Assembly: GCA_028753945.1 (NCBI GenBank)
Contig: JAPNXP010000001.1
Span: forward strand, 496,001 to 560,000
Length of the DNA: 64,000 bases
Direction: 5' to 3'
From: Hexactinellida sp. DTS-2022
Lineage: Eukaryota > Porifera > Hexactinellida
Of the stretch, positions 1-64,000 are shown in pieces. The position numbers were made by a program, and so were the translations under genes. Numbering within the stretch: the stretch's first letter is position 1; each line of letters opens with the position of its first letter. Under the pieces are notes generated by a model. That model was not told where the DNA came from, made no database searches, and saw only the letters and a list, made by a program, of their open reading frames with translations.

Positions 1-3000
1 CGTACATCACCCCTCTGGGACAAGCTAAGATAATAGCAGGCATGGACCAGGGATTGGTCGGGACTTGTATAGGCGAGAGGCGGCGGATCACGATCCCTCC
101 TCACCTGGGCTATGGGAAGAGAGGAGTAGCGGACACAATACCACCTGGTGCCACACTGGTGTTCTACATAAAGCTCCTTGATATCGAGAGGGTAAGTAGA
201 TATTGAGATCCCTCCTTCTGGTTACTATATATTTAATACAGTAGATAGGTTAGTACGTATTATCCGAGTGTACATACTAACCGAGTTGACACTACATAAT
301 ATAAATTGACAAACTTTGTATATACATATTAGACGTACTAAACTAGGTACTACGTACTAACCGAGTTCTGTAATACAAACACTGTTCCAATAGAACGGTA
401 TTTCTCTCGGCACCGATCAGAACATCGAGAGTCTATACAAGTCGGCAAATCGGAATTACGAAACTAGCAAGTGGCAGGATGCCCTGAATGCGTTCGAAGA
501 GGCTTCTCGTCTGTTTAGCGATTTCGAGAACAAAACTGTAGAATGCGTTAGACACTGCAGCGAGTCTTCTACGCACAAGTAAGGCATTGGCTGATATTAA
601 ATTAAATTAGCATATTACCCTTTGTATTCTATCCAGTCCGTATTATGACGATTCTGTTGAGATAGAAGACTCTCTTCTCGCGTACTCTCTACCTGGCATT
701 GGTCCGGTTAAGGCCCTACTCCCCATGCTGCGGACCTCCAAATGCTTCTACTCGTGTCGAGCTAGTTCCTTCAAAAGGAAAGACTTTGAAATATCCTACG
801 AGATAATCGATGCCTTTTTTTCAAAAAGTTTCTATCTCATGGTACAATGGGCTTACAACCAGGCGAGCAGCTTAATTAATTGTCTATTTTATTATGTAAT
901 AACTTGTATAGAGCCAGTTTATCTAGAAGGTTGAGCTTTATAGAAGTACTCTAGTTTATTATTACTCTGTAGATAGGAGACATGGATGCTGCAGCCCTAT
1001 ACAACCAAATGTACTATAACCTATTCCCTGAGGAAGAAATGGCTAAGAACAACAAACGCTTCTACGAGCGTACACTGGGCGCTGATAAATATAACTCAAT
1101 TAGAAACAGAGCATTTACTTATGTCACGCATTATTACTACAACGTGGGAACTGAAGGTTCGTTAGTATAAACATAATACAACTTCCTAGTCACGATTTGT
1201 AGTTATGAGTGTTCTTTAATCGATAATTTGATTCATTACATACACATTGGCTGAAATCATATTACCGGAACAACACATCTACGAATCATGAATACACAAA
1301 AGTATGTAGAACTCGTATATGATAAAGGGTTGTCAAAGCAATGATGCTAATAAGGAATCTAACTTTTTTTTGAAAACGTGTTAGCAGTCTTAGAATCTAG
1401 ACTTACGACCTTAGTAACGCAGTGGTACTTTTGTTATGTGTTTATTCACAAACAATCAGAATACACTTAATTTATCTCTTCTCACTGACGCAACGTTATC
1501 ATCTGTCTTAACAATTGATAAATAAGTAAAAAACATAGCGTAGGCCGAGAGGATGTGCCATAGGTCGTGTGAGTCGTAGAACCCCCACAGCACACACTCT
1601 CTGTTCAGCTCTTTAGACCGGACTGGTCCCATTGCCCAGTTCGTCACCTGGGCCCTGAACACACTGAGCGCTAGTATCCATAGCACAATGCTTAATATCC
1701 CGATTGAGAACGTGACTATGAATACGGGAGTGTTGTGTTTGTGCTCTCTCTTGACCAGCTTCATCACCCAGTAGTAGCAGAGGTAGAAACAGAAGTTCCC
1801 TCCGAACATGCCTATAAATATAGTCCCCATTTCCAGCTTTGGGATGAACAGCAGACAGCTGGAACCGCACAGATTGATTCCTAGCACGGAAAATATGTGA
1901 ACCATTCGGTGTTTGTTGTGGCTGGGCCAAAATACGCGGAAAATCGACTTTCGCTTTGTGATGACATCGTGTATCGTGAATATTAGCAGAGACGCATTTC
2001 CCAGATGGTATATGTTAACGAACAAAGTTAGAGTCGTGATTGTAACGAATAGAATGTAAATGGAGCGAACGCAGTATAGCAGTTGAGTCGACTCGAGAGC
2101 CTCTAAGATTGAGAGACAGATGAAGACTCCTATCAGAAGAATGAACGTGTGAGAAGAGAGATTTGAGTGCGCATGTCTGCTTGTGTAGAGCTGTAGCATA
2201 ATTAGCAACAAGCTCACAAACATGAACAGAGTGTCGTATTTATAGTTCCCTCCGTTTGGACAGACGTGGTACAAGGCACTCATGAGTCCCTCTGTGATCA
2301 TACTCAGTCCCATAGCTAGCTCTAACCCAATGTACCGGTCGACTCCTGTCTCTGACTGTCTGCTGTTTCTGTAGCGAGTTATAACGATTATAATGAACAG
2401 CATTCCTAGGAGAACAAACCCGCTGTTACTCCACACGTTATTAAACGCATAGAGACTCCCAATATGCGTGGCACACCTCGAGTTAAAGAAACAGAAGTCC
2501 AGATCTCCTTTTGCCAAGGCGATCTCCCGCTTGAGGATTGTGCTCTGTAAAGCTGGTAATCCAAAAAACAGGCAAATGGAGCAGATTCCCCAAACAAAAC
2601 GCATGTATTTCTTTTCTAAATACAACTTGGGAGTTTCAGTTAAATTTTGTTTTGTCTCTAAATTCCAACTAAATTCGGTTACTATTTCTTCATATTCTCT
2701 CTTCTTAACCGCGAATTCTTCTTTGCCCCACCGAGACAGGAGACTGTACTGTTCCTCAATTGCCTCTGGAGTGAAAAATATGAATCCGAATTTAGAGTTT
2801 TTCATGTGAATACATTTCTCGAAAATGTATACAATTAAGAACACGAGATACATTGGAAAGAATAAACAGGGAAATAAACAAATTTTTACCCAAACGTAGC
2901 TTTGGAATTTCTTGTCATAATCCACTAGAACAGTTATATTCGTTCGACTTCTTTTGTATGCAATCTCATCGCTAGGCTTCAGTTTACATATATTCGGACT

Positions 3001-6000
3001 CACAAGTTTGAGAACTAAGAAAAACTCACAATCTTCACCGCATTCTCCTAACTGAATATAAGCAAACTTCCTCATTAGAAAATGCTGAGTGTATTTAGCC
3101 AGCTGGAATCCTGGGATCGGAGGCTGTCCATGGTGTATCTCTCCCCTCAGACACAAGGACTCCTCAGAGTCTATGCGAAGGGAGAGGTGGGAGCTGTTGG
3201 TGTAGATGTGGTAGCTGTGTTGGCTTGAAGCCAGCTTGCTGTGCGAGGGCGAGTGGTAGAGGAGCAGAGGGGAGGAGTAGGAGAGCAATAGAGGAGGGGT
3301 TGGTACTTCGTCTCGTAAGAAAAAGTAACCTGCAAAAGATAGCAATATAACTCATGTTTGCATATACAGTCAACTCCGCTTAATAAAGCCACCTCGGGAC
3401 CAGGTTGTTTTGACCCGATTAAGCGGAGAAACCGATTAACCGGTGGCTCTATTAAGCGGAGCTGAGTTGACTGTACGTACTAATAGATATTATTATTATT
3501 AGCTTACTTATTGTCTGGAATTCTAGCTGGTATGCGATGTAGTTAGTAGCGTGTGTTAATAGGATTACATCCACTTCTTCAGAATGGTTAAATTGAAAAG
3601 TAGCACAACAAATAATATATCTAGCTGAGTAAGTCAGCTTATTATCTTCCTTATAAGGCAACGTTAACGGCACAGTGTGAGTGCCATAAGCTATCGACAT
3701 AAACAGAGGTCTCTCCTCTCTTGTTGTGTTCTTGACTTTGACAAGCATTCGCACAGTTTCTTTTCGAGTCAAGTTGAACCTGTAACTGTTCATAGAACCA
3801 ACAATTATATGAGACCTGTAAAGTGTATCCAATTGCACATCAATGTGATTATTTTCATTTTTAGAACATGTGTATTTTCTAACCTGAAAACTTAATATTA
3901 ATATTACAAATATTAGAATACTCGCCATTACTTTTACTTCCTGACCTTGTTGTCTAAATTTATATATAACTACACACGTTATTAAAGCCAGTTATCTCCG
4001 ATTAGCTACGCATACCCGAAGCCGGCTTCATCCTACATGATCATCTAGTTTGTAGAATTATGCTATTATACGAAATCTTCTAAATGAATGGAGTTCGGTC
4101 AGGAAATGCTGCCTTTGCAGACACGCTGTTATAACATTGTTATTAAAATCAACTGGCACACAATCTAAGTGATTTCTTGTTTATTCGTATAGCCTATCAT
4201 AACTCACAATGGACCGATTGTATTGAGAATTTCAACTTGGCGCTTCAAAGTTACAAACAGGATTGGAAGCGATGCCGCGAGTTTTGTTCTGCCTTTCCGG
4301 TCTCAAAAGCTGTTAGTGTGGTAAGTGCTTACTTATATGGAGGTGAAATAACAACTATAAAACTGCGGAAAAATCATATTCATATGAGTTCTGTGTCCAC
4401 TTAATATTTTTAAAAAAGGTTTCCTTATTAAGTAATTATTAATTTTAAATACCTTCTGTTTATTGAAATCGGATCTTATCATTAGTAAGTTTAGGCTTAT
4501 TTTAATTTATTTATGTTATTCAATTTTAATTCTGGGAAACCTCTATTTAAAAGTTTGTGTTTTCCAATAATTCATCGATAGACACTGGTATATTTTTACT
4601 ATACATTCGTATTTCGACTATTAACAATTGAGTTTTTATAGCATCGAATAATGCGGTTTTCCATTGAATACCGTATCATTTCACTTTACCTTTTGGCTAA
4701 TGCCTGCACTATAATTTCATCTCCTATACTAAGTACACATTTCAGTGCGAAAATTCGACCCAGCAAGTTTTTCGATCAGTCACTCGCACACGGACTTAGT
4801 TCCATGATATACATTAATGTAACTAATAAATATATGAACGACTCAGACCTGATGATATCAGAAATAGACTCTGACCCTCTCAATGCGTCTCGTGTCCTCT
4901 ACAAGTCCTATATGAATGGGAGAGATAAGAAGGGGTTCTTCATAATAGACGGAGAGTGTATTGTGCATGATATAGAGGGCATACCGCCAGTGTTTCTAAT
5001 AGTACCCAGCTTCATGTCATTCATTTTTATCCACTACTTCAACCTATTTGATCGTGTCCAGACCTCCAGTTACAAACAGTGTCCCTATCATCAGTCTTTG
5101 GACTGTGAGGGTTGGACAGCCATCAACTCGGACAACAAGAATGACAACGTAACCTTCTTCCTACACGGGTCTACAGTGCTGCATTATTACACTGGACTCG
5201 CTCCTGATAAGCCAGTCGTGTTTGACGAGTTTAAACCAGGGACTCAGAACATCGACAAGTTCGAACCTCCAAAAGCGGATAATTGTGTTAAATAACTCGA
5301 GAACTTAATTAGTGTGTTTATTTTTATAGCTTATACTACTTGTAAATAATAAACAACAACAACACACAGTCCATATATAATCCCACAGGTTTCTAAATGG
5401 ACTGGGATCCACTTAGCACAGCTGGAAGGACTGACTCTGCAATGCAAAGCTGAATGTTTGCAAAAGATGGAAATGGTGGAGGGTGTGAGAGTTCCTAATC
5501 TGTTAGGGAACCTGCTCGGGTACATTCAGTCGTGTTACTTCCAAGGTGAGTATTAGCTTAGGATTTGCTAGGTGCAAGTTATATTTTGCATAAATATGCT
5601 TGCGAAAGGTTAATTTGTTATTGGGGAAAGTAAAATAGTGTTTATAATTCCCTTTTCAGACAAACAAGTTGAGGAGGGATACTTAGCAGCGATCACTTGG
5701 CGGGCCTTAGATTTCTCAGACGCAACTGCCGAGAGGGCTGTAGACTACTATCTTAAGAATACCGACATTATTGCCATGAGATATACGCCTATAAAGGTGA
5801 GAATAACTAGCATCCAATAAGATAGTCACACAGCTATTTATACACTTCCTAGGAGTACATTGAGATGAAGGAACTGAGCGAGATAGAGGCTAGACTGCTG
5901 GTATTCTATGAGACTAACTCATTTCAGAAGAAACAAGGACGAACGGGGGATTATGCCAGAGACAGCCAGGGTCTTAAGATGCAGTCGATTGGTAGAATGC

Positions 6001-6014
6001 GGGACGAGTTGTGA
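1..6014 (+). CDS. FKBP-CRTAP/leprecan-like fusion, ER collagen-folding protein (5' end outside window)
   Basis: Exons read as 1-191, 421-578, 637-862, 973-1156, 4193-4320, 5389-5545, 5660-5796 and 5853-6014; every junction keeps frame. Exon 1 encodes the C-terminal half of an FKBP peptidyl-prolyl isomerase domain (motifs GMDQGL, IPPHLGYG, GATLVFYIKLLDIE). The remaining exons encode TPR-like segments with four CxxxC motifs (CVRHC, CFYSC, CREFC, CKAEC), the hallmark of CRTAP, SC65 and prolyl 3-hydroxylases. No 2-oxoglutarate dioxygenase domain follows; the protein ends in Arg-Asp-Glu-Leu, a KDEL-type ER-retention signal. In vertebrates FKBP65 and CRTAP are separate ER proteins acting on procollagen. 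Intron 3 (863-972) appears to use a GC donor. There is no ATG in the 229-bp first intron nor an in-frame ATG in exon 2, so a separate start for the CRTAP part is unlikely. Intron 4 holds a SID1-like gene and intron 5 a secreted-protein gene. The domain calls are firm; the fusion is inferred. Confidence 0.8.
192..420 (+). repeat. Intron with partial terminal-inverted-repeat element
   Basis: This first intron contains the string TACGTATTATCCGAGTG followed by TACTAACCGAGTT. The same pair recurs at about 12,464-12,497, in an intron of the PP2A gene. Similar CTAACCGAGTT ends occur in other elements of the window, so this is probably a remnant of a short non-autonomous DNA transposon. Confidence 0.5.
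1456..3928 (-). CDS. SID1-like transmembrane protein (SIDT family)
   Basis: Two exons: complement 3508-3928 (start codon at 3928, hydrophobic signal peptide) and 1456-3329, joined in phase 1 to give 764 residues. The N-terminal part is an extracellular beta-rich region with many Asn-glycosylation sites. The C-terminal part has many membrane helices carrying the family's landmark motifs SALYHVCPN, YKYDTLFMF and FYDSHDLWHILSAY, whose Ser, His and Asp residues form the putative metal site of SIDT and alkaline-ceramidase-like proteins. SID-1 family members transport double-stranded RNA or cholesterol across plasma or lysosomal membranes. The gene lies wholly in intron 4 of the FKBP-CRTAP gene, on the opposite strand. 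Its only intron (3330-3507) contains a 107-bp inverted-repeat transposon. Family assignment is strong; substrate is not deducible. Confidence 0.9.
3367..3473. mobile_element. Short TIR element in SID1-like intron (CAGTCAACTCCGCTTAA family)
   Basis: The ends CAGTCAACTCCGCTTAATA and its near reverse complement enclose 107 bp, flanked by TA on both sides (3365-3366, 3474-3475). The TA target and CAGT start fit non-autonomous Tc1/mariner-pogo type elements. A longer relative lies at 8547-8730. Confidence 0.75.
4651..5295 (+). CDS. Secreted protein of unrecognised family, copy 1
   Basis: A single-exon frame of 214 residues begins with a signal peptide (hydrophobic stretch around residues 10-24, ISLYLLANACTIISS). 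The mature part has NxS/T sites, a conserved block GFFIIDGECIVHDIEG, a Cys-rich block (CPYHQSLDCEGW) and a C-terminal region rich in Asp, Phe and Pro ending in a Cys. The layout faintly recalls ependymin-related and LolA-like secreted proteins, but I cannot assign it. It sits in intron 5 of the FKBP-CRTAP gene on the same strand, so it needs its own promoter or alternative processing. A splice-acceptor-like TTTTATAG ends 9 bases before the ATG. The copy at 6,271 is clearly paralogous. Confidence 0.75.
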   Translation: MRFSIEYRIISLYLLANACTIISSPILSTHFSAKIRPSKFFDQSLAHGLSSMIYINVTNKYMNDSDLMISEIDSDPLNASRVLYKSYMNGRDKKGFFIIDGECIVHDIEGIPPVFLIVPSFMSFIFIHYFNLFDRVQTSSYKQCPYHQSLDCEGWTAINSDNKNDNVTFFLHGSTVLHYYTGLAPDKPVVFDEFKPGTQNIDKFEPPKADNCVK

Positions 6015-6270
6015 TTTGTATTAACTATTCGCCCAACTTGTTCAAGTAGTTATTAAACACTGTTGTTCTACACTTTAGTATTACCCAGGCAGTTGTTCTG
6101 GGTTTGCCAACCACTTTTGATGGTAGTAGTATTTAATTTATTTACTATAATCTAAACTCAAATTATAATTCCTTTGCAAATACCAATAATCAAAAAGATC
6201 GATTGACTGGTTAGAGATTAATTGTGGTTGGACTGATATAAATTCCATAAATTGTTTCTAGCATCGAACA

Positions 6271-6915
6271 ATGCGGCTTTCCATTGAATACCGTATCATT
6301 TCACTTTATCTTTTGGCTAATGCCTGCACTATAATTTCATTTCCCACGCTGAGTACACACTTCAGTGCGAAAATTCGACCCAGCAAGTTTTTCGATCATT
6401 CACCTTTCGCTCACGGACGTAACTCCCTGGTATACATTAACATCACGAATTATATATACTACTCAGACATGATGATATCAGAGATGGACTCTGATCCTAA
6501 CAATGCGTCTCGTGTCCTCTACAAGGCCTACTTCAATGGGAGAGATAAGAAGGGGTTCTTCATAGTAGACGGAGAGTGTATTGTGCATGATATAGATAAT
6601 ATACCAACGGTTTATCTCATGGTACCTAGCTTCATGTCATTCGATATTTTCTACTTTTTCAACCTATTTAACCGTGTCCAGACCTTCAGTTACAAACAGT
6701 GTCCCTATCATCAGTCATTGGATTGTGAGGGTTGGACAGCCATCAACTCGGACAACAAAAATGACAACGTAACCTTCTTCCTACACGGGTCTACAGTGCT
6801 CCATTATTACACTGGACTCGCTCCTGATAAGCCAGTCGTGTTTGACGAGTTTAAACCAGGGACTCAGACCATCGACAAGTTCGAACCTCCAAAAGCGGAT
6901 AATTGCTATCCATAA
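6271..6915 (+). CDS. Secreted protein of unrecognised family, copy 2
   Basis: This 214-residue paralogue of the 4,651 gene has the same signal peptide and almost identical C-terminal 70 residues. Differences concentrate in the middle (for example MSFIFIHYF against MSFDIFYFF) and at the extreme C-terminus (NCVK against NCYP). The similarity extends upstream of the ATG through an acceptor-like TTTCTAG and the bases CATCGAA. It lies just 3' of the FKBP-CRTAP gene, so the pair probably arose by a local duplication that placed one copy inside the host intron and one outside. The function is unknown; secretion is inferred from the leader. Confidence 0.75.
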   Translation: MRLSIEYRIISLYLLANACTIISFPTLSTHFSAKIRPSKFFDHSPFAHGRNSLVYINITNYIYYSDMMISEMDSDPNNASRVLYKAYFNGRDKKGFFIVDGECIVHDIDNIPTVYLMVPSFMSFDIFYFFNLFNRVQTFSYKQCPYHQSLDCEGWTAINSDNKNDNVTFFLHGSTVLHYYTGLAPDKPVVFDEFKPGTQTIDKFEPPKADNCYP

Positions 6916-7111
6916 GTTAGAAAATTGTAGGATAATTCTGCAAGATTTACATGATTTTTTACCATACTTGTTTTTAGCAATTAAACACTAATTCGATATT
7001 GTGGCCTGATTGTAAGACAATAGTCACGTTATATTGTTATAAATATAAGTGCCTATTATATTAAAGCATACTATTTCCAAACTAACTTAGCTAATATTAT
7101 TTCGGAGAGAA

Positions 7112-7249
7112 ATGGGTGAAACTATTGTGATTAGAAACTACATTATCAAGGACGAAAAGCCTGCGCACTGTCTACACTGCATCATCACCATATTCTGTCC
7201 CTGGTGGATATTCGTATGGATTTGTCTGTGCTGTTGTTACGGATGTTGA
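7112..7249 (+). CDS. Cys-rich single-helix microprotein, copy 1
   Basis: A 45-residue frame starting ATGGGTGAA. A short polar N-terminus (RNYIIKDEKP) is followed by a C-terminal hydrophobic, Trp/Cys-rich tail that runs from HCLHC through FCPWW to CCCYGC at the very end. This looks like a tail-anchored or palmitoylated membrane peptide. Three further copies with the same tail lie at 7577, 7902 and 8904, all on the plus strand, which supports reality despite the size. I do not recognise a named family. Confidence 0.65.
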   Translation: MGETIVIRNYIIKDEKPAHCLHCIITIFCPWWIFVWICLCCCYGC

Positions 7250-7576
7250 CACCCTAAAGATTCTATAGATTAGAGTGTGCATAACTATTTATGTTTGTTT
7301 TACTAATATTTAGATGTGTGAATTTTCATGTGCGTATTACTAATTTATTAGTTGGAATTTGTTTTGTATTAGATACGTAGTATTTGGGCCAAAATAATTA
7401 GTGGAAATTTTCCGTTAATTAACCTAGTTACTCCATTAACTTAACATACCTTATGAGATTCTATTAGCTAATAACAAAACAACTAAAAATATAAATATAA
7501 TATTCCAACTTACCTGTACAGTTCACGCCTGTACCTAGATATTATACTACTTTCCTTGCTGAGATAAGTGAGAGAT

Positions 7577-7714
7577 ATGGGGAGAACTGTTCTTATAAGA
7601 AACTACGTTATCAAGGACCAGAAGCCAAACCATCTCCTGCACTGTTTGATCACAGTGTTCTGTCCCTGCTGGCTAATCGTGTGGGTCCTCCTCTGTTGCT
7701 TTTACGGCTTCTAG
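7577..7714 (+). CDS. Cys-rich single-helix microprotein, copy 2
   Basis: A 45-residue frame that matches copy 1 closely in the N-terminus (GRTVLIRNYVIKDQKP) and in the tail (NHLLHC, FCPCW). The last residues are diverged: the tail ends CCFYGF rather than CCCYGC, losing two cysteines. Conserved reading frame with third-position changes relative to copy 1 argues for a translated gene. Confidence 0.62.
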   Translation: MGRTVLIRNYVIKDQKPNHLLHCLITVFCPCWLIVWVLLCCFYGF

Positions 7715-7901
7715 GAGAACCTCGCTGCTATATTTGATGTTTTATTTTTTATAATTGAGTATTTAGCTCTTGTTGGCTATGCGTTTGAGATTTTTATCGT
7801 GTTCTTTTTTGACTTAATAAGTTAATTTATTTTAATCGAGTTTAATCGATCCATTGCTAATAACTCCTTATTTGCAATAATCTAATTTCCTACACTTAGT
7901 T

Positions 7902-8078
7902 ATGTTTGAAGTAGAAGAAAAGAAGAGTACTCCGGTGAGGAAAGCGACAACTTATGTACATACTATTGTTTTGAAGGAGGGTGGGAAACCTAACCACCTG
8001 GTGCACTGTCTAATCTCGCTATTCTGTCCTTGGTGGACAATCGTGTGGTTCTGTTTTTGTTGCTGTTACGGTTGTTAA
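7902..8078 (+). CDS. Cys-rich single-helix microprotein, copy 3
   Basis: A 58-residue frame with a longer, charged N-terminus (EVEEKKSTPVRKA) followed by the family tail: KPNHLVHC, then FCPWW, then CFCCCYGC at the end. The tail is the conserved unit; the N-terminus varies between copies, as expected if the tail is the membrane anchor. Confidence 0.65.
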   Translation: MFEVEEKKSTPVRKATTYVHTIVLKEGGKPNHLVHCLISLFCPWWTIVWFCFCCCYGC

Positions 8079-8546
8079 AACTTTCAACTGCTGCTTTTAA
8101 TTGCTATTTTATATCTTGTATTGTTTGTATATTGGTTTCCTTGTTAATTGTATTTTATACATAGTTAAGTACATCGACTAACTTAAGTGAATTTTTGACA
8201 ATTAATTAAGTAATTATTCAAAGAAGGAAACTCTTACTTTTATAAGATAAACCTAAATTCTATTTACATTTATTGTTCCTTTGTCTGATACATAGAAAAG
8301 AAAGACTAAAATGATTCTACTTATGTATTTAGCTTCGCAATAAAAATGTTCAGAAATGGACATTAGACTTGGAAACGCGGCATTGATTAACTAATAATTC
8401 CGAGATAATCTCGGATGTACCATTAATTTGGCAATTCCACTCAATTCATTTATTTTGGCAACCCATTCATTCACTCAAGTATTTTGTCAAATTTACCAAT
8501 ATTATGGCTAACCAAAGCAATTATTTCGGAAATTAATATCAATATA

Positions 8547-8730
8547 CAGCCGACACCGCTTAATAGAGCCACCTCGGGACCAGGGTGTTTTGACATATTA
8601 AGCGGAGAAACCGATTAACCGAAAATATTGTAAGCCAAACTGTAATTCTGTCCTATAAATCCTGTGAAATTTTGACCCGATTAAGCGGAGAAACCGATTA
8701 ACCGGTGGCTCTATTAAGCGGAGTTGACTG
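8547..8730. mobile_element. TIR element, CAGTCAACTCCGCTTAA family, 184 bp
   Basis: The left end reads CAGCCGACACCGCTTAATAG and the right end is its imperfect reverse complement ending GAGTTGACTG, flanked by TA. It shares the CACCTCGGGACCAGG block with the 107-bp element at 3367 and has a partial internal duplication of the GATTAAGCGGAGAAACCG segment. Confidence 0.75.
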
Positions 8731-8903
8731 TATTAATACAGATTCTTATCGAAATAATACGAATTGACATTTTCCAAAGTAAAAAGGTAAAGAAGGTATT
8801 ATATTTAGTGCACAGGTTAACCACACATAAGGCCCGCAAATGTATATTTAATAGTTAATATCCCTTGTCTCGCCCTATTTATACTTCCCACAGGAACCTA
8901 GAT

Positions 8904-9161
8904 ATGCAGCAATACCAGTACCAGTACCAATATCCTCCCCAGCAGCAGATGTACCAGCCTCAGCCGGGCCAGCCCCCCATGCAGGTGATGCCGCCTCCTC
9001 AGATAATAGTCCAGCAGCCTGCCAGTCCTCCGGTAGTCGTGAGCAATGTGACCTATCGCCAGGACGACAGGCCCAACCATCTCCTGCACTGCATTATAAC
9101 TCTGTTCTGTCCGTGGTGGATCCTAGTTTGGCTTTGCATGTGTTGCTGCTACGGATGCTAA
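8904..9161 (+). CDS. Cys-rich single-helix microprotein, copy 4, with Gln/Pro-rich N-terminus
   Basis: From the ATG at 8904 the frame encodes 85 residues. Residues 1-45 are low complexity (QYQYQYQYPPQQQ, then PQPGQPP and PPPQ); the last 30 residues are the same tail as its three upstream neighbours (RPNHLLHC, FCPWW, CMCCCYGC). A good splice acceptor (TTCCCACAG) ends 13 bases before the ATG, so a 5' UTR intron or trans-splicing is possible. The Gln/Pro extension resembles the cytosolic part of small Pro-rich membrane adaptor proteins, but no function can be assigned. Confidence 0.7.
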   Translation: MQQYQYQYQYPPQQQMYQPQPGQPPMQVMPPPQIIVQQPASPPVVVSNVTYRQDDRPNHLLHCIITLFCPWWILVWLCMCCCYGC

Positions 9162-9446
9162 CAAGTATTCTCGGGGAAACATTTCTACCTAACTAATGAT
9201 ATTTTTAGAATTAATTTATTATGTAATGCTTTTATTTGTTAACTATCTTTACGCTTCCTTTAGTAATGTATTGATTCAATCGATTATTAATTAGAGTATC
9301 CTAGCTATTCAGGAATATGAATAAGTAACTAATTAGCCTCCGGTAAGCTTAATAATGTATTCGTAAAATACAATGGACTAAAATATAATGGAAAAGTATA
9401 AATTAGTGTAAAATAACAATCAAATAACTAAAAGTTTAAACTCAAA

Positions 9447-9776
9447 ATGTATTCATCAAACAACACTAAGTCTCAAATTCCTAAAAAAATGTTGATCTCC
9501 TTGAGAAATTCCTCTCTTAGCCAATCGTCAATTTGCTCAAACGAGGATCCACTTGCAGACTTTAATCAAGATGTATCACTCTTTAAACTTAATTTATACT
9601 TGATTAAAAAGAACTCTACCAGGTCAACAGTCGCCCATAAGGCCATGAGAAGAAAGTCATCTGTCACAACATGCGAATCGATACCCCAGCTCCAAGAGCG
9701 GCTATCTCAACTCCAAACGAAAATCAAAACTTTACAAAAAAAGAAAAATAATAAGCGAGTCATAGCTGCACCCTAG
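9447..9776 (+). CDS. Small basic coiled-coil protein of unknown function
   Basis: A 109-residue single-exon frame. The middle is polar (SNEDPLADFNQD) and the C-terminus forms a predicted coiled coil (IPQLQERLSQLQTKIKTLQ) followed by a Lys-rich end (KKKNNKR), suggesting nucleic-acid or partner binding. A degenerate duplicate lies at 10,757 and shares the upstream bases CAATCAAATAACTAAA. No family is recognised. Confidence 0.5.
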   Translation: MYSSNNTKSQIPKKMLISLRNSSLSQSSICSNEDPLADFNQDVSLFKLNLYLIKKNSTRSTVAHKAMRRKSSVTTCESIPQLQERLSQLQTKIKTLQKKKNNKRVIAAP

Positions 9777-10161
9777 CATCAGTTTATACAGAGAGCTCTA
9801 TCGAGTATCATAGAAATATAAAGCTTATTAATTAATAAACCTGTAATTGATATTAATTATGTGGTCTCGTATATTCAATTAAACAATTCTATTTTTAATT
9901 AGTTAATGAAGTGATTCAATCGGGGCTGGCGGTATTTCAGGACAGCTACCCTCCTAGTATAATCTGTAGTTTATATGAAGAGCAGGGTTTAGTTCTTAGC
10001 CCTCTTATTTTTATTATAAGAGCGAAGTTCCTGGTTTGTCACTAACTGTAGTACTAATTATAGGGGCTGTTCAAACATACGTAACGCAAAATTATATATC
10101 CCTCCCTTTGTCACGCATTTTCGACAATTTCGTAATACAAAGGGATGGTCTGTCACAAATT

Positions 10162-10385
10162 CAGAGGCGGATCCAGGGGGCCTGGGCCCCCCCTTCGAAA
10201 CTGAAATTGACTGAAATTGACAAAATAATTAAGAAACTTCAGCCTCAAGTTTGAATTATGGCTCCTTATAAAGAAATTAGCGTTTAAAATGACTTCTGAG
10301 TGTATATAACCTCCCAGACCCCCTTATAAGTTGCTCGCCTTATTTCTTGGGCCCCCCATTTTCAACATGTCTGGATCCGCCACTG
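10162..10385. mobile_element. hAT-type MITE (CAGAGGCGGATCCAG ends)
   Basis: The left end CAGAGGCGGATCCAGGG and the right end CTGGATCCGCCACTG are inverted repeats around 224 bp. The flanks share only AAATT, so the target duplication is not clear. A related partial copy in reverse orientation lies at about 62,486-62,672. Confidence 0.7.
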
Positions 10386-10749
10386 AAATTGGCTAACGTT
10401 TGGACGGCCCCATATAAGTGAATTGAATTAATCCCATCACAACATTACAATCAAAACTCTTGTAATATTTTTATAATTTGGTTATTTATGAGTTAATAAT
10501 AATACTAAATATTGTTGGTATAATTCTTGAGATAAAGGTGAGAAAGAAACTAGTATTAGTAAAAATCTCATAGCAATCGTCCTTGTAATCAAAGTAGTGA
10601 TATTATCGTGGTAGTAAAATCCCCTTAAACAGTAATTGTAAGTACGTATGTGTGTGTCTAAACTGAATTACATTAATGTTATTGTATAATGCCAATCAAA
10701 TAACTAAAGGTTAAATTCAAATTAAACATCACAAAGTTTCAATTTAATC

Positions 10750-10960
10750 AAAACATTTGTGCTCCTTTGAAACATCATTTTCTTCTAACGAGGATCCACT
10801 CGCAGACTTTAATCAAGATGATCACACTGTTTACATTAATTTATACTTAATTAAAAATAATTTTACAAGGCCAATAGTCCCCCATAAGGCCACGAGAAAG
10901 AAGTCACCTGTCACACCAAGTGAATCGATACCCCAGCTCCAAGAGCGGTTAATACATTAG
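10750..10960 (+). pseudogene. Decayed duplicate of the 9,447 coiled-coil gene
   Basis: The frame retains SNEDPLADFNQD, INLYLIKNN, HKATRKKS and SIPQLQERL of the upstream gene but has lost the N-terminus and stops right after QERL, removing the coiled-coil end. The position corresponding to the ATG of the parent is not a start codon. I read it as a truncated paralogue, though a short product from an alternative start cannot be excluded. Confidence 0.5.
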
Positions 10961-11998
10961 TTACAAGGCTGGATTCGGTTAATCGATGCTAATATCGGTT
11001 AATAGTTTATTTAGTTACAGATTTTAAACACCTGTTAACCGGTCTGTTAAATATTAGCAGTGTAATTGCATAATTCTTGTATAAAAGATCTGGGGTTTGT
11101 TAGAATATGCGAACTATAAATCCATTCCCATCAGCCATCACCACAGTAATTAATCAGTAACAACACTGTGTCTAATTTCCCAAAGTACAAAATGTAGCAT
11201 TTATGCGTTAAAAGTTTTAATTCCTGCTACGTATTACGTATTAATAAAGTTATGTTTATGGTTCGATTTATCGCCACGATTAACCAGGTAAACGCCCATG
11301 CTACTCAACACTAATAATTATCTATTAATTATACTTCTGAATAAGACGCAGCAGATAAAGTATTAACAAAAGTACAGTGGTAGGAAATGCCTTACATAAT
11401 AACATTAGCGAGAGCACACTGTAGAATGTCCTGATTATATATCTATAGATTAACCGAATTTGATCTGATTAATCGAAGTTATTCATTTGATTAAGCGAAT
11501 ATTGAATCTATTAATTAACACAAATTTTCACCCGAATAACCTAAACTTGACCCAATTAACTTAAAATATTTTTATTTCTCTTCTATTGGCGTGATTCTGT
11601 TCCTTCCTGGGAGAATGACCCAATTAACCGGTTGACCGATTAAGCGGAATCGACACTAACATTAACCTATCATCACAAATTCACAGGAGACTATCAAGTT
11701 TCCAGGCAATTCCTAGCAAGTTCTTAATGATATTAAGACAACATGCATGTACGTATTAAAATGGACTCACTAAAAATAACTATTCTAGAAGTATACTAGT
11801 AAGAATACACCAAAGACAATAAATATACTAGGAGACAGTAATGTCTAGTACCATTAATGTGTTTAGTAATAATAATGTTATATTTATACCATAATAAGAT
11901 AATCACTAGCATGTGTTATAGATTAGATAAATGTGCCTTCAGAGACAACTAATAGCTCCTCATTGCTTGGCATCAGTGTCCTAAGGTCTTGGATTATC
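10961..11998. repeat. Gene-free spacer with degenerate TIR-element remnants
   Basis: I see no coding signal here. Around 11,440-11,660 strings such as AACCGGTTGACCGATTAAG and GATTAAGCG resemble the ends of the CAGTCAACTCCGCTTAA elements, so at least part of the spacer is old transposon. Confidence 0.4.
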
Positions 11999-14900
11999 TT
12001 AGTTGAAAGCTAAAAAAGATTTAGTATAAGAGAGTATTTGGCTGGATCACAATGTTATGATAATAATCGCGGTTATTTACCCTGACGAGCTTCATTTGCG
12101 AAGAATCTTACATCAACATCTGCATCTGTTTTCAAATTGTCCAAACACGGCAATACTTTGTTCTTAATTAATCTAAATATTTAGTACAGTAGGTCACATC
12201 ACATCTTATGTTTGTATAATTATCAAATTGACTTACGCTAGCTCCAATCTAGGTTTCATTATTGTGAGTGTTTTGGCTGCATTGAAGCGTACATTGGCTA
12301 CGTTATCGGCTGCCATGTCTATTACAATAGGGAGGAATGTGCTGTTGACTGCTTCAGTGGTACACACAGTAGAAAGGTGCTAAGCGGGAATACAATAAGA
12401 ATCAGTAACAAACAATACTGTAGAACTCGGGTATAACGTACCCCCTCGGGAAAGGAAAATAAATACGTATTATCCGAGTGTACGTACTAACCGAGTTACC
12501 CTACATAGAAATACATACTGCTTACTTACTAACCCAGGTACGTTATAACCGAGATCAACTGTAAAAGCGAAATTTTTATTGTTTGAGACAATTGAAATAA
12601 TTCTAACAATTAAACGAGTAGTAAAGAGGATCTTACATTGAGAGCGAACAATGTAGTCATCCTGTGTAAGTAATTCGTGTCTTTCACAAGGGCGAGAACT
12701 TGGGGTATTAGAGTTTCCTAAAAATAACTTAATAACAATACAACCTGACAAATAGAAAACTATTCATGGAGTTAATTACCTCCCCCCACTTGGGATTAAA
12801 TTTATCCACTAATTTTTTGAGATTCTCGATCCCTGCCTCACGTATAGCGTATACTATAAACAAACAAATTAATTAACATATAAATAATTTGGTTAGTGCT
12901 GTTGTATGAGATTGAAACCTTACCATTGTCGATTAGCCAGCTCAGGCAAAGAGCTGATAGCTTTTCTCTAAAAACATCGATTCCCTACAGTTCAATACTA
13001 AATACAGTAGACTCTCGTTAGTGCAACATGGATAATGACAAATATTGGTTAGTACAAGGTTTAGTTCCCCTAGCCTATACACATACATGCAAGTGACTCT
13101 GGTTAGTATACGAAATTGGTGTTCATATTAATGAGAGTCTACTGTACTGAATTGTTATACAGTAGATACCGGATATAAGAAACCGGATATAAGAATATAC
13201 CAGATATAAGAACATTATATTGTAAAACAGTTTCATATAACCTGTATAATTTATGCTGGTTATAAGAACACTATATGCAGTTCCCGACGATGTTCTGTAC
13301 AATAAATATATAATATCAATGAAACCAACCAACTGTTCTGCTAACAACGGCATATATTCTATTATAGCCATCCTCACTCGCCACTTCGAATCGTTCGCGA
13401 GCTCAACAATAGCTGGCAACAGAGACTGGGAGAGCTGGTCTATTCCGATAACTGAAAGATTTGTATATTTGGTAATTAGGTAATTAGATTATCTGCAGAA
13501 GTCAAATTATATTATAATAATTTACCTTTATTGACGTGTTCTAAACTTGAGATTATATTCAAACGGACTTCAGGACACTAAAAATATAATGTGTATACAG
13601 GGGAACAAACAAATATGTAATATAATTATTACTCACCTCATCCTTCAATAATGCGAGATAAATTTCTAATAAATGGTCAATCGTCCTGTGAAGAGATTGG
13701 TGTATATTTAAATTAGAAAACATTTGTGTGTAAAATGAATTGACTTACTGTTGCCTGCCCACGAGTGGAGACAGCCCCATAATCACAGACGCGAGAGCTG
13801 TTTTGACGTGTTGGTTGGTGTCTTTTGCCAGAGCCTTGAGATAGCAGTAAATTATAATTATTGTATTACTTATTTGAGATAGCAATTAAATAATATTATA
13901 CACGTATTATCAGATCCAAGGAATATGCCAACAGCTAAGATAATCATAGTTGGTCCATGCAAATCCGGAAAAACATATTTTTCCAACTTTCTCGCATCCT
14001 CAACCACGCCCTCTTCTGGAGAGTATTACCCCACGAAAGGAGTTCGTATTCTAGAGTTCTCTACCCCCGCCAACCTCCCACACACCGGTCGGCTCCTGGA
14101 CTGCGAGGTCGAGCTATGGGACTGCAGCGGCGACAGAGCGTACGAGCCCTGCTGGCCCGCCATCGCCAGCGAGGCCCACGGCCTCCTGGTGGTGTACAGC
14201 CTAGAGCAGTTCGACGCAGAGGAAGTCGAGTCGTTCTACAGGATATTCTCTGAGGAGATTGGACTTAAAGAGTACCAGTGCCTTTTGGTGGGGAACAGAA
14301 GATCAGGAGCGCAAGGACGAGCTACAATGGCCTCGTACCTCCCCAGAGTGAAGCACGTGCAAGCTAGCATCGAACTCGACCCAGATTCTGTCAGGACGGA
14401 TTTTAACGAGTTCTTAAGCCACATCCTCTCGGGAATTAAAAGCGTACAAGACAAGGAAGAACTAGGGATAGTAGGGAACATCCAATAGCATTACGACACA
14501 TTTACGGATTCGATTGTTAACTATCACTTATACTATATCTCTTCCTTCTATAAACTGAATAGCCCGACAAATGATATCATTTTGTTTACTGTGTGACTTT
14601 ACCTAATTAGGACACATCCCCGAAGGGTTATGGTTTTTAAGCAGAGACACAATGAATTCTACAAAATGCCATGTGCTTTGTACTCCCCGGCATTTATGGA
14701 GTTCTTAAAAGGTAATAAGGATATATTTCAAAAGATTCTACAGCTGTCCTTTCCAAGTATTGCACACAATTATGACTCGTGGAAGCTATAAGAATAGTTA
14801 TCTAATTTGTGGATAGTACCTAAATATCGACATTTACGGATTCAGGTAGAACTCGTTTGTATTTATAGCACGATTTCCAGCAAAGGTTTAAGGATTTTTC

Positions 14901-17900
14901 CAATGAGATCGAGATTCATATCATTCTTTGCTAGAAAGTTAAAATTTGGTTGTTTTGTTAAACTTATTTCAAGTTTGGTCATTATTTTAATTATTATTTT
15001 GGTATACAAATGGAGAAAGCAAAGCAATGGTTTTGAAACAGAAGAAATTAAGGTGTTTGGTGACACGCTAGAGAGTGTGGCAATGGCCCAAGGGGTCTGT
15101 TACCATATATTCGGGGACAAAGATGAAATTGAGTTAATTAGTCCCCTCTGGGAAAAGCTACACGATACAAAAGTTAAATATTACATTGCACACTCACAAG
15201 AGATCTCCAAAGAATCAGAAAGTAGTATAGTCTACTACGATGAGAAAGATACAGCAAATATTCTTGACAATTACGAGATAATATACAAAAATATAAACCG
15301 TAAGGAACAGTGGCATATCGTCATCAACCCAACTATTGTGGTGAATAAAACCGCGATACATGCTGAGTTGAATAGATACAAATGGTATCACCCAATTCTA
15401 TTAACTTTCCACGGAGACACGCGTGGGATAGAAGACAAATTAGAACTGATTCTCTCTCAATCAGAAGTTAGCGTTGTGAGTACGGCAATGCTGGATAAGT
15501 TGCAGAGAATGAAAGACTTAGAATTTGAAGAAATCGTTAGGGAAATAAGAACTCACTGGGTTAGCTACAAGATGCAAACTTTGGTGAGTTAAAGGATTAG
15601 AATATACTACATACATAGGTCACGACTACTATATACTATAAATACTAACGATATAATTTAGGAAAAGTCCACCGACCCGACTTGCTCTCCTAACACAGCT
15701 GATTGCCAGCTACAGAGCAGCTTGGTGTACAAACTAACTGAATTACAGCTGCTGCCACACCTACTGCTGCGGCTGGTCCGAAGCGAGCAGAAACGCAGGC
15801 GTCCACAGATGGCAGAAGCAGCCAGGGAATACAGCGCAGCTCTTAACCTAATACCACACAAGTTGGTCTCCATAGTAAGCGTTAAAGAATGCTAACAAAT
15901 TACAGTTAGCTATTAGGGAGAAATATTTAACACTCAGGGTTCTCGCTAGGTCTCTATCAAAAGGTACATGCCCTACTTGAAAGCTATTGTACCCTTTATT
16001 CACATGTTGTATGTGGGCATGTACCTTTTGAGTCAATATTATTATTTGAAGGTTTCATTAAATCATTGACATTAAGTAATATCTCACTCTCATGTACCCT
16101 TACAACGAAAAATCCTGGCAAGAACCCTGTTAACACTATTGTTCTATTCTAGATATTTGCATGAAGTGAGTGCGCTGTACGACCGCGAGGAGGGGTACGG
16201 CCTGGGAGCCGCGGGGACGTGGGACCTGATGGATCTGCCCCCTGAGTGCAGACAGCTGGGAACAAACTGCTATCTCAGTTCTATTCTTAGGAACACAATG
16301 CCTATTTCCCACACAGGAAACCAAGAGCAGAGTGAATGGAAGATTGTACGTGCATACAGCAAGTTCAGCCTACGGAGTTGGGCAGAATATCTGATCCTGG
16401 CAGAGAATGTAGCAGGCTACAAGTATCTGTTAAGGATTGTTAACAAGGTAGACCCAAAGTCAGGGAGAGCAGAAATAAGCGAGATTAACCAGGGACGACT
16501 TATCCTGGTGCAGGTTGGGGATTACGATCCGATAAACTCGTTAGAGGACTACCATATCCTGCTGAGACAACAGGAAGCCTGTTTCACCTCAACTCGCTAC
16601 CCCATGCTATTCTCCATTCACCTCGTGATCGTAGCAGAGACACACAGAGACGGTGCATTAACTCAGAAGTTGGAAACTGTCAGAGAGGAGTTCCCAGAAG
16701 TTTACATCGACTTTATTAACAAGGAAAAGGCTTCTAGTTCCTTATTGGATATTCTAACACGGAACAGTCCCAACGACATAGTGCTAGTAAATACGCTTAA
16801 ACAGGTACCAAAGTATTCGCATATCGAGAAGTGCTACTCTCAGACTAGATTTGGTCTAAAGGTACTCTCAATCCCTGGATCGAATGAGACCGTATGTGTT
16901 ACAGTACAAGATTGTATGCAGGCTCTAAGGCGCACACGTAATACAAATCCTATCAGCAGCGTATCTACACTATTTCCTCATTTAAAAGCCATCAGATTCC
17001 TTAAAGATTAATGAGACTCCCTCTCTATATTGTATTTGTAGAGTATTTTATAGAAGTGTAATTAGGTTATCAATTAGATATAAGGTACTATACTACATCC
17101 TACCTGTATACACGGATAGAATTGTTGCAGGATTATTTCCGCTCGGCCTTCTTCAGAGAGATTTTCACAGAAAACTAAAACAATAGACAAATATCAAACT
17201 AGTATATACCAACTTTAATTGTTAACTCGTGTACTTTTGAGTTTGCTAGCGGCCGCAGCTCTGACCTCGGCCTCGGCGTCTTTGAGGAGAACAGCGAAGG
17301 CTGGCACGAGTTCCTTCTTGGTCAGATTAGCGCCGATCGACTTTTGTAGCTAGTTCAATGGAATGTTTATAAAATAAAGAATATAATTAAAGTAAACAGA
17401 AAAGTACCTCGTCTAACTTGTCAGTCACCATGTACCGAACTCGCCATGATTTATCCTAGAATAGAAATGGAACTACTTATTAATCGGCCAACACCTTTTC
17501 CAAAGTAATTTCTAGACACTACCAAGGTCATTTTTAACATCAAAAATTCAAAAATTCATCAGCGAAGCCGAGTTGTTATATGGAAAGGTATTGGCCGATA
17601 TTTATACGGTATATAAAGTAAACCCTAAATTTAATGTAAATCAATTGATAAGTTATTTCTATGATGAATGAATGTACTTTGCACTTGGAGCTGAGAACGG
17701 GCATGAGGAGCGCCTCTGCGTCCGACTTGTCGAGGATGAGTGCTATCGACACACAGGCGGAGATCACGAGCAGTCGAACGGAATCCTGCAGAGGAATAGC
17801 ATAGCATAACAGTAGTATTAATACATGCCTGCTACTGATACCTGGTCATCCTCTGCTAGAGCAGCGAAGAGAGGAATCATATCGGTCTTTACGTGTTCTT

Positions 17901-19965
17901 TGTCCATCACTTTTGCTATTTCCTATTCAGTAGAGTAATAACATAGAATTATAAGATTAATTAATAACAGACCCCTAACTTCCCAGCCGCTGCTCTCCGC
18001 ACCATGGGCGTGTCGTCCTGACACAGGTTCTTTAAATGTCTATTTAGAAACAGGAATATAAGTGTTCTTTGATGGATAATTATAGCTAGTTATGGGACAG
18101 GTTGTACTGTAGACTCTCGTTAGCACAAGCACATTAATATGAATTCCAGGTATAAGCTGTATAAATCCTATTCAATGCCTTTTAATATATCATACGAATT
18201 TCGGATAAGGCGAACTAATTTAGACGGTCCCCTGGTGCTCGCACTAACGAGTAGACTAGTTCCTATTATAGTGAGTTGACTGGTCCCAACTTACATTCTA
18301 AGTTCTTCTTGCGTCTGCTGGTTAACCTTTTGGTAGACAACTGAATACAGCCCACAGGCTGATGTGCGAGAAGTGAACCACTCAGCTGTGAAGAATAAAT
18401 GTAAAGTTATGTAATCATAATGTAATGGTCTATTCTACAAAGTTACCTGTCGTTAATCGTTTTATTAAGGGGATATAGTGGTCTTGTAAATCTTTGGTTA
18501 GGTGTGAACTGACGAGATTTCGCAGTGACTCAACTGCCTACAAACATTAAATTAATATATACTACATCGCCACACGGTTAATGGGTCATAGCGGTTAACT
18601 GGCTACAACGTTATGTAATATACAGAGGTTACTGGGAGTATAGAAATACAGTAGAACCTCGTTAGTACGAACACCAAGGGACCGACCGTCAAAATGTGTT
18701 CGCCTTATCGGGAATTATTATTAGACAATGTCTTTTGTATTGAAAGTCTTTGAAGGGGAATGGATTAGTATTCGTACTAACGAGGTTCTACTGTATGTTT
18801 TCATAAAAAGTAAAATAATTGATCGATCGACAAATTGTGGCCTCGTACTATTCAGTTAACACAGCACTCAAACAAGCTCACCTTGTCGCGAACAAAAGTC
18901 TCCTCTACCATAGCAAGGTTCTCTAAAGGGGCCTATAGGAGGAATAATTAGTACTGCTAATAAAAAGGTGATAGATATCTAGATATATAGATAGATATAT
19001 AGATAGGTAGCTAGATATCTAGATAGATAAATAGATAGATATATAGATAGGTAGCTAGATATCTAGATAGATAAATAGAAAATAGAAAGATACATAGATA
19101 TATAGCAAGATTAGATAGATAGATAGATATATAGATAGATAAATAGATAGACATAACTCACCAGGAGACAGTGCGCATACTCTTGCCCTCCAACCAGATG
19201 GATAAAGTTTTTGTCTCCTAACTATAAACAACATAGTAACATGATGTGTATAAAGGAATGTTTGAAAATAAGTAAGAAACAAACTTGTTCTGCGAGTGCA
19301 TGCAGTACTTCGTCTTCATCATCAATTGTATCTGAATAGAGAAGTGATAAAAAAATAAATATATTTATGTGAACATAAGAACTTATTATTATATTGTATC
19401 CCAGAGTTAGGAAATCAGATTGTATAAGAGAGGCGGGTTACCTGTGAGGAAAGGTATGAGTTCCTTTCTGGTTCTCTCGCAGCCGAGGGCAAGTGCTATC
19501 GTGCTGAGTTTGCGAATTGAATTCAACCTAAGCTAGAATGAGATAGGTAGAGTAAATGTTTAGTTTGTTCTATTAAAATAACCAGGGATTTAACCAATTA
19601 CACTTATAACGTGCAACTTGATAATCTCACAAAGTACCCTTTAGATTTCATGGGATTTAGGCATGTTGAGTTCACACAAAACTAATATTATTTTCAAAAG
19701 CTATAAGTCCCATGAATTAGGTAGCCTCGTTACTCCATCAGTGAGAACGTATCCTCATGATGCTAGCATCATCAGAAGTCTAACATGTTAAGCACATCAG
19801 CTGGAGTTATGAAAATATGCGCTGAGATACGGGTAATCTGAGGGGAATACGTAACAATATGGGTGTATTTAAACTAACCTGCACGTCTTCGTTTCTCAGC
19901 TCGTCGATGAGTACAGCAATTGGGTAGAGAGAGTCCTCATCCACTCCGTCTTGTGTCGAAGCCAT
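11999..19965 (-). CDS. PPP2R1A: PP2A 65-kDa scaffold subunit A (HEAT-repeat protein)
   Basis: I read 23 exons on the complement: 19879-19965, 19442-19532, 19285-19331, 19162-19221, 18882-18932, 18447-18537, 18295-18385, 17973-18039, 17842-17922, 17678-17785, 17408-17455, 17235-17349, 17104-17174, 13749-13834, 13637-13685, 13526-13577, 13330-13451, 12924-12984, 12780-12853, 12637-12717, 12237-12379, 12081-12172 and 11999-12009. Lengths sum to 593 codons (592 aa), close to the vertebrate length. Start motif [19 protein letters not shown] and internal motifs [12 protein letters not shown]-like, [35 protein letters not shown] and [10 protein letters not shown] identify the HEAT-repeat scaffold that binds PP2A catalytic and regulatory B subunits. 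The extreme C-terminus (EARQAFN) differs from the vertebrate end. Intron 13 (13835-17103) contains two plus-strand genes. Invertebrate genomes usually have one such gene, so A and B isoforms are not distinguished. Confidence 0.95.
13005..13144. mobile_element. TIR element in PP2A intron (CAGTAGACTCTCGTTAGT family)
   Basis: Inverted ends CAGTAGACTCTCGTTAGT and ATTAATGAGAGTCTACTG enclose 140 bp flanked by TA. It belongs to the same broad CAGTnnAnCTCGTTA type as elements at 18,649 and 61,890. Confidence 0.75.
13925..14488 (+). CDS. IFT22: IFT22/RABL5, intraflagellar-transport small GTPase-like protein
   Basis: A single-exon frame of 187 residues. The P-loop is GPCKSGKT (residues 8-15), followed by [12 protein letters not shown], the Walker-B-like region VELWDCSGD and CWPAI, all as in RABL5. 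The usual G4 motif NKxD is absent (LLVGNRRSG at the corresponding place), which is characteristic of this atypical Rab-like protein. IFT22 is a subunit of the IFT-B complex that moves cargo in cilia. The gene lies on the opposite strand in intron 13 of the PP2A subunit gene, only about 90 bases from PP2A exon 14. An acceptor-like ATTATCAG precedes the ATG. Confidence 0.92.
   Translation: MPTAKIIIVGPCKSGKTYFSNFLASSTTPSSGEYYPTKGVRILEFSTPANLPHTGRLLDCEVELWDCSGDRAYEPCWPAIASEAHGLLVVYSLEQFDAEEVESFYRIFSEEIGLKEYQCLLVGNRRSGAQGRATMASYLPRVKHVQASIELDPDSVRTDFNEFLSHILSGIKSVQDKEELGIVGNIQ
14630..14791 (+). CDS. Possible small frame or orphan exon
   Basis: An ATG frame of 53 residues ([18 protein letters not shown] and further, ending DSWKL) follows an acceptor-like CTAATTAG. 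Its amino-acid composition is protein-like and the next gene starts about 110 bases downstream, but it has no recognisable motif and no obvious splice partner. It could be an exon of the neighbouring membrane protein, a remnant, or chance. Confidence 0.25.
   Translation: MVFKQRHNEFYKMPCALYSPAFMEFLKGNKDIFQKILQLSFPSIAHNYDSWKL
14903..17011 (+). CDS. Type II single-pass membrane protein, family not recognised
   Basis: Three exons: 14903-15583, 15662-15861 and 16153-17011 give 579 residues in frame. The N-terminus has a short basic cytosolic part, then a strong signal anchor ([17 protein letters not shown]) and a large soluble C-terminal part. This topology is that of many Golgi glycosyltransferases, but no donor-binding DxD or named domain is evident, so no function is claimed. 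The start at 14903 is the first ATG in frame. Exon 2 must end at the weak donor GTTGGT (15862) because the stronger GTAAGC downstream would put a stop just inside exon 3. Intron 2 contains a 195-bp hAT MITE. The whole gene is nested in PP2A intron 13. Confidence 0.65.
15935..16129. mobile_element. hAT-type MITE with perfect 8-bp target duplication, intronic
   Basis: Ends CAGGGTTCTCGCTAGG and CCTGGCAAGAACCCTG are inverted repeats, and TTAACACT flanks both sides exactly (15927-15934, 16130-16137). An internal palindrome (AAGGTACATGCCC and reverse complement) forms a long hairpin. It ends 23 bases before the exon 3 acceptor of the host gene. Confidence 0.9.
18108..18258. mobile_element. Degenerate TIR element in PP2A intron
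   Basis: CTGTAGACTCTCGTTAGCAC on the left and GCTCGCACTAACGAGTAGAC on the right are imperfect inverted ends of the CAGTAGACTCTCGTTAG type. It is more decayed than the copies at 13,005 and 18,649. Confidence 0.5.
18649..18793. mobile_element. TIR element in PP2A intron (CAGTAGAACCTCGTTAGTACG)
   Basis: Nearly perfect inverted ends (CAGTAGAACCTCGTTAGTAC and reverse complement) enclose 145 bp, with TA on each side. Similar ends occur at 61,890-62,057. Confidence 0.8.
18971..19155. repeat. GATA/TAGA microsatellite
   Basis: An imperfect tetranucleotide array of AGAT units, with a duplicated TAGGTAGCTAGATATCTAG segment, fills a PP2A intron. Confidence 0.95.
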
Positions 19966-20581
19966 AAAATCAATTAAAATACCGACTCTGCTGTCTAACT
20001 AATTAATAACTAACTATTCCTAATGAATAGCCTAAGAAACAGGATACACCAGTAATAGTATAAGCCACAACATTGAGAATAAGTTCAAGAGAGCTGAAAT
20101 TATAAATTAGATACAGGCTGTGTAAACTAGAGATAATACTCCTATTATTTGGTTGACAAATTTGGTAATTAGAATGACGTAACATTATCATACACAGTAT
20201 TTACATACGTAATAATTTCCAACAACATTTAGGAGAACTGGGGGATAAATGGTTTATTAATAATTGTTAAATCCGAAGCTATTTCAACTCTGTCCATTAG
20301 AACAATACCAGGAATTGTTATTTGCCTAATTCAGTATAAACACAAACACACAATAAATTTTAATTCAGTTACCAACCACTGCCTCAATTAAGTAATTACA
20401 TATTGTTGTTATGGGTTTCGTATCATGAGAACAATAATCTATAGAATATATTGTCACGTGGAGGTATCCAATTAGATTACAAACTGAATGTGATCAGAGT
20501 TTACGTTACAATACAAATTATAATATAATTTGTGTTTTCCATAGAGTAAACAAACAATGGGAATACAAATGGAGAGAAATA

Positions 20582-20723
20582 CAGTGAACTCCCGTTATAA
20601 CGAAATGGAGATTTTTCCCCAGACCACTAAATGCATTTAATTAATATCCGCTTATAACGAATATCCGGAGAAAACGAAGGAATTTACAGGTCCCAAACAC
20701 TTCGTTATAACGAGAGTTCACTG
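20582..20723. mobile_element. TIR element (CAGTGAACTCCCGTTATAACG)
   Basis: The ends CAGTGAACTCCCGTTATAAC and GTTATAACGAGAGTTCACTG enclose 142 bp flanked by TA. It lies in the otherwise empty spacer 19,966-20,944 between the PP2A and G gamma genes. Confidence 0.8.
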
Positions 20724-20944
20724 TATCAAATAAATATTAACTAACTAGTAATGTCTATTAACAGTTATGGGAATAAACTCAATGCAACGTAAGTTAGAAA
20801 AGTATTATAAGTAACATTTTTGTAAAAAACAAACAAATAATTGGTGGAGCATAGAACATTCAATGACTCCTAAGTAAAATAGAATAAATGAGCACTCTGG
20901 TCCTATATAGATAAGTGCGATTGTGCCACACACACACGGAGACA

Positions 20945-21133
20945 TCAGATAATTGAGCAGCAAGCACTGCTCTGCTTGAGGAACGGGTTCTGGCTCTTGG
21001 GCATTCCGTCCCTCAGGGGGTCAGGCTCTACCGTGCAGAATCGTATTATTTCCACTGAGCTCTCCGACATCTTCGTTCTGGGCGTCCGCAGCTCCTTCTT
21101 GTACTGAGCGATCTGCATTTGCACCCTCTCCAT
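20945..21133 (-). CDS. Heterotrimeric G protein gamma subunit
   Basis: A single-exon frame of 62 residues. An N-terminal helix for coiled-coil pairing with G beta (QMQIAQYKKELRTPRTKMSE) leads to the conserved DPL and NPF motifs (EPDPLRDGMPKSQNPF) and a C-terminal CaaX box, Cys-Ser-Ile-Ile, for isoprenylation and membrane attachment. Length and motif order match the family. Which paralogue it corresponds to cannot be said. Confidence 0.9.
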   Translation of the reverse strand: MERVQMQIAQYKKELRTPRTKMSESSVEIIRFCTVEPDPLRDGMPKSQNPFLKQSSACCSII

Positions 21134-21219
21134 ATTAGCGCACAGATTGCTGCTACGATGCTAAGTGCTAATGTGTTATCAGTAGGCGGAGTTAGCAGAG
21201 ATATACCAACTAATTGTAC

Positions 21220-21320
21220 GGTAGAACCTGCAAATCCGACACAGTTGGAATAGGAAAATGTCGGATTATACAGGCTCTAATGCATAGTCCGACGCTCATT
21301 GGAATAAGAAACTTACCACA
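21220..21320. repeat. One-sided TIR-like remnant
   Basis: GGTAGAACCTGCAAATCCGAC and the nearby GTCGGATTATACAGG repeat the general pattern of the CAGTAGAACCT elements, but no matching right end is visible. Confidence 0.35.
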
Positions 21321-21464
21321 AATATCGATTAGGAAATGAGTTGCTCATACAAACCATGGTTTACACTAAATTGAATTAGAAATGTATCTCCATTATAAGT
21401 GAAACTCTATTTAGAATAAGTTGCCATTGCCTGATTAAAGAAGTGATAATTAAATGCAACAATG

Positions 21465-22222
21465 CTAATAGAATTCCCCCTCTACATCCGGGTGCTTATA
21501 AGTAGGAATTGGCTTAAATTCTGGTAGCCAGAATATCCTAGTGATGTCTCCAACTAATTTCTTTTTACTCATTTCCTCAAACTCTTCCAAGTTGGGCATA
21601 AGAGGGGGGAGGGGGTTCCCGTTGTACTCAATAAAAGTGGCTTTCTGGTTCGTGTTGACTCTGTTGGGAGTGGAGTAGAGAGTGACGTAGTTACCCCGGA
21701 TACCGGGGAACCTGTCTGCTATGTCGTACAGCTGCGGGATCAGGTAGTGTTGCTAGGTGACGCGATGTAAACAATGGAATGTGAGAAAGGAAGAATATCG
21801 TATGAACACTTACCTTGTGGAGTAGAACCATAATCTTCTTTCTACTAGCTGAGTCATCGATCTTCGCACAATCAATTAACTAGAAATGAGGTGTTAAATT
21901 TTACTTTTCGCATGCGTCAATTAGATTGCATACGAAAAGTAATCACAGGCAAACTACATGCAAAAAGTATGAAAAAGTACAAAATCGCATGCGAAGAGTA
22001 GATTTTAATATAAGTAAGCTAAATACAAGTTTTATAAATATGGTATATCTCATGACGTCACAAGGTACGTACCGAATTCGCTTCCTTTTTGAGAATCTCG
22101 GCTCTTCGCGGAGTGATCAGCAGACGCTCGTACTTAACTAACTGCTGAAGCAAAATCCGTAGCTTCCTTATATGCTCCGAGTAGTACGAATCCAGTTGAA
22201 AAGCTTTCCACTTAGAAGGCAT
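21465..22222 (-). CDS. MRPL17: Mitochondrial large-subunit ribosomal protein bL17m
   Basis: Three exons on the complement (22073-22222, 21814-21879, 21465-21752), all phase 0, give 167 residues. The segments HIRKLRILLQQLVKYERL, ITPRRAEILKKEA, LIDCAKIDD and the end block YNGNPLPPLMPN match bacterial and mitochondrial L17, which sits at the peptide exit tunnel of the large subunit. The C-terminal tail extends the core by about 40 residues. Intron 1 contains a 110-bp palindromic element. Confidence 0.9.
21895..22006. mobile_element. Palindromic MITE-like element in bL17m intron
   Basis: ACTTTTCGCATGCG on the left and CGCATGCGAAGAGTA on the right are inverted, with further internal repeats of the motif CATACGAAAAGTA. 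About 110 bp; no clear target duplication. Confidence 0.55.
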
Positions 22223-22534
22223 CTCAGTTGAACCCTACTTTCTTAATTGCTATAATGGAACACTAGCAGTAGTAGCAGATATAATCTTGCTCCTTAAGAC
22301 ACGGGATCTATTTTATTAATGAGCACGTTTTATACAAAAGGAACTGTTATAATATAGCAATTTTAATAAATTATGAAAATACAAATGAAATGAAATATTT
22401 ACAGTCTAAAGTTCAAGAAACGCTCTAAAAGAAATCAAAGAATACTTTCCGACAAATAAGACGGGATATCAAAATTAACACATCAGAAATGGGAAATAAA
22501 ATGCATGAATACGGTAGTTTCGGTTAAAAACTGC

Positions 22535-23779
22535 TTAACTATCAGCTGACTTATCCGCCAACTCTCCTACGGAAACTTCCAATGGAAATTCCTCGCTCTT
22601 AGCCAGCACATTAAACTTACTCAGATTAACACAAATCTTCCGATTGATGAGTTCCAACAAATCTACAAACTTCATACCGAACTCTATCTCCGCGCCCCGG
22701 TATGACGTCATAACCTGTGTGGTGGACCCTGTCCCCTCCACGATCCCCTCGAGCACCGCCACCAACTCGAAGTTCTCCTCTCTCAGCTGAGAGGGGGACA
22801 GTCGGTACAGGGGGCTCTGGGAGGATATCTCGTGGCGGACCACGGACGGGAGGATCAGCTGCAGCCGGTCGGTTCCCTGCTCGTAGCCAACGTCTAAGCT
22901 ATGAGTGTCGTAGTGAATTCCATTTCCCTCCCCGGTTGTCAGGTGGAAGAGGTAGAGCTTAACGTGCGGCTCGACCAGCTTCACTTTCCGAATGTCCGTC
23001 ACGCGGAAAGAGAGGAACCAGCGGCCGTCTCTCTCGCGGCAAACGACAGCCTTTTTGCTGAAGAGAATCGTAGCCTTGCGACGGTAGGGCCGCGATATCT
23101 TGGTGACGATTAGCGCGAGGTAGAATGCGTCTATAAACAGACCCACAATCGACTGAATAAACAGAATTACGAAGTCGGGAATGCAGTTATTGTCCGCCCT
23201 TGGGTATCTGTGTCCGAACCCTATGGTGGACTGCACCTCCACAGAGAGGAACATGGCAGACAGGACGGTGTCGACTCCGCTGACACAGGTCACGTTGGGC
23301 TGGTCGCTGTCGGGAATAAGCGAGGCTCCGTACCAGGCCCCGCCGAAGAGGAGGTACGAGATAATGTAGGTCAGCACGATTAGCAGGATGAACACCCACC
23401 ACTTGCAGTCTATGAGCGTGGTGTACACATCGAAAGCGTAGGCCTTCCCTCTCTGCGAGGAGGAGCTGATGAGGAGAGCCCCCGGGGTTCCGTCCTTGTG
23501 CACCAGGCGATTCGGCAGCCGCGGGGGCGCCACCTGGAGTAGGGGAGAGTTAATGGAGCCCTGCTTTCTCTGCTCAGTCGCGAACTCGTTGGGATACGAG
23601 TCGAGAGCTAGCCTGGGGTTGTCGGCGTCCGGAAATACAGGTTTGGGGTAGCTGCTGGTCAGAATATCGGAGGCTAACAGCGGGTCTCGCAAAGCCATGC
23701 CACGCAGGCCTCTCGCACTATTGGAAGAGACAAGACAGTCAGACTCACTCGATTCAGTGCCGACTGCTACGCTACGCAT
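22535..23779 (-). CDS. Inward-rectifier potassium channel (Kir)
   Basis: A single-exon frame of 414 residues. An N-terminal cytosolic segment of about 120 residues precedes the first helix (WWVFILLIVLTYIISYLLFG), a pore with selectivity filter Thr-Ile-Gly-Phe-Gly within EVQSTIGFGHRYP, the second helix (QSIVGLFIDAFYLALIV) and a C-terminal immunoglobulin-like domain. The Asp in FIDAF matches the rectification-controlling Asp of Kir2, and LVEPHV keeps the second acidic site, so strong rectification is predicted. SRPYRRKATILFSKKAV supplies the PIP2-binding basic cluster. A Phe in the filter, as in Kir6, replaces the more common Tyr. Two Cys bracket the pore region, as in the family. Confidence 0.95.
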   Translation of the reverse strand: MRSVAVGTESSESDCLVSSNSARGLRGMALRDPLLASDILTSSYPKPVFPDADNPRLALDSYPNEFATEQRKQGSINSPLLQVAPPRLPNRLVHKDGTPGALLISSSSQRGKAYAFDVYTTLIDCKWWVFILLIVLTYIISYLLFGGAWYGASLIPDSDQPNVTCVSGVDTVLSAMFLSVEVQSTIGFGHRYPRADNNCIPDFVILFIQSIVGLFIDAFYLALIVTKISRPYRRKATILFSKKAVVCRERDGRWFLSFRVTDIRKVKLVEPHVKLYLFHLTTGEGNGIHYDTHSLDVGYEQGTDRLQLILPSVVRHEISSQSPLYRLSPSQLREENFELVAVLEGIVEGTGSTTQVMTSYRGAEIEFGMKFVDLLELINRKICVNLSKFNVLAKSEEFPLEVSVGELADKSADS

Positions 23780-23965
23780 ACTCGTGATAATGTGTTCGGT
23801 TCATAGGACAATATCAGTTATTCACAATTATAGCCGAGTTAGAGTGATCTAAATATATAAATACGCACATATTGGTTGGATAATCAATACATTATTTACA
23901 GTACAAATCATAAATAAGTAGAAAACAGAAAAGTACAGTAGGAAACAGTGTGTATATCCATGGTA

Positions 23966-25450
23966 CTAAGGAGGTGTGATGTTAACCTTGATAACCTTGT
24001 TGTCAGCCGCTTCGTGTATTACCAACACAATATTATCGTTGCGAGTGACATTACAGTTAATGTCAGCTGTTACTACCACGATAGGATTGTCAGAATAGCG
24101 AGCCTTGGCATTCAAGTATATCTGTGTGACGGTGTCCACAATACTCAGGCTAGTTACGTACTCTAGATTGAACTCTGAGTCCTTTGAGTCGAAAGATATG
24201 CTCCGCACCTCTCCCGCCACCGCCTGCGGATAGGTCCTGCTGAGTAGCAGGGCTCGCTCCTGCTTGAAGGCGCCGGTCTCCGGGTCGAACAGGGCAGAGC
24301 AGTCCCCCGTTCGGTTCCCGAAGAGCTTGTACATCCAGCCGGTCCACGACTGCATGTACAGGTCGCAGGCGTCCATTATCTTCTCCATAAACTCAGTGTC
24401 TTTCTGGCAGATGAAGAACTCTGTCAGAAACCCGCCGCACTTCAGATTCTCCAGATCCGACATTCTAACTCGGAACTGAGCGTCCACTAACGGCAAAGCG
24501 GGCGGGGAATAGAAATGGTAGGAGAGGACACTTCTGTTCTGGAACTCCGCCCCCCCTGGCACCCCTTTGAAGCCCGTCCCACTGTCGGCCCACGTCACGG
24601 GCTCAAACAAAATAACGTGTTCCGTGTCCACCTCTCTGATAGCTGAGCTCAGCTTCTCATACATAGGAGACAGGTTTACGTCGTCAGCTATAACTGGGTC
24701 GATAAGAAAAGGATGTTCGTATAGGTCTCCCATCCATGGTTCGTTTATCAGCTCATAGCCAATGACGGAAATGAGGTCACTGAATTCCGAAGCAGTTTTC
24801 TTCCAGAACTGAGCCAGGCTGTCCAACAGTCCGTCTGTGTTTTTGTAAATATTCTGGAAAGCCCTGCCTACACTCTCGGCGATGTAGTAGTCAGACCAGG
24901 TGTGCTTGGCACATTCCTCTGTGCTAGGACGGTTGCCAGGTGGTGAGGAGAAACGGAAGGGGAAAGGAAACTTGTTTGCGTCCCCGGTGTTGACAGCCCA
25001 GTCGGGAGCCCCCTCTCCACAGAACTGCTCCGAGAGGACATCTTGGTGCATGTCCAGTATAGTGTATACACCGTGCTTGTATGCCGTGTCTATTATGTAG
25101 CGCAGCGCGTTGTAGTACGTCTCGTTGTACTGACCGCGCTTGGGCTCAGCCCCCGGCCACATGACGCCCAGGCGTATCACGTTAAGACCCAGCCCGGAGA
25201 TAATCTTCATGTCCTCCTCGACAAAGGAGTGGACAGGATCGAAGGCATCCGTCCTTGGTACATAAGGGGGCACCTTGTACACAACATTTACGCCGTGAAA
25301 ATACAGCTCGCGACCGAACTGGTCGACGAGTCTCATGGTCTCAGTGTTGACTCTCACCATGCCATAGTCCTGCTGGGAGAGAGACAACGCGAGTGTCAGT
25401 GCACTCAGGATAACGAGTGATATTATATACAGGGTATAGTAACCAGTCAT
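23966..25450 (-). CDS. Endoglycoceramidase-like glycoside hydrolase family 5 enzyme
   Basis: A single-exon frame of 494 residues with an N-terminal signal peptide or anchor (LYIISLVILSALTLALSLS). GH5 landmarks are in order: FHGVNVVYK, NVIRLGVMWPGAEP, TILDMHQDVLS, the acid/base in YELINEPWMGD, SYHFYSPP and the nucleophile Glu in GGFLTEFF, followed by a beta-sandwich-like C-terminus. Endoglycoceramidases release intact glycans from glycosphingolipids, in lysosomes or the gut lumen; animal members are known from cnidarians. The nearest upstream-strand neighbour is the Kir gene, with only 186 bp between them. Substrate range is inferred from the family. Confidence 0.9.
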   Translation of the reverse strand: MTGYYTLYIISLVILSALTLALSLSQQDYGMVRVNTETMRLVDQFGRELYFHGVNVVYKVPPYVPRTDAFDPVHSFVEEDMKIISGLGLNVIRLGVMWPGAEPKRGQYNETYYNALRYIIDTAYKHGVYTILDMHQDVLSEQFCGEGAPDWAVNTGDANKFPFPFRFSSPPGNRPSTEECAKHTWSDYYIAESVGRAFQNIYKNTDGLLDSLAQFWKKTASEFSDLISVIGYELINEPWMGDLYEHPFLIDPVIADDVNLSPMYEKLSSAIREVDTEHVILFEPVTWADSGTGFKGVPGGAEFQNRSVLSYHFYSPPALPLVDAQFRVRMSDLENLKCGGFLTEFFICQKDTEFMEKIMDACDLYMQSWTGWMYKLFGNRTGDCSALFDPETGAFKQERALLLSRTYPQAVAGEVRSISFDSKDSEFNLEYVTSLSIVDTVTQIYLNAKARYSDNPIVVVTADINCNVTRNDNIVLVIHEAADNKVIKVNITPP

Positions 25451-25876
25451 TATGAGCTAATATAGAAACATGTGAGCAGTGTCAGCCCTAGTGAACCGGT
25501 GTCATGTCATGTCATGGGAATCCAACTCCCCTGAATACTATTCCTAAAGAATGTGTGTTTCAAAATGTACAACGTAGATAACTTTGTAGTAAATATATCG
25601 GCACGCTTTATAATATTGTATATTCGCGAAATCAGATTATTGTGCAATTAGCACACAAGTGAGCAGACATTGTAATTCCAGAAATGTTCTGAAAGTTTTA
25701 TTAATTTATTAATTAACTTAATTTTAATAAACCAGAGGAATTCCAGATTATAGTATATTTACAACTACGTAGGTTAAAGTATTCTTGACGGCAAGATTAT
25801 ATATCCGACTAATGACTTTGCGTGCAATTCATTATTGGAATATGTTTGCAGTAACTGGAAAATAACCAGCAACAGT

Positions 25877-26217
25877 CATACCTGCCAACCTATTTGAGTC
25901 ATATCCCTGTACACCTCCCAAAAAATTTTTTACACTTACATATCAAAAATATTACTTTGGAAAGGAAGAAAACATTGAATTATATACTGTACAGGGCCAG
26001 GGAATCCCTGTATGCTTGAATGAATATATAAACCAGTTGGGCTTTTATGTGGTCAATGATTCAATGGCAGAATATACTATCATCACTGTAGACATTTTAG
26101 GCAATAATTGACTCATAATTAGTAAATTAAAAATCCCTATACAAATGGAATATATCCATGCACGCCTGTACAGAACAGCCAAAATCGTTAAAATCCCTGT
26201 ACGGTTGACAGGTATTG
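25877..26217. mobile_element. TIR element, CATACCTGCCAAC family, 341 bp
   Basis: Left end CATACCTGCCAACC and right end GGTTGACAGGTATTG are inverted; AACAGT flanks both sides. TTTGAGTCATATCCCTGTAC on the left recurs, reversed, near 61,083-61,105, and the right end recurs near 60,095, so a longer relative is present at 60.1-61.1 kb. Confidence 0.75.
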
Positions 26218-26686
26218 AACAGTAATAAAATGCTCATAAAATTCCACAAATAATTACCAAAAGAAAAGAAAAACAATGAATTGACAACCAAAATGGTGGC
26301 CATCATAAAATGAACACAAATATATTTACTTTCAAAAGTAGCATTGTTGTCAAAATAAATAATCGAATTTCTTGTTGTCGGCTCTTTAGGTGTAGATAAT
26401 TTTTTTGGAAAAATACACAAAACTGATGAAAACTACTTTTAAACTAGCATATAGAAAAATATAAAGTATTGAAATCATGAGCATATATACTTATTGAGGA
26501 AGTCCTACTTGGAATAATTATCAAGCCACTTGACCAACCTATAAATATATCGACACAATACGTATGTGTACGTGCTAATTTAATAGCAAATATTTATTAT
26601 TTCTTGTGCGAGTAAAATGTAGTTGTTGTTCGCCTATTTACAACTTTGAGTTGCTTATACAGATCTACACTTGGCACCAGAAAATA

Positions 26687-26864
26687 CAGTGTAATTGCTT
26701 TATTAGTAACTCGCATTTTGCATAAATTTGGTTGCTAATAGGCGAAGTTGCTATTAGAGGAACATAAATAACATTAAAAGCTCGCTTGGGAACTTGAAAT
26801 AAGTTGCTATCGATGTAGATCAAATGTTGCTAATGGGGGAGTTGCTAATAAAGCAATTCCACTG
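26687..26864. mobile_element. TIR element, 178 bp (CAGTGTAATTGCTTTATTAG)
   Basis: CAGTGTAATTGCTTTATTAG and AATAAAGCAATTCCACTG are the ends, flanked by TA. The interior has many GCTAATA/TTGCTATT strings shared with the element at 29,664, and similar strings continue to about 27,160, suggesting a second, older copy next to it. Confidence 0.7.
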
Positions 26865-27417
26865 TAGATTGCTAATAAACGAATATTGCTATTAAAGATG
26901 GAAGAAAACTAGGGGGAAAACCCACGCTTTGGAAACTCCTCAGGGCACTTGCTACCAATTTACCCGTTGAAAGCTGATCTCTGGCTACACTTTGAATTTC
27001 GAATAACCTCCTTTGTAATAACTAGATACACTAACTATATAAGTTACAAGTGGAGTTGCTTTATCAACTCCCCAATTAGGAACAAATTTACAGCCCCCGA
27101 CCAAAGCATGGGGAATTCTATAAAGTCAAGTTCCCCTATTAGCAACTCGCTTTAATAAATTGGGGATTTTTCAAAGAATAGAAAGATTGATTGAATCACG
27201 TTTGTTTACTTTTGTAATTTTAACTGTCGGGATCCGTTAGCATTTTGTTAGAATCAGTATTTGAGGCAAGATATAAATAAGGCTTGAAATTTGAACAAAT
27301 CTGGATTTTATAAATTCGTCATTAACAAAACTGACAGAGTATGTATTTCGTATTTATAAATTTCGAATGACTCGTAGGAATTGAAATTTCTACAAGCGAT
27401 TTATAGAGGCCATAGAC

Positions 27418-27531
27418 CAGCGATTCCCAACCTTTTCCAACCGTGGATCCCTTATAGCAAATATTATACATTCTGTGGACCCCTCCCATTGACCGTAGTA
27501 GATCTTGTGGACCCCAGGTTGGGAACCACTG
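27418..27531. mobile_element. hAT-type MITE, 114 bp
   Basis: Ends CAGCGATTCCCAACCTTTTC and AGGTTGGGAACCACTG are inverted repeats. The flanks CCATAGAC and CCTTAGAC match at seven of eight positions, an aged 8-bp target duplication. Confidence 0.85.
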
Positions 27532-27639
27532 CCTTAGACACTCACAGGGGGTCAACTTCAACGGTGCACTACCTGCTTAGTATTAAGATAATGACCCTCC
27601 CATCATATAAACATTATGTGCATGGTAAGTTCCAAGGAG

Positions 27640-27730
27640 TTATACAGGAGCGCGAGACGCTCCTTTTGGAGCATGATTTTTGGAAAATTTGAATTTAGGA
27701 GCGTGAAATGAAAATTTGGAATCCTCTCCT
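27640..27730. repeat. Remnant of CAGGAGCGC-type hAT MITE
   Basis: ATACAGGAGCGCGAGACG and the nearby TTTAGGAGCGTGAAA resemble the interior of the element at 62,198. No complete ends are visible. Confidence 0.4.
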
Positions 27731-27923
27731 ATACTGTAACATTAATTTGCGATTTAGGCGTATGAAAATTGGATCAGAGGATTAGGAGCTTATTTACAAA
27801 TAGCTGTATATTATTACACGTGTGCACCCATGAATTAGTCAATTAGCGCAGCTGTTAAGTAATACGGTATCTCTAATAATGCCTCAAAAAATGATATCAT
27901 ACTAGTAAATATAAATAAGTAGC

Positions 27924-28958
27924 ATGTCATACAGTCCTGGACCAGTCCCCAAAAAGCCAGGGCCACAGCCCCTGAAGGCGACCCACCCCTTCAACCTAAC
28001 CCCGACTCCCGATGGCCACAAACAGGTCCCCTGTCCCCCCACTAAGATAAAGCCCTCCTGGAAGTCCGGACAGCGCAAGCACTCCTTCGGTCGGATCTCT
28101 CCTCCGGAGGCCAGAGCTCGGGCTCAGAAAGTTATCGGCATCCACAGAACTGGGTCCCTCGGGTCACTCGACCCTTCTCTCAACTACTTCGCCTCCCCGC
28201 GTCTCTTCCCGCCCAGCCCGATTCTCCCGCACTCCACTCACGCCCAGTCCCCCGGCCTCTCAGCTGACAGCGACGGCAGAGGTGTCCGCATCACCACTGA
28301 GTCTGTGAGGAAGTTCAAAAGGTCGCGGCCTATTCGATCCAACTCTCTGGACTCTTTGGATCCCTCGAGAAACATAGCCACGGCTCAGGCGCAGCACACC
28401 TGCCCCACAGAGTCCCTAACGCCCCTGCCCCTGCCCCTCCCGATCGAGCCGCCCCTCACGGTCTTCCCGGAGAGCATGCGGGCCTCAATGGACGCCTTGG
28501 ACCAGGAGATCGCTCTCGCTCTCAACGGCCTCACCATAGCCAACCAGCCCGAGGTCTGTCCGGATGGCCACGTGGCTCCGGCGCCGTTTGCGGAGCGGAA
28601 CGCCCAATCAGCTGGCGCTAACAGCTCCCCCCGCTGCCCCCTGGACATGTCCCCTGCCACCGCCTTTCCGCGGAACTCTGGTTCCGCCTGTTCCTCCTCC
28701 CCTAACCCCAAATCCCTGCCGCTAGCCAAGGGGCACTCCTCTAGCCCCAGGTGTCTCTTCAACCGCGAGCCGCCCCGCGGCGCCGTGAGCGTGGAGATGC
28801 GCGTGGCGAGCATATCAGCTGACACGTTTCAGGCGCCAGACCCTCGTAAGGTGGGCGTGGTTACTTGCGTTGGACACGCCGGGTTTATGTCTGCTGGGTC
28901 TGCGTTTAAACCAATCCATAAGATCTCAGATGGCAAACCGATGACTCTCTCCACCTAA
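27924..28958 (+). CDS. Pro/Ser-rich, probably disordered phosphoprotein
   Basis: A single-exon frame of 344 residues, much richer in G+C than the surrounding DNA. Low complexity dominates (PVPKKPGPQPLK, LTPLPLPLPIEPPL). Two repeated motifs, RTGSLGSLDPSLN and RSNSLDSLDPSRN, are likely basophilic-kinase and possible 14-3-3 sites; similar RxxSLD repeats occur in FAM117/GLCCI1-type proteins, but that comparison is speculative. It stands alone between transposon-rich spacers. Codon-consistent length and composition make it a credible gene of unknown function. Confidence 0.65.
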   Translation: MSYSPGPVPKKPGPQPLKATHPFNLTPTPDGHKQVPCPPTKIKPSWKSGQRKHSFGRISPPEARARAQKVIGIHRTGSLGSLDPSLNYFASPRLFPPSPILPHSTHAQSPGLSADSDGRGVRITTESVRKFKRSRPIRSNSLDSLDPSRNIATAQAQHTCPTESLTPLPLPLPIEPPLTVFPESMRASMDALDQEIALALNGLTIANQPEVCPDGHVAPAPFAERNAQSAGANSSPRCPLDMSPATAFPRNSGSACSSSPNPKSLPLAKGHSSSPRCLFNREPPRGAVSVEMRVASISADTFQAPDPRKVGVVTCVGHAGFMSAGSAFKPIHKISDGKPMTLST

Positions 28959-29663
28959 TGAATTTCCATCCCCAATATCACTCAATGAATGATTAGATTA
29001 CACTATCTCTTAGTTATTTTGTATAGTACAATCCTCTTGGCATTGTAAATCATTAATGAATTATGTAATTTCCAATCTTGTTAATTGGTTTTAGGAGTTG
29101 CGAGTTTTTATAAAACTGAATGAGTGTTCCATCCCAGCTTCTTACAGTGAGGTTTGCTAAAAAAACATATTAAATATGTAGTATTTACGTACTGTAAAAA
29201 TTAATTACCTATAAGATATAAGAACCTTATCCGGTAACTTATTTTCTTCCTTACTTTTGTATTGTTAAAAATGTCGCTTTTTCATTTTATTTGATCTGAT
29301 TTTGGAAGAAATTTTATTTATTTATTTGCTTTGGTAATTAACTAGTAGTTATTGAATACTTATTTTTAATCATTTCTGGCAGATAATCCATATGTGTTCT
29401 TAGAACCGGTGTCAGAGGAGATCCTGTTCCCCCGAACTATTTTTCCTAGGAAATATTGTTCCCCTCTAGGGAATCTTGTTCCCCTCTGCCTAATAGAAAA
29501 TATTGTTCCCCCGAACAGTATTCACTAGTAAATATTGTTCCCCCAAACAGTATTCACTAGGGAATACTGTTTCCCCTTTTAGTACAGTAGTAATATTAAT
29601 ATCCGTACAGTATATTATATTGATATGACACAATCGAAAAGTGAATTCGAGAAAATCCAACTA

Positions 29664-30008
29664 CAGTGGTGTTCGCCTAATAGCAAGTCGCATTTTGCAC
29701 GAAATTTCCTTGCTAATAGGCGAACTTGCTATTAGAGGAACAAATTTAACATAAAATGCTCGCTTGGGGACAAAAAGTAACTTGCTAATAGAGCAATATT
29801 GCTATTAGCAGTGCCCGATTAACCATGAGGCACCTGAGGCACAGGCCTCAGGCCCCCAGCCTCTAGGGGCTCTATCGGGAGGTCTAAGGGGCCCCCAGCC
29901 TCTATCGGGAGGTCTAAGGGGCCCCCAAATTGAGCTGTGCCTCAGGCCCCCATCTAGCTTAATCGGGCCCTGGCTATTAGAGCAATTGCTATTAGGCGAA
30001 CACTACTG
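29664..30008. mobile_element. TIR element nested in the 29.4-kb element
   Basis: Ends CAGTGGTGTTCGCCTAATAG and CTATTAGGCGAACACTACTG are inverted, flanked by TA. It is itself interrupted by a hAT-type element at 29,809. Confidence 0.85.
29809..29972. mobile_element. hAT-type MITE inserted into the nested element
   Basis: Ends CAGTGCCCGATTAA and TTAATCGGGCCCTG; the sequence GCTATTAG lies on both sides (29801-29808 and 29973-29980), a perfect 8-bp target duplication. The interior contains two copies of TCTATCGGGAGGTCTAAGGG. Confidence 0.9.
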
Positions 30009-30582
30009 TACGTATTAGTTATCCATAAATTAATTAAACAATTATAGAAACTAAACAGTTTTACCCATTATTCTGCATTTATCCAATAATACAATGGAGA
30101 AATTCGACCATATTCCATATATTGAAAAGTAGACAACACATGTGTACTTACCAATACCTCCATATTCGCCTAACCTTCCGGGAGGAAAGTATACAGCAGG
30201 GTGTTCAAAGAGCGAGAAGTATGTAATAATAGGTAATTCACAACTTTTCTACATATTCTAGTAACCTTAGTTCCATTTTGTATTGAGGGGAAGATAATTT
30301 TCTAGTGAATCTGCACTGTTCGGGGGAACAATATTTACTAGCGAATACTGTTAAGGTGAACAATATTTACTAGCGAATACTGTTCAGGGGAACAATATTT
30401 ACTAGTGAATATTGTTCGGGGAAACAAAATTAACCAGGGGGAAACACTCGGGGGGTACATTATTCCCTAGGAAATATGGTGTGGGGAACAGGATTTCCTA
30501 GGAAATATTGTTCGGGGGAACAGTATTTCCTAGGAAATCCTGTTCGGGGGAACAAAAAGATGGGGGAACAGGATTTACTATG

Positions 30583-30737
30583 ACACCGGTGTAAGGGCAC
30601 TTTGGGGACGCCCAGCGTTTTAGGGGGCCCCGTCCCTAAAGCCCTAGCGTTTTGGGTCCCCCGTCCCTAAATCGCTAGTGTTTTAAAGCCCAGGGGGCCC
30701 AAAACGCTGGGGTCCCCAAAACGCGTTTACACCGGTA
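30583..30737. mobile_element. Short inverted-repeat element with ACACCGGTGTAA ends
   Basis: ACACCGGTGTAAGGG and GCGTTTACACCGGT face each other around tandem GGGGCCC/CTAGCGTTTT units. It abuts the right end of the 29.4-kb element and shares its ACCGGTGT core. Confidence 0.6.
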
Positions 30738-30758
30738 TCCATGTAGTTAAGAATCTAT

Positions 30759-31280
30759 ACAGTGGAACCTGTTAATAACGGCCACCCAAGGACTGGCCAA
30801 AATGGCTGTTATGTACAGGTTGATTATAATATCGGAAGTAATGTGGGAACATTCTAGGTGACCGATTGCAGATTTACTGTCTGCTATAAACTCTCTTTTT
30901 TAGATAAAAAGGAACCCCTCATAAATGAGGAGTTCCAGTATTAACAAATTTGAAACGCATTGCGATTCAATTCTCAGGTTGGAATTGCTGCTACACTACA
31001 AGATCGACTCATGATAACCTACTGTAGGCAGACAGGCTATAAATGTAATTACAAAATGCTCCCTTATGATTTATCACAAACCTTGTAAAAATATGGGTTT
31101 ATATAATAAATGTGAAATATAATCTTACTCATTTCAGTAGCAATTCTAGCTATCAATTTCACAAATAATATCTGAATTAAATATGAAATATATTATTAAC
31201 TTATTGATGTGATAATTATATAAACGCTATAATTTCAATACAACTCTCAATAATTAGTTAATTAAGGTTACTGGCAAATA
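30759..31280. repeat. Spacer before sacsin-like gene with one TIR-like end
   Basis: CAGTGGAACCTGTTAATAACG at 30,759 is a lone end of the CAGTnnAACCT type; GGCCACCCAAGGACTGGCC follows. The rest up to the start codon at 31,281 shows no coding signal and probably contains the promoter. Confidence 0.4.
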
Positions 31281-34200
31281 ATGGCTTGCAAGAAACAAGG
31301 AACTATTGGCAGTAAGTTATAGAATATGTTCATTCATATTGTTATAACTAATTAACGTTATTATAACCATTTAATAGAGTCTCACGGTCAAAGGGTCCCT
31401 CCACTCATTAACACAATCATCAGTACGCTTCGCAATTATCCCGATGGAAGTCAGATTCTTAAGGTAGGGGATTTAAAACAGTTATTTTGGTATTTACAAA
31501 TGTTGTGTTTAGGAATTGATTCAGAACGCAGATGATGCTTCTGCCACTGAAGTAGAATTCCTATTGGACTTAACTCAGCACGGGACAGAATTCCTATTAC
31601 ACCCTGATGTTGCTAAGTACCAGGGCCCAGCACTATATGCATGGAACAACGCAGTATTCAATAAACACGATTGGGAAGGAATCCAAAACATTGGTACGAG
31701 TAGAAAGGAGACAGAAGTTCTCAAAGTTGGGAGATTCGCTTTGGGATTTATTTCTGTTTATCACATAACAGGTGTGAATACAATATTAATAGACTAGTAT
31801 ACCTCTAATATTATTATTGAAACTTTTTAGATTTTCCCTGCATCCTGAGCAATGATGGAATCCTCCTCCTTGACCCACATATGGTTATTGACGACACGGG
31901 CGGACTGTTGATAGATTTGGAAGAGTTTTCTACTTACGAAGGTGTGAAGAGTCACCTCAGCTGTTTTAAGGATTATTTCGGCTACGATGGGAAAGGGTCC
32001 TACGAAGGTACGATATTTCGTTTCCCATTAAGAACAGGCAAATACCAAACTTCTCTCCCTAAGAACGTATACGACTCAAATAGGGTTCTAGAATATCTGT
32101 TCAGACCCTTCAAACAGGAGGTAGAGAACTGTCTCCTGTTTATGAAGAGTTTGAATGCAATCAGGGTGTCTGTTAAGGAAGAGACAGGCATTGTTAGACA
32201 GCTTTATTCAGCTGAGATTAATCCTGTCCATTATAGAGACAGTTTGGAACTACACAGACAGCAAATGTTTAAGTTTATCGAAGCAAAGAAGTATTTAGAA
32301 ACGTCTAGCTGTCACATTTCTATCTTCCCAGTTAGTTTAATTGAATTCGATCTCAGCAAAACTATCAGTCTTTGGCTTGTAATCAATATCCTCGGTTTAA
32401 TGGACAACATATCGACAAGCGAGTTTTCTGTGTCTTATAGCAAGCTCTCTGACACATACCTCCCGTGGGTATCCGTTGCTATACCGCTACCTTTCTCTCA
32501 GCTGACTTTTCAGTGCATAACCGAACAACACTGTTGGTCAATGGAATTTGAGACTATAGCTAGGCTATTTGAATTGATTGATACACATTTACCGATAATT
32601 CCGCTATCAAGCGAGGTTACCGACTTTGTCGGAAGTTTGTTTTGCTTCCTTCCAGTCGCAACCAGTTCCCAGTTCCCATTCCATGTGCAGGGGTACTTCG
32701 CACTTAGTACGAACCGCCGCTCCATCAAATGGCCGCGGTATGACGACACCAGCTTAGACGCCGCTTGGAACAAACAGCTGGTCGAGAGTCTGGGTACCGT
32801 ATCCTATGCAGTTCTGATGCATATCTGCGTGTCTAGACTGGAGTGTGGGGGCAGCAGTGCCTTTGTGTATAAGCTCCTCTCCTGTCTCCCTCCTGACAAC
32901 CAGCAGGACCAGCTACAGGCCGTAATGCACAGGGGTATGTTAGAACTAGTGCAAGCCAGAGCTCTCGTGTGTACTAATGAGTGTCAGTGGGTGTCTCTCC
33001 AGACTGCGTACTTCCTCCCCTCTCCGTTCGGGACCCACAGCATTCCCTGTGAGAAGATATGCGCTGAGTTCCTAACTGCTCTCTCGTATGACGTAGTGGA
33101 GGTGCCATCGGGCGTGGCACGAGTGTTGCTGGAATATTCCTTTTTGAGCGAAAGAGTTGTGCCCCAAATCGTGTCTCCTAACATGGTGCGAGAACTTATG
33201 GTGCGTTATAAGGAGGAGAGGTGCTTGACAGATTTCCTCTTAAATAAAAACAATGTTTATTCCCTTCTCGAGGTTGTGCTGTCAGATATTTACAGCTATC
33301 CTAACGATGCTGTTTTGAATGGAATTCAATTAATTCCTAATTGCAATTCAGAATTACCAGAAACTTTTAATACCAAATTAGACCATAAGTTTTACATCTA
33401 CGAACAAGGTTTGGAATTAATAAAACTGTTTCCAGGTCTCGAGAACAAATTTATCGAGGCAGCTCTGCCTCCTGGCTTACACGCCTCTTTATTAAAGTTA
33501 AGTAGGAAATTACGGATAAATATAATTGATATTACCAATATCAGAAATGATGCTAAGCTTTTCTATAACTTTCTGAAGTGCTCAATGCAGCGTTACTTTT
33601 ACACAGAATCAATTGTTAAGTGGACACCTGGAGTTAACGGGCAGCCGAGTACAACTTGGATTGAAAGTGTGTGGAAGTTTATAAGTAATAATAGCAAAAT
33701 AATTGAAATTCTGATACAGAATAAATTGCCTATTTTACCGAAACAGAATGTATCGTTATCACTGGAAATAGACCTGCTCCCTATAATTGCGGTCCCCACT
33801 CCCTACATGAAGCTAAGCAACAAGCCTGCTTACTCTAGGATAGAGAAATTGCTTGCTGATAGCGGATGCCATCTCTGTTATAAGAATACATTTATTAGTG
33901 AATTCCATCAGTTTGTCTCTCAGTCGCTACCGAAGGGTTTCTTTCCTATTCTACGACTCGCAAATATTAAAAATAATTTTCTTAAAGAACTCTCCAAAGC
34001 TGATACTCCTACTCGACAGTCTCTGATTAAAATAATTATGAATAGTGAGCTCGCTGTTCAGAGTGATTTGAATTTATTAAAGTCATTTCCTATTTTTATT
34101 TCTGTTCCAAACACCTGGGTTTCTATCAGTCAGTTCACACAATGTTTAATTCCGCATAACTCTATACCACAAGATTGTGTCCATTTCCCGGATAATTACT

Positions 34201-37200
34201 TGAGCCCATTTGTAAACGACAACATAGTTCTATGTCGCCAACTAAACATAAGCCCTTTGTCTCTTGATGCTACGATACAGCAACATTTGCTACCTTTGAT
34301 TTCAAAGGGGCACTTCAATAGCGTTCCTAGAGAACTCGAAAAACTAACCTTGTGGATTTTAAGAAGCGCTTATTGTCTCAATCAAGATACGATTAGAAGC
34401 TTATCTGCTGCTAAATGGCTCTGTAGCTGTAGTCCCAATAACAAAACTGCAATAAGGACATTATACTCTCCTCCTAGTCTCTTTGATCCTAACGATAAGC
34501 ACTTAGCAAAACTGCTCGGTACTAACTCACCTGGTATGTTCCCTAATAATTTCTATAAAAACTGTAATGAAGTGCTAATATATCTCGGTTTGAAAACTTG
34601 TAAAAATTTAACGTATGACAACCTACGTACTGTTGTAGCGGCGTCGCTACGTACTATTCCTCTTGAGGAGAGACAGGATTGGTTGAATTCTCTGTTGAGC
34701 GTAATAAGCATTAATTTCGACAAATTAAATCTTTCCAAACAACAATTTTGGAGTACACTAAAACAACATAGTTTCCTAATCCCTTCATCTCGCTCCCAAT
34801 GCACTGCCTACCCTAATTATCTGCCTTTTTTTAAGCATTCAAGCGATCTCTGTAAGCCTCATGAGATAATACTTTGTTCAGATACAGATGCTTGTTTGAT
34901 CGCCGGCGTGTCTCCACTACTAATTGAGAATGAAAATAGGATGAAAAAGTATAGGGAAATATATCAGTGCATGGGTGTTGGTGTGACAATTCCATCTCAA
35001 CTAGTTTGTAAACAGCTGAGACTTATAATCACAAATTTAACAGATCTAGCAAGTGGTGATGTACTTGTTCTAGTTGAGAAAATATACAAATATTTCGGCG
35101 AATTGATTGTTGCAAATCCTGATTCTTTTCGGCGCAATGTCGTGTGCATGTTACCTCAAAATTGTATTCTTGTTCCCGATTTCGGGTTTACCAATTCTGA
35201 AAATTTGATTTTAAAATGTCACGAAGTCTTATTTCCTTATATGGTGTCACTTGATAAGTATTATGCCATCTCTGATAATTATTTATCTGCTTTTTTCAAG
35301 GTTCTAAATATCGACCCACATCTTACTTCCGCTAAATGTCAGTCTATTCTTAGACAGCTACAAGGCACTACTCTGTCTGTGGAGCAAGTAGGATTATCTC
35401 TACGTCTCATTCAATACTCACATCACTTTATTGGTGCTGAAACAACTCCTGTAGAGTATCTAATCCTAGCTCAGAATAATAACATTTATCCTGCGAGAGA
35501 ATGTATGTTCAATGATTTGCCCTGGCTCCGGCGCGCTGAGATATCAGCCCCAAAACCTATTGTCTACGCCCATATTTCCAATAAGTTAGCTAGCGATTTC
35601 GGCTGCACGCCCGCGAGCACTGCACTGGCCCCCTCTGCTCAGGGCATCTCATACTCGTTCGCTACTGGTTGCGGTCAGAGCGAGGATCTCGTCGCTCGTT
35701 TGACGGGGATCTTAGAGGGATACCGTATGCAGTTGGACGTATTCAAAGAGCTCATTCAGAACGCTGATGATGCAGGGGCTCGCACAGTTAAAATCCTATT
35801 CGACTATACCACGCATCCTTCCACTTCAGTGTTGGACGAAGCCATTAAGGATATCCATGGTCCTGCTTTGTACTTTTTCAATGATGCTGTGTTTACTGAG
35901 AGGGATTTTGAAAGCATTCTTAAACTGTCCTCGGGGAATAAAGTCAGTAGTGCGAACAAAATAGGTAGGTTTGGTGTTGGGTTCAATGCAGTGTACAACT
36001 TAACAGATTGTCCTAGCTTCGTAAGCGATTGTAATGTTCAAATTTTCGATCCTCTCAAGAAGTACATTGGTCCTTATAAACAATCACCCGGTGTAAGATT
36101 CCGTTATACAGAGGATAAATCCGCGTTGGATACTTACCATGATCAATTCAATGTGTATAACGACATATTTGGTTGTAACCTTCTACAACTTGTACCGTAT
36201 AAACACACACTCTTTCGATTACCCTTCCGCCGAACTCCCAGTAATCTGTCGAGTCAAACGTTTGGGGTTGAAGACATTTGTAAACTTCAATCCACTACTG
36301 AAGAAAAAATGACTCAAATGATTTTTTTCTTGCAAAACGTCAATTGTATTGAAATATTTGTAAGAAAGAAACCAAATTCAATCGAAAGAGTCCTGTCAGT
36401 AAATAAAAGTGATTGTAAAACTACTCATTTCATTTCTAATAATCAGCAATATTTTCAGCTTTCTCCTAGTGTAAATTGGCCAACCCATATAATTAGTTCA
36501 ACAGACACTCTTTCTATCACATCCGAATCCACAACAGAGCGTTTTGAGCAGAAATTTCTTATTTCTTACGCAAGTGGAGTTGGAAAGTGTCACGAAGTAT
36601 TACGGAAATTCAAAAATAAATCACCTAACATTAGTCTCCTACCGCTATGTGGAGTTGTGATTCCTTTACATCATATATACCACATGCCAAATGACCCGGA
36701 CTGTAGTTTGTATACTTTCTTGCCTCTACCCATTAGTAGCCCTCTGCCCTTGCATATTAATGGCTACTTTTCGCTTTCTGATTCTAGAAAGAATCTGAGT
36801 GATGCGAAAACACACATGTACCCAGATCTCCCCACGGAATGGAACTTGGCACTCATTACCGACGCTCTCCCTAACGCTCTCATCTCTGCAGTCGCTGCGC
36901 TGCCTAATCTAGAGCCTCTCTCCGGCACTCCTGATATGCAATGGCTTTGTAACTACTACGCTCTATGGACTGGAGCTAATAGGACAGATTTGTTATGGAA
37001 AGATTTCTCTAGCAATCTAGCTTCTCGCATTGTGAAGTCATTTAATTCAACTAACATATTTTCTTGTGCTCAGGACCCTAGCAAATGGATTACTTTTAAC
37101 GATACTTCTTTCCTCTCGCTTGACGACACACTGACTCATAACGCTCCTTTTATTGAGTGTATTTACACACTGTGTCTTGCTATTCATATCAAGTTTGCTA

Positions 37201-40200
37201 ATGTTCCTAAAGAGTTCTTCTCTACCGACGTATTCAAGGCATTTTCTATCCTTGCACCGGCTAAAGTATTTGGCCTCAAGAGAATAATCGAAGAAGTGCT
37301 TTCTCCCAATATTTCCATTCTAACATTAGAACAAATTATAATTATTTTCAAGACACTTATTCCTTTGTGCATTAGTGAGACAAATAACTGGTTAGTCAGT
37401 TGGTTATGCGAAACAGAATTTATCCCATGTGGAGATAGCCCTAATAGCTTCCAGTTGAGAACTCCCTCAATGGTAGTTTCTCTAAATACAAATATATCGG
37501 CTCTGTACCAGGCCAGAGAACGGAGACAGCCCGTAAGAGAACTCCGCGACATGTTCTCTTTAAATACCTCCGATCACACTTCCATAGTGCTGAAGAGATT
37601 GGGAGTTATTCACGATAGACTGCCTCAATCTGAAATTATCGGTCGTTGTCAGATCACTGAGAAATTGGAAAATATTGAATTGGCTATACAGCATGCATTA
37701 ATTCTGATTGATTACTTGTCAAATGAAGGTAAATCAGTTATGAGCTCTGTGTACAGTACAATACGATCCATTCGCTTTATTCCCGTTTATAAAGATGAAA
37801 TACTTACAATCCTCTCAGATAAACTCCCCACTCTTGCTGCCCCTCAGGAGTGTTACTCCTATTCCCTTCATAATCTGGTGACACCAGTTCTCGTGTGCGC
37901 TAGCAGAGAGGTTGGGGACCCCAGGGTATTGCGTCTCTTGTCCGACCCTCCTCTTGAAGCTGTCATACTGGTATTAGATAAACTCATCGAGAAAGCTGAT
38001 ATATTCCGCGAGGAAATAAATATTAAAGTAAAGGTATTAGAAATATACAAATACCTTTGTCAACTCCACACTTCTCGGTTGGAAGAAATCAATGTTAAAC
38101 TGAACAAAAAAACATGGATATGGCACCCAGAATTTAAAGAGTTCTACGCTGCTAACCAAGTAATTATTTCACCTGACTTGTTGAAATTTGGAGACAACAA
38201 ATATTTAATTAGTTTTCCGTATAGAGACGCTTTAGGAGATAAAAACTTTGAAACTTTCTTGAAAAAAGTTGGATTAGAATTTGGAATTAATGATGATAAT
38301 ATTATAGCTTGTTTTGAGAGAATTTATTCCGGCTTTGGTACAAAACCCTTAAACCCTAATCTAGTTGAATTTGTGCTATTCCTTATTAATTCTATCAAAT
38401 CCTTTGAGAGATTTTCGAATATCAGATGTATTGTAAGTCAGTATAATATTCTCCATCGACCCAAAGAGCTATATATAAATTTTTACTCTCATTTGGATAG
38501 TCATTTTTCCGAAGAACACTACAAATTGATGGTAAATTCCAACATTCACCCTGCCAAAGCCTACAAACTAGGGGCTAGACCTTCTGAGGAAATGTTCTGT
38601 ACAAATTCAGATTCGGAATTTGGCCTAGAGGAAGATATCACGGATCGAATTATGGGTTTAATTAGAGAAATGCCACTCAGTTCTGTTCTCAAGGAAATGA
38701 TACAGAATGCCGAAGACGCAAAAGCAACAGAAATTGTATTCATTCTTGACGATCAAGACTACAGCTCCAAAACTGAGACTCTCATTAACAGCATGTGTCC
38801 ACGTTGGAAAGATCTTCACTCTTTCCCATCTCTAACTGTATACAACAACAAAGGATTCTCCGACGAAGATATCAAAGGTATTCAGACTCTCAGTGTTGGA
38901 GGGAAGAGCAATGATCCTAATACCATCGGGAAATTCGGTCTCGGTTTCAACTCTGTTTATCATGTTACGAATGCTCCCACTTTTATAACCTCGTGTCCAG
39001 GAAAGAAAGGCTTAACATTTTGCTGTTTTGATCCTTTCCTTAACTATACCGAAAATCGATATGGAAATAAAAATAAAAAACGAGGAAAACTGAACGAAAT
39101 ACCTTGTGATAATTATAAGATGTTTGCTGACCAACTGTACCCCTTTATCTATGAAGATTTTAAAAATAACTCAGACTTTAATGAGAGTTTCGTAAATCTT
39201 TTGGAAAATCCTGATTTTACAATGTTTCGCTTCCCACTAGATATAAATGAAACAGATTGCAAAGGTAAGAGGAGACATTGCTCCATTGATGAGTTAGGCA
39301 AGGGGTTGATGGATGTACTAAACGAGTGTCCAGATATTCTCCTCTTCCTTTCTCATCTGAGCAAGCTGAAGGTTCTTAGCATAGACAGAAACAAGAATGT
39401 AACTCTACACTATTCTCTTTCTGTTGCACCTGTTGCACCTAAGGAGCGAATTGAAAAACCCAGCTGGTTTCCGCTAAGAAGACCCGCTTACATACAAACA
39501 CAAGAAAAAGTACATACCTTCCGCCAGTCAACCTCAAAGCAACATCAAAAGAATTGGCTTATTTATTCACAGTCCGTTATTGCTATTGAGGAGTATATAT
39601 CTAGCGATGCAAAACTTGGAGAATACAAGAACTATTGTTTAAATGAAAAGTTATCTGGATACGGTGCAATAGCGATCCAAACTTCACCTTTGAAATCTCA
39701 AAGTTTTTGCAATCTCTTCACTCACTTGCCAGTTGGTCTCAGAACACAGTTTCCAGTTCACATCAATGCGCCTCTAATCCTCGACTCTTCGAGACAGAAT
39801 TTGCACTCTCGAAAGATTCCTTGGGAAGACGCTTGGCACTCGTCTGTCATTAAACATATTCTAGTTCCGCTCTACGCTATGCTGCTGTTAGATCTCCGTT
39901 GCAACAAGAGACAGTTAAAACGGCGTGATTACTTTAATTGGTTCTATTCGCTCTTCCCAAATAGCAGTATGAGTGCTAATGCTTTCTTATCAGAGTTGAG
40001 TAGTGAACTTTGTATATTTCTTTCTTTCATTAATGCTCCGTTGTTGCTTGCAGATGATCTAGATATGCTAGATGAAAGGACCTGGTATACTCTTAGTGGG
40101 AATAAATGTGGCATCTTTAAGCCTAGCGCTTTCTTCAAGATTCCTACTAAGTCTACAGATGTATATGACTCACTTAATGCCCGTGATATTATAAAACACG

Positions 40201-43200
40201 ATGAAAGAGAAAATGAAATTCGAAAATCGCTTATCCTGATTAGTATACCTTTGACCTTTGCTCCTCTTACTCTCTTATATTGTTTCAAGAATCTTACTCA
40301 GTTAAGCCCTACTTTACTTCTCTCGCATCTGAACCATGCGCCCAAATGTTTAGTAGAAGAACAAGCTACTTCTTGTAATATTGAATCCTTGGTTCTTAAT
40401 TTTCAACAAATGCAAACTATTTTACAATACATTTTAACAGAAGAATTTTCTGTACTAGCAAGATATAAAATTCCCTTGCGAATTGACCTATGCAATAACT
40501 TAGGAGACTTCGATACAAATGATCCTTCCTATCTCTCTGACTACTCCTCACTCTTGCCCCACTGCGCTCAAAACTTTGTTTCTCCACACTACAGTTATTC
40601 GGTTATTCGCAAATTACATACTTTGAATTTTGTGAAGAGTTTGGACCCGAACTTTCTAGCGAAACACTTGAATGTAGAATCTTTCCAATGCTCTACCGAC
40701 TACTACCTATTTTGGGAGTTTGTTTTGGTTAATAAAATGAGTAAGGGAAATCTCTCAAAGTTTGATAAGCACTTACTCGTCCCAGTTATTTTTGAAACTA
40801 TCAATTGTAATGAGAACAGATACTTTTCAATCAGTCAATTGAAGTTTATAATTACGTCATTACTTCAAGTTGAGCAGAAAGTTCTCTTTGATTTGTTAAA
40901 TAAACTTGGGTGTCCTCACCTAAATTTAAATTCATTATCAATCCCAACTAAAATTACTATGAACCCTGATAATTTAATACATGATTTAGATGCTTTTCTT
41001 AATACGATTGCGATTTCAGATATTAGAGCATCGGATATAATTCTTGGTTCAATCCAATGTTGTACTAATTTAACCTCTGCCATTTTAAACCCCGTTGAAT
41101 CTACTGAGCTACTAAATATTTGTTCTAAGCTCACTCCCTCTACACTCTCAAATGATCAGCTCAGTACTCTCTCCTCTCTTAAAATGTTTGAAGATCTTTC
41201 TTTCCAATTATTATCACTTGAACAATGTCAAATATGTTACGTAGATGAATATGGGATTCCACTCTGCTCTACTCTATTGAAAATTCTTTATGATAAATAT
41301 AAATTAATAATTTTCAAGAATATTCAAGGGAAATTCCTCCAATCACTTTGTCAAGCCCTGAATATACGGTTGATTAATATCAGTGTCTTATTTTCTGAAT
41401 ATATATTCCTGGATCTACCAATTTTTCCTTTTGCAGATAAAAAGGAAATAATGTGTTTTTTAGCAGCAAAATTAGCGGAAAACAAACACGATTTAATTTC
41501 TCAGCTCATCGATCTTTTGACTAACGTTCCATTTATCTTAGCAACTGACCAAAATTATCGTAGAGTTAACCAGCTGTATTCTTCGGATATACAATTCATT
41601 TCAGCATTCTTACCTTGCAGTTCTCTCCCAGGAGATTGGAGTGGTTCAAACCTAACACATTTATTCAATACACTTGGTTTACGTAAATTTGTCTCTTTAG
41701 ACGATATACTGTTAGTTGCTACTGAATTTTCTAAGCAAAAGTTTAAATCTGAACAATTACAAATACTACTAAATCAACTTGTAATTATTTTTAATAACAT
41801 TAATTGGGAGAAATTGACACAAGGCGAATTCGATATATTGTCAAAACTTGGAAAAATTAAATTTCTCCCAGTTTGGAAGAAGACAGACATTACTAAAGAG
41901 CATAATCAGACTAAGTTAGCTAAGTTCTCTGACGCTCAACTGTACGAGCATCGTCACTGCTGTTCTACTTCTGCTTGGATACACAAATTTTCATTCAAAT
42001 TCAATCCTCTTTCTTTCCAGGTATTGCAAATACATGAAGATCCAAATCCAGAACTCGTTGTAGTTCATCTTAAGACAATCATTAGTCAACTGCTCTCGCA
42101 CTACTGTCATACTGATATTCCAGTTGAGTATGAGAAATACTTCCATTCTTGCTATTCATATTTCGAGACAAATATGATTAGCTCTTTGCCTATTTCATTG
42201 GAAGAATTTAATAAACTTCGCTGTATCCTATGGAAACAACAACTATACTATCCTGTGAACATGTTGTTCACAGCCACGGAAGAGCTTAAACCATTTATAA
42301 TCCAGCTTCCGCCTAAAATCGCATCGCAATACCCAACTTTCCTGAAGTGTATCGGAGTTGAAGAGACAGCTAATCACACTCATTTCTCCTACGCCTTGAC
42401 AGAGATACACAATATGTTAGTAAAGAAGAAACTTAAATTAGTTGATAGCGATTATGAAAAACAAGCAAAGATTGTTTTTAATTTGCTAATTAGGAATTTG
42501 AGAAAACTTGAGAGCGCTGGTAATTCTCCAGATCTTAATTTAGCAAAATTTCTTCTGTTGACTCGAGACTCCCAACTTCTCCCTAGCCTAGTAATTTGGT
42601 ATGCGGACAGCCAGTCTCTCTTAAGTAGAGTCACAAGAGTTAAGATTGTTGTTAATATTCTGATACCCTTAGAACCGGATGATAATAAATCCTGTGTTCC
42701 TCCTTCCTGCCTAAAATTGGAAAATCTAAGCAGTATTATCAAAGAGGAGATTGATCCCCAGGTTTTTATGTCTAAGAAAATCAGTACAACTAGATTCGCC
42801 AAGTTCTTAAACGGTAGATTGAAAGAACCATTAGTATACCATGCAATGCACAGACTGTATTTTCATTTGACTAAAAACGACTTGGATCATCTAGTGGTTT
42901 ACAATGGTCAGTCCTTGTTGGTTTCTAGCGGACATCCTCCTACAAACTTCCTTACTGTTCTTCAGCTTCTGAATAGACTTAATGTTGAATCTGTGGAACA
43001 AATAGATCTCAACTTAATAGACAAGCGAAACTCTTCTAAAAAGTATGTATTACAGAATGCCTCCAGCTGTTATATAAAAGACGACAAATTTATCTTGTCA
43101 GATCACCATACTATGTACGAATTCTTGTATAAAGACGTAGCCTACAATCTCAATTCATACTTTGGAGACATATTCACCGAGGTTCTTTACTGCCTCGAGG

Positions 43201-45027
43201 TGTGTATACAGATAAATGACCCGAGTGGGATCATGGCTAAGCTAGATGAGTATAACATACTGCGAGATGACACCTGTCCCATGCCCACGGATAATAGAGA
43301 TTCTGTAGCAGGTAGAAATAGACATTTAGGAAATCACCCGTGTTCAAACGCTCCTAGACAACCACCTAGACCCGAAGGTTTTTCTCTCGGAGAACCTGAC
43401 CCTTCTGCTGCTCACCTGTCCCTCGTTGTATCGCAATATGAGCTCCTAGCGGCACAACACCTCATCACCCCTATCCAACCCAAAAAGAATATCTTTCCGC
43501 CCCTCGCGTGTTTCCTTTGCTTCGAAGCTCTTATAAACATATTTCAATCTTTTCTACATTTTAAAGGCTCAGTAGAGAGACTTACAAAACAACGTAACTT
43601 ACGTGTTTTCCTTAAATTTATTTCCCATCTATTGAATAATGAAGAGATTTACCCGAAAATTGAGGTGTTAACTTGTACCCTCATGAATTATGATGTTGAC
43701 ACCCGCTACCCACCTGATTCTCTTATCCCATTTTTAGGCTGTAATCTGCCGCAACAGTTGTACACTGCCGATCAAGCTAGAGAAGCTATTGATAACGTTA
43801 AGGAAATATTTGTACTATTAACAAGTATAATGTACCCTGATCATACTGGGGTAATTCTATTTGAACAAGACCCAATGTTGACCTGTAGAACTTCTTCAAA
43901 ACCTCCGGACATTGAATCCATCCTACAGTGTAAGTTATAATTTATAATAAAGTTGTAAATAAACACAGCAGAGTTGGAATCGGGTCCACTTTTCAGAACC
44001 CGACCCGACCCGAACCCGACAATATTCAACCCGAACCCGACCCGAACCCGACGATCTTCAACCCGAACCCGACCCGAACCCGAAGTGTATATAAATGTAG
44101 ATATTAACTGAAATTCCTCTAAAATATATGTTCTGTTGACATTTCAACTAATATTAGTCAAACAAGTATGGGGCCATTTCATTAAAGTTCCATATATTGT
44201 TTCTATTGTAAATATTATATAATCTTTCAAAAAATAGAATTAAATCATTGAATTAAAAAAAATTACGCACAAAGTTCGAACTGATCAACTTCGAACCCGA
44301 ACCCGACACGAACCCGATTCTAAATCCGAATCTGAACCCGAACCCGACCCGAACCCGACCCGACCCGAGAAATCCGAACCCGATTCCAACTCTGAAACAC
44401 AGTATTGTTTTCAAGCTATCATAGTTTATTCTATATTTATTTATGTACGTATTTATTCTATTAGTTGATGTTGGGAAGAATATTCGGCCGGTTAGGCTTG
44501 AACCTGAAAGTCGGGAATTCAAGTATATATTACGTAGGTTTCTCCAGTCCATGCCATACTTCGTTGTAATGTCAGTTGTTCGAATTCACAATCCACACAG
44601 TTGGGGTGAGTTTAGGAAGAATATTTTACAAGAAAAAAAATTGTATCCGAATATATATCAAACAATCCGTCTACTCTTCCACGGGACTAGCGACGTTCAC
44701 CCTGATAAAATTATTTACGATGATGATGGCTTCAACGTGAAATATGCACACGGAGGCTTATGGGGGAAAGGCATCTATTTCGCAGAAAAATCTTCTTACG
44801 CACACCGCACCTACACCTTCAAAGAGAAGACTGGAAACCAATGCATGTTTGCTGCATCTGTGTTTATTGGGAATTCCAAAGAACTGCCTGAGAACAGATC
44901 CATCACAGGTCCCCCTCCGAATTACCACAGCGTGCAAGGCAAGCGGGATGGTGAGCTAATCCATACAGTCTATAGAAACTGCATGGCATACCCAGCTTAC
45001 CTGATTACGTATAGAGCCCATGACTAA
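31281..45027 (+). CDS. Giant sacsin-like protein with HEPN-like domain and C-terminal PARP catalytic domain
   Basis: Exons 31281-31311, 31378-31463, 31513-31771 and 31831-43929, then probably 44465-45027; all junctions keep frame, giving 4,345 residues. Three sacsin repeats each start with an HSP90-type ATPase: [10 protein letters not shown] near residue 40, [10 protein letters not shown] near 1,430 and EMIQNAEDA near 2,415. Repeats 2 and 3 keep the glycine-box [11 protein letters not shown] and [11 protein letters not shown]; repeat 1 has [16 protein letters not shown]-like segment with the sacsin-type DTRYP motif spans about 3,985-4,128. No DnaJ HPD motif is seen. Exon 5 (residues 4,159-4,345) is a PARP fold: [27 protein letters not shown], without the catalytic Glu, so mono-ADP-ribosyl transfer is expected. 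If exon 5 is not joined, the frame ends at 43,940 and an AATAAA follows at once. Confidence 0.75.
43930..44464 (+). repeat. Intron between HEPN and PARP exons with GAACCCGACC minisatellite
   Basis: Two clusters of short tandem units based on CCCGAACCCGA lie at about 44,010-44,085 and 44,290-44,395. The same arrangement, with fewer units in the second cluster, is in the duplicate at 50,608-51,135. The intron starts with a full GTAAGT donor and ends TTCTATTAG. Confidence 0.8.
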
Positions 45028-45217
45028 CGGGAATTTGTTATAGGAATATATGGACGAATATATGGATTTAGTTTTTTATTTGTTTTTGTAATTTGTATTC
45101 ATTTTTTATTTATCTCGATCTCGATTTTACTATATTTACGTATTGACTTAGTTAGTTAATTACATATTATCCTTATTGTGTTCCCGGTTATTTATTAGTG
45201 TTGTACGCATATTGCCA

Positions 45218-45976
45218 ATGGTACGTAAGCTTCACGATTTATGCATCCTAGCTATTGAACTGAACCTCAAATATGTTCCGAAGTTGAGAATCAAACTACC
45301 TAGCTATCTGAGAGAGCTTCTGCTCTATCGATTGGCACTCCATAGTAATCTCAGTCCGGCCCAGCAGCCTTATGTTACTTACAACTTGTTTTCAGAAACA
45401 CTCAAGCACATTAACTTCAGTAACTGTGCTCAGATAACTGACAACTTGTTCGATCTCCTAACTGCCTGTGAGTGTAAACTAACCAGTTTTTGTATGAATG
45501 CAAGCGAAGGATTCACTGCTGACGGTCTTGCTAACTTTCTGCTTTCGCAAGATGAATTAGAAATACTAAAATTGAAGAGGCTTCATTCTTTGTCTCCCTC
45601 TGACACGTTTAATGGCAGGGTTCGCTCTCCCAAACTCAGCGCGCTATCGCTAACGCACAGCGACTGCTTCGCAGATAAACTGCTGCTATCGATCGGTGCG
45701 TTCTCTCACGGCATTACGAAGCTGCGGTTAGAGGGCATGAAGTATGTCACCGACGAAGGAGTTGTCGGGCTGCTGAAGCAACAAACCGAGGGGAAGTTTA
45801 AGATATTTAAAGTTTCTCGAATGTTCCGATTAACTGCTCGAACTTTGATGGCATTTGCTGAATTCGCTCCTAACCTTGAGCAGCTGATTATCCCCAATTG
45901 TGTCAAAATAACTCCTGAGTCATTATTGGAACAGATTGCAAAGGTAAGAGGAGAAATTGCTCCATTGATGAGTTAG
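45218..45976 (+). pseudogene. AMN1-like leucine-rich-repeat gene, copy A, truncated by duplication junction
   Basis: From the ATG at 45,218 the frame equals the first 237 residues of the gene at 51,883 almost perfectly, then at base 45,929/45,930 the sequence switches to the sacsin-like gene, read in another frame, and stops 15 codons later (end IAPLMS). The last half of the LRR domain is lost. A truncated product may be made, but I treat it as a by-product of the tandem duplication. Confidence 0.8.
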
Positions 45977-48900
45977 GCAATGGGTTGATGACTGTACTAA
46001 ACGAGTGTCCAGATATTCTCCTCTTCCTTTCTCACCTGAGTAAGCTGAAGGTTCTTAGCATAGACAGAAACAAGAATGTAACTCTACACTATTCTCTTTC
46101 TGTTGCACCTGTTGCACCTAAGGAGCGAATTGAAAAACCCAGCTGGTTTCCGCTAAGAAGACCCGCTTACATACAAACACAAGAAAAAGTACACACTTTC
46201 CGCCAGTCAACCTCAAAGCAACATCAAAAGAATTGGCTTATTTATTCACAGTCCGTTATTGCTATTGAGGAGTATATATCTAGCGATGCAAAACTTGGAG
46301 AATACAAGAACTATTGTTTAAACGAAAAGTTATCTGGATACGGTGCAATAGCGATCCAAACTTCACCTTTGAAATCTCAAAGTTTTTGCAATCTCTTCAC
46401 TCACTTGCCAGTTGGTCTCAGAACACAGTTTCCTGTTCACATCAATGCGCCTCTAATCCTCGACTCTTCGAGACAGAATTTGCACTCTCGAAAGATTCCC
46501 TGGGAAGACGCTTGGCACTCGTCTGTCATTAAACATATTCTAGTTCCGCTCTACGCTATGCTGCTGTTAGATCTCCGTTGCAACAAGAGACAGTTAAAAC
46601 GGCGTGATTACTTTAATTGGTTCTATTCGCTCTTCCCAAATAGCAGTATGAGTGCTAATGCTTTCTTATCCGAGTTGAGTAGTGAACTTTGTATATTTCT
46701 TTCTTTCATTAATGCCCCGTTGTTGCTTGCAGATGATCTAGATATGCTAGATGAAAGAACCTGGTATACTCTTAGTGGGAATAAATGTGGCATCTTTAAG
46801 CCTAGTGCTTTCTTCAAGATTCCTACTAAGTCTACAGATGTATATGACTCACTTAATGCCTGTGATATTATAAAACACGATGAAAGAGAAAATGAAATTC
46901 GAAAATCGCTTATCCTGATTAGTATACCTTTGACCTTTGCTCCTCTTACTCTCTTACATTGTTTCAAGAATCTTACTCAGTTAAGCCCTACGTTACTTCT
47001 CTCGCATCTGAACCTTGCGCCCAAATGTTTAGTAGAAGAACAAGCTACTTCTTGTAATATTGAATCCTTGGTTCTTAATTTTCAACAAATGCAAACTATT
47101 TTACAATACATTTTAACAGAAGAAATTTCTGTACTAGCAAGATATAAAATTCCCTTGCGAATTGACCTATGCAATAACTTAGGAGACTTCGATACAAATG
47201 ATCCTTCCTATCTCTCTGACTACTCCTCACTCTTGCCCCACTGCGCTCAAAACTTTATTTCTCCACACTACAGTTATTCGGTTATTCGCAAATTACATAC
47301 TTTGGATTTTGTGAAGAGTTTGGACCCGAACTTTCTAGCGAAACACTTGAATGTAGAATATTTCCAATGCTCTAACGACTACTACCTATTTTGGAAGTTT
47401 GTTTTGGTTAATAAAATGAGTAAGGGAAATCTCTCAAAGTTTGATAAGCACTTACTCGTCCCAGTTATTTTTGAGACTATCAATTGTAATGAGAACAGAT
47501 ACTTTTCAATCGGTCAATTGAAATTTATAATTACGTCATTACTTCAAGATAAGCAGAAAGTTCTCTTTGATTTGTTAAATAAACTTGGGTGTCCTCGCCT
47601 AAATTTAAATTCATTATCAATCCCAACTAAAATTACTATGAACCCTGATAATTTAGTACATGATTTAGATGCTTTTATTAATACGATTGCGATTTCAGAT
47701 ATTAGAGCATCGGATATAATTCTTGGTTCAATTCAATGTTGTACTAATTTAACCTCTGCCATTTTAAACCCCGTTGAATCTACTGAACTACTAAATATTT
47801 GTTCTAAGCTCACTCCCTCTACACTCTCAAATGATCAACTCAGTACTCTCTCCTCTCTTAAAATGTTTGAAGATATTTCGTCCCAATTATTATCACTTGA
47901 ACAATGTCAAATATGTTACTTAGATGAATATGGGATTCCACTCTGCTCTACTCTATTGAAAATTCTCTATGAGAAATATAAATTAATAATTTTCAAGAAT
48001 ATCCATGGGAAATTCCTCCAAGCACTTTATCAAGTCCTGAATAAACGGTTGATTAATATCAGTGTCTTATTTTCTGAATATATATTCCTGAATCTACAAA
48101 TTATTCCTTTTGCAGATAAAAAGAAAATAATGTGTTTTTTAGCAGCAAAATTAGTGGAAAACAAAGACAATTTCATTTCTCATCTCATCGATCCTTTGAC
48201 TAACGTTCCATTTATCTTAGCAACTGACCAAAATTATCGTAGAGTTAACCAGCTGTATTCTTCGGATATACAATTCATTTCAGCATTCTTACCTTGCAGT
48301 TCTCTCCCAGGAGATTGGAGTGGTTCAAACCTAACACATTTATTCAACACACTTGGTTTACGTAAATTAGTCTCTTTAGACGATATACTGTTAGTTGCTA
48401 CTGAATTTTCTAAGGAAAAGTTTAAATGTAAACTATTACAAATACTACTAGATGAACTTGTGATTATTTTTAATGACATTAATTGGGAGAAATTGACACA
48501 AGGCGAAGTCGATATATTGTCAAAACTTGGAAAAATTAAATTTCTCCCAGTTTGGAAGAAGACAGACATTACTAAAGAGCATAATCAGACTAAGTTAGCT
48601 AAGTTCTCTGACGCTCAACTGTACGAGCATCGTCACTGCTGTTCTACTTCTGCTTGGATACACAAATTTTCATTCAAATTCAATCCTCTTTCTTTCCAGG
48701 TATTGCAAATACATGAAGATCCAAATCCAGAACTCGTTGTAGTTAATCTTAAGACAATCATTAGTCAACTTCTCTCGCACTACTGTCATACTGATATTCC
48801 AGTTGAGTATGCGAAATACTCCATTCTTGCTATTCATATTTCGAGACAAATATGATTAGCTCTTTGCCTATTTCATTGGAAGAATTTAATAAACTTCGCT

Positions 48901-50607
48901 GCATCCTATGGGAACAACGACTATACTATCCTGTGAACATGTTGTTCACAGCAACGGAAGAGCTTAAACCATTTATAATCCAGCTTCCGCCTAAAATCGC
49001 ATCGCAATACCCAACTTTCCTGGAGTGTATCGGAGTTGAAGAGACAGCTAATCACACTCATTTCTCCTACGCCTTGACAGAGATACACAATATGTTAGTA
49101 AAGAAGAAACTTAAATTAGTTGATAGCGATTATGAAAAACAAGCAAAGATTGTATTTAATTTGCTAATTAGGAATTTGAGAAAACTTGAGAGCGCTGGTA
49201 ATTCTCCAGATCTTAATCTAACAAAATTTCTTCTGTTGACTCGAGACTCCCAACTTCTCCCTAGCCTAGTAATTTGGTATGCGGACAGTCAGTCCCTCTT
49301 AAGCAGAGTCACAAGAGTTAAGATTGTTGTTAATATTCTGATACCCTTAGAACCGGATGATAATAAATCCTGTGTTCCTCCTTCCTGCCTAAAATTGGAA
49401 AATCTAAGCAGTATTATCAAAGAGGAGATTGATCCCCAGGTTTTTATGTCTAAGAAAATCAGTACAACTAGATTCGCCAAGTTCTTAAACGGTAGATTGA
49501 AAGAACCATTAGTATACCATGCAATGCACAGACTGTATTTTCATTTGACTAAAAACGACTTGGATCATCTAGTGGTTTACAATGGTCAGTCCTTGTTGGT
49601 TTCTAGCGGACATCCTCCTACAAACTTCCTTACTGTTCTTCAGCTTCTGAATAGACTTAATGTTGAATCTGTGGAACAAATAGATCTCAACTTAATAGAC
49701 AAGCGAAACTCTTCTAAAAAGTATGTATTACAGAATGCCTCCAGCTGTTATATAAAAGACGACAAATTTATCTTGTCAGATCACCATACTATGTACGAAT
49801 TCTTGTATAAAGACGTAGCCTACAATCTCAATTCATACTTTGGAGACATATTCACCGAGGTTCTTTACTGCCTCGAGGTGTGTATACAGATAAATGACCC
49901 GAGTGGGATCATGGCTAAGCTAGATGAGTATAACATACTGCGAGATGACACCTGTCCCATGCCCACGGATAATAGAGATTCTGTAGCAGGTAGAAATAGA
50001 CATTTAGGAAATCACCCGTGTTCAAACGCTCATAGGCAACCACCTAGACCCGAAGGTATTTCTCTCGGAGAACCTGACCCTTCTGCTGCTCACTTGTCCC
50101 TCGTTGTATCCCAATATGATCTCCTAGCGGCACAACACCTCATCACCCCTATCCAACCCAAAAAGAATATCTTTCCGCCCCTCGCGTGTTTCCTTTGCTT
50201 CGAAGCTCTTATAAACATATTTCAATCTTTTCTACATTTTAAAGGCTCCGTAGAGAGACTTACAAAACAACGTAACTTACGTGTTTTCCTTAAATTTATT
50301 TCCCATCTATTGAATAATGAAGAGATTTACCTGAAAATTGAGGTGCTAACTTGTACCCTCATGAATTATGATGTTGACACCCGCTACCCACCTGATTCTC
50401 TTATCCCATTCCTAGGCTGTAATCTGCCGCAACAGTTGTACACTGCCGATCAAGCTAGAGAAGCTATTGATAATGTTAAGGAAATATTTGTACTGTTAAC
50501 ACGTATAATGTACCCTGATCATAGTGGGGTAATTCTATTTGAACAAGACCCAATATTGACCTGTAGAACTTCTTCAAAACCTCCGGACATTGAATCCATC
50601 CTACAGT
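45930..50607 (+). pseudogene. Second, 5'-truncated and frameshifted sacsin-like copy
   Basis: From the junction at 45,930 the sequence repeats 39,251 onwards of the full gene. It lacks repeats 1 and 2 and the ATPase part of repeat 3. A one-base deletion at about 48,820 (TACTCC where the full copy has TACTTCC) breaks the frame; the downstream frame resumes near 48,852 and runs to the HEPN-like end. Amino-acid changes are more frequent around 47,990-48,190 than elsewhere. No start context is preserved, so a functional protein is unlikely unless splicing bypasses the break. Confidence 0.85.
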
Positions 50608-51135
50608 GTAAGTTATAATTTATAATAAAGTTGTAAATAAACACAGCAGAGTTGGAATCGGGTCCACTTTTCAGAACCCGACCCGACCCGAACCCGACAA
50701 TATTCAACCCGAACCCGACCCGAACCCGACGATCTTCAACCCGAACCCGACCCGAACCCGAAGTGTATATAAATGTAGATATTAACTGAAATTCCTCTAA
50801 AATATATGTTCTGTTGACATTTCAACTAATATTAGTCAAACAAGTATGAGTTAATAATATTTATCCCATAAATGTCCTTATGAGGCCATTTCATTAAAGT
50901 TCCATATATTGTTTCTATTGTAAATATTATATAATCTTTCAAAAAATAGAATTAAATCATTGAATTTAAAAAAATTACGCACAAAGTTCGAACTGATCAA
51001 CTTCGAACCCGAACCCGACCCGAACCCGACCCGAACCGAGAAATCCGAACCCGATTCCAACTCTGAAACACAGTATTGTTTTCAAGCTATCATAGTTTAT
51101 TCTATATTTATTTATGTACGTATTTATTCTATTAG

Positions 51136-51698
51136 TTGATGTTGGGAAGAATATTCGGCAGGTTAGGCTTGAACCTGAAAGTCGGGAATTCAAGTATATA
51201 TTACGTAGGTTTCTCCAGTCCATGCCATACTTCGTTGTAATGTCAGTTGTTCGAATTCACAATCCACACAGTTGGGGTGAGTTTAAGTATAATATTTCCC
51301 AAGAAATTACTAAGTATCCGAATATATATCAAACTATCCGTCTACTCTTCCACGGGACTAGCGACGTTCACCCTGATAAAATTATTTACGATGATGATGG
51401 CTTCAACGTGAAATATGCACACGGAGGCTTGTGGGGAAAAGGCATCTATTTCGCAGAAAAATCTTCTTACGCACACCGCACCTACACCTCCAAAGAGAAG
51501 ACTGGAAACCAAAGCATGTTTGCTGCATCTGTGTTTATTGGGAATTCCATAGAACTGCCTGAGAACAGATCCATCACAGGTCCCCCTCCGAAATACCACA
51601 GCGTGCAAGGCAAGCGGGATGGTGAACTAATCCATACAGTCTATAGAAACTGCATGGCATACCCAGCTTACCTGATTACGTATAGAGCCCATGACTAA
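51136..51698 (+). CDS. PARP catalytic exon, copy B
   Basis: A full-length copy of the PARP exon at 44,465 with the same phase, acceptor and stop. It keeps [20 protein letters not shown] and YPAYLIT. Upstream it would be joined to the frameshifted sacsin copy, so its expression is uncertain; alternatively the ATG at 51,114 could start a 194-residue protein. A block of about ten residues (KYNISQEITK against [10 protein letters not shown] in copy A) is strongly diverged in an otherwise near-identical domain. The fold predicts ADP-ribosyl transfer. Confidence 0.7.
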
Positions 51699-51882
51699 CG
51701 GCAATTTGTTATAGGAATATATGGACGAATATATGGATTTAGTTTTTTATTTGTTTTTGTATTCATTTTTTATTTATCTTGATCTCGATTTTACTATATT
51801 TACGTATGGACTTAGTTAATTAATTACATAATATCCTTATTGTGTTCCCGGTTATATTATTAGTGTTGTACGCATATTGCCA

Positions 51883-53442
51883 ATGGTTCGTAAGCTTCAC
51901 GATTTATGCATCCTAGCTATTGAACTGAACCTCAAATATGTTCCAAAGTTGAGAATCAAACTACCTAGCTATCTGAGAGAGCTTCTACTCTATCGATTGG
52001 CACTCCATAGTAATCTCAGTCCGGCCCAGCAGCCTTATGTGACTTACAACTTGTTTTCAGAAACACTTAAGCACATTAACTTCAGTAACTGTGCTCAGAT
52101 AACTGACAACTTGTTCGATCTCCTAACTGCCTGTGAGTGTAAACTAACCAGTTTTTGTATGAATGCAAGCGAAGGATTCACTGCTGACGGTCTTGCTAAC
52201 TTTCTGCTTTCGCAAGATGAATTAGAAATACTAAAATTGAAGAGGCTTCATTCTTTGTCTCCCTCTGACACGTTTAATGGCAGGGTTCGCTCTCCCAAAC
52301 TCAGCGCGCTATCGCTAACGCACAGCGACTGCTTCGCAGATAAACTGCTGCTATCGATCGGTGCGTTCTCTCATGGCATTACGAAGCTGCGGTTAGAGGG
52401 CATGAAGTATGTCACCGACGAAGGAGTTGTCGGGCTGCTGAAGCAACAAACCGAGGGGAAGTTTAAGATATTTAAAGTTTCTCGAATGTTCCGATTAACT
52501 GCTCGAACTTTGATGGCATTTGCTGAATTCGCTCCTAACCTTGAGCAGCTGATTATCCCCAATTGTGTCAAAATAACTCCTGAGTCATTATTGGCAGTCC
52601 TGTCGATCTGTGAGAAGTTAAGTGTACTCGAGATTCCAATCACAACAAGCTTAACTGGCCCCATATTCGATGAGATTATTTCGCAGAAATGGAGTAGCAT
52701 CCAACGCCTTAATATAAGTGGAAATGAGATTAATCTCGGGGCTGTTCCTCAGTTGCCTTTGTCTTTCCCAAATTTAAAAAAATTCTCTTTCGGAGGCGGC
52801 ACTCAAATTGATAATTTAACTTTCGAAAAACTTCTAAAAAATTTCAATGGTTTGACTTCTTTTGATTGCATGTACTATTTGAATGCCACCCAAGAGACTT
52901 CAGAATTGATTGCCAAATACTGTCACTCACTAGAAAGGTTAGCAATCTGCGCTTGGCCAATAAATGGGGAGGGGTTGCTCCCTTTGTTTGAAGACGAGAG
53001 AGCGCTTAAGCTGACTTATGTCGAGCTTACTGCTTGTAAGAATACTTCCCCCAAAGTTATAAATGCTCTTATAGGCAACTGTAAGAATATTGAGTATCTG
53101 TTTTTACGCGGAATAAATATTGTTGATGACCAAACTGTATACGACATTGCTTACAATCTGAAACGCCTTAAGAAGATCAGTTTTCGCGGTTGTACTCACA
53201 TTGTTCAGGAGGATAGCTTAATAGAACTTGTACTGCAGTGTAAAATGCTACAGTTACTAAGTTTCCCTGGGCTATTGTGCGTGAGAGACCGACTAATCCA
53301 CGTCATGGCTGACAACCTATTCCATCTGGAGGAACTGTACTTGGCGGGTTGCAATAACGTCAGTGCTCAGGCGCTAGCGTACCTCCGATTGAGAACAACC
53401 TGTACTCTGTTTGTAGAGCACAAACAGATTGGAACTAAATAA
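51883..53442 (+). CDS. AMN1-like leucine-rich-repeat protein
   Basis: A single-exon frame of 519 residues, ATG at 51,883. The N-terminus VRKLHDLCILAIELNLKYV followed by LPSYLRELLLYRL matches the start of AMN1/ZYG11-like proteins, where such segments bind E3 ligase partners. About 15 cysteine-containing leucine-rich repeats follow (for example LKHINFSNCAQITDNLF, LEELYLAGCNNVSAQAL). No F-box is apparent. Proteins of this group recognise substrates or partners in ubiquitin or mitotic-exit pathways. It lies about 180 bases downstream of PARP copy B; the truncated copy A has the same position relative to PARP copy A. Confidence 0.85.
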   Translation: MVRKLHDLCILAIELNLKYVPKLRIKLPSYLRELLLYRLALHSNLSPAQQPYVTYNLFSETLKHINFSNCAQITDNLFDLLTACECKLTSFCMNASEGFTADGLANFLLSQDELEILKLKRLHSLSPSDTFNGRVRSPKLSALSLTHSDCFADKLLLSIGAFSHGITKLRLEGMKYVTDEGVVGLLKQQTEGKFKIFKVSRMFRLTARTLMAFAEFAPNLEQLIIPNCVKITPESLLAVLSICEKLSVLEIPITTSLTGPIFDEIISQKWSSIQRLNISGNEINLGAVPQLPLSFPNLKKFSFGGGTQIDNLTFEKLLKNFNGLTSFDCMYYLNATQETSELIAKYCHSLERLAICAWPINGEGLLPLFEDERALKLTYVELTACKNTSPKVINALIGNCKNIEYLFLRGINIVDDQTVYDIAYNLKRLKKISFRGCTHIVQEDSLIELVLQCKMLQLLSFPGLLCVRDRLIHVMADNLFHLEELYLAGCNNVSAQALAYLRLRTTCTLFVEHKQIGTK

Positions 53443-54944
53443 ATATAGAATTACATTTATTACGTAGTATGTAATTATTCTTTAGATATAAGTTTGTGTA
53501 TTTTAAAAAATAATGTGGTTAAAATTCATTAACAACGGCCATTATTTGTTACAACAAATCTTATTTTATTTACAGAAGCTGAAATATAATTATAATTATA
53601 CGTCTTTATTTGGTAGCCATTCACTTTAGTTTTCCCTTTTTCTAAATAATAATATACTTTACTTTTGCTTAGTAACTATCAATAGTATATCTCTATTTGG
53701 TGATCTGACTACAAATGTATTGATATTTTCTGACTTAGATTTGTCTCTTCAGAATGAAAATTTTGCTCAGTTGTCTGGCTAATTTCTGAATTCATACATC
53801 CTCAACAGATTACTTGGACAATTAAAAGATATTTTATCCATTACAACTAATGTACTCCTGGACACATTCCTATTGAGGTAAGTAGTTGTTATTAACATTC
53901 TCTGTAACTAATATGCTTGTATTATTTATTGTCACTCTCCTATGCTAATTTTCATCTAGACTTCCAACAACAAATTATTCTATACAATTCTTGGAATTTG
54001 GAATAACCACAACATTTATGGTGGTTTCATATTTATCATAGTCTCATAAAACACTATATACATCATAGTACAATTATTTAAGATTTGCATTAATTTACTT
54101 TCTCAAAATACTCAAAAATTTACACAATACTTGTAATTTATTTATCATTTCTAGTTACACTCAAATATTCCTACGCGTTTGATTCTATTCGATCAAGCAT
54201 GCTTCGATACCTTTCAATTGCTTATGTTTTCCTTTCTATAAGTTAATATTGTTTCGCTGAATTCCCATTATTAATGAACTCGAGTTAGTGATTGCTAATT
54301 GTTGGAATTCAGTCGTCAATCACGCATAAATACTTCCTCCTGTCGAGCATCAGTGCTTATAATTTGTTTGGTGGCTGCTATAACAATTAATTCTCACTTA
54401 GAATATGATGGTGGTTATGGATAGGAGATTATTTGATAACTTATTAAGTGTTCGGAGATTATTATATTAGCCATTGGCATCTGATTTACTGTCATTGCTT
54501 GAAATTGACCTTTTTGGCAAAAGTAGTCATTAGGAAAATTATGTAGAGTTAAGTTCAGCATTTGTTCTGTTAACTCCATCCTATTTTAGCGCATTTCCAA
54601 ACTCTTGTTTAATTTGTGATATCTCTATTTTACGGGCTCGTGAATAGTTCATTCCTTGCAGCAATGTGAATACATTTATTTGAGGGCGTATGCCTGTACA
54701 AATGGGAGTCATAAAATTATTAATTTACTAAGCCGTACTGGTACGCATGTAGCATTTAAATACTATAGAACGGAGTGAGTATCATGTAACAGTAATTAGG
54801 AATTCTTATATACAACTAACCAGCTAGGATTTCATGTTAACTTAATTGAATTTGTCCGATACAAGTATTTAAATAATAGTATTGCAAATTGTTACAGTTT
54901 GTTCTTACTCAAGTTTCTACTTAATTAAACCCAACATTCCAAAG
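53443..54944. other. Gene-free AT-rich spacer
   Basis: I find no credible coding frame, inverted-repeat ends or tandem array here. The promoter of the downstream RING/B-box gene should lie at its right end; an acceptor-like TTGTTACAG occurs about 45 bases before the start codon. Confidence 0.5.
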
Positions 54945-56120
54945 ATGAATTCGGCTATCGACTCTTCTGCTTGCTTAAATTGCAAAATTATATCAAATGA
55001 GTGCAAATTACTTAATTGCTGCCACTCGTTATGCGATGGTTGTTTGTACAATTTCCAATCCAACGGCACTCTCTACTGTCCCAGCTGTCAGATTCACACA
55101 GAATACTCAGAACTTCATGAAAACTTTGTCATCGCGGAGGTATTATCTGCCCTTCAATTGGAACAAAAGTTTCAGCAAGGCAAGAAATGTAGCAACTGTA
55201 CCTCGTTTTTCCCTTCGAAGGCAATGTACTATTGTATCGAGTGCAAGAAGTTCTATTGTGCCTCTGACTTTAATGAGCACCAGAATCTCGTGTCTCCGCC
55301 GTACCACCATCATGTAGTAAAGAGCAACGGAAGACTCTATACTCCTCAACCGGTTTCTGGCACTGTTTGTCATCACACCAGAAAAGCTAACTTCTACTGT
55401 CTCTCCGAGAACATTGCTGTCTGCAGGTACTGTGTTAAGAAGGACCACTCGAGCCACGAATGCGTTGGGATCGCACAGGTCCACACGGAGAAGATGGAAG
55501 GGATAGTCGACCAATTAGAGATAATACTAAACAAAGTTAACTCTATAAACGAGTACGTTAAGTCGCTTGAGTCGATGAGTCTGGAATTAGACCGTTACGA
55601 GAAACAAACTGTCACTGAGATAATTGACTATTATGACGATGAAATAAGAAACATACAACAGAGACAGCGCTTGGAGCTTAACGGTTTCTTCAGCGAAATG
55701 GAGACTAGAAAGACTTCGATTTTCAATACTATTCACCAGGCTAAACAACTGAAATCCTTGCTAAAGCAATCTCACAGATATATCAAGTCCAGTACCGACG
55801 TTCTATCATCCCAAACCTTTATTTCGAACGCACCTTTTTTAAACGCCCGTTGTGAAAGTGCCATAGAAAAAACCCAAGATTTCAACTTTAACTTTCGAGC
55901 AGTGACCCGTCCGTTCGATCATGACTACTATAGGTTCCCGGAGGAATCCATTCCTGGTTCAATGATATCATTGGACTCTAGTATAGTCATGGCTAGAAAC
56001 TGGTACAACAGCTCCCAATCTATTCGCAACAATAGTCAAACTAACCAGCAGTACTTTGTTGATTTACAGCGAAACCGTACACAGCAGATAAACCAAATAA
56101 AAGCCGTTACAATTCTTTAG
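54945..56120 (+). CDS. TRIM-like RING/B-box/coiled-coil protein
   Basis: A single-exon frame of 391 residues from the ATG at 54,945. An N-terminal C3HC4-type RING (SACLNCKIISNECKLLNCCH to CPSC) is followed by a first B-box (CSNCTSFFP to CASDFNEH), a second B-box (CHHTRKANFYC to DHSSHEC) and a coiled coil of about 100 residues rich in Glu and Lys. The last 90 residues are polar and Asn/Gln-rich without a B30.2 or NHL domain. RING/B-box proteins are mostly E3 ubiquitin ligases, many in innate immunity. Why this start: it is the first ATG in frame and RING begins 9 residues later. Confidence 0.9.
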   Translation: MNSAIDSSACLNCKIISNECKLLNCCHSLCDGCLYNFQSNGTLYCPSCQIHTEYSELHENFVIAEVLSALQLEQKFQQGKKCSNCTSFFPSKAMYYCIECKKFYCASDFNEHQNLVSPPYHHHVVKSNGRLYTPQPVSGTVCHHTRKANFYCLSENIAVCRYCVKKDHSSHECVGIAQVHTEKMEGIVDQLEIILNKVNSINEYVKSLESMSLELDRYEKQTVTEIIDYYDDEIRNIQQRQRLELNGFFSEMETRKTSIFNTIHQAKQLKSLLKQSHRYIKSSTDVLSSQTFISNAPFLNARCESAIEKTQDFNFNFRAVTRPFDHDYYRFPEESIPGSMISLDSSIVMARNWYNSSQSIRNNSQTNQQYFVDLQRNRTQQINQIKAVTIL

Positions 56121-59100
56121 TCGGTCCAATGACTCCAATCCATTCAATTCTAATTTCTTCCGATTCAGTTCATACTTAATTAATCACCCATTCTTAGAAT
56201 AATAATTTAATGTTGTAATTCAGTATTCTTTATAGCATTCTTTTGCTAATCTGGTGTAATATTATTATATGGTATACTTTCTATTAAATGAGTAATTGAG
56301 ACAATTTTCTATTTTTGATATATCTTGTAATTATTTATTCGTAACTGAGAGCCAAACTGGCCAACATTATATTCAAATACGCTTTATTGGTACGAATTTC
56401 GTTTGTATTCTCATTTTCTCATTTATACTTCATTTAATTCGTGCTCGGAATTATACAAATGTTGTATCCTTTTAGTTGGTTAATGAATAATAAAATACTT
56501 AGCACAATATTTAATCCCTCTATACATATTGGCTTATATTAATTAATGTGACCTCATTGAATACTTCTTTCGATCTCTACCATATATTCCTCCTTCTACT
56601 AATCCAGCATTGTCGTACAATAATTAATAAAATACTATACTTGTAACTGATAGTGTTTATTCAACTTTATTGTAATATTTTGAATAAATTAATGAATGGT
56701 ATTTGGGTGGAGACTAAGTAGGAAGAATTTATTCTAGAATAATAAAATTATTGTTTAGTTTTCAACTAGCATACTGAATTCTAATAGTTTGACTCGGTAT
56801 GCAAATTTACTTCTACGAACGGTCTACTGTACCTTAACCTTTGCCCTACAATATAGAATTTTGTTTTAATTGGTTTATAATGGAATTATCCCAGGCAATG
56901 AATTTAATTTGAAGACACAACTACAGGATTTACATATTTTAAATACACATCATATTTAGAGTTATTGAATTATAATTAGTGTACTCAGTGTTTAATCAAA
57001 TGTATCTTTCTATTTTTTGAAATTATTATTATTATTATTATCTGGTGTCACTAAGTATTGGAAAAAACCTTGACGGAATCGGAACAGTGGCATATAAGTA
57101 CGTAATCTTATTTTAATACTTTGGTGGCACTAATTAATTAGGACTACAATCTTCATTTTATTTGAATATTTTTAATTCATTCACAGTAAATTTTGTCAGT
57201 ATCCTTTAGAATGTCCAATTATGCAAATTATCCGAATTTGTATAATGAATGTTAAAATGCAAAAATGACGAAGTTTCTGTCTGAAATAAACTATCATTCT
57301 AGAATCTAGATAGAGTAGCAGATAATGTAATTTCAATGGGAATAGTATGCATAGTTATTATTACATTAATTATAATTAATTAACGTATTCGAATAACAAC
57401 TTAAAATGCTAAAGTTTCCACAGCAATCTTAAATTTATTCATCATATTTGCGACATGTGTTTGTAAACTAGTATTCCTCTAATGAGTTAATTGTAAACTA
57501 GAATTTAACAAAGTTATAACGGTTAAATGTATCATTTAACTTGCATTATTTTGCTGTATTTGTTACAGTTTATGGACGTGCCTGGTTATGCCCGTGCACA
57601 CCAAGACTTTCCATAAACTGCAATATATTCACAACTTGAGTTCCCAATATGAATGAGTTTAGTATTATGCATTTACTTTTGTAAGGTCAATGCAATAATT
57701 GTTGAATAATTTCAGAAATTGAACCTTATACAAAACTCGACTCGGGTGCAATATAATTATTTATTATCAATATTGTGTCTTGTCGAAATATTCACACAAT
57801 CTTTATACTCCTGATTAACCTCTCTAAATTAATTTAGATTTGCATTAGTAATTACATTATGAGTGTGGAATGTTGTAGGTATGTGTGCCCACTATAATTA
57901 TGCTGGTATATGGCACATAACGCTTTCGATAAGACATAGTACAGCCCTTCTCCAGTAAATGTTAATGACTGATAATTATACACGAATATATTAAGTATAT
58001 GCAATTGGTTTGATTTACAATAACTCCCCAGTTACCTCACTTTTTATTCACAATATTACGTTTTTCTAAATTGAAACTTGAAAGTTGTGTGACTTCTCTC
58101 CTTACACAGATTAGTTGGTACCAGACTCTCAGATTATATTATTTGTATTTAAACCTATTCAGAGACTCTGGAACAACCATGTGCCCTGAGTTCTTATGTT
58201 GAACTCTGTCGTGTCCCGTGGAGTTGCATTCTTCTAATTATATACTCATTAACTGATTCTTTTTTACATAATTTATACAATTGTCTATAATATGATACAA
58301 TTCCTTTATCACAGGGTTCCACAAACTAGGTTGTTTCAGGCCGCATGCGGCCTGAAACAACCTTATGTGTGGCCAGTGATAGCCCAATGGAAATTTGTAT
58401 CATGTGTGGCCTGAGAGACATTTCTAATTTTAATCGATCATCTGGCTTGTACACATATACACACTGATTAATCTACTAGTAAATAGTAACTTTATGCACT
58501 TTTTTGCTTAGAAATTTGTATAGTTCTAGTATTAGAACAGCATAATAGTTTTGTTATAAATTTCGAAAAATTTCTCGATATTGTTTGCGACCTAAGGAAA
58601 ATTTTGTTAAGATTATGTGGCCTGATATAAATGAAAGTTTGCGGAACCCTGCTTTATCACAACTAATCAATAGCTAAGTCAACGTTTAAACAAGTATGTA
58701 AAGATACTTCTGAATTCTGAATTCTTAGCTTATATTATCTCCAAATATTTTCTTATGCTAACTGTTGCTTATCACTTCCATCTTCTGTTGCATGCTAAGT
58801 TTCATCAGGCGCATAAATCTGAGAGAGATCTCTGAGTGTGAGTAATTTAGGCGAGTGTGAGCTAGCTCGAAATAAATCTAGGCGCGCAGAAAATTTGTCT
58901 GATAAAACCCTGTAGCACTTATTAATAGGTATTCCCTCTTTTGAAGTAATCGTTATCAAATCTAATTGAAAGACAGGTCTCTTGACTCTCTTGACTATTA
59001 AATTAAGAAATAATTAAGAACAATAATAAACCCTTGATGTATCTTCACCAGGGATCTTCCAAGCTTATATTATTATCCTAAGTACGTATTAACAGAAGAT

Positions 59101-59476
59101 AAAGCATGTACGTATTTATATTTGTACAATGTTGTTAGAACAGAAGTTCCTAGGAATCCTAGCGAGAGTCAATAATATGAACACTGTATTTGTGTATTAA
59201 GCTGTAAATAGAAGCAGTTAGAATTTTGAAATCGTAGTGTTAATCAATACAATGGATGCATTTAATGAAATTAAGTTCTTAAAATGCTTAATTAACAATT
59301 TAAAGTGCTTGATACAATGGATAATTTGTATACAAATTAAAATGAAATATTACTTATCCACTGTATCAAGTACTTATATACCTCTTAAATTCTCAATTTA
59401 ATATACTATCTGAAATCCATTGTACTAACTTTATTTTGTTTAAATATTGGAGTCACAAGAGCGAATCAGATATAGC
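56121..59476. other. Long gene-free spacer with scattered transposons
   Basis: No supported coding frame was found. A hAT-type MITE (58,312-58,651) and a second hAT remnant ending GATAAAACCCTG at about 58,911 are the only structured parts I could delimit; a short (ATT)n run lies near 57,030. Confidence 0.55.
58312..58651. mobile_element. hAT-type MITE, 340 bp, perfect target duplication
   Basis: Ends CAGGGTTCCACAAACT and AAGTTTGCGGAACCCTG; CTTTATCA flanks both sides exactly (58304-58311, 58652-58659). A strong internal palindrome, AGGCCGCATGCGGCCT, sits near the left end. Confidence 0.92.
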
Positions 59477-59720
59477 CAGGTTGCTGTGGAGATGAAAATC
59501 GCATCCATATCCATATCCATATTCAGACCATTTTTTGTAGATATCCACATGGATATTTCTAAAACCTAATTTCTACAAACTATCCAGAAGATTTAGATTG
59601 TAAATTTATGTTTATTTATTTATCTATTGAACTTTGTATTGTATGCACCGTACACGTATGTAATACGTAGATCTATCAATGAAACAGTATTTACTCAAAG
59701 TCTGTAAATATCGGTAATTC

Positions 59721-61214
59721 AGGGACGTTGCCAGTATTTTTCACATAGGGGGGCATATAAATTGCCAGGGGGGGCAAACATTATATTGGTGTTAGATCTA
59801 GCAGTTGGCGTTACCAAAAACTAGGAGATTAAGATGAAGCTTTCTAGTTTAATGTATCAAAAGTATGAAAAGTAGCCTACAAAAATCAACACATTAACAA
59901 GAATTTTGCAACCCCAGCAAATACTACAGCTTAACTACTTGCTATAATGACAGTAAAAAGTCAATTTTGACAGGTAACAGGTCTAAAGTAAAAGGTCTAT
60001 TGGGTTTGTAAAACAGTTGATTAGAAGTTAGAACAAAAGTTGCCAAAATAACTAGGTATATCATACAAGGCGTATCTAGATTACTAACAGTCCATTCCTG
60101 TCAACCGTATAGGGATTTCAACCATTTTTGATATTCTGACAAGGCGTACTACAGGGATGTAATAATTTGTATATGGAATACTAGTTTGGATAAATTATTG
60201 ATTGTTTGTCGAATAATACATAAAAAATGCCTAACCCTAAAATGTAGCATTTTGTATTGTGTAAATTAATACCCTATTCAAGCGTACAGGGATTCTCTGT
60301 ACAAACTATATACAATAACCGAACAAATGTTTTTGAACAACAGTTATTTTATCCCACACACAATGTGCTTCTTGTAGCGAATTATCGGCTTTTAACCTAC
60401 TTTGGAAGACTTTAAATATCTTGCTATAGTTATAAACTTCATAAACTTGCGATTTTAAGTAATTTTTTTCCAATATCCATGAATACGTGTCCCTGCCACG
60501 TGCCACTTGCAGTACAAGTGGAACAAATGGGAATGTAACTGTATTTCAGTGGAAAATAATCGCAATGGTTGGAAAATAAGCACCTATAGTAATTCGACCA
60601 TGTGGTATTCAAATCTGAAATCAGAATTTGTATATTCTAATTCTCATAATGATCATAAGTTGTATATTTCATTACTTATTTCATAGTTAATGAGTTTAAC
60701 ACCTCCATAAAATGTAAATTAATATTGTTTTGGTCAACTTATCGTTTTATGTAAACATCAATGTTGAAGCATCTACAAATGTCATTGTCGTTCTAGATGC
60801 TTGAATGTATGAATACCAATTATTATTGTTCAAATACTTTTGACCGTTTAGTGTATTTCAATATTATCTGCGTTCCTAAGTGATTATTTTGATTTATGTC
60901 AAACTTAATAAGAATAAATAACATGTTCGTATGTCTTGACACACATAATAAATGGCTTTGGTTAGTGTAATTTGTTTCAATATAAGTGTAGATTTACATT
61001 TTAGACGATCGAGCGAAGCGAGCGAGTAAAATTTTTGAGGTGTCTAGGGATCTTGACCAATGTACAGGGAAAAATTGGAGCCTCGTACAGGGATATGACT
61101 CAAATGGATTGGAAAGTGTGAACTCATTAAATTCAATTCAATAGCATCAATGAATCAGAGGAATAGATAGTTCAATATATTGCCCCCCTATGCCCCCCCC
61201 GTGGCGACGTCCCT
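59721..61214. mobile_element. Middle element of the nest (AGGGACGTTGCCA ends)
   Basis: AGGGACGTTGCCAGTA with CATAGGGGGGCA on the left faces TGCCCCCCTATG and GGCGACGTCCCT on the right. The interior is interrupted by the CATACCTGCCAAC-type element. Confidence 0.65.
60092..61113. mobile_element. Inner element of the nest, relative of the 25.9-kb element
   Basis: ATTCCTGTCAACCGTATAGG on the left and GTACAGGGATATGACTCAAA on the right match, reversed, the two ends of the 25,877 element. At about 1 kb it is three times longer; no transposase is recognisable in it. Confidence 0.6.
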
Positions 61215-61685
61215 CATCGGTATCAGCATCAAGAGCATCTTTTTCTGTGTCATTGTTGATGTACTTTGCTAGGTGAACTTGGTGACTTGTTCTAAGCACT
61301 GTGTGAAATTTTTTCACATTCGAAATGGATATCCATATCCACGGCAAGCCTGGTATAGCAGTTGTTGTACCACTTTTCCGCCCATGTATGTGCACATATG
61401 TAATTTTATACTTTTACTACTTGTATTGTTTTTATTACAAAATTAATTTTTAACGTTAATTTCAAAGGAATAGTTTCAATTCATGACATAATGTGTGCAG
61501 CTGAATTTTGTAAGATTTCAGGATCAGGATACACTCTGCTTAGTTGGGGGCATCTGGGTATTTTCTTACAGGCAATGTAAAGCAATATGCTAACGGTTAG
61601 CACTAATTTACTATATATAAATATATATGTTGTATTCAATTCAATGTCTTAATATTTGAAAGTTTAACAATAAGCAACTAACTCA

Positions 61686-64000
61686 ATGGCAATTCGTTTG
61701 CCTGCAATTTTATTTGGATTTTTTATATTTTTATTATATTTTCAAGGTGAGTTTAATTTTTATACATATAATTTATTAAACACTGTATCAGTTACACAAG
61801 AATTGTGTTTATAAGGATTACAGTTGAATTTCTATTTAGTTCAAAAGGATAGAGAAGTTCATTTTCATATAGCATTACTTTCATTTTAAAGTCGAACCTC
61901 TATAATACGAATAGCCAGGGGACAATCAAAAAATCAAAATGCGTGCGTTCGTCTTATCCGGAATTCGTTTGACCAATATCATTTGTATTGAAAATGATTT
62001 GTTGGGAACTCAAATAATGTTCGTATTAACCGTGTTCGTACTAACGAGGTTCTACTGCACATGGAAGTTGCAATATCGTTGTAGATTTGTACCTATTTTT
62101 TTAAAAAATTTGGGCGTCCTTATAATTATAAGAGGAGTATCGTTGAAGTAAATAGCTTACAATGTAGCAAAGTATATTCTAATGATATCATACAGAGCAG
62201 GGTTTTATCCAGGAGCGCCATACGCCTAGAGGCGTATAAATTGGGATATGTTTGCGTTTAGGAGCGCGAAAACTGCCGAAACTCCCCATAGAGTAATACA
62301 AAACTAACCTTTTAGGCGTACAAAATTCATACTATAGTGACCTTAGAACAGTTAGGAGTATTCAATTCTACTCCTGTATAATACCCTGATACAGAGTATT
62401 AATTACTTACTTACGTAGATACAGCTACAAGTTAAAACATATATTCCTAAAAGGTTTAATACTTAGTACACTACTTTAACACTATCGGATCCAGAAATGT
62501 TGAGCAACTTTTAAGGGGGTCTGTGGGGCTACTACTGAATCTTTTTGACTTATATATACTCAGAAGTAATTTTAAATGCAATTTTTTTTAAAAGGAGCCC
62601 TAACTCAAACATTAAGCTGAAGTTCCTTAGTTATTTTGTAATTTCTGCCTAAATTTCGGTCAATTTCAACTCAGCATACTTGTTTACTATAATATTTGGA
62701 AGTTAGTTTCAATTATAAATGCGGTTTCTATTCCCTTATCACTTTCAAACAATCCGGGGGGGGACACACACACAAAACAACAATAAAGTTTTATATTTTT
62801 AATGATATTTATATTTATCGATTAATATTCCTAGACTCTTCATCTCTTCCTGAGTGTTTGACTTGTGATCTCGTTTTGAATGGCACTTGCTACGAGCATT
62901 TCTCAGAACGCAAGACTTGGTACAATGCTAACTCCAGTTGCTACAATTGGGGAGGGCAACTCGTCTCAGCGTCTAATGGTTCTATTGATCAGTTTATTGT
63001 CCCTTTAATCCACAATTCAACCGACTCATGGGCTAATTTAGCCAGTAACCAAACATGTGGATATTTCTCCCAGAATGGAAGTATAGTAAATGGAAATTGT
63101 AGCGAAGAGTACACGTACACCTGCAGTCGATTAAGTATGTTGGTTCATTGAGTAATTAATATTAGTGGGGATACGTATAATGACTGGAATTAAATTCCTT
63201 AATTTAATCAAATATCATAGATACTCAAATAGCTTAGTGGAATTTTTATTTCCATTATTTAATTTTCCTTACATCCCAATATCTCCGCCTATTTCTTGTC
63301 CGATACTGTATGACCAATATACCTCTAATATTTGTCTTACAGTTTCATTTTATTTTTGGAAATATCTTACAATCTAAAAATTGATTAAATGAACTGTATC
63401 TAGTTACCTGCAATACTAATTGTACCTTGATACTTGACGGGAGATGTTACGATGCAAACTTTTCTGTTGCAAGAACGCACGCAGAAGCAGCACGTGACTG
63501 CTCTCAGCGAGGAAGCTACTTAGCCTCAGTTCTATCGCCATTAATCCTTCAGATCTTGGAAGGATCAGCTGATAGTTACTGGATTGGATTGCGAGATTTC
63601 AACGCAAATGGTACATTCCAGTGGACAGATGGAAGTATTGTGGAATATTTGAATATTAATTCAGCTGAAACGAACAGAACTGAGTGCATTGTTGGCGGTT
63701 CCCAAGGTTCTCTGAACTGGGATTACGCAGATTGTAATTCTACACATTATTATTTGTGTAGTGCCGGCGGTAGGTTACAAATTGATTTATTTATTTAAAA
63801 TTAATTTTATGTTTACTTTTCTACTTCTTCAGCTATAACAAGTCCACCTCAGCAATTCACCTCTTCTGCTATTTCGCATTCCTCTGTCATCCTATCTTGG
63901 GAACAAGTCCCTTTGTCGAGCAGACACGCTCCTATCCTATCCTACCTCTTGGAGTATAACGGGGTTAGTTCCGACTCGACAGAAAGACGAGTCCAGCTAC
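61686..64000 (+). CDS. Secreted or membrane C-type lectin / fibronectin III protein (3' end outside window)
   Basis: Exons 61686-61746 (signal peptide, AILFGFFIFLLYF), 62835-63134, 63404-63769 and 63833 onward; every intron is phase 1, typical of shuffled extracellular domains. Exon 2 encodes a short, divergent C-type-lectin-like domain with four or more Cys but no WIGL. Exon 3 is a better one: CYDANFSVARTHAEAARDC, YWIGLRDF, WTDGS and NWDYADC, lacking EPN or QPD sugar-selecting motifs, so calcium-dependent sugar binding is doubtful. Exon 4 begins a fibronectin type III domain (TSPPQQFTSSAISHSSVILSW). Many Asn-glycosylation sites occur. Likely a cell-surface or secreted adhesion or recognition protein. 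Intron 1 carries three transposon copies. Confidence 0.85.
61891..62057. mobile_element. TIR element in lectin-gene intron 1
   Basis: GTCGAACCTCTATAATACGA on the left and TCGTACTAACGAGGTTCTAC on the right are the decayed ends of the CAGTAGAACCTCGTTAGTACG family, also seen at 18,649. Confidence 0.65.
62198..62388. mobile_element. hAT-type MITE, 191 bp, perfect target duplication
   Basis: Ends CAGGGTTTTATCCAGGAG and CTCCTGTATAATACCCTG; ATACAGAG flanks both sides exactly (62190-62197, 62389-62396). Confidence 0.92.
62486..62672. mobile_element. Partial reversed copy of the 10,162 hAT-type MITE
   Basis: CGGATCCAGAAATGTTG, GAGCAACTTTTAAGGGGGTC and CTCAGAAGTAATTTTAAA match the reverse complement of the 10,162 element. 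The second terminal repeat is missing. Confidence 0.7.

Follow-up and report, generated by a model that had tools for sequence, protein, structure and literature searches.

The PARP exon at 44465-45027 very likely belongs, as its final exon, to the sacsin-like gene that precedes it, and the predicted product is a sacsin-HEPN-PARP protein of ~4,345 residues. This reading is drawn from splice signals, reading phase and the paralogous copies of the gene. The window is the whole stretch of 64,000 nucleotides analysed here, from contig JAPNXP010000001.1 of the hexactinellid sponge Hexactinellida sp. DTS-2022. The full explanation, in which a spliced fusion protein belongs to a family of single origin and works by the sensor and effector mechanism proposed below, is moderately probable. 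No description of sacsin and PARP in one protein was found in the available text of the literature searched, while animal protein databases may already annotate such a protein. Three types of elements recurrent in defence systems would be joined in this one protein.

Gene structure of the window locus

The gene model has five exons between 31281 and 45027. The feature given in the initial annotation begins at 31831; this is the start of exon 4, and three more exons lie upstream, from 31281. The spliced coding sequence of 13,038 nt encodes 4,345 aa, and its sole stop codon is the terminal one. The features are as follows.

31281..31311, + strand: exon 1, proposed (inferred) start codon and first 10 residues; GTAAGT donor, phase 1
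31378..31463, + strand: exon 2, AG acceptor and GTAGGG donor; paralogues F and G have similar upstream sequence
31513..31771, + strand: exon 3, first part of sacsin ATPase repeat 1 with its N-box (spliced residue 40); Pfam SACS 116.7 bits
31831..43929, + strand: exon 4, giant sacsin exon; Pfam SACS 440 bits in three stretches; TmtA profile 313 bits
43407..43928, + strand: HEPN-like domain at the end of exon 4; Pfam HEPN 16.1 bits, cut-off 22
43930..44464, + strand: last intron, GTAAGT...AG, phase 1; kept in eight of eight readable copies
43969..44394, no strand assigned: hAT-like MITE inside the last intron, 426 bp, perfect 17-nt terminal repeats
44465..45027, + strand: exon 5, PARP catalytic domain and stop; Pfam PARP 65.8 bits, cut-off 26.7

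The order of domains is three sacsin ATPase repeats, a proline-rich linker, the HEPN-like domain and a PARP12-like ADP-ribosyltransferase exon. The presence of sacsin repeats with the GHKL ATPase N-box is indicated by the SACS matches and by three N-boxes, at spliced residues 40, 1432 and 2414. The first N-box (ELIQNADDA) is encoded by exon 3 and the other two by exon 4. Repeat 1 is divided between exons 3 and 4, both of which match SACS, and thus the repeats number three in total. Repeat 2, in exon 4, matches the crystal chains of sacsin (E 2e-37).

Distribution of the gene family in the genome

The SACS profile search of the 112-Mb genome yielded 42 matches, which correspond to nine large loci (A, the window locus, and B to I) and fragments on C18. 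FAM117, which lies upstream, fits an animal genome. A PARP exon lies downstream on the same strand at seven of the nine large loci (A to G), that is, at six besides the window. No PARP exon was observed for H and I within 2.8 and 2.4 kb past their stops, respectively, or in the PARP searches of the genome. When the window PARP was used as a query, the top nine locations were eight copies (436 to 110.7 bits) followed by a relic beside sacsin pieces (60.5 bits). The best PARP match with no SACS match nearby scored 57.1 bits. A partial copy and a fragment are listed below.

45927..51965, + strand: A2, partial tandem copy; 3' part of exon 4 in two overlapping frames, intron with MITE, PARP exon at 51136-51698
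C18, 5.342-5.349 Mb: fragment J, a sacsin-like fragment

A2, whose end at 51965 is the limit of the comparison, is 96-98% identical to 39248-45300 and lacks the 5' part. By its sequence it is a recent duplicate of the window gene. The statement that both tandem copies preserve donor, acceptor and phase is correct as a fact, but it proves little because the duplication is so recent; the informative evidence on the junction comes from the copies elsewhere in the genome. Several members are damaged or rearranged. The giant exon of F is in two overlapping frames and its PARP frame ends early, so F is probably decayed. The sacsin part of E is split between separate reading frames of 726 and 3,454 aa, which may reflect either an extra intron or decay. 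The relic on C18 consists of scattered sacsin pieces followed by PARP pieces in order, and GTAAGT is absent in the 1.6 kb read there.

Predicted splice junction between the sacsin exon and the PARP exon

The giant exon of the window ends at 43929 and is followed by GTAAGT from 43930, with an in-frame stop that ends at 43940; the unspliced reading is CKL and a stop. The acceptor TTCTATTAG precedes the exon that begins at 44465, and the phase-1 donor and two lead bases of this exon form the junction codon TTT. The donor just ahead of the stop and the acceptor with matching phases (1/2), both proposed in the initial annotation, are therefore borne out, and the predicted splice creates a stop-free frame of 4,345 aa.

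All eight copies with a readable junction have the same arrangement: GTAAGT as the donor, at phase 1, and an AG acceptor followed by two lead bases. Six copies remain when A2 and F, which closely duplicate A and G, are not counted. The junction codon is TTT, TTC or ATC. The last intron is conserved in position and variable in length: 535 bp in A, 528 in A2, 924 in B, 823 in C, 223 in D, 16,088 in E, 677 in F and 861 in G. The next in-frame stop lies 5 to 116 nt beyond the donor in the eight copies. Only 11 further GTAAGT sequences are present in 80,222 nt of the exon stretches of these copies, and thus GTAAGT would be expected within 120 nt of the stop by chance in about 1.6% of copies.

Nucleotide identity drops over the donor in all five pairs tried. 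The numbers of identities in the 30 nt before and the 30 nt past GTAAGT are 30 versus 11 for F/G, 22 versus 10 for B/E, 17 versus 10 for C/E, 15 versus 7 for A/G, and 15 versus 9 for D/B. There is no consistent gain at the acceptor: the identities before and after it go up in B/E (9, 15), C/E (14, 17) and D/B (10, 12), stay level in F/G (28, 28) and go down in A/G (17, 14). A start of the PARP homology exactly at the acceptor had been claimed; by Pfam, the match begins 15 residues further in, and it is the alignment of the paralogues that runs across the junction.

The 535-bp spacer in the window looked intergenic because a transposon split a 101-bp intron. An exact 8-bp duplication, AAACACAG, flanks the MITE at 43961-43968 and 44395-44402, and from the length of this duplication the element is presumably of the hAT type. 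Without the MITE and one copy of the duplication the intron is 101 nt long, nearer to the other introns of the gene (49-66 nt). Stretches related to the MITE are scattered through the genome; the 63 matches include pieces that belong to a single copy. Within the 16-kb last intron of E lie two ORFs, one for OTU and one for a P-element-like transposase.

If sacsin-HEPN and PARP were encoded by two adjacent genes, the first with its end at 43940 and the second, a small one, with its start near 44443, this would account for the stop that follows the donor in frame after 8 nt, for the AATAAA nearby, and for the Met eight codons upstream of the PARP exon in the window. This Met is shared with A2; in G an in-frame Met is 22 codons upstream, and in C and D one is found at the second full codon of the exon. 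Such a pair of genes is very improbable given the donor and matched acceptor kept in eight of eight copies and the length of the spacer, which without the MITE comes down to an intron of 101 nt. Moreover, the PARP frames of B and E have no Met in the N-terminal extension or the first 60 residues and so need an upstream exon, and that of F has none before residue 28. An AATAAA is found near the intronic stop in just four of the eight copies (A, A2, B and G) when 300 nt are allowed, and only in A and A2 when 100 nt are allowed. This weakens the refutation of the fusion that had been put forward, in which transcripts end at this signal. In the window copy the signal lies 8 and 20 nt beyond the intronic stop, which makes a PARP-less isoform possible. 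Retention of the last intron or polyadenylation within it would then yield sacsin-HEPN, and splicing would add PARP and switch the effector on. The very short coding tails beyond the donor in several copies (CK, CKL, CKLYC) fit such isoforms; however, the tails vary from 2 to 39 residues, the AATAAA signal is not conserved, and PARP-less sacsin-like paralogues (H and I) are already present. Regulation by alternative isoforms is thus unlikely, though much less so than two genes. The single sacsin-PARP polypeptide proposed from the outset is supported by the splice sites and phase in eight of eight copies, the Met-less frames of B and E, one tree topology, and low dN/dS for B-E and F-G (see below).

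HEPN-like and PARP domains

The HEPN assignment depends on the copy. On the last 174 codons of exon 4 alone, the HEPN profile scored 23.4 bits for C and 23.2 for D, over the cut-off of 22, and 19.7 for G, 17.9 for E and 16.1 for A, with no match for B. The domain announced for the window copy is therefore below the Pfam cut-off there and above it in the paralogues C and D. Within the long frames the scores were 17.4 (C), 17.2 (D) and 14.0 bits (G), and none was reported for the 4,019-aa frame of the window at E 0.1. The HEPN profile of the family matched no solved HEPN in the PDB. The ribonuclease motif R-x4-6-H has no position common to all copies and is absent in A, B and D. A role in binding or dimerisation is more likely for the HEPN-like part than nuclease activity.

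Among solved chains, the PARP family profile is closest to PARP12 (E 3.4e-26), followed by PARP14, PARP15 and ZC3HAV1. The FHG and YFA motifs, which are taken here to hold the H and Y of the H-Y-E triad, are invariant in all eight copies. The AYP segment near the C-terminus contains no Glu in the seven copies that reach it. This tentatively suggests mono-ADP-ribosylation as the predicted activity. Predicted structures of the HEPN region and the PARP exon (two window sequences each) were unusable, with pLDDT of 43.7 and 31.5.

Shared history and probable origin of the fusion

Maximum likelihood trees of the sacsin core, HEPN and PARP from A, B, C, D, E and G have one topology, (((B,E),C),D),(A,G). 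Support is lowest, at 58, for the grouping of B with E by PARP. The NG86 dN/dS values for PARP and the exon-4 end, respectively, are 0.20 and 0.24 for B-E and 0.27 and 0.16 for F-G; those for A-A2 are 0.71, which rests on few changes, and 0.22. The PARP value for B-C is 0.19. dS was not computable in five of nine PARP pairs and six of nine exon-4 pairs.

H and I align with A to E and G, together with three TmtA-like cyanobacterial proteins (L058, L061 and L062, the only bacterial proteins in this alignment), up to a common LD-x-x-x-I-like segment and end soon after it. The proteins of A to E and G continue past this segment into the proline-rich linker and HEPN. As these five proteins end near the start of the module, the linker-HEPN-PARP module was probably appended to the end of a sacsin core. 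The fusion most likely arose once and then diversified into a multigene family; one origin is the simplest reading of the sequence relationships.

Related proteins in animals, bacteria and viruses

Animal sacsin (SACS) likewise has three sacsin repeats with HSP90-like ATPase folds, and the HEPN-like domain of the window gene may have its counterpart at the sacsin C-terminus. In contrast, the window gene ends in PARP, which is not part of the sacsin architectures in the available text of PMC3710099. The DnaJ domain that precedes HEPN in vertebrate sacsin was not reported for the 4,019-aa window frame at E 0.1, and a scan of B, C, D, G and H at E 1, limited to their 3' parts, gave none either. 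Exons 3 and 4 of the window gene showed neither DnaJ nor a ubiquitin-like domain. Exon 5 shares its catalytic domain with PARP12, PARP14, PARP15 and ZC3HAV1, and the lack of Glu in its C-terminal YP segment is a further possible likeness. Those proteins combine the catalytic domain with CCCH, WWE or macro domains, whereas in the window gene it is joined to a sacsin-HEPN protein. Comparable joins of sacsin or PARP to other immune domains in invertebrates are sponge sacsin-like proteins with DEATH domains and TRADD-N fused to sacsin or to macro-PARP (PMC3710099, PMC8195603). In the portions available from these two articles, none of the fusions described joins sacsin and PARP in one protein.

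A sacsin-type ATPase region is also shared with TmtA of Tiamat. TmtA is a bacterial anti-phage protein. The 313-bit match of the window exon to the TmtA profile is in three stretches, the best of which covers positions 12-337 of 1370. PADLOC calls the window exon TmtA, as it does all three bacterial proteins scanned (L058, L059 and L072). Cyanobacterial relatives are 35-40% identical in the sacsin domain, and both of the two scanned match TmtA. A difference is that 28 of the 32 ORFs that match carry a single sacsin stretch; contig ends truncate some of these ORFs. No PARP was found at E 0.1 in ORFs of at least 60 aa at 90 sacsin loci (80 prokaryotic, the best 80 of 122, and 10 viral). None was confirmed in viral contigs, and phage records contained none. 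The literature searched yielded nothing on Tiamat. The bacterial protein L072 has another tail, a NOV_C domain.

Possible function

The repeats may bind a protein or complex derived from stress or infection in an ATP-dependent manner. Through a conformational change or assembly, the target would then come into contact with the HEPN-like region, which probably serves here for binding and not for catalysis, and with the PARP domain, which would mono-ADP-ribosylate it. This course from sensing to mono-ADP-ribosylation, inferred from the domain content, has close to an even chance of being correct. An immune context is suggested by analogy. The wider proposal is a multigene immune family of an animal lineage, which would unite a Tiamat/sacsin-type ATPase sensor and a mono-ADP-ribosyltransferase effector in one polypeptide, detect infection or proteotoxic damage, and modify a target. 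It is tentative and somewhat unlikely as a whole.

The protein could instead be a housekeeping proteostasis factor like vertebrate sacsin, with a PARP domain that is inactive or marks aggregates, and without an immune role. Sacsin is described as a chaperone in the available part of PMC3710099. The unconserved HEPN nuclease motif and the Glu-less YP segment of PARP are compatible with such a role. However, the triad H and Y are invariant in eight of eight copies, and the anti-phage TmtA profile matches the window exon. Multigene families with decayed members are also more usual for defence genes. A purely housekeeping role is therefore unlikely, slightly more so than the immune family.

If the immune family exists, it would link bacterial TmtA-type defence to antiviral PARPs. 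ADP-ribosylation can be measured, and the fusion to an enzyme of this type hints at what the ATPase repeats might control and offers a direct assay. It also bears on the cellular task of sacsin and on the presence of its relatives among the virus-responsive genes of fish and oysters. According to the available excerpts of the respective articles, sacsin is listed among the antiviral effectors of oyster (PMC7064767) and repeatedly in a review of the response of fish to nervous necrosis virus (PMC8875540), and a sacsin-like gene lies inside the highest-FST region in a scan for oyster resistance (PMC9437489). The excerpts also place sacsin in a coral-diversified set (PMC6208414) and, in lumpfish, report repression of sacs by poly(I:C) and include sacs-like in the qPCR list (PMC11357929).

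Tandem copies of the PARP end

The last introns of the sacsin-HEPN-PARP gene (A; window 43930-44464) and its partial tandem copy (A2; window 50608-51135) are 99.4% identical to each other over 494 aligned bases, with 75 gap columns. Because the exon stretches flanking these introns are only 96-97% identical, the comparison of the sequences suggests conversion or uneven change since the duplication.

Each PARP copy in the window is followed by one frame, whose start is common to both:
45176-45973, frame after the first PARP copy (A)
51877-53439, frame after the second PARP copy (A2)
As such a frame stands behind each copy, it was probably duplicated along with the PARP end. Weak leucine-rich-repeat matches are observed in 51877-53439; the domain search of 45176-45973 found none.

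Related sequences elsewhere

Twelve PARP matches with identical scores and open frames of 207 aa are present in the same genome. Nine are clustered inside 48 kb (C6:2100142-2147613), and C3, C4 and C12 contain one apiece. They were amplified recently, and a mobile element may have carried them.

Upstream of H, the sacsin-like paralogue on C18 lacking the PARP exon, there is a RanBP-type zinc finger (L030:361-519, 33.8 bits), which may be the N-terminal exon of H.

Among the best 80 of 122 prokaryotic loci, cyanobacterial sacsin-like proteins (L056-L071), from Microcoleus, Oscillatoriales, Phormidium and kin, were at the top of the E-value list for the animal sacsin domain, showing 35-40% identity to it across 226 residues.
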